Shown here piece after piece: positions 1-44,884 of a stretch of DNA of 44,884 bases (positions within the stretch are counted from its first letter, which is position 1; every line of letters starts with the position of its first letter). Both the position numbers and the translations under genes were made by a program. The notes beneath the pieces are model-generated. The model was not told where the DNA came from and ran no database searches. It saw nothing but the letters and a program-made list of their open reading frames with translations. Source of the stretch: Halieaceae bacterium (GTDB lineage: Bacteria; Pseudomonadota; Gammaproteobacteria; Pseudomonadales; Halieaceae); assembly GCA_028282105.1 (NCBI GenBank), contig JANQIO010000020.1, forward strand, positions 1 to 44,884, in the 5' to 3' direction.

Positions 1-1
1 G

Positions 2-124
2 GCCGGCATCCGTGACACTGTGTTCTCCGACGACGTGTCCCTGGAAGGCTCGGGCCTGGACCTGGTGCGCTTTTTCGGCCTGCTCGATCGCCCGGATGAG
101 GTCTTCCCGATCGTGACACCATAG
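2..124 (+). CDS. C-terminal end of a protein, possibly an alkyl/aryl-sulfatase
   Basis: Only the last 40 codons are inside the window, and the reading frame enters from the left edge and stops at TAG. The visible tail ends in GLLDRPDEVFPIVTP. This resembles, from memory, the extreme C-terminus of linear alkylsulfatases of the metallo-beta-lactamase superfamily (SdsA1/BDS1 type), whose C-terminal SCP2-like domain often ends in a similar LLD...IVTP pattern. None of the catalytic metal-binding domain is visible, so the assignment is tentative. The 3' end is followed by about 230 bases without a gene before the ABC transporter. Confidence 0.45.
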   Translation, partial: AGIRDTVFSDDVSLEGSGLDLVRFFGLLDRPDEVFPIVTP

Positions 125-242
125 CGAGGGCGTTTGCGATGAACTGAGCCCGCCGCGGCACAACACTGTGGCAGTGCACTGCCTGCGTGGAAGTGGCCTG
201 CTGCTGGCTGGACGGAATTCGGGCAGATCGCTGAGAGTTTTT

Positions 243-271
243 TTGTACTCACGCTACCGCTTCCGTAGTAT
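243..271 (+). promoter_or_regulatory. Weak candidate sigma-70 promoter before the ABC transporter
   Basis: TTGTAC at 243-248 and TAGTAT at 266-271 are separated by exactly 17 bases. Each hexamer is only a partial match to the consensus. A small AGGGG/CCCCT hairpin lies downstream at 286-300. The spacing and position fit expression of the transporter gene starting at 356, but this is inference from sequence alone. Nothing else was recognised in the 125-355 gap. Confidence 0.25.
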
Positions 272-355
272 CTCAGCGCACCGCCAGGGGTGAATCCCCT
301 ATAGTGTGTGTCGCACCCGTCTCCACCCAAAGCTCTCGGCAGGTATCGAGCTGGC

Positions 356-2179
<1,824 letters not shown>

Positions 2180-2224
2180 CCGCAGCAAGGCAAGGCGCGC
2201 TGTATACACGATGAGGAGCAAGCA

Positions 2225-2581
2225 ATGGCAGAGAGCGTAAGAATCAAGGAGATGCTCGAGTATCTGGCGCAGGGTCGCATCATGGATGCAATGCACGAGT
2301 TTTATGCCGACGATGTGGTGATGGAGGAGCCCGCGTACGGCGCCACCGTGGGGCTGGCCGCTAACCTCGAGAGAGAAGCGGCATTTGTTGCCTCAGTGAA
2401 GGAGTTCAAGCATTTCGAGGCCCGTAAAGTCGGCATCGGCGACGGTGTTTCCCTCTATGAGAACGTTATGGACTGGGTCGACGTCGAGGGTAAAGACATT
2501 CACGTCGAGCAGGTGGTTGTCGCCCAGTGGCGCGACGGCAAAATTGTGCACGAGCGTTTTTACTACGATTCCGCAGGGTAG
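2225..2581 (+). CDS. SnoaL/NTF2-like small protein
   Basis: This 118-residue protein has the length and pattern of the NTF2-like/SnoaL superfamily: an N-terminal helix (VRIKEMLEYLAQGRI), a YADDVVMEEP segment and a C-terminal strand pair around VAQWRDGKIVHERFYYD. Members are small alpha+beta barrels that act as isomerases, cyclases or ligand-binding domains. A good ribosome binding site (GAGGAG) sits 6-7 bases before the ATG. It follows the ABC transporter on the same strand and may be co-transcribed. The specific substrate is unknown, and no catalytic assignment is possible from the sequence. Confidence 0.8.
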   Translation: MAESVRIKEMLEYLAQGRIMDAMHEFYADDVVMEEPAYGATVGLAANLEREAAFVASVKEFKHFEARKVGIGDGVSLYENVMDWVDVEGKDIHVEQVVVAQWRDGKIVHERFYYDSAG

Positions 2582-2675
2582 CTGCTGGCGCGCACTCTAA
2601 GGTGCGCCGCGCCCTGGCTCGTATCAGGGTTTGGCTGTGCTCGGTAATTGCTGATTCCCCGTCTGGCGTGGGTCG

Positions 2676-4244
2676 TCAGGGTGCGTGCGACGATACCGCC
2701 TGTGGGGCGTTGGCAACCTTAAGAGACCTGGCCTCAACAGCGGACTGTCGTGCGCGGCTGGATACCAGGTAGGCCAGGACCAGCGAGCCGCTTGCAGCAA
2801 TGACAGCGTTTACTGTGAACGCTGCCTCGCTCTGCAAGGCGTAGGGCGCGGTGGCAATATCCAGTAGCGGCATGCCCAGGCAAAGCACTGCGGTAGCCGA
2901 CATGAGTCGTCGCGAGGTGCGACGGGTGTTTCCAAAAACCAGAGCCACAGCGATTGCCAGGCCCCAACTGGCGAGGAATGCCAGCGCCGTGGTGTAGCCG
3001 CGGTCATCGCTATGCATACCCCAAAGGCGGTCGGCATAGAAGACTGTCACAGAGGCTAAGGCCACGCCGGTGGTAATGCCGGCGTTTAGGCGGCTGATCG
3101 CCAGGTAGAAGCCGGCACTGCGGCGTCCCAATGGCCCATTGACTCGCCTTTCCAGGTAGATCAGCGTGCCCACGACTATCGAGATGCTCACCAGCAGGCC
3201 CGCAAAGTAGTACACCACCTTCAGCAAGGCGCCGCCGTAGGTCCCGTAATGCAGGGGCGTTACCGCTGCGTATACGCGGCCTATCGCAGACTCCGGCAGG
3301 GCGCCGAATAGCAGTGATGGCTCGCCGAATTCGCCGGTGACGGCATTGGCGTCAACCTGCACAAAACGCACGAGTTCCCGGTCAGTATCCGCGAATACCT
3401 TGTAGCGCGCGTTGGCGTCACCGTAATTTTCAAGGCCGACACGGCTGGCACGGTAGGGTGTGTCTCGATTGATGCGGGTCAGCACGTCGTCCAACGGGGC
3501 CATGGTGGCCACAATGCCGGCCGGTTCCGGAGGTGGTCCAATCACCGCCTCGATGGCGCGGTCCTGATCACCCTTGAAAGCGACCAGGGCGAGTATCGGC
3601 AGGAACAACACCACCAGCCCTAGAATAGCTCCGGTAAAAGCGATGGTAATGCTAAAGGGTAGGGTCCAGACGCCGAGGCCGGTATGAAGGTCTTTCCACT
3701 TGAGGTGAGAGGAGCGGTGCCAGCGGATTTTGTACAGGTCGCGCAGTATCTTGCGGTGGATGATCACGCCGGTCAGTAGTGACAGCAGCATAAAGACACC
3801 GGCAATACCCACCAGCGAGCGGCCCAGTCGTCTTTCTATCTGTAGATTCTGGTGAAAGCGCAGCAGCCACAGGGCGGGTCCGTCCTCGGCTTCCAGCACG
3901 GCTGTGCCACCTGTCGCCGCAAAGCGCTGGGTGACAAATTCGTTGCCTTCATCCCTGTGAACGCTTCCCGACAGCGTGTAGAAAGGCCGTGCCTTGTCGG
4001 GGAGCATCAGAAACAGGTTGTCGACGTGCCCGCCGTGGCTGGCGACAAAAGCGTCTATCAGCGGATTGATCGCCGGCGGCTTTTCCGGCAGCGGGGAGCG
4101 CAGGGAGGGGTTTTCCCAACCCTGCATCTCTTCGTACAGCATGGCCACCGAACCTGAGAAACACACCACAAACAGCAGCCAGCCCAGTACCAGGCCAACC
4201 ACCGTGTGCAGGTGGTTGATGCGCTTTAGCCGGTCCCGTTGCAT
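2676..4244 (-). CDS. PepSY-associated TM helix protein (iron-uptake linked)
   Basis: This 522-residue integral membrane protein belongs to the PepSY-TM family. The first membrane helix lies near residues 13-36 (HTVVGLVLGWLLFVVCFSGS), followed by a large periplasmic portion. Further helices occur near residues 145-165, 195-225, 335-360 and 380-490. Family members are common in Fur-regulated siderophore loci and several are proposed to act as ferric-siderophore reductases. That role is family knowledge, not shown here. Its start shares one base with the stop of the small gene upstream (TGATG), so translation is probably coupled. The three-gene unit is divergent from the TonB receptor across the Fur box. 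Confidence 0.88.
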   Translation of the reverse strand: MQRDRLKRINHLHTVVGLVLGWLLFVVCFSGSVAMLYEEMQGWENPSLRSPLPEKPPAINPLIDAFVASHGGHVDNLFLMLPDKARPFYTLSGSVHRDEGNEFVTQRFAATGGTAVLEAEDGPALWLLRFHQNLQIERRLGRSLVGIAGVFMLLSLLTGVIIHRKILRDLYKIRWHRSSHLKWKDLHTGLGVWTLPFSITIAFTGAILGLVVLFLPILALVAFKGDQDRAIEAVIGPPPEPAGIVATMAPLDDVLTRINRDTPYRASRVGLENYGDANARYKVFADTDRELVRFVQVDANAVTGEFGEPSLLFGALPESAIGRVYAAVTPLHYGTYGGALLKVVYYFAGLLVSISIVVGTLIYLERRVNGPLGRRSAGFYLAISRLNAGITTGVALASVTVFYADRLWGMHSDDRGYTTALAFLASWGLAIAVALVFGNTRRTSRRLMSATAVLCLGMPLLDIATAPYALQSEAAFTVNAVIAASGSLVLAYLVSSRARQSAVEARSLKVANAPQAVSSHAP

Positions 4245-4477
4245 CAGAGTTGCACGTCGTTGGTGGCGATCATAGTCGCCGCGATCAGGCTGGCGATGCT
4301 GAGCACTAGAGCGGGGCGCCAGCTCAGGTTATCCCAGTAGCAGTAGAACATCGCCAGACCCCAGATGAAGGGGATAAGCAGCACCGTCAGCAGCGTGCGG
4401 CTGGCAAACTCGCCGGGGCCCATGACTATTAGCCAGGTGCTGACGGTAGCGGTGAACAGGAAGGCCAGCACGCTCAT
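4244..4477 (-). CDS. Small membrane protein, DUF3649-like
   Basis: This 77-residue hydrophobic protein has two or three predicted membrane segments and the pattern RTLLTVLLIPFIWGLAMFY...W. It resembles the small DUF3649-type membrane proteins found beside PepSY-TM genes in iron-uptake loci. The ATG at 4477 is chosen because GGAG lies about 6 bases upstream. An alternative GTG at 4498 overlaps the preceding stop as GTGA and would add seven residues. Its function is unknown. Position and overlap place it in one operon with the PepSY gene. Confidence 0.7.
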   Translation of the reverse strand: MSVLAFLFTATVSTWLIVMGPGEFASRTLLTVLLIPFIWGLAMFYCYWDNLSWRPALVLSIASLIAATMIATNDVQL

Positions 4478-4494
4478 GGAAACTCCGCGCAGGC

Positions 4495-4806
4495 TCACAG
4501 GGCCAGACCTCCGGCGCCGACAAGCAGCGCGAGGGGTGCGCTGGCGAGATGGGCTTGTGGCCAGCGGCTTGCCAGCAGCAGGCTGAGAGGCGCCGCGAGG
4601 CTGATGGCGACCAGGGCAGTGGGGATGCCGCGCTCGCCTCCCCAGGTGCTGACAGGGGTCGCGATTGCTGCCAGTAGCAGCGTGTAGCCCGTAGCGCGAA
4701 TGGCGTCGGTGGTTCCGATCGAATGCTCGCGTAGGGCGCAGCGACGGCTATCGCCCTGGTACAGCGCAAAGGCGGCGAGATAGCTCAAACAGAAAACCAG
4801 CAGCAT
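4495..4806 (-). CDS. Small membrane protein, DUF3325-like, first gene of iron operon
   Basis: This protein of about 103 residues has three to four hydrophobic segments, beginning MLLVFCLSYLAAFALYQGDSRR. Size, topology and position match the DUF3325-type proteins that accompany PepSY-TM proteins in iron loci. The start at 4806 is the first in-frame ATG. A longer TTG-initiated version would begin inside the Fur box and is unlikely. No strong ribosome binding site is visible. It is the promoter-proximal gene of the minus-strand iron module and lies about 55 bases from the Fur palindrome. Its function is unknown. Confidence 0.65.
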   Translation of the reverse strand: MLLVFCLSYLAAFALYQGDSRRCALREHSIGTTDAIRATGYTLLLAAIATPVSTWGGERGIPTALVAISLAAPLSLLLASRWPQAHLASAPLALLVGAGGLAL

Positions 4807-4861
4807 GAGGGAGGGTCGATGGATGATTAAAAAAATTACACCATGCACTCTATGCGATTGC

Positions 4862-4882
4862 AAATGATAATGATTATCATTT
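4862..4882. promoter_or_regulatory. Fur box (bidirectional operator)
   Basis: The 21 bases here form a perfect palindrome around G4872, with arms AAATGATAAT and ATTATCATTT. This closely matches the 19-bp Fur consensus built from GATAAT hexamers. It lies between the divergent TonB receptor (start 4919) and the DUF3325/DUF3649/PepSY operon. One site could therefore shut off both transcripts when iron is plentiful. Confidence 0.9.
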
Positions 4883-4918
4883 AATGTAAGGTTTAGACAT
4901 TGTTAAGGATACCCCGCC

Positions 4919-7162
4919 GTGCACAAACCTACGCTGTTCGCCCTTGCCACGCTGCCATTGGCGGTTGCCAGCCAAAGCTATGCCCAGGGCGAAGAACGCA
5001 TTGAAGAGGTGGTGGTTCGCGCTGAAAAACTCGGCCGTACCCTGCAGGAGACCACCACCAGCATTGCGGTATTCACCGGTGAAGAACTGGAGCAGCGCTC
5101 CATCATTGATCTTTACGATGTGGTGTTGCGCACGCCCAATGTGAGCTCCAGCTTTGGCCAGAAAGGCTTTGCCATCCGCGGCGTGGATCAGCGCCTCGGT
5201 GGGGGCGCCGGCCTGCTGGTCAACACCATCGTGGACGGCGCTGCGCTACCCAACAATCAGTCCACCTTTTTCGGGCCGTACTCCACCTGGGATATTGGCC
5301 AGGTCGAAGTGCTGCGCGGCCCGCAGGGCACCACCCAGGGCCGCAACGCCATTGGCGGTGCCATCGTCATCAATACGGCAGACCCGGAATTCAATGAGTT
5401 CGGTGGCCGTGTGCGCGGTCAGTACGGCGAGCTGGATAGCTACCAGACGGCTGGCGCCCTGAATATTCCCATCGTTGATGACAAGCTGGCGGCGCGCATT
5501 GCCGTCGACAAGCGGGAGACTGACGGCTGGGTGCGCAACCCCACTCGCGGCGAGGACTACGATCCACGAGATTTCCTCAATGTACGCGGCAAACTTCGTT
5601 GGGCGGCCAGTGAAGACCTGGAATTGCGCTACACCATCAGCTACACCGACTCTACCGGCGGCGAGGACCTGGTGGATTTCTTCCAGTTCCCGGACCGGCG
5701 GGTAAACCTGTCAGACGGGCCGGCCGAGGAAGGCTCAGAGCACCTGATTAACACTCTGCAGGCCGACTATCGCATCAATGACGCCTGGAGCCTGACCGCT
5801 ATCGCCACCTTTTACGAGCACGATTACGTGCGCATAGAGGACATCGACAATTCGGCGGCGCCGCTGTCCTTTCTCGACCGGGAGCAGGAAGATGACTCCC
5901 AGACCTTCGAACTGCGCGCCAACTACGACAACGGCGGTCCGCTGCGCGGAATCGTCGGTGTCTATGCCGGCAACTTTGACAATCAGTCCATAGACAATCT
6001 CAGCATTAGTGTGGCCTTTCTGGGCATCCCACCGCCAGTGCTGGAGTTTCTGGGAATCGACCCGTTAGAGCAGATTCTGCAGCAGCGCGATTTCCGCAAC
6101 GAAGAGGAGAACCGGGCAGTATTCACCGAGTGGGAATACGACCTGAGTGATCGCTTCACACTGATTGGCGGCTTTCGCTATGACGACGAAGAGCGCGATA
6201 TTCGCAACGAGACGATCACCAGCACCGATGTCACCCTGCCATTCCCGTTGCCGCCGGACGAGGTGATCAGGACTAACGCAGAGTACGATGCCTTCCTTCC
6301 TAAACTGGGTGCCCGTTATCGGCTTAGCGATGACGTTGTGCTGGGCGCAACGGCACAAAAAGCCTACCGGGCGGGGGGTGTCGGAGTCGCCATAGTCAGC
6401 GGCGAGCTCAACGAGTTCGACCCGGAGGAAGCCTGGACCTACGAACTGTCCGTGCGGGCGTCGCTGTTCGACCGGCGCCACCAGGTCACCGGCAACCTGT
6501 TCTACACCGACTGGCAGGACCAGCAGGTCAATCGCACCAGCGATTTTGGCCGCGCCAACGGGGTGCCGCTGGATACCGTGCCTGACAATGCCGGTGAGTC
6601 GCGGCTGTTCGGGGGCGAGCTGTCTATCGACAGCAACTGGTTCGATGGCTTCACGACGTTTGCCGCCATCGGTTACCTGGATACCCAGTTCGATGAATAC
6701 GACGGCGACACCTTCGAGTACACCGGCAACGAGTTCCCGTATGCGCCGGAGTGGACCCTGGCGCTGGGCTTCAGCTATCAACACCCCTCCGGCTTTGTCG
6801 TCAGTGGCGACGTGAACTGGTCTGACGAGTTCTTCTCCGCGGAAACCAACGATCCCAACCGGGTCGAGTTCGAGCCTATCTTCGATGCTGAGGGCAATGA
6901 GGTAGGCCAGCGTGAAACCTGCTCGGCGCGTCCGTGCAATGATCCTGCCACCACGGTGGATGACTACTGGGTGGCCAACCTGAAACTGGGCTATGTGGCC
7001 GACACCTGGTCAGCCTACCTGTTCGGCCGCAATGTGTTTGACGAGGACTATGCAACCCAGGTGACAGCGGTCAGCTTCAATGACATCACCGGTGATCCCG
7101 AGCAGAGCGCGCGCACCGCGGAGCCCAGGGTGGTAGGCGTGGAGCTTAACTACAGCTGGTGA
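4919..7162 (+). CDS. TonB-dependent outer membrane receptor, Fur-regulated
   Basis: This 747-residue receptor imports a ligand, probably an iron chelate, across the outer membrane using TonB energy. The signal peptide ends near SYAQ at residue 23. A TonB-box-like EEVVVRAEK follows, then a plug domain (about 35-155, including VEVLRGPQGTTQGRNAIGG), then the 22-strand barrel ending in an aromatic residue (NYSW), as outer membrane assembly requires. The start is GTG, preceded by AAGGA 9 bases upstream. Iron as substrate is inferred from the Fur box and from the divergent PepSY module. The exact siderophore cannot be read. Confidence 0.92.
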   Translation: MHKPTLFALATLPLAVASQSYAQGEERIEEVVVRAEKLGRTLQETTTSIAVFTGEELEQRSIIDLYDVVLRTPNVSSSFGQKGFAIRGVDQRLGGGAGLLVNTIVDGAALPNNQSTFFGPYSTWDIGQVEVLRGPQGTTQGRNAIGGAIVINTADPEFNEFGGRVRGQYGELDSYQTAGALNIPIVDDKLAARIAVDKRETDGWVRNPTRGEDYDPRDFLNVRGKLRWAASEDLELRYTISYTDSTGGEDLVDFFQFPDRRVNLSDGPAEEGSEHLINTLQADYRINDAWSLTAIATFYEHDYVRIEDIDNSAAPLSFLDREQEDDSQTFELRANYDNGGPLRGIVGVYAGNFDNQSIDNLSISVAFLGIPPPVLEFLGIDPLEQILQQRDFRNEEENRAVFTEWEYDLSDRFTLIGGFRYDDEERDIRNETITSTDVTLPFPLPPDEVIRTNAEYDAFLPKLGARYRLSDDVVLGATAQKAYRAGGVGVAIVSGELNEFDPEEAWTYELSVRASLFDRRHQVTGNLFYTDWQDQQVNRTSDFGRANGVPLDTVPDNAGESRLFGGELSIDSNWFDGFTTFAAIGYLDTQFDEYDGDTFEYTGNEFPYAPEWTLALGFSYQHPSGFVVSGDVNWSDEFFSAETNDPNRVEFEPIFDAEGNEVGQRETCSARPCNDPATTVDDYWVANLKLGYVADTWSAYLFGRNVFDEDYATQVTAVSFNDITGDPEQSARTAEPRVVGVELNYSW

Positions 7163-7282
7163 TGTTGGCGCGGCCGTCCCGCGGTTTGCCAGGGCGGTTG
7201 GTCGCTGCGGAGTTGGTGATTCCGGCCTCCGGCGAGCACCTGGAGCTTGCCGCCCATGCGTCGGCGCTGCACACTGCGTCCT

Positions 7283-7308
7283 CCCCTGCGCAGCTAGCGG
7301 CGCAGGGG
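7283..7308 (+). promoter_or_regulatory. Strong hairpin in the leader of metY
   Basis: CCCCTGCGC (7283-7291) and GCGCAGGGG (7300-7308) form a perfect 9-bp stem with an 8-base loop, AGCTAGCG. It ends 28 bases before the metY start and 16 bases before its CAGGAG ribosome binding site. It is not followed by a T-run, so it is not a classical terminator. It could be the end of the receptor transcript or a leader structure controlling metY. The rest of the 7163-7336 gap shows no gene. Confidence 0.5.
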
Positions 7309-7336
7309 GTTGTCACCAAGCACACAGGAGTTTGTC

Positions 7337-8605
7337 ATGAAGCCGGAAACCATCGCCCTGCACGCGGGCTACGAGGGCGATCCCAGCAGTCGCGCCGCCA
7401 CCACCCCGATCTACCAGACCACCTCGTTCACCTTTGACGATACCCAGCACGGGGCCGACCTGTTCAACCTGGCGGTACCCGGCAATATCTACAGCCGCAT
7501 CATGAATCCGACCAATGCGGTGCTGGAGCAGCGATTGGCGGAGTTGGAGGGCGGCATCGGTGCGCTGGCGGTGGCGTCGGGCATGGCGGCGATTCGCTAC
7601 GCCATCGAGGCGATTACCGAGGCCGGCAACAATATCGTCAGTACCTCGCAACTGTACGGCGGCACCTACAACCTGTTTGCCCATACCTTCCCGCGTCAGG
7701 GTATCGAGGTGCGTTTTGCCGATGCCGATGATTTTGAAGCTGTCGCAGCGCTGATCGACGCCAACACCCGGGCGCTGTTTTGCGAATCCATCGGCAACCC
7801 GGCCGGCAACATCGTCGATATCCAGCGCTGGGCCGAGATTGCCCACGCTGCTGGCGTGCCGCTGATAGTCGACAACACCGTGGCCACGCCGCTGCTGTGC
7901 CGCGCCTTCGACCACGGCGCCGACATCGTGGTGCACTCGCTGACCAAGTACATCGGCGGCCACGGGACTACCATCGGCGGTGCGATTGTCGATTCCGGCA
8001 GGTTCGACTGGACCCAGGGTGAGCGTTTTGCCGTGATGACCACTCCGGACCCGTCGTATCACGGTGTGGTGTATACCGAGGCCATGGGCGAAGCCGCCTA
8101 TATCGGCCGCTGCCGGGTGGTGCCGCTGCGCAACACCGGGGCTGCCCTGTCGCCCCACAACGCTTTCCTGATCATGCAGGGCCTGGAAACCCTGGCGCTG
8201 CGTATGGAGCGGCATTGCGAGAATGCCGAGAAGGTGGCCGCGCACCTCAAGGCCCACCCCAAGGTCAACTGGGTCAACTACGCTACGCTGCCTGACAGTC
8301 CCTACCGAGAGAGCTGCGAGAAGATTTGCGGCGGCAAGGCCTCCGGCATTCTCAGCTTTGGTATCGAGGGCGGTATGGAGGCTGGCGCCCGCTTTATCGA
8401 CGCCCTGCAGCTCATTCTGCGGCTGGTGAATATCGGCGATGCCAAGTCCCTGGCCTGTCACCCGGCCAGCACGACCCACCGGCAGCTTGACGCGGCCGAG
8501 TTGGCTTCAGCGGGGGTGTCCGAGGATATGGTGCGCCTGTCAGTGGGCATCGAGCATATCGATGACATAGTGGCGGATATCGATCAGGCCCTGGCGGCGG
8601 CCTGA
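7337..8605 (+). CDS. metY: O-acetylhomoserine sulfhydrylase (PLP enzyme)
   Basis: This 422-residue cytoplasmic enzyme of the Cys/Met metabolism PLP family makes homocysteine, or methionine from methanethiol, from O-acetylhomoserine. The start region (MKPETIALHAGYEGDP), the YSRIMNPTNAVLEQRLAELE segment and the PLP-lysine loop HSLTKYIGGHGT (Lys204) are typical of MetY rather than MetB/MetC. The length also matches MetY (about 425). The ATG at 7337 follows CAGGAG by 6 bases; longer in-frame starts lack this. It appears monocistronic. A hairpin in its leader hints at regulation, but no known SAM riboswitch was recognised. Confidence 0.93.
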   Translation: MKPETIALHAGYEGDPSSRAATTPIYQTTSFTFDDTQHGADLFNLAVPGNIYSRIMNPTNAVLEQRLAELEGGIGALAVASGMAAIRYAIEAITEAGNNIVSTSQLYGGTYNLFAHTFPRQGIEVRFADADDFEAVAALIDANTRALFCESIGNPAGNIVDIQRWAEIAHAAGVPLIVDNTVATPLLCRAFDHGADIVVHSLTKYIGGHGTTIGGAIVDSGRFDWTQGERFAVMTTPDPSYHGVVYTEAMGEAAYIGRCRVVPLRNTGAALSPHNAFLIMQGLETLALRMERHCENAEKVAAHLKAHPKVNWVNYATLPDSPYRESCEKICGGKASGILSFGIEGGMEAGARFIDALQLILRLVNIGDAKSLACHPASTTHRQLDAAELASAGVSEDMVRLSVGIEHIDDIVADIDQALAAA

Positions 8606-8760
8606 GTCGCTGCCGGCCCGCGACAACCGGGCTTACGGACGGTGCGCAGGGGTGACGGCAAACCCTTGAAAAAAATATGGCCTTTTTGAAGTCCAGTTGT
8701 GAAACCGCTCCGTACACTAAACAGAAGTTGGACGAATGCTGACTACACGGGAGGTGTGTC

Positions 8761-9465
8761 ATGTTGTTTCAAGCGCGGATGTACCAGACGGAAGGGCAGG
8801 CGGCGAATGCGGCCGACGCACTGATCGAAGCTGGTTTTTCCAAAAACAGTGTCACTCGTTACACCCCACCTGGCGCCGCCGGTGGTGATATGGGCGGTGC
8901 GCCCGCCGCCGGGCCGGCCAGCGATTCTGCAGCCGCGCTGCGGGTGGGCGGTATCCTCGGTGAGCACGCCGGCTACTATGCCGATCACGTCAACAAGGGT
9001 TACAGCCTGGTGGCGGTGCAGCCCCCGTTTGGCACCATGTTGAAGGCCGAGGCAATTCTCGACGCCCACAACCCGCTGCCGCTGTCGCATATGCCGCCTC
9101 CGGAGCCCTTTGTGCCCTGGACCGAGCGCCCGGCAGCGTTTTCTTCCCTGTTCGGCTGGCCGACACTGACGCGCAGTGAAACCCCGTTTTCGGATTTCTG
9201 GGGGCTGAGCACCAAGCAGGATGGCCTGTGCCACTTCTCTCGGTGGTTCAAGCCGCTGAGCGATGGCCTGCGGATGGGTAGTAATCCGCTCACAGCCAAT
9301 GCCACGCCGCTGTCATCCATGGTTGGCATGGGCACCAAGAGTGGCCGCAATGAAGGTAAGACCGGGTCCTTTGGTATGTCGTTCAAGACGAAAGGCGCCA
9401 CGCCGTTTTCGTCCATGTTCGGTATGCCGATTCTCACCAAGCGCAAGCATTTCCTGACGTCCTGA
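8761..9465 (+). CDS. Unrecognised 234-aa protein with repeated P-F/L-S-S motif
   Basis: I do not recognise this gene. Residues 1-105 look like one small alpha/beta domain (ARMYQTEGQAANAADALIEA, later GYSLVAVQP and a helix), reminiscent of the stress-protein 17M/DUF1269 kind, with a Gly/Ala/Pro-rich linker at 36-60. Residues 120-226 carry about five copies of a P-[FL]-S-[SD]-x-x-G-type motif, near residues 124-137, 141-151, 165-178, 182-192 and 214-226 (for example TPFSSMFGMPILT). No signal peptide or membrane helix is obvious. GGAGG lies 6 bases before the ATG. A strong terminator follows, so it is transcribed apart from the puc operon. The role is unknown. Confidence 0.85.
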   Translation: MLFQARMYQTEGQAANAADALIEAGFSKNSVTRYTPPGAAGGDMGGAPAAGPASDSAAALRVGGILGEHAGYYADHVNKGYSLVAVQPPFGTMLKAEAILDAHNPLPLSHMPPPEPFVPWTERPAAFSSLFGWPTLTRSETPFSDFWGLSTKQDGLCHFSRWFKPLSDGLRMGSNPLTANATPLSSMVGMGTKSGRNEGKTGSFGMSFKTKGATPFSSMFGMPILTKRKHFLTS

Positions 9466-9474
9466 CCCTCCATA

Positions 9475-9506
9475 CCTGAAAGACGGCGTTTTTGCCGTCT
9501 TTCAGG
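9475..9506 (+). terminator. Strong intrinsic-type terminator
   Basis: CCTGAAAGACGGC (9475-9487) and GCCGTCTTTCAGG (9494-9506) form a perfect 13-bp stem with a GTTTTT loop. The stem is followed by a moderately T-rich stretch including TTTTATT. It lies 9 bases after the stop of the 234-aa gene and separates that gene from the puc promoter region. Confidence 0.8.
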
Positions 9507-9531
9507 GTTGAGGGTTTTATTGTGCCTGGTG

Positions 9532-9549
9532 TGTAAACTAAAATGGACA
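9532..9549. promoter_or_regulatory. Candidate PpsR/CrtJ operator upstream of pucB
   Basis: TGT at 9532-9534 and ACA at 9547-9549 are separated by exactly 12 bases. This is the TGT-N12-ACA signature bound by the photosynthesis repressor PpsR/CrtJ in purple bacteria. The inner bases match the fuller consensus only partly. It sits about 20 bases upstream of the proposed -35 element of pucB. The pattern alone is common by chance, but the location directly before an LH2 operon gives it weight. Confidence 0.5.
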
Positions 9550-9569
9550 CATTAAATAGACAACAAAAC

Positions 9570-9598
9570 TTGACAATAGCCGGGAGCCCTTTTAGGCT
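9570..9598 (+). promoter_or_regulatory. Candidate puc operon promoter
   Basis: A perfect -35 hexamer TTGACA (9570-9575) is followed after 17 bases by TAGGCT (9593-9598), a weak -10 element that overlaps a small GAGCC/GGCTC inverted repeat. The predicted transcript would have a leader of about 60 bases before the pucB GTG. The strong -35 with a weak -10 fits a promoter needing activation, but this is inference. Confidence 0.45.
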
Positions 9599-9665
9599 CT
9601 TAATTACGCGAAAAGCTGCCTCGCAGACTAGCCGCGACAACCCATAGGTATCGGAGGATGCAATC

Positions 9666-9821
9666 GTGGAAAATACCTCAGAAAAAGTGTGGCCTACTGG
9701 CCTGACTATTCGTGAGTCAGAAGAGGTCCATAAGTACATCATTGACGGCACGCGCGTGTTTTTTGTGATCTCACTGATCGCGCACGCTCTCGTCTATTCA
9801 TTGAGCCCCTGGCTCGGTTAA
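9666..9821 (+). CDS. pucB: LH2 light-harvesting complex beta subunit
   Basis: This 51-residue antenna polypeptide spans the inner membrane once and binds bacteriochlorophyll a and carotenoid in the LH2 ring. [15 protein letters not shown] is diagnostic of LH2 beta chains (compare ELHKYVIDGTRVF in Rhodopseudomonas/Rhodoblastus). His40 in [14 protein letters not shown] is the axial ligand of the B850-type pigment. His22 and Arg30 correspond to His12 and Arg20 of the R. acidophilus beta chain, Arg20 being a B800 contact. The start is GTG, 8 bases after GGAGG (9653-9657). A nearby ATG at 9658 is out of frame. pucA begins 15 bases downstream. Confidence 0.95.
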
Positions 9822-9836
9822 GCGAAGGAGACTGCT

Positions 9837-9980
9837 ATGAATAACGGCAAAATCTGGTGCATCGTCAATCCCACTATCGGCATTCCGCTGTTTCTGGGTG
9901 GTGTAGCACTTATTTCTTTCACCGTACATTTCGCCATTCTTGAGAACACCACCTGGTTCCCCGCCTTCTTTGGCGGCTGA
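9837..9980 (+). CDS. pucA: LH2 light-harvesting complex alpha subunit, Phe44-Phe45 type
   Basis: This 47-residue alpha polypeptide of LH2 opens with [17 protein letters not shown], which aligns with the R. acidophilus LH2 alpha N-terminus, where the modified Met1 ligates B800. His31 in [12 protein letters not shown] is the B850 ligand. The C-terminus reads WFPAFFGG, so positions 44 and 45 are both Phe, where B850 complexes have Tyr-Trp or Tyr-Tyr. Those residues hydrogen-bond to the B850 acetyl groups, and their loss gives blue-shifted antennae (B800-820 type). The C-terminal extension after this point is almost absent. AAGGAG lies 6 bases before the ATG. Confidence 0.95.
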
Positions 9981-10019
9981 TCCAGGCGGGCAAGATACCG
10001 CGAAAAGGGATAGTTCTTC

Positions 10020-10039
10020 GGGGCGGCAGCCGCCGCCCC
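10020..10039 (+). terminator. Intercistronic hairpin between pucA and pucC
   Basis: GGGGCGG (10020-10026) and CCGCCCC (10033-10039) form a 7-bp G+C stem with a 6-base loop, 39 bases after the pucA stop. There is no T-run. In other purple bacteria a hairpin after pucBA stabilises the abundant antenna mRNA or attenuates read-through into pucC. The same role is inferred here. Confidence 0.55.
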
Positions 10040-10074
10040 AAGGCTATTCTTCCTAATTCTGCGGCGAGGTGGGT

Positions 10075-11511
10075 ATGAGCCGGCTGCGACTCAAACTACT
10101 GCATACGTGGGCAACGCTGAGCCCGCGCTTTCTCCCCTTTGCTGATATTGTCACCCCGGACCTGCCGCTGAGCAGGCTGTTCCGGCTGTCCCTGTTCCAG
10201 GTGTCTGTGGGTATGGCGCTGGTGCTGTTGGTGGGCACGCTCAACCGGGTGATGATTGTTGAACTCAATGTGTCCGCCGCCCTGGTGGGCCTCATGCTGG
10301 CCATGCCGCTGGTGTTTGCGCCTTTGCGCGCCCTGATCGGCTTCCGTTCGGATCATCACCAGAGCGCACTGGGCTGGCGTCGTGTACCGTTTATCTGGAA
10401 GGGGTCCCTGGCCCAATTCTCCGGCTTTGCGCTGATGCCTTTCGCGCTACTGGTGCTGGCCAAACAGGGCGAGTCGGGCAATATCGCGCCCTGGGTAGGG
10501 CAGTTCACCGCCGCCGTGTCTTTCCTGCTGGTCGGGGCAGGGGTGCACACCGTGCAGACCGCCGGTCTGGCGCTTGCCACCGACCTCACGCCGTCTGAAT
10601 CACACCCGCGGGTGGTGGGCCTGATGTACGTTTCCCTGCTGCTGGGCATGATTGTCAGCGCGCTGCTGTTCGGCGCCCTGCTGGTGGACTTCAGCCCGGG
10701 CCGCCTGGTGCGAGTGATCCAGTCAGCGGCAATTGCCACCATGGTGCTGAACGTGGTGGCCGTCTGGAAACAGGAGCCACGCCGCCCCGAGCGCGGTGTG
10801 CTGGCGCCGCGACCGGACCCGTCGTTCCGCGACGCCTGGGCCAAGTTCTGCGAGGGCGAGCACACAATCCGCCGGCTGGCGATTGTCGGCCTCGGTACCA
10901 TGGCGTTTGGTATGGCGGATATTCTGCTGGAACCCTTCGGCGGCCATGTGCTCAATCTCACGGTGAGCGCCACCACCTTGCTGACGGCGCTGTTTGCCGC
11001 CGGCGGCTTACTGGGCTTTGGCCTGGCCTCCAAGGTGATCGCTGCGGGCGCCGAATCCTACGTTATCGCCCGCCGCGGCGCGCTGATTGGTGTGCCTGCC
11101 TTCCTGCTGGTCATCGCCGCCGCGCCGCTACAGCAACCGCTGTTGTTTGTGATCGGCAATTTCCTGATTGGATTCGGCGGCGCCCTGTTCGGGCACGGCA
11201 CTTTGACCGCTACCATGAATCTGGCGCCGCGCGCGCAGGTCGGGCTGGCCCTGGGCGCCTGGGGCGCAGTGCAGGCCACGGCGGCCGGTGTCGGCATGGG
11301 GCTCAGCGGTGCCATTCGCGATATCGTCAATGCCGTGGAAGCGGCGGTCAGCCCGCTGGCAGCCGGTTCTGCAAGCGCTACGGGGTATCTTGCGGTCTAC
11401 GGCATCGAGGTGGGTCTGCTGCTGGTTACCATACTGGTGACCGCCCCGTTGGTACGCCAGGCGCTGGTCGAGCGTCGGCCTGAACCCACTGCCCCGGAAG
11501 CCGTGGCCTAG
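10075..11511 (+). CDS. pucC: PucC-type LH2 assembly factor (MFS/BCH2 family)
   Basis: This 478-residue, 12-helix membrane protein of the PucC/LhaA branch of the major facilitator superfamily is needed for LH2 assembly, probably by delivering pigment or shaping the nascent ring. The family pattern is clear in LPLSRLFRLSLFQVSVGMA, LNRVMIVEL, FAPLRALIGFRSDHH and GWRRVPFIWKGSL. A position directly behind pucBA favours PucC over its LH1 homologue LhaA. The ATG at 10075 follows GAGG by 5 bases; an in-frame GTG at 10069 is a poorer choice. The deformylase gene begins only 4 bases after the stop. Confidence 0.93.
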   Translation: MSRLRLKLLHTWATLSPRFLPFADIVTPDLPLSRLFRLSLFQVSVGMALVLLVGTLNRVMIVELNVSAALVGLMLAMPLVFAPLRALIGFRSDHHQSALGWRRVPFIWKGSLAQFSGFALMPFALLVLAKQGESGNIAPWVGQFTAAVSFLLVGAGVHTVQTAGLALATDLTPSESHPRVVGLMYVSLLLGMIVSALLFGALLVDFSPGRLVRVIQSAAIATMVLNVVAVWKQEPRRPERGVLAPRPDPSFRDAWAKFCEGEHTIRRLAIVGLGTMAFGMADILLEPFGGHVLNLTVSATTLLTALFAAGGLLGFGLASKVIAAGAESYVIARRGALIGVPAFLLVIAAAPLQQPLLFVIGNFLIGFGGALFGHGTLTATMNLAPRAQVGLALGAWGAVQATAAGVGMGLSGAIRDIVNAVEAAVSPLAAGSASATGYLAVYGIEVGLLLVTILVTAPLVRQALVERRPEPTAPEAVA

Positions 11512-11515
11512 GCCG

Positions 11516-12028
11516 GTGGCGGTGCTCGACATTATTGAATACCCCGACGAGGTCCTGAGGCAGGTCTCGCGGCCAGTCAAGGTGTTCGACAGCGCCCTTG
11601 AGGGCCTGGTTGAGGACCTGTTCGAAACGCTGGAATACAGCGCCGCCATCGGCCTGTCAGCGCCACAGGCCGGCGTCCTCGAGCAGGTGCTGGTGGTGCA
11701 CGTGCCCGGCGACGACTACGGACCCCAGGTGTACATCAATCCAGAGATTCTCAGCACCGCCCGGCTCGGCATCGTCGAGGAAAGTTGCCTTTCGGTGCCG
11801 GGCATCGTCGGCAATGTCATGCGTCCCACCCAGGTGCATGTGCGGGCGCGGGATGTCAGCGGCCAACTCTTCGAGCGCGCCCTGGATGGCATGCACGCGG
11901 TAGCCCTGCAGCACGAGATGGATCATCTCGACGGCGTGCTGTTTGTCGACAAGCTGTCCTGGTTCCGCAAACTGCGCCTCAAGTGGGCGGCGAGTCGCGC
12001 CGCTCGCGAGGCAGTGGCGGCCGGTTAG
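11516..12028 (+). CDS. def: Peptide deformylase paralogue linked to puc operon
   Basis: This 170-residue metalloenzyme removes the formyl group from N-terminal Met of nascent proteins. All three deformylase motifs are present: IGLSAPQ (45-51), ESCLS (89-93, Cys91 as metal ligand) and HEMDH (133-137, two His ligands and catalytic Glu134). Two conserved glycines are changed: the first Gly of GxGLAAxQ is Ala44, and the Gly of EGCLS is Ser90. The start is GTG, 4 bases after pucC with no promoter between, so it is probably in the puc transcript. The housekeeping def usually sits beside fmt, which is absent here, so this is probably a second copy. Confidence 0.88.
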   Translation: MAVLDIIEYPDEVLRQVSRPVKVFDSALEGLVEDLFETLEYSAAIGLSAPQAGVLEQVLVVHVPGDDYGPQVYINPEILSTARLGIVEESCLSVPGIVGNVMRPTQVHVRARDVSGQLFERALDGMHAVALQHEMDHLDGVLFVDKLSWFRKLRLKWAASRAAREAVAAG

Positions 12029-12039
12029 CAGACCGCCGG

Positions 12040-12495
12040 CTAGCCCGGCACCTGTTCGCTGCGAAACCGGGCCAGCACATCCAATAGCTTCTTGGCCTCG
12101 CTGTTGGTCAACTTATCGCCGAAGGCGCTTTTCAGCGCTGTCGCGTACACCGGCCACATCTCAGCCTGCACCTGACGCCCCAGCGGACTGATTTCAATGA
12201 TCTGGCCGCGGCCGTCATCAGGATCCTTGCTGCGCGCAATCAGTCCTGCTCGCTCCATGCGATTCAGCAATCTCGACAGACCATACTGGGGCAGCAGAAT
12301 GCGGTTCTCCAGGTCCATGGGCCTGAGTCCCGGGTTCTCGGCGTTGCGCAGTTCCAGCAGCACGTCGTACCAGGTGAGCGGCGGATAGCCCGCATCTTTC
12401 AGGGCTTTCTCGATAAGTGTCAGCAAGGTTTTCTGTGAGCGTATCAGCTCGATCCAGGCTGAGATTTTTTTGTCGGGTATATGCGGTGCGTCCAT
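12040..12495 (-). CDS. MarR family transcriptional regulator
   Basis: This 151-residue protein has the MarR winged-helix layout: an N-terminal dimerisation helix (WIELIRSQKTLLTLIEKAL), LTWYDVLLELRN, a recognition region LPQYGLSRLLNRMERAGLI and the wing DPDDGRGQIIEISPLG. Such proteins usually bind palindromes as dimers and are released by small ligands. Its gene is divergent from the lipoprotein gene and convergent with def, 11 bases apart. The start ATG lies only 6 bases from a TATAAA -10 element, and there is no ribosome binding site, so the mRNA is probably leaderless. The ligand is unknown. Confidence 0.9.
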   Translation of the reverse strand: MDAPHIPDKKISAWIELIRSQKTLLTLIEKALKDAGYPPLTWYDVLLELRNAENPGLRPMDLENRILLPQYGLSRLLNRMERAGLIARSKDPDDGRGQIIEISPLGRQVQAEMWPVYATALKSAFGDKLTNSEAKKLLDVLARFRSEQVPG

Positions 12496-12501
12496 TACAG
12501 A

Positions 12502-12530
12502 TTTATATGCGATTGCATTTATCTTGACAA
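12502..12530 (-). promoter_or_regulatory. Promoter of the marR-type gene, apparently leaderless
   Basis: On the minus strand TTGTCA (12530-12525) is followed after exactly 17 bases by TATAAA (12507-12502). The start codon begins 6 bases later, at 12495, about where transcription should start. The -35 coincides with that of the opposing promoter. Confidence 0.65.
12504..12521. promoter_or_regulatory. Second, imperfect operator over the leftward promoter
   Basis: TATATGC (12504-12510) and GCATTTA (12515-12521) form an inverted repeat with one mismatch and a 4-base spacer. The ATGC-N4-GCAT core is the same as in the palindrome at 12548. It overlaps the -10 and spacer of the regulator's own promoter, which implies autoregulation. 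Confidence 0.5.
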
Positions 12531-12553
12531 GCTGGTCGGCTCAAGGCTATACA
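12524..12553 (+). promoter_or_regulatory. Promoter of the lipoprotein gene
   Basis: TTGACA (12524-12529) and TATACA (12548-12553) are 18 bases apart and read toward the lipoprotein gene at 12675. The -10 lies inside a perfect inverted repeat. The resulting leader would be about 115 bases. Confidence 0.65.
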
Positions 12554-12569
12554 TGCACATGCATGTATA
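12548..12569. promoter_or_regulatory. Palindromic operator over the rightward -10
   Basis: TATACATGC (12548-12556) and GCATGTATA (12561-12569) are perfect inverted repeats separated by ACAT. The 22-bp size suits a MarR dimer. It covers the -10 of the rightward promoter, so binding should repress the lipoprotein gene. Confidence 0.65.
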
Positions 12570-12674
12570 TTTACTGGATAACAGTCAATTCGGCACTTTG
12601 CCGGCCGCGTGTACGTGCCGTCCCGTTCTCGGGGTGACGCCTGGCGAACTGCCCAACAGAGGAGAGATGAAGAG

Positions 12675-13037
12675 ATGAGTAGGGAAACACCGTGCGCAGC
12701 AAATACAGCTGCGCCTGAGCTGGCGAGAGCCCTTGTGAGGCTGGCCTTTGCCACCCTGACCGCCCTGGCGGTTGCCGCCTGCGCTGGCACCTCGAACCAG
12801 CAGTCCGCGGCAGCGCAGGCAGCCCCGGTAGTGGCGGCTGATGGCGCCCCCGTCGCCGAACAGGTGGCGGCGCCGTTGGACCCTATTAAGTGTGAGAAAA
12901 TGACGCCCACAGGCACTCGTATCTCCTACAAGGTCTGCAAGAAGCAGAGCGAGTGGGACGCCATTCGCCGCGGCAGCCAGCAGATGGGCGAGGAGGTGCA
13001 GCGCCGCGCCACACACAACAACGACACGCGCGGTTAA
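12675..13037 (+). CDS. Small lipoprotein with paired-Cys C-terminal motif
   Basis: This 120-residue exported protein has a hydrophobic segment at 16-36 that ends in a lipobox-like AVAAC, with Cys36 the likely lipidated residue. An Ala/Gln/Pro-rich linker runs to about residue 70. The C-terminal part contains CEKMTPTGTRISYKVC followed by a Trp-containing helix (SEWDAIRRGSQQMGEEVQ). I recall this Cys-x5-TG-[ST]-R...Cys pattern from many small uncharacterised proteobacterial exported proteins. The function is unknown. It is controlled by the divergent MarR-type promoter region, and its last 25 codons are duplicated in degraded form about 250 bases downstream. Confidence 0.75.
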   Translation: MSRETPCAANTAAPELARALVRLAFATLTALAVAACAGTSNQQSAAAQAAPVVAADGAPVAEQVAAPLDPIKCEKMTPTGTRISYKVCKKQSEWDAIRRGSQQMGEEVQRRATHNNDTRG

Positions 13038-13233
13038 GCTCAGTCGTCTTTACCTGGTCCAGCCCTGGAGCTAACGCGGCAGGCTGGCATGCCCTGCGCC
13101 GAGCGACTATCTTGATGGAGGAGGCCGGCGGCTGATTGCAGCCGTGCCTCAGCGATTTGAGTTGTCCTCGGGGGAGTGTCGCCTTGTTGTTGAGGTTGCT
13201 GAAAGTTGGGCTGATGCTGGCCTGCGTCGCTGT

Positions 13234-13314
13234 GCTGCCATTCGCCAGGGCAGCCAGCAGATGGGTGAGGAAGTTCAACCCCGCGCCGCTCACAACAGCG
13301 GTGTGGGCAACTGA
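13234..13314 (+). pseudogene. Remnant copy of the lipoprotein C-terminus
   Basis: Translation in this frame gives AAIRQGSQQMGEEVQPRAAH and then a stop. This is nearly the same as AIRRGSQQMGEEVQRRATH at the end of the lipoprotein encoded just upstream, and the DNA matches base for base over most of this stretch. No start codon, lipobox or cysteine pair precedes it in frame. A signal-like hydrophobic stretch (LLRLLKVGLMLACVAVLP) lies just upstream in another frame, consistent with a frameshifted tandem duplicate. The rest of the 13038-13516 gap has no convincing gene. Confidence 0.65.
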
Positions 13315-13352
13315 GCGCAGTTCGCGGCTCTGATGTTTGTGCGGTGGTTTCC

Positions 13353-13383
13353 GGCCTGTGGCGCGCTTGCGCGCGGTCAGGCC
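13353..13383 (+). terminator. GC-rich hairpin, possible terminator
   Basis: GGCCTG (13353-13358) pairs with CAGGCC (13378-13383). Inside it GCGCGC (13361-13366) pairs with GCGCGC (13369-13374) around a TT loop. No T-run follows. It could end transcripts from the lipoprotein region. Confidence 0.35.
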
Positions 13384-13516
13384 CGCCTGCAAATCTGCAC
13401 CACGCTCTGCGGTGTCTGTGGAGCGCTCCCGGCATTCATTCTTACTAAAGCGCATGATGTCGCAGGCCTGCCTGCGACAGCGCTGTCTGTGTCTTTCTAA
13501 TAGCTCGGAGAGGGCG

Positions 13517-13735
13517 ATGGATATTCTCGAGATCAAGGAAAAGTACCAACTGAGCCGGGAGGAGGCCGCTGCTCACCTGCGCAAGCTGGCCGACTCCCTG
13601 GCCCGGCATAATGAGCTGGAGTTCACCCGGCACGGTAAGACTGTCCGGATAGACGTGGCGAATCAGGTGGAGCTGGAAATCGAGTTGGAGCTTGAATCCG
13701 ACCAATCCAAGCTCGAAGTGGAGATCAGCTGGTGA
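13517..13735 (+). CDS. Amphi-Trp domain protein
   Basis: This 72-residue protein matches the amphi-Trp domain family: MDILEIKEKYQLSREEAAAH at the start, a middle EFTRHGKTVRIDV strand pair and an acidic beta-rich end finishing in ISW, with the terminal Trp that gives the family its name. The molecular function of the family is not established to my knowledge. GGAGAGGG precedes the ATG closely. Its stop overlaps the start of the crotonase gene (GTGA), so the two proteins are made in a coupled way and may work together. Confidence 0.85.
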   Translation: MDILEIKEKYQLSREEAAAHLRKLADSLARHNELEFTRHGKTVRIDVANQVELEIELELESDQSKLEVEISW

Positions 13736-14505
13736 GCAAAGTATTGGTTGAACACCGGGAGCGGGTCACCACGGTTACCATCAATCGGCCGGAGCTGCGC
13801 AATGCGGTAGACGCGGAAACTGCGGCTCTGCTGGCCGACGCGTTTCGCGACTTCGACGCCGACCCGGATGCCGATGTCGCGGTGCTGACCGGCGCCGGTG
13901 GCTATTTTTGCGCCGGGGCCGACCTCAAAGCTGTCTCCAGCGGGGCCGGCAGCAACCGCATGTCAGCGGATGGTGATGGACCGATGGGCCCGAGCCGAAT
14001 GCTGCTGTCAAAGCCGGTGGTCGCCGCAGTTTCCGGCCCGGCCGTGGCCGGCGGCCTGGAACTGGCCCTGTGGTGTGACCTGCGGGTGGCGGACACCACA
14101 GCGGTATTCGGCGTGTACTGTCGCCGCTGGGGCGTGCCGCTGATTGACGGCGGCACCGTGCGATTGCCACGCTTGATTGGTCACAGCCAGGCCCTGGACA
14201 TGATCCTGACCGGGCGCGCCGTGGATGGCACCGAGGCGCTGCAAATGGGCCTGGCGAACCGCCTGGTGAACCAGGGTGAGGCCCTCGCCGCGGCGCAGAC
14301 CCTGGCCGCTGAAATCGCCGCCTTTCCGCAAGTCTGTATGCGCAGCGACCGCATGAGCTCCTACCAACAGTGGGGTATGGACCAGGCCGATGCCCTCGCG
14401 GTTGAATTTGAGGGTGGTGTGGCCGTGGTACGCTCGGGAGAGACGGTGGCCGGAGCCACGCGTTTCGCCGAAGGCGCCGGGCGTCACGGCAGTTTCGAAG
14501 ACTGA
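13732..14505 (+). CDS. Crotonase-fold enoyl-CoA hydratase-like protein
   Basis: This 257-residue crotonase superfamily protein has the oxyanion-hole segments FCAGADLKAV (near 62-70) and AVAGGLELAL (near 104-113). The first catalytic glutamate of classical enoyl-CoA hydratase (rat Glu144) is conserved as Glu110. The second (Glu164, exactly 20 residues on) is Cys130, in FGVYCRRWGVPLIDGG. It may therefore not be a simple hydratase; isomerase, hydrolase or other acyl-CoA chemistry is possible. The start GTG overlaps the amphi-Trp stop. The malonyl-CoA decarboxylase gene follows after a tandem repeat, hinting at a shared acyl-CoA context. Confidence 0.85.
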   Translation: MSKVLVEHRERVTTVTINRPELRNAVDAETAALLADAFRDFDADPDADVAVLTGAGGYFCAGADLKAVSSGAGSNRMSADGDGPMGPSRMLLSKPVVAAVSGPAVAGGLELALWCDLRVADTTAVFGVYCRRWGVPLIDGGTVRLPRLIGHSQALDMILTGRAVDGTEALQMGLANRLVNQGEALAAAQTLAAEIAAFPQVCMRSDRMSSYQQWGMDQADALAVEFEGGVAVVRSGETVAGATRFAEGAGRHGSFED

Positions 14506-14514
14506 ACGGCGCCT

Positions 14515-14566
14515 GTGGCGCAGGCGAGTGGCGCAGGCGAGTGGCGCAGGTGAGTGGCGCAGGTGA
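14515..14566 (+). repeat. Four tandem 13-bp repeats
   Basis: The unit GTGGCGCAGGYGA occurs four times head to tail (14515-14527, 14528-14540, 14541-14553, 14554-14566). The first two have C and the last two have T at the variable base. The array begins 10 bases after the crotonase stop. Confidence 0.95.
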
Positions 14567-14618
14567 AGAGCAAGGAGTTCGCCAGAGGGTATGAGAGTCA
14601 AGTGTTGAGAATGTTGCT

Positions 14619-15908
14619 GTGAATGCCTTAAGCAAAGCCCTGACATCAGTGGTAGAAGTTGGGCGGGAGATCCTGGCCCGCCGCATGGCGGCCCCGGACC
14701 CGGAGCTGGGCGGCGCTGCTGCCCTTACCGAGCTGTGTCGGGAGCTGATCCAGCACCGCGGTGAAGCCTCGGGCCTGGCCCTGGCTGCCGAGGTGGCGCG
14801 CCGCTACGAGCTGCTCGATTCTGACCAGCGGCCGCAGTTCTTTGACAGCCTGCTGAGCGAGTTCGGGGTCGATAATCAACAGATTCTCGCCACGGCGGAG
14901 GCCTATCGAGAGTCCCCCGACTACGAGCACCTTGCGGCGCTGAACAGGGCGGTGGAAGCGCCGCGCCTGAAGCTGTTCCGGCGCATCAACATGGCGGATG
15001 GTGGCACCGCCACGCTGGTCGCCATGCGCGGTCACCTGCGCGAGGCGATGGACGGCATGCCCGAACTGCGGGCGGTGGATTCCGATCTCAAACACCTGTT
15101 CGTATCCTGGTTCAACAAGGGCTTCCTGGAGATGCGCCGCATTAGCTGGGACACCCCAGCCAGCGTGCTGGAAAAGATCATCGCCTACGAGGCGGTGCAC
15201 GCCATCAACGGCTGGGATGACCTGCGCCGCCGGCTGGACTCCGATCGCGCCTGTTTCGCTTTCTTCCATCCGGCCATGCCCACGGACCCGCTGGTATTCG
15301 TCGAGGTCGCTTTCACCGAGGAAGTACCAGGCGCTATTGCGCCCTTGCTGGCCAGCACGGATTCGAACCCGGTGGGGGCTGCCGATACCGTGGTGTTCTA
15401 TTCCATCAGCAACTGCCATGCCGGCCTGGCCGGTGTGTCCTTTGGCAATTTCCTGATCAAGCAGGTGGTCGAGGAAGTGCTGGCGGAGCGCCCTGGTGTT
15501 AATACCTTTGTGACCTTGTCACCGATTCCCGGCTTCAGCCAGTGGCTGGCGAAGGCCAACCTCAGCGAGTTGGTGGACGAATCCCTGCAGGAGGCCGTGC
15601 GCGAGCCGGTCGGCAAGGTGGTGTCGGCGGAGGTACGCGATGCCTTGCTGAAACTCTGTGCCCACTACCTGCTGTGCGAAAAAAGCGGTCGCCTGGCGCG
15701 CGACCCGGTGGCGCGTTTCCATCTCGGTAACGGCGCCCGCCTGCACCGCCTGCACTGGGCCGCCGACCTGTCTGAGAAGGGCAAGCGGCAGTCGGCTGGC
15801 ATGATGGTGAACTATCTTTACGACCTGGATCGCATCGAGATCAATCACGAGGAGTACTTCGACCAGGGTATTATCGCGGCTTCAAAAAGCATCAGCCGCC
15901 TGCTCTGA
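14619..15908 (+). CDS. Malonyl-CoA decarboxylase
   Basis: This 429-residue enzyme converts malonyl-CoA to acetyl-CoA and CO2. The N-terminal helical domain (about 1-150) and the GNAT-like catalytic C-terminal domain are both complete. Recognisable blocks are LKHLFVSWFNKGFLEMRRI, FFHPAMPTDPLVFVEVAF, the SISNCHAGLAGVSFGNFLIK region and TLSPIPGFSQWL. The length matches bacterial MCD. The start is GTG with only a weak ribosome binding site upstream; the ATG 8 bases earlier is out of frame and soon stops. The role here, malonyl-CoA disposal or tuning of fatty acid synthesis, is inferred. Confidence 0.92.
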   Translation: MNALSKALTSVVEVGREILARRMAAPDPELGGAAALTELCRELIQHRGEASGLALAAEVARRYELLDSDQRPQFFDSLLSEFGVDNQQILATAEAYRESPDYEHLAALNRAVEAPRLKLFRRINMADGGTATLVAMRGHLREAMDGMPELRAVDSDLKHLFVSWFNKGFLEMRRISWDTPASVLEKIIAYEAVHAINGWDDLRRRLDSDRACFAFFHPAMPTDPLVFVEVAFTEEVPGAIAPLLASTDSNPVGAADTVVFYSISNCHAGLAGVSFGNFLIKQVVEEVLAERPGVNTFVTLSPIPGFSQWLAKANLSELVDESLQEAVREPVGKVVSAEVRDALLKLCAHYLLCEKSGRLARDPVARFHLGNGARLHRLHWAADLSEKGKRQSAGMMVNYLYDLDRIEINHEEYFDQGIIAASKSISRLL

Positions 15909-15918
15909 TGGCCGCAGC

Positions 15919-16389
15919 CTAGAACGGCCGATTGCTGCGCGGTGAGTGGTTGCCGATGCGCAGGCGGCCACGCAGCATGCCGAGCAGCTTGAGGCTGTCA
16001 TCCCGGTTGAGGAACTCACCCAGTGGGATCTCTTCCCCCTTGCTGAACAGGCTAATGGTGGGCCCGTCCCAGGGGTGCGCTTCGGGAGTCACTGAAAGGG
16101 CGGCATCATCGGCTGCAATCTCCCATTCACGCTTTGGGAAATAGTGCCCCTTCTGAATGCGCACGGTGGAGCCGCTGAGAGTAATCACATGGCGATAGCG
16201 CAGCTTCCAGCACACGTAGTAAAGCGCGCCACCGAGGGCCGTCATTTCCAGGCCCGCGAACGGCAGGATCGGCCAGGCGCCGATCGCGGCAAAGCCCATG
16301 GCAATCGCCCCCGACAGGCAACACATCAGGATCAATACGATTTTGTTGGTCTGCCAACTGGCGGAGCGGTTGGGTTCCGCGACGATCAT
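15919..16389 (-). CDS. DUF2244 membrane protein
   Basis: This protein of about 156 residues matches the DUF2244 family: an Asn-Arg-Ser N-terminal stretch, two adjacent membrane helices (VLILMCCLSGAIAMGFAAIG and the following segment to Leu-Tyr-Tyr) and a soluble C-terminal part with WEIAADDAALSV and GKEIPLGEFLN-like sequence (here GEEIPLGEFLN). The family often lies near cytochrome oxidase genes, but none are present here. The ATG at 16389 was preferred; a TTG at 16422 in the same frame would add 11 residues. It is convergent with the malonyl-CoA decarboxylase gene. Confidence 0.8.
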   Translation of the reverse strand: MIVAEPNRSASWQTNKIVLILMCCLSGAIAMGFAAIGAWPILPFAGLEMTALGGALYYVCWKLRYRHVITLSGSTVRIQKGHYFPKREWEIAADDAALSVTPEAHPWDGPTISLFSKGEEIPLGEFLNRDDSLKLLGMLRGRLRIGNHSPRSNRPF

Positions 16390-16493
16390 GTCGTCGTTGC
16401 CGGTGCGCTGCTTGTATACCAAGGTCTTGTCCGGAGCCGGTGATTATTTGATTCTATGGGTGCATACGCGGGCAGACAAGGCGGGGGTTCACG

Positions 16494-17333
16494 GTGGCTG
16501 AGCAGAGTACTGAACAGACCCTGATCAGGGCGGAAACACTGCAGGCGCGGCTCGGGGAAGTCGTGGTACTGGACTGTCGATTCAGTCTGGGCAATTCCGG
16601 GGCCGGGGCCCGCGCCTATGCCGAGGGTCATATTCCCTCAGCCCACTACCTGCACCTGGAACGGGACCTGTCGGGCCCGGTAGGGGAGCATGGTGGCCGC
16701 CACCCGCTGCCGGCGGCGGCGGATTTCGCGGCCCGACTGGCGCAGTTGGGGATTGATCGCAAGACCCCGGTGGTGGCTTACGATGACAACAACTTCGCCT
16801 TCGCGGCCCGCCTGTGGTGGATGATGCGCGCCCTGGACTACCGGGATGTGCGACTGCTGGACGGCGGACTGGCCGCCTGGCGCGCCGCCGGTGGTGGACT
16901 GGATACCGCCACGCCGCTGGCAAGGCCGGTAACAGTGCCGGTGGTGGGGGACTATCGCGGCACCCTGGACATGTCAGCCGTCAGGCATGCCCGCCAGGCT
17001 GACGCGCAGCTGGTGGATTCCCGTGACCCGCCTCGTTACCAGGGCCTGGAAGAACCCATAGACCCGGTGGCTGGCCATATCCCCGGTGCGCTCAACCTGC
17101 CCTGGCAGGGCGTCAGTGATCAGCAGGGCCTGGCGCTGTCCCCGCAAGCCCAGCGCGAACGGCTGGCGGTTCTGCCGCCCGACCGCGAGCTGGTGGTGTA
17201 CTGTGGCTCAGGAGTAACGGCCTGCGTGAACCTGCTGGCCCTCGAATTGGCCGGCTACCACGGTGCGCGCCTCTATCCAGGCAGTTGGAGTGATTGGTGC
17301 AGTTATCAGGAAAATCTTGAGGAACTGAGCTGA
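16494..17333 (+). CDS. sseA: 3-mercaptopyruvate-type sulfurtransferase (two rhodanese domains)
   Basis: This 279-residue protein has two tandem rhodanese domains. The N-terminal one (about 10-135) is inactive, and the C-terminal one (about 150-279) carries the active-site loop CGSGVTA with Cys237. That loop sequence is typical of 3-mercaptopyruvate sulfurtransferases; thiosulfate sulfurtransferases usually have CRxGx[RT]. The conserved DCRFSL, EGHIPSAHYL and LYPGSWSDWC segments support the family. The start is GTG after a G-rich stretch. Two copies of a 44-bp repeat follow the stop. Confidence 0.88.
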   Translation: MAEQSTEQTLIRAETLQARLGEVVVLDCRFSLGNSGAGARAYAEGHIPSAHYLHLERDLSGPVGEHGGRHPLPAAADFAARLAQLGIDRKTPVVAYDDNNFAFAARLWWMMRALDYRDVRLLDGGLAAWRAAGGGLDTATPLARPVTVPVVGDYRGTLDMSAVRHARQADAQLVDSRDPPRYQGLEEPIDPVAGHIPGALNLPWQGVSDQQGLALSPQAQRERLAVLPPDRELVVYCGSGVTACVNLLALELAGYHGARLYPGSWSDWCSYQENLEELS

Positions 17334-17338
17334 GGCCT

Positions 17339-17426
17339 CGGCTTTGCCCCGGCTCAGCGGGCGACTCCCAGAGCTAAGCTCACGGCTTTGCCCCGGCTCA
17401 GCGGGCGACTCCCAGAGCTAAGCTCA
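17339..17426 (+). repeat. Two tandem 44-bp repeats after the sulfurtransferase stop
   Basis: The segment 17339-17382 is repeated exactly at 17383-17426. Each unit contains GGCTCAGC and the palindrome GAGCTAAGCTC, which echo the GAGCTGAGG at the gene's own stop. It fills the gap between two convergent genes and could act as a bidirectional terminator region. Confidence 0.95.
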
Positions 17427-17454
17427 CGGCCCGTCCTGCTGCTACGCCCGCGGC

Positions 17455-17778
17455 TCAGTTCACCAGATCGGCGCACTTCACGCAGTAGGCCGTTTCCGGG
17501 ATCGCCTCAAGGCGGGCAAAGCCGATGTCTGCACCACAGCGGGCGCATTGCCCGTAGGTGTGATCTTCAATGCGCTGCAGAGCCGCCTTGATATGGGCGA
17601 TGGAAACCTGCGTCTCCTTGCCGATTTCCTCCAGCACATCGTCGTTTTCACGCTCTGTGGCCTGCTCTGCAAAGTCGCTGGAGAGGGTCTTGGTAATGTC
17701 TTTGGTGACGCCCGCCAGCCGGACTTCGTGATCAGCCAGCTTGGCTTCCAGTGCGGATTTTTGTTTTGTGTAGTCCAT
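17455..17778 (-). CDS. DksA/TraR-type zinc-finger protein
   Basis: This 107-residue protein has an N-terminal coiled-coil region (about 5-70) and a C-terminal C4 zinc finger with Cys78-x2-Cys81 and Cys99-x2-Cys102, in TYGQCARCGADIGF and AYCVKCADLVN. This is the TraR/DksA family, whose members act in the RNA polymerase secondary channel. The coiled-coil tip lacks an obvious copy of the DksA DxxDxA motif, so it is more like YbiI/TraR-type proteins. The ATG at 17778 is preceded by GGAGG at good spacing. It is convergent with the sulfurtransferase gene. Confidence 0.85.
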   Translation of the reverse strand: MDYTKQKSALEAKLADHEVRLAGVTKDITKTLSSDFAEQATERENDDVLEEIGKETQVSIAHIKAALQRIEDHTYGQCARCGADIGFARLEAIPETAYCVKCADLVN

Positions 17779-17851
17779 GTGGTCCTCCACTATCTCTCGA
17801 CAGCTGATGGTTATAGTGTAGCGGCTGGCGGAAATACCCCCATGATCTGTA

Positions 17852-18502
17852 TCAGAATTCTGGCGCGCAGTGCTGGGCGATCCAGTCGCCGTTGGCGGGG
17901 TGGGTAAAACCCAGGTAACGCGCATGCAGCAGCAATCGCGGCGCCATGCCCAGGGCTTGCTGGTGGGCGTACAGGTCACAGCCCAGGATCGGGTGGTCAA
18001 TAGCGGCCAGATGGAGGCGCAGCTGGTGTGATCGACCGGTTTCCGGCTTCAATAACAGCCGGCTGCGGTCTGCTTTGCGCTCCAGCACCTCAAAGCGGGT
18101 CAGCGCCTGTTTGCCGCGCTCTGGGCAGATTTTCTGCCGCGGGCGATTTGCCCAGTCCGGGGCAATGGGCAGGTCGATTTCGCCGGCGTCCTGCGCCACC
18201 TGGCCATAGACCACGGCGTCGTAAGCCTTGTGCACCCGGCGCTCCTGAAACTGCCGGCTGATGTGGGAGTGGGTGGCGGCGTCCAGCGGAATCACCATGA
18301 TGCCGGAGGTGTCGAGGTCCAGCCGATGCACAATGGAGGCGCTGGGGTAAGTCTTGCGGATGCGATTGATGACGCAGTCCTGATTGTCGGGGTGACGGCC
18401 CGGCACCGACAGCAGTAGCTGCGGTTTGCGGACAAACAGCAGGTGCGCATCGGCGTAGAGGATATCCACGGATTCCTCGCAGGGCGGTACGATATAGGTC
18501 AT
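17852..18502 (-). CDS. rluA: RluA-family pseudouridine synthase
   Basis: This 216-residue protein contains the RluA signature IVHRLDLDTSGIMV with the catalytic Asp, the LLSVPGR segment typical of RluA itself and the C-terminal ETGRSHQLRLHL block. E. coli RluA modifies U746 of 23S rRNA and U32 of several tRNAs; the short single-domain form here (no S4 domain) fits RluA rather than RluC/RluD. The chosen ATG at 18502 has no good ribosome binding site. It overlaps the start codon of the divergent methyltransferase gene. Confidence 0.87.
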   Translation of the reverse strand: MTYIVPPCEESVDILYADAHLLFVRKPQLLLSVPGRHPDNQDCVINRIRKTYPSASIVHRLDLDTSGIMVIPLDAATHSHISRQFQERRVHKAYDAVVYGQVAQDAGEIDLPIAPDWANRPRQKICPERGKQALTRFEVLERKADRSRLLLKPETGRSHQLRLHLAAIDHPILGCDLYAHQQALGMAPRLLLHARYLGFTHPANGDWIAQHCAPEF

Positions 18503-19202
18503 GGGGGAAGAATCGCGCGCTGTGACATCCATTCTACACCGGGAGCATGCCGGCCTTTCCAGGCTATTGCAGCAACACCTGCCTTTTGCCCGCGCCGAGT
18601 GCCAGGCGCTCCCCGATGAGCCGGCCCTGGCGCTGTACCTGTTGAATCCCGACTTTCCACAGCATGCGCTAACCGCCGAGCAAATGAACGCGGTGCTCAA
18701 CTACCCGGCCTACTGGGCTTTCTGCTGGGCCAGCGGCCAGGTGTTGGCGCGGCTGCTGCGCGAGCAGCCGGACCGGGTCCGCGGCCAGCGCGTGCTGGAT
18801 TTTGGTAGCGGTTCCGGGGTAGCCGGCATCGCCGCTGCGCGGCAGGGCGCGGCCGAAGTAGTGGCCTGCGACATCGATGCGGATGCCCTGGCGGCCACTG
18901 CAGCCAATGCGGCACTCAATCAGGTGTCGGTTGAGCTGCGGGACAACTTTGAAGCCTGCGAGGGGCACTTCGACACCATCCTGGTAGCGGATGTGCTCTA
19001 CGACCGTGACAACCTGCCCTGGTTGGATCGCCTGGCCGATCGCGCCGATCAGGTGCTGGTGGCCGACTCAAGGATTCGCAACTTCTCCCACCCGCGCTAC
19101 CGCAAGCTGGGAGAATGGCAGAGCAACACCTTGCCTGACCTGGATGAGTCACCGGAGTTCCGCCGGGTATCGATATACGTCAGCCACACCGGACAGGTTT
19201 GA
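18501..19202 (+). CDS. Class I SAM-dependent methyltransferase
   Basis: This protein of up to 233 residues has the SAM-binding motif VLDFGSGSGVAGIAAA near 100-115, an acidic loop VVACDIDADALAA and a post-motif VADVLYDRDNLPWLDRL. These resemble protein-lysine methyltransferases of the ETFB/METTL20 and nicotinamide N-methyltransferase-like group. The NYPAYWAFCWASGQVLARLL block is also characteristic of that group. The target is unknown. The ATG at 18501 gives the longest form. A GTG at 18522, preceded by GGGGGAAG, is a plausible alternative start seven codons later. Confidence 0.82.
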   Translation: MGEESRAVTSILHREHAGLSRLLQQHLPFARAECQALPDEPALALYLLNPDFPQHALTAEQMNAVLNYPAYWAFCWASGQVLARLLREQPDRVRGQRVLDFGSGSGVAGIAAARQGAAEVVACDIDADALAATAANAALNQVSVELRDNFEACEGHFDTILVADVLYDRDNLPWLDRLADRADQVLVADSRIRNFSHPRYRKLGEWQSNTLPDLDESPEFRRVSIYVSHTGQV

Positions 19203-19248
19203 GCACGCTCTTGCCTTACCGCTGACCTGGATCGCCGCGCACGGCGAA

Positions 19249-19557
19249 CTATCGATCGGGCGGCGGCGTTGCTGCGATGGCTGCGGCGAACTCCGCCATC
19301 TCGTCTGCGGTGTACCGGCTGTGAACCCGCTGTGTCGAGGGCGGCTGGTGGTTGCGGCTGACGCCGGGGCGGTGCTCGGTGGCGGGGCGGATCGGCCGCG
19401 GCACAAAGCCGCCGCCGCAGTTGGGGCAAACGTTCAGCAGCACCGTTTCCACGCAGTCGGCGCAGAAGGTGCACTCGTACGTGCAGATCCGGGCGTCTTC
19501 CGCGTCCGGCGGCAGGTCGCGGTCGCAACACTCGCAGTTGGGGCGCAGTTCCAGCAT
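19249..19557 (-). CDS. DUF1272 cysteine-rich protein
   Basis: This 102-residue protein opens with MLELRPNCECCDRDLPPDA and contains CTYECTFCADCVETVLLNVC followed by PNCGGGFVPRPIRP. These are the family hallmarks of DUF1272, a small zinc-binding-type domain with eight or more cysteines. The tail after residue 60 is low complexity. It begins 10 bases after the pdxJ stop on the same strand, so it is probably the last gene of that unit. Its function is unknown. Confidence 0.87.
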   Translation of the reverse strand: MLELRPNCECCDRDLPPDAEDARICTYECTFCADCVETVLLNVCPNCGGGFVPRPIRPATEHRPGVSRNHQPPSTQRVHSRYTADEMAEFAAAIAATPPPDR

Positions 19558-19567
19558 CCTGCCGTCG

Positions 19568-20356
19568 TCAGTGCCCGAGCGCGGTGCGATAAGCGGCGAT
19601 GGCGTTGGCGAAGCCCATGCGGATAGCATCCACGGTGAGCGCGTGGCCGATAGATACCTCGAGGACGCCGGGTATGGTCGCGAAGCGCGGCAGGTTGTTG
19701 AGGTCCAGGTCGTGGCCGGCGTTGACACCCAGCCCCAGTTCATTGGCGAGTTCGGCGGCGGTGCGGAAACGCTCAAATACCTCGTCCACATTGCGATTGT
19801 GCTTGCAGGCGTCGGCATAGCTCTCGGTGTAGAGCTCAATGCGGTCGGCGCCTGTCTGCGCGGCCAGTCGAATCTGTTCCCCGTCCGGGTCCATAAACAG
19901 GCTGCTTCGCACGCCAAGGGTTTTCAGCTGCCCGACAATGTCGGCAACGCGATCACCGTCCCGGCGCAGGTCAAAGCCGTGATCCGAGGTGAGCTGGTTG
20001 TCGCCGTCGGGCACCAGAGTGGCCTGGTGGGGCCGGGTTTCCTGTACCAGCGCCATGAAACCCGGATAGTCGCCGACGCCCTCGCGATCAGTCGCTCTGG
20101 ACGGTGCGAAGGGATTGCCCTCGATATTGAACTCCACCGGCCCACCGCCAGTGTGCGTGAGCCCCGACACCAGCGGGGCCAGTGCCAGGCAGTCGTCGGC
20201 GCGAATATGGCGCTGGTCGGGGCGCGGATGGACGGTGATACCATCCGCGCCCGCGTCCACCGCCATGCGCGCGTGCTCGGTCACGCTCGGGTTGGTGGTA
20301 TCCCGGGAGTTGCGAATCAGCGCAATCTTGTTGAGGTTGACGCTAAGGGCAATCAT
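19568..20356 (-). CDS. pdxJ: Pyridoxine 5'-phosphate synthase
   Basis: This 262-residue TIM-barrel enzyme closes the pyridoxine ring from 1-deoxyxylulose 5-phosphate and 3-amino-2-oxopropyl phosphate in vitamin B6 synthesis. Conserved blocks include LSVNLNKIALIRNSR, GADGITVHPRPDQRHI, EFNIEGNP, TLVPDGDNQLTSDHGFD, RIELYTESYA and NAGHDLDLNNL. The sequence is of the somewhat longer PdxJ variant with DNQLTSDHGFD. The start overlaps the cyclophilin stop by 4 bases (ATGA), so the two are translationally coupled. PdxJ more usually lies with recO/acpS, so this location is unusual for a gammaproteobacterium. Confidence 0.92.
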   Translation of the reverse strand: MIALSVNLNKIALIRNSRDTTNPSVTEHARMAVDAGADGITVHPRPDQRHIRADDCLALAPLVSGLTHTGGGPVEFNIEGNPFAPSRATDREGVGDYPGFMALVQETRPHQATLVPDGDNQLTSDHGFDLRRDGDRVADIVGQLKTLGVRSSLFMDPDGEQIRLAAQTGADRIELYTESYADACKHNRNVDEVFERFRTAAELANELGLGVNAGHDLDLNNLPRFATIPGVLEVSIGHALTVDAIRMGFANAIAAYRTALGH

Positions 20357-20943
20357 TCGCTGGCCGCGGGCTCCGGCGCTGCAGGCTCTGCTTCCTGGCC
20401 GACGATCACCACCTCATTGATCAGGATCGGCGTTACCGGCACGTCGCCATGGCCCATCATCTGGCCGGTGGGTTCGATAGCGATAGAGTCGACCACGAAC
20501 ATGCCGTCCACCACTTCACCGAACACGGTGTAGCCGGGGCTGCCGGGCGACCAGTCGAGGCGGAAGTTGTTGCGCACGTTGATAAAGAACTGGCTGGTGG
20601 CGCTGTCGGGTTCGTTAGTGCGAGCCATGGCGATGGTGCCACGCTCGTGGTGCAGGCGGTTGCGCGATTCGTTCTTGATCGGGTCACCGGTGGGCTTTTC
20701 CTCCATACGCGGCGTCATACCGCCACCCTGGATCATGAAGCCGGGAATCACCCGGTGAAAGATGGTGCCTTCATAGAACCCGCTTTCAGCGTAGCTGAGG
20801 AAGTTCTCCACGGTGACCGGCGCCTTGTCGGCAAACAGGCGCACAGTGATGTCACCGAAGCTGGTCTTGATGATGACCTGCGGGTCTTCCGCTGCGGCGG
20901 TTGTCGCTGCCGCCAGCAGCAGTGCGGCGATCCAGTGTTTCAT
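20353..20943 (-). CDS. ppiA: Periplasmic cyclophilin-type peptidyl-prolyl isomerase
   Basis: This 196-residue protein has a cleavable signal peptide (MKHWIAALLLAAATTAAAE) and a bacterial cyclophilin domain. Conserved active-site blocks are FHRVIPGFMIQGGG, the SATSQFFINV segment and the GYTVFGEVVDGM loop. It catalyses cis-trans isomerisation of prolyl bonds, here in the periplasm. The last 15 residues are an Ala/Pro/Glu-rich tail. An excellent ribosome binding site (AAGGAGGAA) precedes the ATG. It is followed directly by pdxJ and preceded by the SH3 protein gene on the same strand. Confidence 0.9.
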   Translation of the reverse strand: MKHWIAALLLAAATTAAAEDPQVIIKTSFGDITVRLFADKAPVTVENFLSYAESGFYEGTIFHRVIPGFMIQGGGMTPRMEEKPTGDPIKNESRNRLHHERGTIAMARTNEPDSATSQFFINVRNNFRLDWSPGSPGYTVFGEVVDGMFVVDSIAIEPTGQMMGHGDVPVTPILINEVVIVGQEAEPAAPEPAASE

Positions 20944-21010
20944 TGCTTCCTCCTTAAGGTTTTCGTCAAGGCCTGCGCTGTGGACGCTGGCTGCGAATAC
21001 TCAGCTCGAC

Positions 21011-21688
21011 TCAAGCCCAACTCGAACTGCTGCGCGGCCGGGGTCGCAGGCGCTGGGCAATCAGTGCAAGCAGCACGCCCCCCAGCACGGCCATGGCGCC
21101 GTTCATGAAAGCACGGCTGTCCTCGCTGTCCTTGAGACGCTGGTTCTCGGCTTCCAGCACCTCAATGCGGGTGTGCATGACCTGGCTTTCCTCGGTGAGC
21201 CGGCGATTGGTGATATCCAGGTTCAGCGCGTTGCTGGACAGGCGTTTGAGATCCTGTAACTCGCTCTCGCTGCTATCCAGCGCTTGCTCCAGCTCGGCCA
21301 CGCGTCCCTGGGCGCCGTTCAGCGCGGTGCGCGTCTCCACCAGCTGGGACCTAAGGCTGCCCTCGTCGCCCAGCAGGTTGTCATACATGGACTGCAGCGC
21401 CGCCAGGCGATCGGCGGCCGGTTCCTGTTCGGTGAGATAGCGGCTCAGCATCCAGCCCTCGGTGCCGTTGTCGGTGACCACCCGGGCGTAACCGGAATCC
21501 TCGTTGCTTTCCTCCACGGTTAGCCGGGTACCACTGGGCAGGCCGCGGTGAACGATACGGAATTCCGTGCCCTGGCCGCTGCGTAACGGCACGTAGAGCA
21601 CGTCGGTGATGTACCGGGTTTCCTGGGCGGCCACAGTAACGGAGTGCAGGGCCAGCGCGCACAGCCACGGCGTCAGGTAACGTTTCAT
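21011..21688 (-). CDS. TIGR04211-type SH3 domain protein (YgiM-like)
   Basis: This 225-residue protein has an N-terminal signal peptide (to about residue 21, VAAQ) and a bacterial SH3 domain (RYITDVLYVPLRSGQGTEFR through GWMLSRYLTEQ). A long coiled coil follows (about 90-190), then a C-terminal membrane helix (MNGAMAVLGGVLLALIAQRL) with a basic end. This is the layout of YgiM/TIGR04211 proteins, which are thought to be cell-envelope associated. The exact role is unknown. Confidence 0.88.
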   Translation of the reverse strand: MKRYLTPWLCALALHSVTVAAQETRYITDVLYVPLRSGQGTEFRIVHRGLPSGTRLTVEESNEDSGYARVVTDNGTEGWMLSRYLTEQEPAADRLAALQSMYDNLLGDEGSLRSQLVETRTALNGAQGRVAELEQALDSSESELQDLKRLSSNALNLDITNRRLTEESQVMHTRIEVLEAENQRLKDSEDSRAFMNGAMAVLGGVLLALIAQRLRPRPRSSSSWA

Positions 21689-21732
21689 GGAGCTTCGGTC
21701 CTTATACGTGTTCTCGGAGCGCCCGAAAGCGC

Positions 21733-22032
21733 TCAGGGTAAAACGATTTTGTAGGGCTTGACCACTACCCGGGCAAACACGCCGGCGGTCACGTAGGGGT
21801 CGGCATCGGCCCAGGCCTGCGCCGCCTCCAGGCTGTCGAACTCCGCGATGATCAGGCTGCCGGTGAAGCCGGCGTCACCCGGCTCCTCGGTGTCCAGTGC
21901 CGGGTGCGGGCCTGCCACCAGCAGGCGACCTTCCGCCTTTAGCACCTCAACCCGTTGCAGGTGCTCGGGACGCACCTGGGCGCGCAAGGGCAGGCTGTTG
22001 GCGACGTCTTCGCAGATGATGGCGTAATACAC
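21733..22032 (-). CDS. yciI: YciI family protein
   Basis: This 99-residue protein has the YciI ferredoxin-like fold pattern: [17 protein letters not shown] at the start, the R-x-E-H-L-x-R helix, the [10 protein letters not shown] strand, [20 protein letters not shown] and a [11 protein letters not shown] end. Conserved His and Asp residues in YciI proteins suggest an enzymatic role, which is unproven. The GTG start shares one base with the yciB stop (TAGTG), so translation is coupled, as in other gammaproteobacteria where yciI and yciB lie together. Confidence 0.9.
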
Positions 22033-22640
22033 TAGTCTGGCTCCGCGGCGGCCTCGACCGGGGCGCCGTCTTCTTCGCTGAGGTGTGGCGCGATCATCAC
22101 GCCGGTGATAATGGTCAACAACAGGGTGAAACCAAAGGCGGAGTAAAGCTTGTAGCTCACCCAGAACGCCTCGCTGAACTGGTAGGCCACCACCAGGTTG
22201 AGGGCGCCGACCAGGGAGAAGTTGCCTACCCAGAGCCACAGCAGGCGGTTCCAAATCGGCTTTGGCAGGACAATCTGCGCACCCAGGGCGCGCTCAATCA
22301 GGTTGCGCTCGCCGATAAAATGGCTGGCGGCAAAGGCCAGAGCCATCACCCAGTTGAACACCGTGGGCTTCCAGAAAATGAAGGTCTGGTCGCGGAACAG
22401 CAGGGTGGCGCCGCCAAATACGCAGACTGCCGCCAGCAGCCACAGCAGGCGTTTTTCCAGCTCCCGGGTAAACACCCAGGTCAGCAGCACCTGCAGGGCG
22501 GTAGCGACTATGAGCACGGCAGTGGCGGAGAAAATGCCGTCCAGGGTGTAACTCCATTCCCCCACGGACACCGTGTCTCCGCGCATCTGGTAGGCAATGA
22601 AAAACAGGATGATCGGAATAAATTCCGCGAGTTGCTTCAT
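22032..22640 (-). CDS. yciB: Inner membrane-spanning septation protein YciB
   Basis: This 202-residue, five- to six-helix inner membrane protein opens with [19 protein letters not shown] and includes [20 protein letters not shown] and [15 protein letters not shown]. All are hallmarks of YciB (IspA/IspZ, septation protein A). In E. coli it interacts with cell elongation and division proteins. The C-terminal 15 residues are acidic. It is the first gene of the yciB-yciI pair and is divergent from rnm. Confidence 0.93.
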
Positions 22641-22802
22641 GGAGGGGTCTCTATGTCAGCCTTGGCTGCTGCCGGATTCTCGATCTGTTGCTGTTGAGAG
22701 TCTGCTGGCAGAAAAAAGTTGCTGGAAAAATCCTGTGTCCTGGCGGAAAACGCCTGTCGAGAGCTATCGCTGATGTGGTGGAGTCTGGATAATGCTGGCC
22801 CC

Positions 22803-23654
22803 ATGATAATTGATTTCCACACCCATAGTCATGCCTCGGACGGAGCCCTCGCCCCGCGTGAACTGCTGCAGGAAGCCGCGGCTGCCGGGGTGCAGCAATT
22901 TGCGCTGACCGATCATGACACCGTGGCGGGGTACCGCGCGCTGGTGGAAGACGACGGCGCCGTGCCGGCGGGCATGCAACTGCTGGCGGGGACCGAACTG
23001 TCTACCCTGTGGAGCGGGGTGGGCATCCACGTGGTGGGCCTGGGAATGGACATCGATCACCCGGTGTTGCGCGCCGGGCTGGACGTGCTGGATGCCGCCC
23101 GCCGTGAGCGCGCCGGTCTGATCGCCGCGCGCCTGGAGAGACTGGGTATGCCCGGAGCCCTGGCCGGCGCACAGGCCGCGGCCGGGGTGAGCCAGATTGG
23201 TCGACCGCACTTCGCAGCATGGATGGTGGCCCAGGGTCACGTGAAAGATGCCAACCAGGCCTTTGACAAGTACCTGGGCGCGGGCAAGACCGGCGATGTG
23301 AAAACCTGCTGGCCATCGCTGGCCGAGGCCACCGGCTGGATTGTCGCCGCCGGCGGTACCGCGGTGCTGGCGCACCCGCTGAAGTACCGCATGACGCGCG
23401 CCAAGCTGAAACGCTGCCTGAAGGACTTTGCCAGCGCCGGGGGCAGCGCCATGGAGGTCTATTCCGGCCGCCAGACCGAAGAACAGACTCGCGACCTGTG
23501 CAAGCTGGCGGTGGCACAGGGGCTGCTGGCCTCCGTCGGCAGCGACTTCCACGCCCACTGGGATTACGGGCCGCGGCTGGGCTTTGATGTCTCGCGGCTA
23601 CCTGCCGATGTGGTGTTGCTGACTGCCGAGCGGCTCGGGCGGCAGGCCGCATGA
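22803..23654 (+). CDS. rnm: PHP-family 5'-3' exoribonuclease Rnm (YciV/TrpH)
   Basis: This 283-residue PHP-domain protein begins MIIDFHTHSHASDGALAP (metal ligands His-x-His). It also contains ALTDHDTVAGY, AGTELST, IGRPHFAAWMV, AVLAHPLKYRMT and a final VGSDFHAHW metal site. E. coli YciV/Rnm (RNase AM) is a 5'-3' exonuclease that matures the 5' ends of 23S, 16S and 5S rRNA and also degrades nucleotide 3',5'-bisphosphates. The ATG at 22803 is the family start. Its stop overlaps the yciO start (ATGA). No strong ribosome binding site is visible. Confidence 0.92.
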   Translation: MIIDFHTHSHASDGALAPRELLQEAAAAGVQQFALTDHDTVAGYRALVEDDGAVPAGMQLLAGTELSTLWSGVGIHVVGLGMDIDHPVLRAGLDVLDAARRERAGLIAARLERLGMPGALAGAQAAAGVSQIGRPHFAAWMVAQGHVKDANQAFDKYLGAGKTGDVKTCWPSLAEATGWIVAAGGTAVLAHPLKYRMTRAKLKRCLKDFASAGGSAMEVYSGRQTEEQTRDLCKLAVAQGLLASVGSDFHAHWDYGPRLGFDVSRLPADVVLLTAERLGRQAA

Positions 23655-24277
23655 GCCAGTTTTTCCAGGTGCACCCCGACAATCCGCAGGTGCGATTGGT
23701 GCGCCAGGCCGTGGATATCGTGCGCGCCGGGGGTGTGATCGTCTATCCCACGGACTCCGCCTATGCGCTGGGCTGCCATATTGGCGACAAGGATGCCCTC
23801 GACCGCATCCGCCGGATACGCAAGCTGGACAAGGACCACAACTTCACGCTGGTCTGCCGGGACCTGTCGGAGCTGGCGACCTATGCGCGGGTGGATAACG
23901 CCGCCTACCGGCTGCTGCGCAATAACACTCCCGGCGCCTACACCTTTATCCTGCAGGCCACCTCCGAAGTGCCGCGGCGCCTGAAACACCCGAAACGCAA
24001 GACCATTGGCCTGCGAGTGCCCGACAATCGCATTGCCCTGGACCTGTTGGCTGCCCTGGGGGAACCTCTGATGAGTGTCACCCTAATCATGCCGGGCGAC
24101 GAGTTCCCCCTTACCGACCCCTACGACATCCGCCATATGCTGGAACACGAGGTGGATTTGGTGATCGATGGCGGATTCTGCGGGCTGGAGCCCACCACGG
24201 TGATAGACCTGTCGGAGGGAGTGCCGCTGGTGGTGCGCGACGGCAAGGGCGAAAGCGAACCCTTTATGGCGGCTTGA
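23651..24277 (+). CDS. yciO: YciO/YrdC-type threonylcarbamoyl-AMP synthase-like protein
   Basis: This 208-residue protein of the Sua5/YrdC/YciO family contains GGVIVYPTDSAYALGC, RIRKLDKDHNFTLVC, the TPGAYTFIL segment and KRKTIGLRVPDN. The length and the KxR..[ST]xxN-type ATP/threonine-binding residues (K, R and S/N blocks) favour the YciO branch. Its activity in t6A tRNA modification is weaker than that of TsaC. It is coupled to rnm by a 4-base overlap. Its stop lies inside the first unit of a 41-bp tandem array. Confidence 0.9.
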   Translation: MSQFFQVHPDNPQVRLVRQAVDIVRAGGVIVYPTDSAYALGCHIGDKDALDRIRRIRKLDKDHNFTLVCRDLSELATYARVDNAAYRLLRNNTPGAYTFILQATSEVPRRLKHPKRKTIGLRVPDNRIALDLLAALGEPLMSVTLIMPGDEFPLTDPYDIRHMLEHEVDLVIDGGFCGLEPTTVIDLSEGVPLVVRDGKGESEPFMAA

Positions 24278-24453
24278 GCTGGCGGCGCTGTTTACCGCCG
24301 CCTGCTGGCGGCTTTAGCTAGCGGCACTGTTTACCGCCGCCCCCCAAGGCGGCTTTAGCTAGCGGCACTGTTTACCGCCGCCCCCCAAGGCGGCCTTAGC
24401 TAGCGGCACTGTTTACCGCCGCCCCCCAAGGCGGCTTTAGCTAGCGGCGCTCT
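24272..24453 (+). repeat. 41-bp tandem repeat array overlapping the yciO stop
   Basis: Units begin at 24272 (a degenerate 39-base copy containing the yciO TGA), 24311, 24352, 24393 and 24434 (partial). The three full units differ by only one base (T to C near 24395). Each contains TTTACCGCCGC, a C-run, AAGGCGG and TTAGCTAGCGGC, so CCGCC/GGCGG hairpins or alternative GCGGC/GCCGC hairpins can form in every unit. The unit length is not a multiple of three and no reading frame is kept. The array ends about 50 bases before scpA. Confidence 0.95.
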
Positions 24454-24499
24454 GCACCCCGAGGGTATAATCGCGGCTTCCATAATCAGCAGGTGAACA

Positions 24500-25513
24500 G
24501 TGAGCGAATCAGTCGAGGATAGCTCCAACAAGGCCGCCGGTGAGGCGCCCGACGAGACCCCCAGCAGCGCGACAAGCGCGGAGCAAACACCTTCCCAATC
24601 ATTGGCTGACTTGCGCCAGTCTCCCCAGCAGGGTGAGATGCCGTTCGCCGTGGTGCTGGGGCAGGCCATGACCGAAATTCCCAAGGATCTCTACATTCCA
24701 CCGCGGGCCCTGGAAGTCTTCCTGGAGGCCTTCGAGGGCCCTCTGGACCTGCTTCTGTACCTGATCCGCCGTCAGAACATCGACATCCTCGATATCGATG
24801 TGTCCGACATCACCGACCAGTACATGCAGTATGTGGAACTCATGGACGCCATGCAGTTCGAGCTGGCGGCCGAGTACCTGCTGATGGCGGCAATGCTGGC
24901 GGAGATCAAGTCGCGCATGCTGCTGCCGCGCTCGGAGAGCGTGGAAGAAGATGAAGAGGATCCGCGGGCCCAGCTTATTCGCCGCCTGCAGGAGTACGAG
25001 CGCTTCAAGAAAGCAGCCGAGGATATCGATGAGATGCCGCGGGTTGAACGCGAGGTGTTCACGGCCAGTGCCGAGCCGCCGGATATCCAGCGCAGCCGCC
25101 CGGACCCCGATGTGGACATGCGCGAGTTGCTGGCAGCGCTGACTGAAGTGCTGCGCCGGGCGGAGATGTATGAGCATCACCATATCCAGCGCGAGGCCCT
25201 GTCTACCCGGGAGCGCATGTCGGACGTGCTCGATACCCTGCGTGACAAGCAGTTTGTGCCCTTTGTCTCGCTGTTTCGGGTCGACGAGGGCCGCCTCGGC
25301 GTGGTGGTCACCTTCCTGGCCATCATGGAGTTGATCAAGGAATCCCTGGTGGAAATCGTGCAGACCGATAGTTTTGGCCCCATTCATGTCAAGGCCAGGG
25401 CTGATACTTCCATGGAGGGTGAGGCGCCGCCGGATACAGCCGCCAATGACCCGGTGCAGGAGGAAACCCCCGGTCCAAGCGGTGACAACACAGACAACGA
25501 GGACGAAGCGTGA
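24500..25513 (+). CDS. scpA: Segregation and condensation protein A
   Basis: This 337-residue kleisin subunit of the SMC-ScpAB condensin acts in chromosome compaction and segregation. The conserved N-terminal SMC-binding part is seen in FEGPLDLLLYLIRRQNIDI and YLLMAAMLAEIKSRMLLP; the C-terminal winged-helix region includes RRAEMYEHHHIQREALS and VVTFLAIMELIKES. An N-terminal Ser/Glu-rich extension of about 65 residues and an acidic tail flank the core. The GTG start follows AGGTGA. Its stop overlaps the scpB start (GTGA). Confidence 0.95.
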   Translation: MSESVEDSSNKAAGEAPDETPSSATSAEQTPSQSLADLRQSPQQGEMPFAVVLGQAMTEIPKDLYIPPRALEVFLEAFEGPLDLLLYLIRRQNIDILDIDVSDITDQYMQYVELMDAMQFELAAEYLLMAAMLAEIKSRMLLPRSESVEEDEEDPRAQLIRRLQEYERFKKAAEDIDEMPRVEREVFTASAEPPDIQRSRPDPDVDMRELLAALTEVLRRAEMYEHHHIQREALSTRERMSDVLDTLRDKQFVPFVSLFRVDEGRLGVVVTFLAIMELIKESLVEIVQTDSFGPIHVKARADTSMEGEAPPDTAANDPVQEETPGPSGDNTDNEDEA

Positions 25514-26343
25514 GCGATAGCGCAGACACCAGCGGCCTGGTGCAGATCCTGGAGGGGGCCATCCTGGCCGCTGGCCGGCCACTGACGGTGCAGAACATGG
25601 CAGACCTGTTTGAGGAGCACGAGCGCCCCGCCAATACGGAGATTCGCGAGGCTCTCAAGCAGGTGGCGGAGCGCTGTGAGGGCCGCGGTTTCGAGCTGCA
25701 GGAAGTGGCCAGCGGTTTTCGTTTCCAGGTGCGCCAGCAGCTCAGCCCCTGGATCGGCCGGCTGTGGACCGAACGCCCGGCCAAATACTCCCGGGCGCTG
25801 CTGGAAACCCTGGCGTTGATTGCCTACCGCCAGCCCATTACCCGCGGTGAAATCGAGGAGATTCGCGGCGTGGCGGTCAGCAGCAATATCATCAAGACGT
25901 TGCACGAGCGCGACTGGATTCGCGTGGTCGGGCACCGGGATGTCCCCGGCCGGCCCGCCATGTACGCCACCACCCGTAACTTCCTGGACTACTTCAATCT
26001 CAAGAACCTGGACCAGTTGCCGGCGCTGGCCGAGATACGTGACTTCGATACGCTGACCGCGGAGCTGGGCTTTGAGCCGATCCCCGAGCTCTCTGAGCCA
26101 CCCGCTGAGGGCGAAGCCGTTGCAGGCGCTGCAGAGGCGGCGGACGATGCTGCGGTGGAGGGCGAGCCGGCCGCCGAGTCAGCGCAGGCGGAGGAGGTCG
26201 AGGGCGAAGAGACCCTGAGTGTGGATGCACTGCGAGCCGCGGCGGAAGCGGCCGGTGACTCAGCGGAGGAAGCAGAACAAGAGTCCAGCGATGACGGTGC
26301 CGGCGCAGACGACGAGGAAGCACGCGACCAGGGCCATGGCTGA
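25510..26343 (+). CDS. scpB: Segregation and condensation protein B
   Basis: This 277-residue ScpB has two winged-helix domains in residues 10-175, with [37 protein letters not shown], the [12 protein letters not shown] block and the [17 protein letters not shown] end. ScpB dimers bind ScpA in the condensin complex. Residues from about 190 onward form an unusually long Ala/Glu-rich acidic tail of some 85 residues, probably disordered. The start overlaps scpA, and the end overlaps rluB by 8 bases. Confidence 0.94.
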
Positions 26344-27247
26344 AGCGGGTGAAAAGCTACAAAAGGTGCTGGCCCGCGCCGGGCTCGGTTCGCGCCGGGA
26401 GATGGAGCGCTGGATCGAAGCCGGCCGGGTGCAAATCGATGGTCGCCAGGCCACCCTGGGGGATCGGGTAGACGGCGAGGCGTCGATCTCCGTCGACGGC
26501 AGGGCCATTGCACCCGGTGAGGTCAACAAGACCCGGATACTGCTCTACCACAAACCCCGTGGCGAGGTGTCCTCGCGCAAGGATCCGGAAGGGCGCAAGA
26601 CCGTATTCGACAAGCTGCCGCGGCTCAAGAACGGCCGCTGGATTTCTGTGGGCAGGCTGGATTTCAACACCAGCGGCCTGTTGCTGTTCACCACCGACGG
26701 CGAGCTGGCCAACGCCCTGATGCACCCGTCTTCGAACATCGAGCGTGAGTACATGGTGCGGGTAAAGGGCGAGGTCGATGCAGACACGCTGCAGCGCCTG
26801 CACGAAGGCGTCATGCTGGAAGACGGCATGGCGCGTTTTACCGACATTGTCGACGGCGGCGGCGAGGGCAAGAATCACTGGTACTACGTGGTCATCATGG
26901 AGGGGCGCACCCGCGAGGTACGCCGGCTGTGGGAGTCACAGGATTGCGTGGTCAGCCGCCTCAAACGCACGCGCTACGGCAATGTGTTCATTCCGTCCAG
27001 GGTCAAACAGGGCATGTACGTCGAGCTCGACAAGAAAGAGGTCAAAGGCCTCTATGAGCTGGCCAAGCTGCCGCCCAAGCCCATTGAGGCGGCCACGCCC
27101 ACCCAGAAAAAACGTGAGCAACGCCAGCTTGAAAAGCGCGGCGACAGCAAGCCGAAACGGAAAGCGCCGCGCAAAGCGGCCACTGGCAAGTCCTCGGGCG
27201 GCAAATCCAGGCCCGCGAAAGACAGGAAGTCAGCCAGCAAGGGCTGA
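26336..27247 (+). CDS. rluB: 23S rRNA pseudouridine-2605 synthase RluB
   Basis: This 303-residue protein starts with an S4 RNA-binding domain ([20 protein letters not shown]) and continues with an RsuA/RluB-type catalytic domain containing the active-site segment [18 protein letters not shown]. It then has [19 protein letters not shown], typical of RluB. A Lys/Arg-rich tail of about 45 residues ends the protein. The ATG at 26336 lies inside the end of scpB, so translation is coupled. RluB beside scpAB is conserved gammaproteobacterial synteny. Confidence 0.93.
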
Positions 27248-27284
27248 GCACAGCCTGCAGAGCCGTTTGGAAAGGAGTCCACGC

Positions 27285-28484
27285 ATGACGTATCGCACCA
27301 CCGCCCTCATCGCTATCACATCCGCTTCCCTGCTTTGGTCCGCGCTGTCCAGCGCCGGTGGCCCGGTGTTTGTTGACCTGTCTGCCGGCGCCAAGGATGC
27401 GCGCATTACCGGCAGCAACCCGGCGGGCATGACCCAGCTCGACGAGACTGCCTGGCGCACCGGGCTTATCGTCTCCTACAGCGAGAGCACCTGGGAGGCC
27501 AGTTCCAGCGGCCTTGGGATCAGCACCGAAACCGAATCCGACAGCACCCTGTGGATTCCCTCCTTGTTCTACGTGCGTCCCCTCAATGACAAGTGGACGG
27601 CGGGTGTGTCCCTGTCGGCGACCGGTGGCCTGGGTGACGATGGCGGTGAAGACTCAGTGACCCGCTACCTGTCCGAGGAATGGTCGCTGGGAGCGTTCAC
27701 CGTGCAGCCATCCGTGGCCTACCAGCTCAACGACCAGTGGTCTATCGGCGCCGGCATTGGCATCAACTACATCATCTATTCCTGGGAGGCGGCGGTGTTC
27801 AACGGCGTCGACCAGGCCGACGGTGAGGTCGAAGTTGAGCCAGATGACCTGAGCGTGAACTACATACTCAGTGCCCATTGGGCGCCGACGGCGCAAACGC
27901 GCTTCGGCCTGTCCTGGCGCTCTGAGTACGAACCCAATATGGAGGACACGCCGGACTACAGCAACGTCGACCCGGACCGCCAGGCTGACGGCGATCTGGA
28001 GCTCAATGTCACCTTCCCGCAGAGCCTGCTGGGGGGTGTCTACCACGAGTTCGCCAACAGCCACTGGCTGTCGCTGGACCTGCTGTGGATCGAGGCCAGT
28101 GAGTTCAATATCGAAACAGCGGTGGTCGAGGAAGACGGCGGCATCACGGTCAACCCCTACAACCTGGAAGACACCTGGGTGGCCACGCTGGGTTGGGGCA
28201 TGGATATCGACCCGCGCTGGTCGGTCGGCCTGGGGCTGATCTATGTTGACGACCCCATCGATGAGGACAATCGCAATGTGCTGTTGCGGGTGGATTCCCT
28301 GTGGGGCCTGGGCGCCTCGGTGGAATACAGCCGGCAAGATGGCATGACCGTTGGCGCCAACCTGAGCTGGCTGGACACTGGCGATGCCCCGGTCAGTACC
28401 CCGATTTTGCCGATCATTGGCGCGATCGAAGGCGAGTTTACCGATCGCACCAATCTGCTATTTGAAGTCTATGTAAGCTGGTAG
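27285..28484 (+). CDS. FadL/OmpP1-type outer membrane transport protein
   Basis: This 399-residue protein has a signal peptide ending near LSSAGG and a barrel typical of the FadL/TodX/OmpP1 family: an early SNPAGMTQLDETAWRTGL, PSVAYQLNDQWSIGAGIGI, the TRFGLSWRSEYEPNM strand and a last strand ending in VYVSW. Such channels take up fatty acids or other hydrophobic compounds. AAAGGAG precedes the ATG at 27285. The N-terminal plug NPA motif region is present in simplified form. It follows rluB by 37 bases and could share its transcript. Confidence 0.88.
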   Translation: MTYRTTALIAITSASLLWSALSSAGGPVFVDLSAGAKDARITGSNPAGMTQLDETAWRTGLIVSYSESTWEASSSGLGISTETESDSTLWIPSLFYVRPLNDKWTAGVSLSATGGLGDDGGEDSVTRYLSEEWSLGAFTVQPSVAYQLNDQWSIGAGIGINYIIYSWEAAVFNGVDQADGEVEVEPDDLSVNYILSAHWAPTAQTRFGLSWRSEYEPNMEDTPDYSNVDPDRQADGDLELNVTFPQSLLGGVYHEFANSHWLSLDLLWIEASEFNIETAVVEEDGGITVNPYNLEDTWVATLGWGMDIDPRWSVGLGLIYVDDPIDEDNRNVLLRVDSLWGLGASVEYSRQDGMTVGANLSWLDTGDAPVSTPILPIIGAIEGEFTDRTNLLFEVYVSW

Positions 28485-28614
28485 CGGCAAATTCACGGGT
28501 GCAGCGGGCGGCGACATCAGCTTCGGTTAAACTTGTTTTGACGCCAACCTACTGATGACGCTGTCGTACAGCCGCTCACTTTGGCCGCAAACTTGAAAAA
28601 ATGAGGGAGACATC

Positions 28615-29199
28615 ATGTACCTGAAAGCTTCTGCCGCGCTGCTTCTTTCCTGTGTTGTTATCGCAGGCAGCACCGACGTCCAGGCCCAGCGCAAGGGCAA
28701 CACCGCTCGTGTCACGATTGGCGTGGTCGAAGGTGCGCAGCGTGTGGAATTTGATTCTGGAGCCGGCAAGGGCGCCCTGTTGGGTGGTGCCGTCGGCTGG
28801 GCGCTGGCGCGCAACCAGTCCAGCGGCACCCAGGCCGCCGCCGCGGCGGCTGGCGCAGGCCTTGGCGCGGCTTCACAAAACGCCCGTCACGGCGGCTCCG
28901 GCATGCAGTACGCCGTGCGAACCGGTGAAGGCAGCCTGATAACCGTCGTGACTGACCAGACGGAAGTGCGTATTGGCGATTGCGTGTCCGTGGAGGAGAC
29001 CGGCGATGTCGCCAACATCCGCCGCGTCGATAACGATCTCTGCACCCCGGCATCTCCGGAAGTGGTGGAGACCTACAGTGAAGAACTCGTCGAAGACGCG
29101 GATAGCTGTCACAAGGCCAAGGAACGGCTCTTTGACGCCACCACACCGCAGGAAGTCGAGGTGGCGCGCCAGATTATGGAAGCCTTCTGCAACGACTAA
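28615..29199 (+). CDS. Exported glycine-zipper protein
   Basis: This 194-residue protein has a signal peptide (MYLKASAALLLSCVVIAGST, cleavage near VQAQ) and a glycine/alanine-rich zipper (GAGKGALLGGAVGWALA through AAAAGAGLGAAS, about 48-90), as in SlyB/Rcp-type envelope proteins. A domain with GDCVSVEETGDVANIRRV follows. Four cysteines lie in the C-terminal half. It is probably outer membrane or periplasm associated. The next gene is another exported protein 64 bases downstream. The specific function is unknown. Confidence 0.8.
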   Translation: MYLKASAALLLSCVVIAGSTDVQAQRKGNTARVTIGVVEGAQRVEFDSGAGKGALLGGAVGWALARNQSSGTQAAAAAAGAGLGAASQNARHGGSGMQYAVRTGEGSLITVVTDQTEVRIGDCVSVEETGDVANIRRVDNDLCTPASPEVVETYSEELVEDADSCHKAKERLFDATTPQEVEVARQIMEAFCND

Positions 29200-29263
29200 A
29201 CCGTCCAGCGGTTGGCCTGCAGGTCGGCCGCATTTCCCTTTCTCACAATAAGAGGACGCCGTG

Positions 29264-29947
29264 ATGACTATTATCCCTACCGCCAAATCCCTCGCAGGCC
29301 TGTTGACGCTTGCATTGCTGCCTCTGGTCAGCACCGGGCTCGCAGCCCAGGAGCACGATTCCACCTTTGACAACCTGGTGCGCGTCGAGGGCGCCCCGTC
29401 GGCGGCGGCCTATATCGATCCGGACGCGGATTTCAGCGTTTATACCCACGTTAAGATTCTGGAGCCCTATGTGGCCTTCCGCGCCAACTGGCAGCGCGAC
29501 CAGACCCGCAACAATCCCGCAGCCCGGGTTAGCGCCAGCGATATGGACCGCATTCGCACCGCGGTGGGTGATTTGCTCACCGATGTGTTCGTCGAAGCGC
29601 TGGAAGCCGAGGACGGCTATACGGTGGTCAACGAACCCGGTGAGCACGTGCTGGTGTTGCGCCCGGCCATTATCGACCTGGATGTATCAGCGCCGGACAA
29701 CCGCGGTGCGGGACGCAGCAATTCCTTCTCCACCACGGCCGGCGCCGCAACCCTCTATGTCGAGTTGTTTGACGGCGCCTCCGGTAAAATTATCGGCCGC
29801 GCCATCGATCGCCGCACCGCCTCGCGCCCCGGTGGTCAGATGCAATGGAGCGATAGCGTGACCAATACCTCGGATGCGCGCCGCATGTTCCGCGTCTGGG
29901 CAGACCGGCTGCGCAGTTTCCTGGACAGCCACTACTCGGGCAAGTAA
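29264..29947 (+). CDS. DUF3313-like exported protein
   Basis: This 227-residue protein has a signal peptide (to about LAAQ, residue 29) and a domain containing FSVYTHVKILEPYVAFRANW, HVLVLRPAIIDLDVSAP, a Gly/Ser/Thr-rich loop and AATLYVELFDGASGKIIGRA. This resembles DUF3313, an uncharacterised proteobacterial lipoprotein-like family; no lipobox cysteine is present here. AGAGGA precedes both GTG 29261 and ATG 29264, and the ATG is preferred. The 3' end overlaps the convergent hydrolase gene by 16 bases. It probably shares an operon with the glycine-zipper gene. Confidence 0.75.
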   Translation: MTIIPTAKSLAGLLTLALLPLVSTGLAAQEHDSTFDNLVRVEGAPSAAAYIDPDADFSVYTHVKILEPYVAFRANWQRDQTRNNPAARVSASDMDRIRTAVGDLLTDVFVEALEAEDGYTVVNEPGEHVLVLRPAIIDLDVSAPDNRGAGRSNSFSTTAGAATLYVELFDGASGKIIGRAIDRRTASRPGGQMQWSDSVTNTSDARRMFRVWADRLRSFLDSHYSGK

Positions 29948-31446
29948 GCCTCGGCACTGCCGCCTCCAGCCGTGAGTGGCTGTGGGCGGTTCTCTGCCCT
30001 TGCATCGATCAGCCAGCCGTCGATGCGCTCAAGCATGTAGTCATAGAACGGATTGTGGCGCGCGCGCAGCACCCAGCTCGGTGAAATGCGCAGCAGCTTG
30101 CTTTCGCCGTGGATGGCAAAATTGCCCAGGAACACGCGATCGGTGTCGTCGGGTCGCTGCGCACCGTAGAGCGGGTCGTCTGGCGGGAACGGCAGGGCAA
30201 TATGTGACAGCGACAGCGAACCCTGCGGCCAGCTTTTCCCCAGCTCGACTTCACGGCGGGGCCCCGCCGTCATCGGCGGCTGGGTGCGGGCGACCAGTTC
30301 AATGCTGTCGCTGTCGCGGTTGGTCACCACGGTCACCGTGAAGGGCAGCGTGGCGTCATGCAGCAGTCGGCCTGCGATGGGGCCGGGGTCGTTTACCAGA
30401 ATGCTGGCGTTGGCAGCGCGCCGATTGATATCGAACAGCAGGTATTCGTGTCGGTCCGGCGCCAGTTGTGCCAACAGGCTGTCCGCCACGGCGCTGGTGG
30501 ACGTGGTGGCATCGACGGCGGACTTCAGTACCAGAATGGGAGGGAAGGACGCCAGCTCAGCCGCTGAGCGCGCGGCAATGCCGGCGCTGACCTTGCGGGT
30601 GATCTTGTGTACCTGCTCGGCGGCATTGGTGGCAAAGGACTTGTACTTGAAGGGGTCGAACTCCGGCTGGATGTTCAGCCAGGCCAACCCGCCCAGCCCG
30701 GGAAGCTCCGAGAGCCTGTGGTTCCACTGCGCCAGTGCTGCGGCCGGGCTGATAGCAATGGCCGGTGACAGCATAACGATGCTGGCAGGTGCCGGCAGAG
30801 AGGCATCGTCCATCTGCTCCAGCGTGTAGTGGAGCGCCACCGGCGCGCCGGTGGAGTAGCCCAGGATATGAATAGGCGTCTCTGTGTGCCTGCTTCCAAG
30901 GTGCAACATCGCCAGGCGTGCGGCGGCGGTCATATCCCGCCAGTCCAGCTTCAGCAGCCCGGAGGGTATGGTGCCGTGGCCGGGAAAGCGCAGCCCCAAC
31001 ACGTCATAGCCGCTCGCGTGCAGTTGCTTGCCTATCGCGCTCAGGCTGTAGGGCGAATCGGACATGCCGTGCAGCAATAGCACGGCGCCATGGGGCCGCG
31101 CGGCCCGCATCTCGAAGCTGCGGTTCCAGTCGATTTGCCACTGCGCAGGGTCGGCTGCGCTGCCGCGGCTGTAACGCTCCAGTCGATGCGCCTCGCCTCG
31201 CGGCGTGTGGGCGTAGATTCTGTCCTGCACTTCGGCAAACAGCCGCTCTTCGAGTGCCAGGTAGGCTTCGAAGCTGTCGATCTCCGACTGGCGCCGGTGG
31301 CTGAATTCCTCTGCAAGCTCAACACTGTGCCAAAGCTGTTGATCGGGGGCCTTCGTGTTCAGCGCATAGAGGCCCGCCAACAGCAGAATCACCAGCACGA
31401 CCAGAGTGCGCGCGGCCAGCTTCAGAAGCTGCTTCAAGCGATGCAT
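29932..31446 (-). CDS. Membrane-anchored alpha/beta hydrolase (lysophospholipase-like)
   Basis: This 504-residue protein has an N-terminal membrane anchor (about residues 10-28) and an alpha/beta-hydrolase domain. VLLLHGMSDSPYSL supplies the oxyanion hole region, LRFPGHGTIPSG follows, and GYSTGAP is the nucleophile elbow with Ser198. The catalytic domain would face the periplasm. The domain arrangement resembles PldB/serine aminopeptidase S33 type enzymes, with a long C-terminal extension containing DRVFLGNFAIHGE. The substrate is unknown; lipids or esters are plausible. Confidence 0.83.
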   Translation of the reverse strand: MHRLKQLLKLAARTLVVLVILLLAGLYALNTKAPDQQLWHSVELAEEFSHRRQSEIDSFEAYLALEERLFAEVQDRIYAHTPRGEAHRLERYSRGSAADPAQWQIDWNRSFEMRAARPHGAVLLLHGMSDSPYSLSAIGKQLHASGYDVLGLRFPGHGTIPSGLLKLDWRDMTAAARLAMLHLGSRHTETPIHILGYSTGAPVALHYTLEQMDDASLPAPASIVMLSPAIAISPAAALAQWNHRLSELPGLGGLAWLNIQPEFDPFKYKSFATNAAEQVHKITRKVSAGIAARSAAELASFPPILVLKSAVDATTSTSAVADSLLAQLAPDRHEYLLFDINRRAANASILVNDPGPIAGRLLHDATLPFTVTVVTNRDSDSIELVARTQPPMTAGPRREVELGKSWPQGSLSLSHIALPFPPDDPLYGAQRPDDTDRVFLGNFAIHGESKLLRISPSWVLRARHNPFYDYMLERIDGWLIDARAENRPQPLTAGGGSAEAYLPE

Positions 31447-31508
31447 GCTTGTTCCCCAGGGTTTGGTGGCCTCAGTATACGAGCCGCGCGCGCGGCGGCA
31501 CAGGTGGG

Positions 31509-32267
31509 CTACTGGGCGTTGAAGGTGCGGCCCGTTACCCCGAGGCTGTCAGCGCCCATCAGGTAGAGGTAGCTGGGCATAATGTCTGCCGCTGTTTGCA
31601 GGCTGCCCGGATCTTCGCCCGGGTAGGCGGCAGCGCGCATGCGGGTGCGGGTGGCGCCAGGGTTCAGGCAGTTCACGCGCACCCGGCTGATGTTTTCCAG
31701 CTCATCTGCCAGTACCTGCACCAGGCCCTCGGTGGCAAACTTGGAGACCGCGTAGGCGCCCCAGTGGGCGCGGCCCTGGCGCCCGACGCCGGAGGACGTG
31801 AAGATGATCGAGCCGTGCGCTGCGGCTTCCAACTGGGGCAGCAGAGCCTGGGTCAGTAGCACCTGGGCGTTGACATTGACCTGCATGACCTCCTGCCAGA
31901 CCTGCGGTTTGTAGTGCGCGATGGGGCTGCGCTCGCCCAGCAGTGAGGCGTTGTGCAGCAGGCCGTCCAGGCGCCCAAAGGCTTCGGCGATGGAGGCGGC
32001 CAGGCTGGCGTAGTCTTCCGCCGTGGCGGTGAGCATATCCGCTTCAAATATCACCGGCTGCGGCAGGCCTTCCCCCTCGATCTCGTCATACACCGCCTCC
32101 AGCTTGGCCGCGGTGCGGCCCAGCAGAATGACCGTGGCGCCGTGGCGGGCATAGCAGCGGGCGGCTTCGCGGCCGATACCATCGCCGGCGCCGGTGACCA
32201 GGATCACCTTGTCAGCGAGCAGGTTGGCAGCGGCCTGGTAGTCGTCGGGGATCTGGGAAATGTTCAT
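31509..32267 (-). CDS. yciK: YciK-type short-chain dehydrogenase
   Basis: This 252-residue SDR has the NAD(P)-binding TGAGDGIGREAARCYA, the NAS motif (LLHNASLLG), Ser in IIFTSSGVGRQG and the YAVSK catalytic Tyr-Lys. The Gly-rich start, the HYKPQVWQEVMQVNVNAQ region and the tail GVTGRTFNAQ are typical of YciK. The physiological substrate of YciK is not established. The start overlaps the mupP stop by 4 bases (ATGA), as expected for the last gene of the mtaD-ubiG-mupP-yciK unit. Confidence 0.9.
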   Translation of the reverse strand: MNISQIPDDYQAAANLLADKVILVTGAGDGIGREAARCYARHGATVILLGRTAAKLEAVYDEIEGEGLPQPVIFEADMLTATAEDYASLAASIAEAFGRLDGLLHNASLLGERSPIAHYKPQVWQEVMQVNVNAQVLLTQALLPQLEAAAHGSIIFTSSGVGRQGRAHWGAYAVSKFATEGLVQVLADELENISRVRVNCLNPGATRTRMRAAAYPGEDPGSLQTAADIMPSYLYLMGADSLGVTGRTFNAQ

Positions 32268-32941
32268 GGCTTGCGGGCCTCGGCGACCAGGGTCTTCAGG
32301 CTTTCACTGCTATGGGCGACATCGTCAGCACCCCAGCGGGCGGGATCGTCGTCGCGATGGATATAGCCGTAAGCGGCGGCAATGGTATACATACCGGCGG
32401 CGCGGCCGGCATCGACGTCGCGCGGGTGATCGCCGATGTACACCACTTCATGGGGCGCGCAGCCCAGTTGTTCGCAGTTCAGCAGCAGCGGTTCCGGGTC
32501 CGGCTTGGGGCGGCTGACATGGTCCGGGCAGACCACGCTGGCCGGCGCCGGCTCAAGCCCCAGGCGATCCAGCAACGGCTCGGTCAGCCAGCTTGGCTTG
32601 TTGGTGGAAATACCCCAGCAAATACCGGCCTCGGCGAGTTCGCCAAGCAGCGCCAGGATGCCGGGGTAGGGGGTGGTGGCGCGACCCAGGTCCTGGCGGT
32701 AGATCTCCAGGAAGCGCAGCCGCTGGGTTTCAAAGTCCTCGTGGTCCTGCGCCAGGTCCAGCGCCAGGGAGACCATCGCGCGGGCGCCGTCCGAGACCAC
32801 CGCGCGCACGGCGGCCGGCTCCATCGGCGCCAGCGCGTGTTCCGCACGCAGGGCCTGCACGACTTCGACAAATTCCGGCGCGGTGTCCAGCAGGGTGCCG
32901 TCGAGGTCGAAGACCACCGCCTTGAGGTGTTGCGGGAACAT
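32264..32941 (-). CDS. mupP: N-acetylmuramic acid 6-phosphate phosphatase (HAD family)
   Basis: This 225-residue HAD hydrolase has motif I DLDGTLLDT, motif II ISTNKP and motif III/IV SRPKPDPEPLLL with IGDHPRDVDAGRAAG. Such proteins are often labelled phosphoglycolate phosphatase. In Pseudomonas the gene directly beside ubiG in this synteny is MupP, which dephosphorylates MurNAc-6-phosphate in the AmgK/MurU recycling pathway. That assignment rests on synteny; amgK and murU are not in the window. The start shares one base with the ubiG stop (TGATG). Confidence 0.82.
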   Translation of the reverse strand: MFPQHLKAVVFDLDGTLLDTAPEFVEVVQALRAEHALAPMEPAAVRAVVSDGARAMVSLALDLAQDHEDFETQRLRFLEIYRQDLGRATTPYPGILALLGELAEAGICWGISTNKPSWLTEPLLDRLGLEPAPASVVCPDHVSRPKPDPEPLLLNCEQLGCAPHEVVYIGDHPRDVDAGRAAGMYTIAAAYGYIHRDDDPARWGADDVAHSSESLKTLVAEARKP

Positions 32942-33669
32942 CAGTCGGGCTTGTGGCAGTGGATCATGTAATTGACGCTGACATCTTTTTCCTCGAGCCA
33001 GTAGTTGCCGGTGATGGGGTTATACAGCAAGCCCGTCATGTGCTTGAGCTCCAGGCCGGCTTCTCGCACCCACTCCGCCAGCTCGGCGGGCTTGATCAGC
33101 TTGGTGTAGTCGTGGGTGCCCTTGGGCAGCAGACGCAGCACGTATTCGGCGCCGACAATCGCAAACAGGTAGGATTTCGGGTTGCGATTGATGGTGGAGA
33201 AATACAGATGGCCTCCCGGCTTGCACAGCTCGGCGCAGGCTTTCACCACCTGGGAGGGGTCTGGCACGTGCTCGAGCATTTCCAGGCAGCACACCACGTC
33301 GAAGCTCTCGGGTTGCTCCGCGGCCAATGCCTCGGCGGTCATTTGCCGGTAGTCCACTTCGACGCCGGACTCCAGGCGGTGGATGCGCGCCACTTCCAGC
33401 GGCGCCTCGCTCATGTCGATGCCGGTGACCTCGGCGCCGCGCTGCACCATACTCTCCGCCAGTATGCCGCCGCCACAGCCGACATCTACCAGGCGCCTGC
33501 CCGCCACCGGCGAGCGCTGGTCGATGTAGTTGGCGCGCAGCGGGTTGATCTGGTGCAGGGGCTTGAAGTCGCCGTTGCGGTCCCACCAGCGTGAGGCCAG
33601 TTCATTGAACTTGGCGATTTCCTTCTCGTCGACGTTTTGCAGGGTTTCGCTCGATGCCTGACTGCTCAT
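32941..33669 (-). CDS. ubiG: Ubiquinone biosynthesis O-methyltransferase
   Basis: This 242-residue SAM-dependent enzyme performs both O-methylations of the ubiquinone ring. It contains the usual N-terminal [33 protein letters not shown], the SAM motif [15 protein letters not shown], the [16 protein letters not shown] block and [15 protein letters not shown]. Length and all blocks match UbiG. It lies second in the minus-strand operon, 24 bases after mtaD. Confidence 0.96.
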
Positions 33670-33693
33670 GGTGTCCTCAGAAAATGATAGCTG

Positions 33694-35007
33694 CTAGCCG
33701 GATACGATGGTCTTCGCCCAGCGGTTTGCGCGTGTCAACACATCGTCCAGGTCCAGGCTCAGCAGGCGGCGTTCCGCCAGCAGCGCCTTGCCGGCTACCC
33801 AGCTGTGGGTGACCTGCTCGGCGTCGGTAGCGTAGACCAGCTGGGATACCGGGTTGTACAGGGGCTGGGTCTCGGGCTGGGCAAAATCCACCGCCACCAG
33901 GTCTGCCAGTTTGCCGACTTCCAGGCTGCCAATGTCCTCCTGCAGGCCCATGGCGCGGGCGCCATTGATGGTGGCCATTTCCAGTACCGTGGCGGCGGGC
34001 AGGGCGGTGGCATCGCCCTCGCCATGCTTGGCCAGCAGGGCGGCGCTGCGCATCTCGCCGGGCAGGCTCAGGTCATTGTTGCTGGCAGCGCTGTCCGTAC
34101 CCAGCGCCACGTTGACGCCGGCGGCCAGCAGTGCCGGCACCGGGCAGCGGCCCGACGCCAGCTTCATATTGGATTCCGGACAGTGAATGACATGGGCGCC
34201 CACTTCCGCCAGCAGTGCGATCTCGTCCTCTTCCACTGAGGTCATGTGCACGCACTGGGTGCGCGGGCCGATCAGCCCCAGCTCGTAAAGCCGCGCCAGC
34301 GGCCGCTGGCCGTGCTCAGCCAGGCTGTCCTCGATTTCCCGGGCGGTTTCGTGCAGGTGGATGTGGATAGGCAGATCCAGCTCCGCCGCCAGCATCGCCA
34401 CCTTGCCCAGCGCCGCCGGGTTGACCGTATAGGGGGCGTGTGGCCCGAACACCACCTGCAGCAGCTCGCTGTGCTTGTGGTCGTCGCGCAGGGCCAGCCC
34501 CTTGCTGATGTAGTCGTCACTGTCCGCACCCCAGGCGCTGGGGAAGTCGAAAATCGGGAAGCTGAGCTGACAGCGCACGCCGACCTGCTGGGCGACATCG
34601 GCCACCACGTTGGGGAAGAAGTACATATCGGAGAAACAGGTGGTACCGGCGCGCAGCATCTCGGCGATGGCCAGTTCGGCACCGTCGCGCACAAACTCGG
34701 CGCTGGCGTGCTGCATCTCCAGCGGCCAGATATGCTCCTCCAGCCAGGGCATCAGCGCCAGGTCGTCGGCGTAGCCGCGCAGCAGGCTCATGGCGGCGTG
34801 GCCATGGCTGTTCACAAACCCCGGGAACAGGGCGTGGCCGGGCAGGTCCAGCACCTCGGCGGCGGTGATCGTCTGCGCCTGCTCGCGTGGCAGGATGGCG
34901 CTGATACGGCCATCGGCAATCGCCAGGCTGTGGTTCTCCAGCACCTCGCCGCGGGGCACGACCGGGATGATATGGCCGGCGTGGATGAGGGTATCTGCTT
35001 GGGTCAT
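33694..35007 (-). CDS. mtaD: TRZ/ATZ-family amidohydrolase, probable methylthioadenosine deaminase
   Basis: This 437-residue amidohydrolase has the metal-binding NSHGHAAMSLLRGYADD, the IHIHLHETAREIEDS segment (third His), the HCPESNMKLASG block and the TDSAASNNDLSLP Asp ligand. The same gene position before ubiG in Pseudomonas encodes a deaminase of 5'-methylthioadenosine/S-adenosylhomocysteine. That substrate is inferred by synteny. It is the first gene of the mtaD-ubiG-mupP-yciK unit and is divergent from gyrA. Confidence 0.85.
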   Translation of the reverse strand: MTQADTLIHAGHIIPVVPRGEVLENHSLAIADGRISAILPREQAQTITAAEVLDLPGHALFPGFVNSHGHAAMSLLRGYADDLALMPWLEEHIWPLEMQHASAEFVRDGAELAIAEMLRAGTTCFSDMYFFPNVVADVAQQVGVRCQLSFPIFDFPSAWGADSDDYISKGLALRDDHKHSELLQVVFGPHAPYTVNPAALGKVAMLAAELDLPIHIHLHETAREIEDSLAEHGQRPLARLYELGLIGPRTQCVHMTSVEEDEIALLAEVGAHVIHCPESNMKLASGRCPVPALLAAGVNVALGTDSAASNNDLSLPGEMRSAALLAKHGEGDATALPAATVLEMATINGARAMGLQEDIGSLEVGKLADLVAVDFAQPETQPLYNPVSQLVYATDAEQVTHSWVAGKALLAERRLLSLDLDDVLTRANRWAKTIVSG

Positions 35008-35145
35008 GGGGCTGGTGTCAGGGGTAACTTCCGCTCTTGACTGTCCGGGTTTTGGCCTTTGACGACGCCCGCAGGGAGCTGCCGTTTCGGGGCGCCAGTA
35101 TACCCGTAATCCGGGAAAAAAATGGCGCGAAAAATGCTTTATCCG

Positions 35146-35151
35146 TATAAT
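35146..35151 (+). promoter_or_regulatory. -10 element of the gyrA promoter
   Basis: A perfect TATAAT lies 38 bases before the gyrA ATG. No good -35 hexamer is seen at 16-18 bases upstream, which is not unusual for gyrase genes, whose promoters respond to supercoiling. The assignment is positional. Confidence 0.5.
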
Positions 35152-35189
35152 CGGCCGTTTACGTCAACGGGTTTCGGAATAAGCAATAC

Positions 35190-37778
35190 ATGGGTGATTT
35201 AGCCAAGGAAATCCTGCCGGTAAACATCGAAGACGAGCTCAAGCAGTCCTACCTGGACTATGCCATGAGCGTCATCGTGGGGCGGGCCCTGCCGGACGTT
35301 CGCGACGGCCTCAAACCGGTACACCGCCGGGTGCTGTTCGCAATGAACGAGCTCAACAACGACTGGAATAAAGCCTATAAGAAATCCGCCCGTATCGTCG
35401 GTGACGTGATCGGTAAGTACCATCCCCACGGCGACTCCGCCGTCTATGACACCATCGTGCGCATGGCACAGCCCTTCAGCCTGCGGTACATGCTGGTGGA
35501 CGGCCAGGGCAACTTTGGCTCCATCGACGGCGACTCGGCGGCGGCCATGCGCTACACCGAAATCCGCATGCAGAAGATCGCCCACGACCTGCTGGCTGAC
35601 CTCGACAAGGAAACCGTCGACTTTGTGCCGAACTACGACGGCACCGAGCAGATTCCGGACGTGCTGCCGACGCGCGTGCCCAACCTGCTGATCAACGGCT
35701 CCTCGGGTATCGCCGTGGGCATGGCGACCAATATTCCGCCCCACAACCTCACCGAGGTGGTCAGCGCCTGCCTGGCGCTGCTGGATAACGCCGAGCTAAC
35801 GGTCGACGAGTTGATGGAGCATATTCCCGGGCCGGACTTCCCGACCGCGGGCATCATCAACGGCCGTGCCGGCATTGTGCAGGCCTATCGCAGCGGCCGC
35901 GGCCGCATCTACGTGCGCGCCCGTACCGAGATCATCAGCGACGAGAAAACCGGCAAGGACACCATTCTCATCCATGAGCTGCCCTACCAGGTCAACAAGG
36001 CGCGGCTGATTGAGAAGATCGCCGAACTGGTGAAGGACAAGAAGATCGAGAGCATCACCGAGCTGCGCGACGAATCCGACAAGGACGGCCTGCGGGTGGT
36101 GATTGAGCTGCGTCGCGGCGAAGTCGGCGATGTGGTGCTCAACAACCTGTTTGCCCAGACTGCCCTGCAGCAGGTGTTTGGTATCAACATGGTGGCGCTG
36201 GTCAATGGCCAGCCCAAGGTGCTCAATCTCAAGGAGATCATTGAGGCCTTTATCCGCCACCGCCGTGAGGTGGTCACCCGTCGCACGGTCTACCTGCTGC
36301 GCAAGGCCCGCGAGCGTGGCCATGTGCTGGAAGGCCTCACCGTGGCGCTGGCCAACATCGACCCGGTCATCGAGCTGATCAAGGCCTCCACCAATGCCGC
36401 CGAGGCCCGCGAGAAGCTGATCGCCGAGCCCTGGTCACCCGGCGATGTCACCGCCATGCTGGAGCGCGCCGGCAGCGATGCCTGTCGCCCGGACGGCCTC
36501 GAGGAGCAATACGGTCTGCGCGACGGCAAGTACTACCTGTCTCCGGCCCAGGCCCAGGCCATCCTGGAACTGCGCCTGCACCGCCTCACCGGCCTGGAGC
36601 AGGAAAAACTGATCCAGGAATACCAGGAGAAGCTGGCCGAGATCGCCGACTACCTGGAAATTCTCTCCGACCCGGACCGCCTCAAGCAGGTCATCCGCGA
36701 AGAGCTGCAGGAAATCGTGGAGAGCTACGGCGACGAGCGCCGCACCGAGATTACCGACTCCGCCGCCGACCTGACGGTGGAAGACCTGATCACCGAGGAA
36801 GACCGGGTGGTCACCATCTCCCACGGTGGCTACGCCAAGACCCAGCCCCTGACCGACTACCAGGCCCAGCGCCGCGGCGGTATGGGCAAGTCGGCCACCG
36901 CCGTGAAGGACGAGGACTTTGTCGAGCACCTGCTGATCGCCAGCACCCACGACACCATCCTCTGCTTCACCAATGTCGGCAAAGTGTACTGGCTCAAGGT
37001 CTACCAGATCCCGGTCGCCGGGCGCGGCTCCCGTGGCCGGCCCATGGTCAACCTGCTGCCGCTGGATGAGGGCGAGCGGGTCACTTCCATCCTGCCGGTG
37101 GCGGAGTACACCGAGGGTCACTACATCTTCATGGCTACCGCCAGCGGCACCGTCAAGAAAACCGCGCTCACCGACTTCTCGCGTCAGCGCAGCGTGGGTC
37201 TCAGGGCCCTGGAACTGGAAGAGGGCGATGTGCTGGTGGGTACCGCCATCACCGACGGCGAGCAGGACGTCATGCTGTTCTCTACCTCCGGCAAGGCGGT
37301 GCGTTTCAAGGAATCGGACGTGCGTGCCATGGGCCGCACCGCTCGCGGCGTGCGAGGGATCAAACTGCAGGACGACCAGCGCATGATTTCGCTGATCATT
37401 CCGGCGGAGGGCGGACGCGTGCTGACCGTCAGCCAGAACGGTTACGGCAAGCGTACCCATGTCACCGAGTTCCCCACCAAGGGTCGCGGCACACAGGGTG
37501 TGATTGCCATCCAGTGCAGCGACCGCAACGGTGAGCTGGTAGGCGCCGTGCAGGTGTTCGACGGCAACGAGCTGATGCTGATTTCCGACCAGGGAACCCT
37601 GGTGCGGACCCGTGCCGATGAAGTGTCGGAACAGGGCCGCAACACCCAGGGCGTGCGCGTGATTCGCCTCAAGGACGGTGAACAACTGGTGGGCATCGAA
37701 CGTATCGAGGAAGCTGAGGACGAGTTGCCCGGTGAAGCCGGCGACGGTTCTGCATCCAGCGATGACGGGGACTCCTGA
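35190..37778 (+). CDS. gyrA: DNA gyrase subunit A
   Basis: This is a complete 862-residue GyrA. The breakage-reunion domain includes the quinolone-determining region with Ser83 and Asp87 ([12 protein letters not shown], wild type as in sensitive E. coli) and the catalytic Tyr122 in MRYTEIRM. The C-terminal beta-pinwheel contains the GyrA box QRRGGMGK (from AQRRGG) and repeated blades. An acidic tail ends the protein. The ATG at 35190 is the family start ([18 protein letters not shown]). The serC-pheA-tyrA-aroA-cmk-rpsA run follows, as in Pseudomonas. Confidence 0.98.
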
Positions 37779-37826
37779 CGGCAGCTCGCCACGTCGGCTG
37801 CGGCCGGGTTTCTCTACCCAGACATT

Positions 37827-37890
37827 GCGATAGCTGTGTTGCTAAAGCCTTAGTGCAAAAGCTGTAGTGCAAAAGCCGCATTGCTATCGC
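37827..37890 (+). repeat. Inverted repeat enclosing two short direct repeats after gyrA
   Basis: GCGATAGC (37827-37834) and GCTATCGC (37883-37890) are perfect inverted repeats. Between them TAGTGCAAAAGC occurs twice with a 14-base period (37851-37862 and 37865-37876). The element sits in the 249-base gap between gyrA and serC, about 50 bases after the gyrA stop. No T-run follows, so a terminator role is uncertain. No gene was seen in this gap. Confidence 0.75.
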
Positions 37891-38027
37891 TGATAGTCGC
37901 TATACGTTGCCCCGCCTAGCCGACAGGGCGCATTGCCTGTAAGTTGCGCTCCCTGGTTGGCGGCATACGCGCCGCCGCACACGACATTGCAGGCCAGCCT
38001 GCAGCGAAAACACTGGAGACGTAAACA

Positions 38028-39110
38028 ATGGCTCGTAAGTACAACTTCTGCGCTGGCCCGGCAGCCCTGCCGGAAACGGTACTGGAACAGGCCCGTGACG
38101 AACTGCTGGACTGGCAGGATGCGGGCCTGTCGATCATGGAGATGAGCCACCGCAGTCCCGAGATCGTCGGTATCTACGAGCGCGCCGAGCACGACCTGCG
38201 CGATCTGCTGGCCGTCCCGGACAACTACAAGGTGTTGTTCCTGCAGGGCGGCGCCAGCACGCAGTTCGGCGCGGTGCCGTTAAACCTGACCCGGGGCGAC
38301 GCCAGCGCGGATTACGTCAACACCGGCCAGTGGTCCAAAAAGGCTATTGCCGAGGGCAAGCGCTACCTGAATGTGAACGTCGCTGCCAGCGCCGAGGACA
38401 GCAACTTCTCTACGATACCGCCGCGGGATAGCTGGCAGTTGAGCAACGGTGCCGCCTACCTGCACTACACCCCCAATGAAACCATTGGCGGCGTCGAGTT
38501 TTTCTGGACGCCCGAAGCAGACGCGCCACTGGTAGTGGATATGTCTTCCACCATTCTCAGCCGGCCCATCAACGTTGCGGACTACGGGGTAATCTACGCC
38601 GGCGCCCAGAAGAATATCGGCCCGGCCGGCCTGACCCTGGTGATCGTGCGCGATGACCTGTTGGGCCAGGCCCACCCGCTGTGCCCGGCGATGCTGAACT
38701 GGCAGGTCGCCGCCGAGGCGGAGTCCATGTACAACACGCCGCCCACCTTTGCCCTGTACCTGGCGGGGCTGGTGTTCCAGTGGCTCAAGGCCCAGGGCGG
38801 TCTGGCCGCCATGGAAACCCTCAATCGTCGCAAGGCCAGCAAGCTCTACGGCTATATCGATGACAGCGCCTTCTACGCCAACCCGGTGGAGACCGCCAGC
38901 CGCTCGCTGATGAATGTGCCGTTTACCCTGGCCAATTCAGAGCTCGACAAGGCCTTTCTGGCGGAAAGCGAGGCGGCGGGTCTGCTGAATCTGAAAGGCC
39001 ACCGCAGTGTGGGCGGCATGCGCGCCAGCATTTACAATGCGGTGCCTGAGGCCGCCGTTGATGCGCTGATTGACTTCATGCGGGATTTCGAGGCGCGAAA
39101 CGCCGGCTGA
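38028..39110 (+). CDS. serC: Phosphoserine aminotransferase
   Basis: This 360-residue PLP enzyme converts 3-phosphohydroxypyruvate to phosphoserine and also serves pyridoxine synthesis. It begins MARKYNFCAGPAALPETVL and contains FLQGGASTQFGAVPLNL, the PLP-lysine segment YAGAQKNIGPAGL (Lys near 195), MYNTPPTFALYLAGLV and the final RASIYNA block. Length matches SerC. GGAG lies 11 bases before the ATG. pheA follows after 26 bases. Confidence 0.97.
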   Translation: MARKYNFCAGPAALPETVLEQARDELLDWQDAGLSIMEMSHRSPEIVGIYERAEHDLRDLLAVPDNYKVLFLQGGASTQFGAVPLNLTRGDASADYVNTGQWSKKAIAEGKRYLNVNVAASAEDSNFSTIPPRDSWQLSNGAAYLHYTPNETIGGVEFFWTPEADAPLVVDMSSTILSRPINVADYGVIYAGAQKNIGPAGLTLVIVRDDLLGQAHPLCPAMLNWQVAAEAESMYNTPPTFALYLAGLVFQWLKAQGGLAAMETLNRRKASKLYGYIDDSAFYANPVETASRSLMNVPFTLANSELDKAFLAESEAAGLLNLKGHRSVGGMRASIYNAVPEAAVDALIDFMRDFEARNAG

Positions 39111-39136
39111 GCCCAAGCCTCGCCAGGAAAGCGACT

Positions 39137-40309
39137 ATGGACAAGCCCGGATCTGACGACAAGAGCCCGGATAACAGCAGCACACCGCGCGAGCTGATGC
39201 AGGTCCGTGATGAGATCGACAGCATCGACCGGGAAATCCAGGGCCTGATAAACCGGCGTGCGCGCTGCGCCCAGGAAGTGGCCGATATCAAGATGGCCGA
39301 TGCACAGGCTGCCCGTGAGAGTGGCCAGGGCAGCGGGAAAAACGCCGGGCAGGATGCGGTGTTCTACCGCCCCGAGCGTGAGGCCCAGGTGCTCAACCGC
39401 ATCAAGGAGCGCAACGATGGCCCCCTGCAGGGTGATCGCGTCGCCTTCATCTTTCGCGAAATCATGTCCGCCTGCCTGGCACTGGAGCGCCCGCTGCAGG
39501 TGGCTTACCTGGGCCCGGAGGGCACGTTCACCCAGGCTGCCACCATCAAGCACTTTGGTCACGCGGTGGTCAGCATTCCCCAGGGCACGATCGACTCGGT
39601 GTTCAATCAGGTGCAGGCGGAAGACTGCAACTACGGCGTGGTGCCGGTAGAAAACTCCACCGAGGGCATGGTCAGCCACACGCTCGACAATTTCATGGAT
39701 TCCAGCCTGAAGATCTGTGGTGAAGTGGAAATGCAGATTCACCATCATCTGCTGGCTGGCACCCAGACCGGTTTCAACGACATCCAGCGCGTGTGTGCGC
39801 ACCAGCAGGCGCTGGCCCAGTGCCGCGGCTGGTTGGAGCATTACCTGCCGGGCATCGAACTGCAGGCCGTGTCCAGCAACGGTGAGGCGGCGCGGCTGGC
39901 GGCCGTGCAAACCGGCACCGTGGCGATTGCCGGTGATATGGCCGCCGACCAGTACGGACTGGAGAAGCTGCACCAGAACATCGAGGACTCGGCCCACAAC
40001 ACCACGCGCTTCCTGGTGATTGGCCGCGACGAGATTCCCCCCAGCGGCACCGACAAGACCTCCATTATCGTCTCCAGCCGCAACAAGCCCGGCGCCCTGT
40101 TTGAGCTGCTGGAACCGTTCCGGGATGCCGGGGTGAGCCTGACTCGCATCGATACCCGGCCGTCGAAAACCGAGAAGTGGGCCTATGTGTTCTTCATCGA
40201 ATTCGAGGGCCACCTGCAGGACGCGAACATCGCTGAGATCATGAGCGGCCTGGAAGAGCATTCCATTCTCCTCAAACCGCTGGGGTCCTATCCCAAGGCG
40301 GTTCTCTAG
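39137..40309 (+). CDS. pheA: P-protein: chorismate mutase / prephenate dehydratase
   Basis: This 390-residue bifunctional enzyme starts phenylalanine synthesis. An AroQ-type chorismate mutase domain spans about residues 17-115, with a Gln/Gly/Ser-rich insertion near 55-70. The prephenate dehydratase domain (about 118-295) includes YLGPEGTFTQAA, the VPVENSTEGMVSHTLD block and NTTRFLVIG. The C-terminal ACT regulatory domain has NKPGALFELLEPF and GVSLTRIDTRPSK, in place of the ESRP phenylalanine site. The tyrA start lies 3 bases after the stop. Confidence 0.96.
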   Translation: MDKPGSDDKSPDNSSTPRELMQVRDEIDSIDREIQGLINRRARCAQEVADIKMADAQAARESGQGSGKNAGQDAVFYRPEREAQVLNRIKERNDGPLQGDRVAFIFREIMSACLALERPLQVAYLGPEGTFTQAATIKHFGHAVVSIPQGTIDSVFNQVQAEDCNYGVVPVENSTEGMVSHTLDNFMDSSLKICGEVEMQIHHHLLAGTQTGFNDIQRVCAHQQALAQCRGWLEHYLPGIELQAVSSNGEAARLAAVQTGTVAIAGDMAADQYGLEKLHQNIEDSAHNTTRFLVIGRDEIPPSGTDKTSIIVSSRNKPGALFELLEPFRDAGVSLTRIDTRPSKTEKWAYVFFIEFEGHLQDANIAEIMSGLEEHSILLKPLGSYPKAVL

Positions 40310-40312
40310 TCC

Positions 40313-41221
40313 ATGGCTGAAAAACTCGACAAGGTCTCGGTCATCGGCCTGGGCCTGATCGGTGGCTCCCTGTGTCGCGCGCTGCGCGATTCCGGCTTTG
40401 CCAGCCGGGTGGTGGGCTGCGATCGCAATGCCGAAGTCGGCGAGCAGGCGCTGGCGCTGGATGTGATCGACGGCTTCGAGACCGACCTCGATCTTGCCCT
40501 CAGCGGGGCTGAGCTGGTGGTGATTGCCACCCCGACCCTGGCCGCCGCCGAGGTGCTGGCTGAGGTGCTGGTGAAGTTGCCCGCCGAGGCCGTGCTGACC
40601 GATGTGGCATCGGTGAAAGGCAATCTCGTGACGGCCTACCGGGAAGCACGAGAAGCCATCGAAGCTGACGATACCCTGTCGCTTGCCGGGGTTGCTGAGT
40701 ATGTGCCCGGCCATCCCATCGCCGGCTCCGAGCGCAGCGGCGTGGAGGCCTCGCGGCCTGACCTGTTTGATGCCCACCGCGTTATTCTTACGCCGCTGGC
40801 CGAGGGCGATGCCGAAGCGCTGGCCCTGGTGCGACGGATGTGGGAAGCCACGGGCGCTGAAGTCGTCAATATGACGGTGGCCCAGCACGACGCCATCCTG
40901 GCGGCCACCAGCCACCTGCCCCATATCCTGGCCTTTGCGCTGGTGGATGCGCTGTCCCGCAGCGAGCTTAGCGACGACATTTTTCGCTTTGCCGCTGGCG
41001 GATTCCGCGACTTTACCCGTATAGCTTCCAGTAACCCGGTGATGTGGCGCGATATCGCGCTGGCCAACCGGGAGCCACTGGTGCAGGCCATCGACGAATT
41101 CAGCCAACACCTCGCCACCCTGCGCGAGGCGGTAGCGAATGGCGATGGTGAGGCCCTGGAGTCCACCTTCTCTGACGCCCGCGAGGCGCGGGAAGACTTC
41201 ATCAGGAAGCAGCAACGCTAA
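40313..41221 (+). CDS. tyrA: Prephenate dehydrogenase
   Basis: This 302-residue protein has an N-terminal Rossmann domain (VIGLGLIGGSLCRALRDSG) and the prephenate-binding helical domain with PGHPIAGSERSGVEAS, the TSHLPHILAFALVDAL block and ASSNPVMWRDIALANRE. It oxidatively decarboxylates prephenate for tyrosine synthesis. No ACT domain or chorismate mutase is fused. In Pseudomonas a hisC gene lies between pheA and tyrA; here it is absent. Only a weak ribosome binding site is visible, consistent with coupling to pheA. Confidence 0.94.
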   Translation: MAEKLDKVSVIGLGLIGGSLCRALRDSGFASRVVGCDRNAEVGEQALALDVIDGFETDLDLALSGAELVVIATPTLAAAEVLAEVLVKLPAEAVLTDVASVKGNLVTAYREAREAIEADDTLSLAGVAEYVPGHPIAGSERSGVEASRPDLFDAHRVILTPLAEGDAEALALVRRMWEATGAEVVNMTVAQHDAILAATSHLPHILAFALVDALSRSELSDDIFRFAAGGFRDFTRIASSNPVMWRDIALANREPLVQAIDEFSQHLATLREAVANGDGEALESTFSDAREAREDFIRKQQR

Positions 41222-41231
41222 GGAGCCCTGT

Positions 41232-42560
41232 TTGGAATTCAGTATTCACCCCGGCGGTACGATCAGCGGGGAAGCCCGCGTCCCCGGCGACAAATCCATT
41301 TCCCACCGCTCCATCATGCTGGGCTCCCTGGCCGACGGTGAAACCCGGGTACGCGGTTTCCTGGAGGGTGAGGACGCGCTGGCCACCTTGAAGGCGTTCC
41401 GCGCAATGGGGGTCGATATCGAACGACCCGCCGAGGGCGAGGTCCTCATCCAGGGGGTGGGGCTGAAGGGCTTATCGGCGCCGGCGGCGCCGCTTGACCT
41501 AGGCAACTCGGGCACCTCTATCCGCCTGATGTCGGGCCTGCTGGCGGGCCAGGCCTTCGACAGCGAGTTGAGCGGCGATGCCTCCCTTTGTTCGCGACCC
41601 ATGGGACGGGTGATCACGCCGCTGACACAGATGGGTGCCCAAATCAGCGGCAGCGAGGGCGAGCGGCCGCCGCTGCGCATCTCTGGCGGTCGCACCCTGA
41701 GCGGTATCCACTACGACCTGCCCATGGCCAGTGCCCAGGTGAAGTCCTGCGTACTATTGGCGGGTCTCTATGCCGATGGGCGCACCTCGGTGACCGAGCC
41801 TGCGGTCACTCGCGACCACACCGAACGCATGTTGCGCGGTTTTGGCTATGACGTGACGCGCGACGCTGCGGGCGTGATCAGCCTGCAGGGCGGCGGTAGT
41901 CTGCAGGGTTGTGAGATTGATATCCCGGCGGATATTTCCTCGGCGGCTTTCTTTATGGTGGCCGCCAGTATTGCCCCCGGCTCGGATCTGTTGCTGACGC
42001 ATGTGGGCATGAACCCCACTCGCACCGGCATCGTCGAGCTGCTGCGTATGATGGGCGCCGATATTACCGTGCAGGATGAAACCGAGGTGGGCGGCGAGCC
42101 GGTCGCTGACCTGCATATTCGCGCCGCCCCGCTGCGCGGTATCGAGATTCCCGAGAGCCTGATTCCGCTGGCGATCGACGAATTCCCGGTGTTGTTTGTC
42201 GCTGCAGCCTGTGCCGAAGGCCGCACCGTGCTGCGCGGTGCCGAGGAATTGCGCGTCAAGGAAAGCGACCGCATCGCTGCCATGGCCGAGGGGCTGGCGA
42301 CACTGGGTGTCGCCACCGAGGTGTTGGAAGACGGCATTATTATTGAAGGCTTTGGAGCCGGCGGCAGCTTTGGCGGCGGCAGCGTCCACAGCTATCACGA
42401 TCACCGCATTGCGATGTCTTTCGCCGTGGCGGCGCTGCGCGCCAGGGACCGTGTGGTGGTCAGCGAAGCGGACAACGTCGCCACCTCCTTCCCCGGTTTC
42501 GATGCCCTGGCGCGCGGACTGGGCCTGCAGATCTCGGTAAAGAACCCCGTCGATGACTGA
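41232..42560 (+). CDS. aroA: EPSP synthase (3-phosphoshikimate 1-carboxyvinyltransferase)
   Basis: This 442-residue enzyme of the shikimate pathway has the conserved PGDKSISHRSIMLGSLADG, the LDLGNSGTSIRLMSGLLAG block, GRVITPLTQMGA, PADISSAAFFMVAA and RVKESDRIAAM. The overall type (DKSxxHR...GNSGT with the LAG motif) resembles the class II enzymes of Pseudomonas-like and Agrobacterium CP4-like groups, known for lower glyphosate sensitivity. That property is inference. The start is TTG at 41232, preceded by AAGGAG at 41220-41225; upstream in-frame codons lie within tyrA. Its end overlaps cmk by 8 bases. Confidence 0.94.
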   Translation: MEFSIHPGGTISGEARVPGDKSISHRSIMLGSLADGETRVRGFLEGEDALATLKAFRAMGVDIERPAEGEVLIQGVGLKGLSAPAAPLDLGNSGTSIRLMSGLLAGQAFDSELSGDASLCSRPMGRVITPLTQMGAQISGSEGERPPLRISGGRTLSGIHYDLPMASAQVKSCVLLAGLYADGRTSVTEPAVTRDHTERMLRGFGYDVTRDAAGVISLQGGGSLQGCEIDIPADISSAAFFMVAASIAPGSDLLLTHVGMNPTRTGIVELLRMMGADITVQDETEVGGEPVADLHIRAAPLRGIEIPESLIPLAIDEFPVLFVAAACAEGRTVLRGAEELRVKESDRIAAMAEGLATLGVATEVLEDGIIIEGFGAGGSFGGGSVHSYHDHRIAMSFAVAALRARDRVVVSEADNVATSFPGFDALARGLGLQISVKNPVDD

Positions 42561-43233
42561 GGTGCCGGTCATCTGCATCGACGGGCCTTCCGGCGCTGGC
42601 AAGGGCACCATCGCCCATATGCTGGCCGAGGAGCTTGAGTGGCACTTGCTCGACTCCGGCTCCCTGTACCGGGTGACGGCCTTTGCCTGCCTGCACGACG
42701 GGGTCGGGCTGGACGACGAGAGCAAGGTCGCGGAAGTGGCCCGCCACCTGGATGTGCGATTCGAGCAGGCCTCCAGCGGCGAGGTGCTGGTCTACTACCG
42801 GGACGTGGATGCCAGCAGGGCGATCCGCACCGAGGAGGGCGGTCGCGGCGCGTCCACGGTGGGCGCCATGCCCCTGGTGCGCGAGGCCCTGTTGCAGCGC
42901 CAGCGCGACTTTGCCCAGGCCCCGGGACTGGTCGCCGACGGTCGTGATATGGGCACGGTGGTTTTCCCCAACGCCCCCCTCAAGTTTTTCCTCACGGCAA
43001 GCGCCGAAGAGCGTGCCCGCAGGCGCTATAAGCAGTTGATAGATAAGGGGGAAAGTGTTAGTCTCCCGCGCCTTTTAAGGGACATCGAGGAACGTGACGA
43101 GCGAGATCGCTCCCGTTCAGTGTCTCCTTTGTTGCCGGCCGACGATGCCATTGTCATCGACAGCACGGCGACACCCATCGATGCCGTGTTCGCAAAGGTC
43201 ATGGCCGATGTCACTACCCGGTTCGGGACTTGA
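42553..43233 (+). CDS. cmk: Cytidylate kinase
   Basis: This 226-residue enzyme phosphorylates CMP and dCMP. It begins VICIDGPSGAGKGTIAHMLA (P-loop), followed by LLDSGSLYRVTAFAC, the VADGRDMGTVVFPNAPLKFF block, the ERARRRYKQL lid and the SPLLPADDAIVIDST segment. Length matches Cmk. The ATG lies inside the end of aroA. rpsA follows after 79 bases, the usual cmk-rpsA order. Confidence 0.97.
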   Translation: MTEVPVICIDGPSGAGKGTIAHMLAEELEWHLLDSGSLYRVTAFACLHDGVGLDDESKVAEVARHLDVRFEQASSGEVLVYYRDVDASRAIRTEEGGRGASTVGAMPLVREALLQRQRDFAQAPGLVADGRDMGTVVFPNAPLKFFLTASAEERARRRYKQLIDKGESVSLPRLLRDIEERDERDRSRSVSPLLPADDAIVIDSTATPIDAVFAKVMADVTTRFGT

Positions 43234-43312
43234 CCAGCAAATGGTCCTGGCCCGGGTGATGTTAACTGACCCGGGCCAACTGGTGGCGCGGCCAACCATA
43301 TAGGTATCGTTA

Positions 43313-44884
43313 ATGAGCGAAAATTTCGCTGAACTGTTTGAAGAAAGCCTGAAGACCGTCGACATGCAGCCCGGCGCCATCGTAACCGGCGTGGTGATCG
43401 ACATCGACAACGAGTGGGTGACCGTACACGCGGGCCTCAAGTCTGAAGGCATTATCCCGCGCTCACAATTTGAAGACGCCAGCGGCGAATGCGCGCTGGC
43501 CGTGGGCGACGAAGTCCAGGTTGCGCTGGAAACCGTGGAAGACGGCTTTGGGGAGACCCGCCTGTCTCGCGAGAAGGCCAAGCGCGCAGAAAGCTGGAAA
43601 GAGCTGGAAGCTGCCCACGAGGCAGACAAAGTATGCAAGGGTGTTATCAACGGCAAGGTCAAAGGTGGCTTTACCGTGGATATCAATGGCATCCGCGCGT
43701 TCCTGCCGGGCTCTCTGGTAGACGTCCGTCCGGTTCGCGAAACCGTGCACCTGGAAGGCCAGGAGCTGGAATTCAAGGTCATCAAGCTCGACCAGAAGCG
43801 CAACAACGTTGTTGTGTCGCGCCGTGCAGTCATGGAGCAGGCCAACAGCGCCGAGCGCGAAGCCCTGCTGCAGACCCTGCAGGAAGGCATGAGCATCAAG
43901 GGTATCGTCAAGAACCTGACCGACTACGGCGCCTTCGTAGACCTGGGCGGTGTCGACGGCCTGCTGCACATCACCGACATGGCCTGGAAGCGCATCAAGC
44001 ACCCGAGCGAGATTGTCGAAGTCGGCCAGGAAATCGACGTCAAGATTCTCAAGTTCGACCGCGAGCGCAACCGCGTTTCCCTGGGCCTCAAGCAGCTCGG
44101 TGAAGATCCCTGGGTGGACATCACCAACCGCTACCCGGAGAACAGCCGCGTTATGGCCCGCATTACCAACCTCACCGACTACGGCTGCTTTGCCGAGCTG
44201 GAAGAGGGTGTGGAAGGCCTGGTACACGTCTCCGAGATGGACTGGACCAACAAGAACGTACACCCCTCCAAGATCGTCCAACTGGGCGACGAGGTCGAGG
44301 TGATGGTCCTGGACATCGACGAAGAACGTCGTCGTATCTCCCTGGGTATCAAGCAGTGCCAGCAGAACCCCTGGGACGCGTTTGCCTCCACCTACTCCAA
44401 GGGCGACAAGATCACCGGTTCCATCAAGTCCATCACCGACTTCGGTATCTTCATCGGCCTGGAAGGCAACATCGACGGCCTGGTACACCTGTCCGACATC
44501 AGCTGGAACGAAGCTGGCGAAGAGGCGGTTCGCAACTACAACAAGGGCGACGAGATTGAGACGGTTATCCTCTCGATCGACCCCGAGCGCGAGCGCATCT
44601 CCCTGGGCGTCAAGCAGCTGGAAGACGATCCCTTCAACAACTACGTTGCTGAGAACGACCGCGGCGCGGTTGTCACCGGCAAGGTCACCAGCGTTGACGC
44701 CAAGGGCGCCACCGTCGAGCTGGCCGAAGACGTTGAAGGCTACCTGAAAGCTTCCGAACTGAGCCGCGACCGCGTCGAAGACGCCCGCAACGTGCTCAAG
44801 GAAGGCGAGGAAGTCGAAGCCAAGATCATCAGCGTTGACCGCAAGAACCGCGGCCTGTCCCTGTCCATCAAGGCCAAGGACTAC
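43313..44884 (+). CDS. rpsA: 30S ribosomal protein S1 (3' end cut by window)
   Basis: The reading frame runs open to the last base and gives 524 residues, so roughly 35 are missing compared with the usual 557-560. It begins [18 protein letters not shown] and contains six S1 (OB-fold) repeats, near residues 20-87, 105-170, 191-260, 276-347, 363-434 and 450-518 (for example [20 protein letters not shown]). S1 brings mRNAs to the 30S subunit. There is no good Shine-Dalgarno sequence before the ATG, as in E. coli, where S1 autoregulates its own leader. Confidence 0.97.

Follow-up and report, generated by a model that had tools for sequence, protein, structure and literature searches.

It is an established general rule that losing both hydrogen-bond donors for the C3-acetyls of the ring bacteriochlorophylls shifts the ring band to the blue. 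In Rba. sphaeroides, the ring band lies at 839 nm once one bond is removed and at 826 nm once two are removed (cited in PMC9618040). LH3 of Rhodoblastus acidophilus 7050 (1ijd) has a blue-shifted ring and a non-hydrogen-bonding pair (F44-L45) at alpha positions 44-45; it also has an extra bond from Tyr41, and comes from a second gene pair used at low light. The betaproteobacterium Rhodoferax antarcticus, an anaerobic, cold-adapted phototroph, makes an LH3 from its sole puc operon; its authors report F44-F45 and a peak at 819 nm (PMC5374385). Closest to the locus described here is the B800-820 (LH3) antenna of Pseudohaliea rubra DSM 19751, an aerobic phototroph whose whole cells peak at 804 and 821 nm (PMC3679898). 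Its PucA (L066) carries F44-F45; the pairing of this sequence with that spectrum was made in the present analysis, and the passages of PMC3679898 consulted here offer no explanation of the spectrum in terms of residues.

We analyzed a stretch of 44,884 nucleotides (hereafter, the window) from a Halieaceae bacterium (contig JANQIO010000020.1), in which pucB, pucA and pucC follow one another in a single operon on the + strand. The features discussed below are:

8761-9465, + strand: puc-linked gamma-like protein of 234 amino acids, an N-terminal alpha/beta domain followed by six repeats (from its family, its repeats and a structural model)
9466-9525, + strand: strong hairpin followed by TTTTATT, terminator-like (-35.3 kcal/mol, z -7.6)
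9532-9549, + strand: TGTAAACTAAAATGGACA, PpsR/CrtJ-type box (TGT-N12-ACA) 5' of pucB (position conserved in relatives)
9570-9598, + strand: TTGACA-N17-TAGGCT, candidate pucB promoter with a weak -10, read from the sequence
9666-9821, + strand: pucB, LH2 beta chain of 51 amino acids with a GTG start (open reading frame; PF00556, 38.3 bits; GGAGG 5' of the start)
9837-9980, + strand: pucA, LH2 alpha chain of 47 amino acids with His31 and Phe44-Phe45 (translation, PF00556, alignment with relatives)
9915-9917, + strand: codon for alpha Ser27, the equivalent of a Rba. sphaeroides residue (sequence)
9966-9971, + strand: codons TTC TTT for Phe44-Phe45, the C3-acetyl hydrogen-bond positions (sequence, relatives)
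10069-11511, + strand: pucC, LH2 assembly factor (PF03209, 477.8 bits); the start may instead be the ATG at 10075

The segment 9837-9980 is a genuine LH2 alpha gene, since its product matches PF00556 (40.3 bits, cut-off 23) and it has pucB directly 5' and pucC 3'. A GGAG ribosome-binding site immediately precedes the ATG, the protein has the MNxGK..W N-terminus of LH2 alpha chains, and its closest counterparts of known structure are alpha chains of LH2 or LH3 (9dwz, 9ek8 and 1kzu, for example). The first-pass annotation had counted His31, Phe44 and Phe45 from Met1, and the translation bears this out (His31 at 9927-9929, TTC at 9966-9968, TTT at 9969-9971, stop codon TGA at 9978-9980). It had also remarked that the chain stops two residues past Phe45 and lacks the usual tail; the position of the stop is correct, but the short tail is a family norm and not a peculiarity of this gene. 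In all eight Halieaceae PucA chains the C-terminus lies no more than four residues from position 45, and among 80 relatives the chain is exactly 47 residues long in 21 and at most 50 in 51. With 47-50 residues being usual, truncation was ruled out, and from these lengths we regard the short tail as uninformative.

Like P. rubra, which belongs to the same family, the host is an aerobic phototroph with a single pucBA, F44-F45, Ser27, a PpsR-type box and a puc-linked gamma-like gene. The two PucA chains are, however, only 66% identical, with Trp40-Phe41 in the window against Tyr40-Met41 in P. rubra; the gamma-like gene lies 5' of pucB in the window but between pucA and pucC in P. rubra; and the spectrum has been measured in P. 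rubra, whereas the window antenna is known from its genes. From these genes we infer that pucBA is expressed, that its products bind pigment, and at what wavelength they would absorb. Alpha 44 and 45, at which LH3 (B800-820) chains have no hydrogen-bond donor, are both Phe here. Phe44 and Phe45 cannot hydrogen-bond to the C3-acetyls of the ring pigments, and this would put the ring band well to the blue of 850 nm, beside a normal second band at 800-805 nm. It is highly likely that the ring band lies to the blue of 840 nm, and by analogy with the calibrated complexes it probably falls at 815-830 nm. The product would then be a B800-820 (LH3-type) antenna built from one gene pair, like that of P. 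rubra, with energy still running downhill to LH1 near 870-877 nm over a steeper step. The blue shift had been predicted in the first-pass annotation, and the F44-F45 spectra of Rfx. antarcticus and P. rubra support it, as do bond removal in Rba. sphaeroides and Rhodothalassium salexigens, which has Y44-F45 in its PucA (L077) and a published band at 840 nm. For the 815-830 nm reading we also counted the retention of Ser27, the PpsR-type box kept across the family, and the predominance of synonymous changes within the genus. Against an LH3-type reading, the compensating Tyr41 of Rbl. acidophilus LH3 is Phe in the window. We did not count Tyr41 as a requirement for LH3 because it is a feature of one complex and because P. 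rubra (Met41; 804/821 nm) also lacks it.

The exact wavelength is uncertain because donor-less pairs also occur in single-band complexes near 800 nm. The F44-M45 chain PucD of Rps. palustris makes no such bonds and gives a single band at 803 nm, and F44-L45 occurs both in LH3, at 820 nm, and in the LH4 complexes of aerobic phototrophs (Roseobacter denitrificans and others), at ~800 nm. On this comparison, residues 44-45 alone do not fix the wavelength. An LH4-like window antenna, in which the missing C3-acetyl bonds together with Phe41 collapse the ring band onto 800-806 nm to leave one near-infrared peak, would fit the single bands of PucD and of the F44-L45 aerobic phototrophs. It would also fit Bradyrhizobium BTAi1, whose PucA has the Phe-Phe pair and for which only 870 and 800 nm are tabulated, although that 800 nm peak may belong to the reaction centre alone. 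We nevertheless consider this outcome unlikely: the closest Phe-Phe calibrators absorb at 821 nm (P. rubra) and 819 nm (Rfx. antarcticus), and Ser27, which the window chain shares with P. rubra, is replaced by Ala27 in the F44-M45 chain of Rps. pseudopalustris.

A donor elsewhere could in principle take over from alpha 44-45 and hold the band at 835-850 nm. PucB keeps the B850 His40, the B800-region His22 with a DGTR motif, and Trp49 at His+9, and the last of these is a candidate for such a donor, given that a beta Trp forms a bond in Phs. molischianum (Trp44) and in Mch. purpuratum (Trp47). P. rubra shares this Trp as well as the Phe-Phe pair and yet absorbs at 821 nm, which makes this substitution very improbable. 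We also noted that PucB scores 61 bits with the NCBIfam LH1 beta model NF040862, exactly its cut-off of 61, so automatic annotation would call this LH2 beta chain an LH1 beta.

A second pucA with Tyr-Trp, which the first-pass annotation had named as a possible dominant antenna gene, was looked for in the draft genome of the host (4.1 Mb, 247 contigs, 95% complete), and family and profile searches found none. The draft contains exactly four LHC-family genes, namely one pucBA (LH2) and one pufBA (LH1), as well as reaction-centre genes. The LH2 pucBA is thus the only peripheral antenna found in this draft of an aerobic phototroph of the Halieaceae; these searches and the codon comparison below ruled out both a second pucA and a pseudogene. 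Among named genomes, Halieaceae MAGs come closest, PL25a_bin.6 (PucA identical, PucC 97% identical) being one of them. PucA is encoded by only 8 of 140 Halieaceae genomes. The pair at 44-45 is Phe-Phe in all four genomes of the window genus and in P. rubra, Tyr-Trp in G038, a second member of the P. rubra genus, Phe-Trp in NOR5-3 of the Congregibacter group, and Tyr-Trp in a second genome of NOR5-3's genus (G037). Residues 44/45 therefore switch from one related genus to another and, in two genera, among members as well. The window's genus would add to the aerobic phototrophs a genus with an apparent LH3-type antenna as its sole peripheral complex.

We next compared codons. Window pucA differs from its three congeners by 6, 11 and 19 synonymous but only 0, 1 and 3 replacement codons; F44-F45 is thus not a chance state, because it is conserved in four congeneric genomes while silent sites have diverged. 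Between NOR5-3 and G037, a pair near saturation at silent sites, PucA shows 20 silent codon differences and a single replacement, Y44F. This pair, whose PucA chains differ only in Tyr/Phe44, is a natural single-residue test of spectral tuning. In the P. rubra genus, where silent sites are likewise near saturation, PucB shows 6 silent and no replacement differences, and PucA has changed at 13 positions from residue 14 to residue 45, F44Y and F45W among them. These patterns are only suggestive of selection at the tuning site, because a single replacement in 47 codons would fall on 44 or 45 by chance with a probability of 2/47.

If instead the pair had drifted neutrally in a rarely used antenna, the substitutions would have no spectral consequence for the cell. 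This would suit how widespread the state is, its frequent switching on the tree (see below), and Congregibacter litoralis, in which puc genes are present but LH2 went undetected in one study. Three observations speak against drift and lead us to regard it as improbable: the protein is otherwise strongly conserved, with replacements on 44/45; Phe-Phe is fixed across the window's genus; and P. rubra cells show predominantly LH2-type absorption.

The first-pass annotation had proposed aligning related PucA at 44-45. Across the 80 nearest loci, a list that was ranked by similarity to a mostly Phe-Phe query and hence leans towards Phe-Phe, that pair was found in 37, and both donors were absent in 61. 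Because of this leaning, the search was repeated with a profile ending at residue 40, whereupon 17 of the 21 readable distinct chains again lacked both donors. These two counts ruled out Phe-Phe as a rare state; on these alignments, the Phe-Phe antenna is a common and previously described variant. On a PucC tree, which was a quick tree with many weak branches, no fewer than 16 changes are needed to account for the three donor classes, whose clustering barely exceeds that of shuffled labels.

Ser27 calls for separate comment, since the equivalent residue of Rba. sphaeroides reportedly bonds to C13-1 of B850. Among 76 PucA loci, Ser27 was present in 65 of 68 without Tyr44 versus 2 of 8 with Tyr44 (raw Fisher 1e-5). 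Despite this strong raw association, a role for Ser27 in compensating for the lost bonds is unproven, because few independent pairs bear on it: 3-4 agree and 0-1 go against.

Upstream of pucB, the four congeners and G037 share the PpsR/CrtJ-type box at -134 to -140; in P. rubra and G038 it is found at -212. The evidence for this box is its conserved position, because TGT-N12-ACA is no more frequent in the window than expected by chance. The candidate promoter TTGACA-N17-TAGGCT is retained in congeners, and a consensus scan did not report it. Between the gamma-like gene and pucB sits the terminator-like hairpin, which the consensus scan did not list.

The open reading frame 8761-9465 matched nothing in Pfam or NCBIfam, and other members of its family gave nothing above cut-off there except weak, YflT-like N-terminal matches. 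A profile built from five members detected relatives at 75 of the 80 puc loci, at most 3 kb from pucA and placed 5' of pucB, in the interval from pucA to pucC, or 3' of pucC; in two of the five loci without a match, pucA lies at a contig edge. Among 140 Halieaceae genomes, strong matches occurred in exactly the eight with PucA (Fisher 3e-13). G136 gave one additional weak, interrupted N-terminal match, and two genomes with reaction-centre genes (G006 and G014) had neither PucA nor the gamma-like gene. In a sample of 398 Pseudomonadota, the gene was present in 9 of 12 PucA genomes, and N-terminal-only matches better than 1e-6 occurred in three genomes without PucA. This distribution over PucA and reaction-centre genomes indicates that the gene tracks LH2 rather than phototrophy in general. 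No description of the family was found in the non-subscription literature searched, and by this measure the family appears undescribed.

The described protein most like it is the LH2 gamma-polypeptide of Rps. palustris (RPA1495, 7zcu chain S), an extended ribbon that binds six extra bacteriochlorophylls through serines and has been reported as confined to Rhodopseudomonas (PMC9618040). Both proteins come from LH2 producers and have a 16-residue repeat with a G-x-P-L core. All motif spacings in 7zcu gamma are 16, the C-terminal half of the new family repeats with that period (16 residues in 91 of 160 motif spacings), and in the window protein the motifs lie at residues 131, 147, 172, 188, 204 and 220 (spacings 16, 25, 16, 16 and 16). 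Unlike RPA1495, the window protein carries a domain at its N-terminus, and Phe, Trp, Met or Val (F, W, M, V, F and F in order) replaces the Mg-ligating Ser before Gly. Repeat units across the family have Ser at -4, -3 or -2, as found with a pattern that required a hydrophobic residue at -1.

A protein of Rhodopseudomonas sp. AAP120 (L086) links the two: its N-terminal domain scores 49.7 bits against the gamma-like family (best of 1000 shuffles, 7.4) and its repeats match 7zcu_S (E 6e-36), although it could be a fusion of unrelated parts. The family's C-terminal profile scored a non-significant 9.0 bits against 7zcu gamma. When gamma repeat units were compared with the family profile, the score was reached by 9 of 2000 permutations if the anchor columns (Gly and Pro) were kept and by 207 of 2000 if they were dropped. 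As the comparison passed only with these columns, we do not claim direct homology of the repeats. Searching the PDB with the window protein, with its repeats or with the profile of the family returned nothing significant, and the best Foldseek match to the protein's model was PII/PstA-like and not significant (E 0.7). In the model itself, an alpha/beta domain is confidently predicted at the N-terminus, and secondary structure is absent past residue 145.

We rate the chances as even that this family comprises widespread gamma-like LH2 subunits, in which an N-terminal alpha/beta domain would carry an extended ribbon of 16-residue period along the LH2 ring, at about one repeat per alpha-beta pair. 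Pigment binding by the protein is a more doubtful proposition. Were the family indeed LH2 subunits, the Rhodopseudomonas gamma-polypeptide would be a derived member of it, most aerobic-phototroph LH2, the window's included, would have an overlooked third subunit, possibly with extra B800 pigments, and the two-polypeptide picture of the ring would be incomplete for most LH2-making bacteria.

The collection of puc loci yielded some further observations. Alphaproteobacterial genomes L124 and L127 (also L134 and L135) have two tandem pucA genes ~1.2 kb apart, both Phe-Phe. PucA at 6001-6141 of L022, a contig binned as Anaerolineae, is identical to that at 6001-6141 of L016, an alphaproteobacterial MAG, and by this identity the Anaerolineae assignment is probably a binning error. 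Lastly, pucBA was found on contigs binned as Myxococcota or Gemmatimonadota (L032, L033, L037, L042, L057 and L060), through either transfer or misbinning.

Follow-up and report, generated by a model that had tools for sequence, protein, structure and literature searches.

In published structures of the LH2 complex from Rba. sphaeroides and Rbl. acidophilus the B800 bacteriochlorophyll is ligated by the N-carboxylated Met1 of the alpha chain, and carboxy-Met1 has also been modelled in the LH2 of Rps. palustris (PMC8775250, PMC6358721, PMC9618040). PucA of Rba. sphaeroides is carboxylated in the cryo-EM structure, whereas Met1 N-carboxylation was not seen in this species by a mass-spectrometry study, in the account that the same paper gives of it; N-carboxylation of Thr2 of a beta chain has been reported there as well (PMC8775250). 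In Rps. palustris, LH2 also has a gamma chain, reported only from Rhodopseudomonas, whose repeats have Ser residues that each serve as ligand to an additional B800 (PMC9618040). Pseudohaliea rubra and Congregibacter litoralis have been reported to possess peripheral antennas that show an 800-nm band (PMC12654162).

The action of deformylase at the ribosome is seen to some extent from a chain length of 50 aa and peaks near 70 aa (PMC8712518); at 50 aa the enzyme has been called "relatively ineffective" (PMC5454389). SRP blocks the deformylation of membrane proteins, although those with N-in topology may still be deformylated later by the ordinary enzyme (PMC5454389), and deformylase can linger on nascent chains in an early chaperone role (PMC8712518). 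According to a recent survey, whose text mentions no photosynthesis operon, consensus deformylase motifs are poor guides to activity, and Vibrio Def2 is still active with Ser in place of Ala in motif I (PMC12690207). As the earlier note on this DNA had supposed, no report linking a deformylase to a puc operon was found in the open-access literature that was searched.

The puc operon of the window

The window, a stretch of 44,884 nucleotides from a Halieaceae bacterium, contains pucB, pucA and pucC in this order with matches to the light-harvesting families, which identifies an LH2 (puc) operon (Table 1). Only 4 bp separate the stop of pucC from the start of a deformylase gene (def), the final gene of the operon. 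The earlier note had described this layout, and it was confirmed by the ORF call, by a consensus scan that found no promoter-like site near the pucC-def junction, and by the convergent orientation of the next gene, of the marR type. The hairpin between pucA and pucC scored no better than shuffled sequences (z -1.26); at this position an mRNA-segment-stabilising hairpin is known in other puc operons. The translated PucA begins Met-Asn-Asn-Gly-Lys-Ile-Trp and thus has the B800-site residues Met1 and Asn3, and in PucB His22 and Arg30 coincide with B800-site positions of Rba. sphaeroides LH2, for which the roles of these residues have been described (PMC8775250).

Table 1. Features of the puc operon in the window and of its downstream border.
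Feature	Position	Strand	Remarks
gene X, protein of 234 aa without a known family	8761..9465	+	upstream of pucB
pucB, LH2 beta chain, GTG start, 51 aa	9666..9821	+	LHC antenna family match
pucA, LH2 alpha chain, 47 aa, without long C-terminal tail	9837..9980	+	LHC antenna family match
pucA-pucC intergenic hairpin, G+C-rich, a candidate for mRNA stabilisation or attenuation	10006..10051	+	
pucC, LH2 assembly protein, major facilitator type	10069..11511	+	PUCC match, 478 bits
def, puc-linked peptide deformylase, GTG start, 170 aa	11516..12028	+	
MarR-family regulator gene, convergent, outside the operon	12040..12495	-	marks operon end

The product of gene X consists of an N-terminal domain of about 95 aa and degenerate repeats of about 15 aa (PLSSMFGMxxLT; NPAPLSSMFGMPLLT), and homologues were found in most def-bearing LH2 operons (L082, L083, L091, L186, L194, L222 and others). 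A similar protein is encoded near pucC in the def-less operon L201 (strand -, 3000-3611), with weak matches in L197, L198, L199 and L202. Because such proteins are found near pucC in def-less Rhodobacteraceae-like genomes, gene X extends beyond the def-bearing class. Its layout resembles that of the Rps. palustris LH2 gamma chain (PMC9618040), a lead drawn from the layout. The window genome also has a PUCC-family match in two pieces (G000:C29:15574-16776; query 37-232 and 251-422), possibly a mere alignment gap in a divergent paralogue.

Occurrence and history of the pucC-def linkage

An LH2-type pucC (at least 64% identity) is carried by eight of the 140 Halieaceae genomes surveyed. Def follows pucC directly (0-10 bp) in all seven of the intact LH2 operons, whereas the eighth contig ends within pucC. 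The approximately 48 Halieaceae that have only an lhaA-type relative possess one def each, bar a few with an unrelated second match. When the seven Halieaceae puc-linked proteins were searched against 84,980 species genomes, the best matches were deformylases encoded behind pucBA-pucC, and nearly all the weaker ones belonged to def-fmt pairs. Carriers comprise Halieaceae, Competibacteraceae, Chromatiales, Steroidobacteraceae, Wenzhouxiangella and Alphaproteobacteria of several orders, together with MAGs assigned to Gemmatimonadota and Myxococcota, a placement that rests on MAG bins. Since isolates are among them (Pseudohaliea rubra DSM 19751 and strain NOR5-3), the linkage cannot be an artefact of MAGs. 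The adjacency from which the earlier note had started is therefore not due to chance, recurring as it does in 7/7 intact Halieaceae operons and widely beyond, and the same recurrence rules out a peculiarity of one genome.

As a scan with def selects for def, a second count started from pucC. In the window's pucC clade, def was present in 23/23 intact operons (7 from Halieaceae, 7 from the order of G431, 8 from the alphaproteobacterial sample and one from G1549), and it was absent from 49/49 LH2 operons outside this clade. The pucC genes of def-linked operons form one clade in the tree, with Halieaceae members in two separate parts of it, as horizontal movement of the operon would lead one to expect. 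The puc-linked deformylases also form one clade, which sits among gammaproteobacterial fmt-linked enzymes and has an SH-aLRT value of 100 in a tree of 149 rows. The simplest history suggested by these trees is a single recruitment of def, with no loss in the sample.

The window genome has exactly one other def, located beside fmt on contig C66, which rules out that the operon gene is the sole def of the organism. Where a canonical housekeeping Def (Def1) lies beside fmt and groups with the fmt-linked deformylases, the window def adjoins pucC and belongs to the puc-linked clade, which is set apart from the fmt-linked enzymes in a tree of 68 rows (UFBoot 100/SH-aLRT 99). At least one further deformylase match was found in each of the 21 puc-linked-def genomes checked, which span the groups. 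Conservation far beyond the window genome and the separate def-fmt pair support the proposal in the earlier note of a deformylase dedicated to LH2, as far as sequence comparison goes.

Properties of the encoded deformylase

Judged by its family scores, catalytic residues and predicted fold, the product of the window gene is a peptide deformylase. It scored 151 bits against Pfam Pep_deformylase (PF01327; cut-off 22.8) and 140.5 bits against TIGR00079 (cut-off 103.95). Its AlphaFold model (pLDDT 91.6) has a TM of about 0.88 to the E. coli and Pseudomonas deformylases, and the best 50 PDB matches listed were all peptide deformylases. The three motifs read AIGLSAPQ, ESCLS and QHEMDHL. The six positions for catalysis or metal binding are invariant in 41/41 puc-linked deformylases. 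They are occupied by Q, E, C, H, E and H, with Q51, C91, H133, E134 and H137 among them, and correspond to the motif-1 Gln, the catalytic Glu and the metal ligands (Cys of motif 2 and the HExxH of motif 3). An inactive decoy was rejected as unlikely because of this conservation. Values of dN/dS among the Halieaceae puc-linked copies (0.11-0.22, about 0.13) point to purifying selection.

The motif changes that the earlier note had singled out differ in their reach. Ser90, by which the window def departs from the strict motif-2 consensus (ESCLS instead of EGCLS), is typical of the clade without being universal (35 of 41 sequences), whereas Ala44 proved to be local variation, several Halieaceae puc-linked copies having Gly at that column. 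The puc-linked clade also differs from the housekeeping enzymes at positions 86, 89 and 125 (E. coli numbering), which we take to lie around the substrate pocket.

Length and N-terminus of PucA

PucA has 43-51 aa in all def-linked operons (n=40) and 54-133 aa in all unlinked operons (n=49), with no overlap between the two sets. Length and def linkage each change once on the pucC tree, and the correlation is therefore a single contrast that could result from shared ancestry alone. As the N-terminus MN[QN]GRIW is found in both linked and unlinked PucA, the difference between them lies in the C-terminal tail. Some unlinked PucA combine MNQGRIW or MNNGRIW with long tails, which rules out the N-terminal sequence alone as what decides linkage. 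Many of the unlinked PucA (L246-L289) have long C-terminal tails rich in Ala, Thr and Val, of up to about 85 extra residues. At locus L264, a Rba. sphaeroides-type PucA of 54 aa is encoded without a linked def.

Discussion

The explanation that we favor, and consider probable though far from assured, is that the operon encodes an active deformylase dedicated to LH2 assembly, which frees Met1 of the very short PucA for carboxylation. We know of no established route to the N-carboxylation of Met1 in the LH2 alpha chain. The deformylase would be made together with PucA, PucB and PucC, and would take the formyl group off the N-terminal Met of the short PucA, and perhaps of PucB too. This would leave a free alpha-amino group on a Met1 that is probably retained, since Met aminopeptidase acts poorly on Met-Asn, and N-carboxylation of this amine would then yield the carboxy-Met1 that ligates B800. 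On chemical grounds carboxylation needs a free amine, and hence prior deformylation. A membrane protein of 43-51 aa would be fully translated before the housekeeping deformylase on the ribosome begins to work efficiently, and SRP would hinder that enzyme on membrane proteins; given the limit of about 50 aa and the SRP block, the 47-aa PucA of the window is likely to be a poor substrate for the general enzyme. We thus infer that PucA is the substrate, that the housekeeping enzyme fails on it and that carboxylation occurs in these organisms.

Counted against this reading is the N-in topology of PucA, with which later deformylation by the ordinary enzyme would be possible (PMC5454389). A linked def is not generally required, because the 54-aa PucA of L264 lacks one and PucA of this Rba. 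sphaeroides type is carboxylated in the cryo-EM structure, nor do all LH2 complexes need it, as the 49 operons without def illustrate. The earlier note had named formyl-Met or carboxy-Met as the B800 ligand and had allowed that the deformylase might restrict the modification. Only the carboxylated form is borne out by the published LH2 structures and, as its formation needs a free amine, an enabling role is likelier than a restricting one.

The need could instead be one of capacity and not of specificity, an ordinary extra deformylase keeping up with the bulk of alpha, beta and other fMet chains. Few proteins are as abundant as the LH2 chains while these are being produced, the fold and catalytic residues are like those of an ordinary active deformylase, and def is co-directional with pucC and tightly packed behind it. 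We nevertheless regard this explanation as unlikely, although it deserves some weight: the 49 sampled operons outside the clade (Rhodobacteraceae-like and others) make LH2 without a linked def, the changes at positions 86, 89 and 125 (E. coli numbering) are specific to the clade and presumably surround the substrate pocket, and the location of def downstream of pucC means that it is probably not expressed at the level of pucBA.

The PucB of the window begins Met-Glu, an N-terminus that is not trimmed by Met aminopeptidase, and it is the length of PucA, not that of PucB, which separates linked from unlinked operons. Both observations make it doubtful that the enzyme acts mainly on other chains of the LH2 operon (PucB, PucC or the repeat protein X), whose deformylation would allow Met excision, even though PucB is also short (about 50-54 aa), many linked PucB start MATD, MTTE or MSDL (Met-Ala, Met-Thr, Met-Ser) and a beta chain of Rba. 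sphaeroides is reported to be N-carboxylated at Thr2 (PMC8775250). Quite improbable is hitchhiking, in which def joined the operon once by chance and then spread with it through horizontal transfer while having no LH2 role; the single origin on the tree agrees with it, but def is under purifying selection and was lost from none of the 23 intact operons over a deep divergence in which gene X changed position, and the further deformylase in 21/21 genomes means that the puc-linked def should be dispensable. Protection of formyl-Met on PucA by an inactive or competing deformylase, which the earlier note had also entertained, or a non-catalytic chaperone role on nascent chains, as the changes in AIGLSAPQ and ESCLS and the lingering of deformylase on such chains (PMC8712518) might suggest, is very improbable in view of the six invariant positions in 41/41 sequences, the dN/dS of about 0.13, the activity of Vibrio Def2 despite its motif I Ala-to-Ser change (PMC12690207) and the presence of carboxy-Met, not formyl-Met, in known LH2 structures.

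The dedicated deformylase may have a wider meaning, which we put forward tentatively: there might be a widespread class of LH2 operons with a substrate-specialised, post-translational deformylase as the first committed step towards N-carboxy-Met1, the need for which would be decided by a chain length of about 50 aa. Being fixed in the operon, the deformylase points to the step that precedes Met1 N-carboxylation, on which structural and mass-spectrometry evidence from Rba. sphaeroides conflict. If this is correct, the deformylase would serve one particular protein, in contrast to the view of these enzymes as general factors of translation, and gene content across bacteria would be tied to a kinetic limit (about 50 aa) that was measured on ribosomes of E. 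coli.

Comparison with known systems

The classical puc operons of Rhodobacteraceae share with the window the order pucB, pucA, pucC, but they have no def after pucC and their PucA is longer (54-133 aa in our sample). The puc-linked Def resembles the housekeeping type 1 Def of def-fmt pairs, such as those of E. coli and Pseudomonas, in fold, catalytic residues, length and the C-terminal helix of the model. It differs from it in its place after pucC and not beside fmt, in forming its own clade, in having ESCLS instead of EGCLS and usually LSAPQ in motif 1, and in the clade-specific residues in the area of the pocket. With the accessory deformylases (Vibrio Def2 and those of integrons and antibiotic clusters; PMC12690207) it has in common that it is a second, active-looking and horizontally spread enzyme with an Ala-to-Ser change in motif I. 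The accessory enzymes, however, are tied to inhibitor resistance and mobile cassettes (PMC12690207), whereas the puc-linked copy is fixed in LH2 operons.
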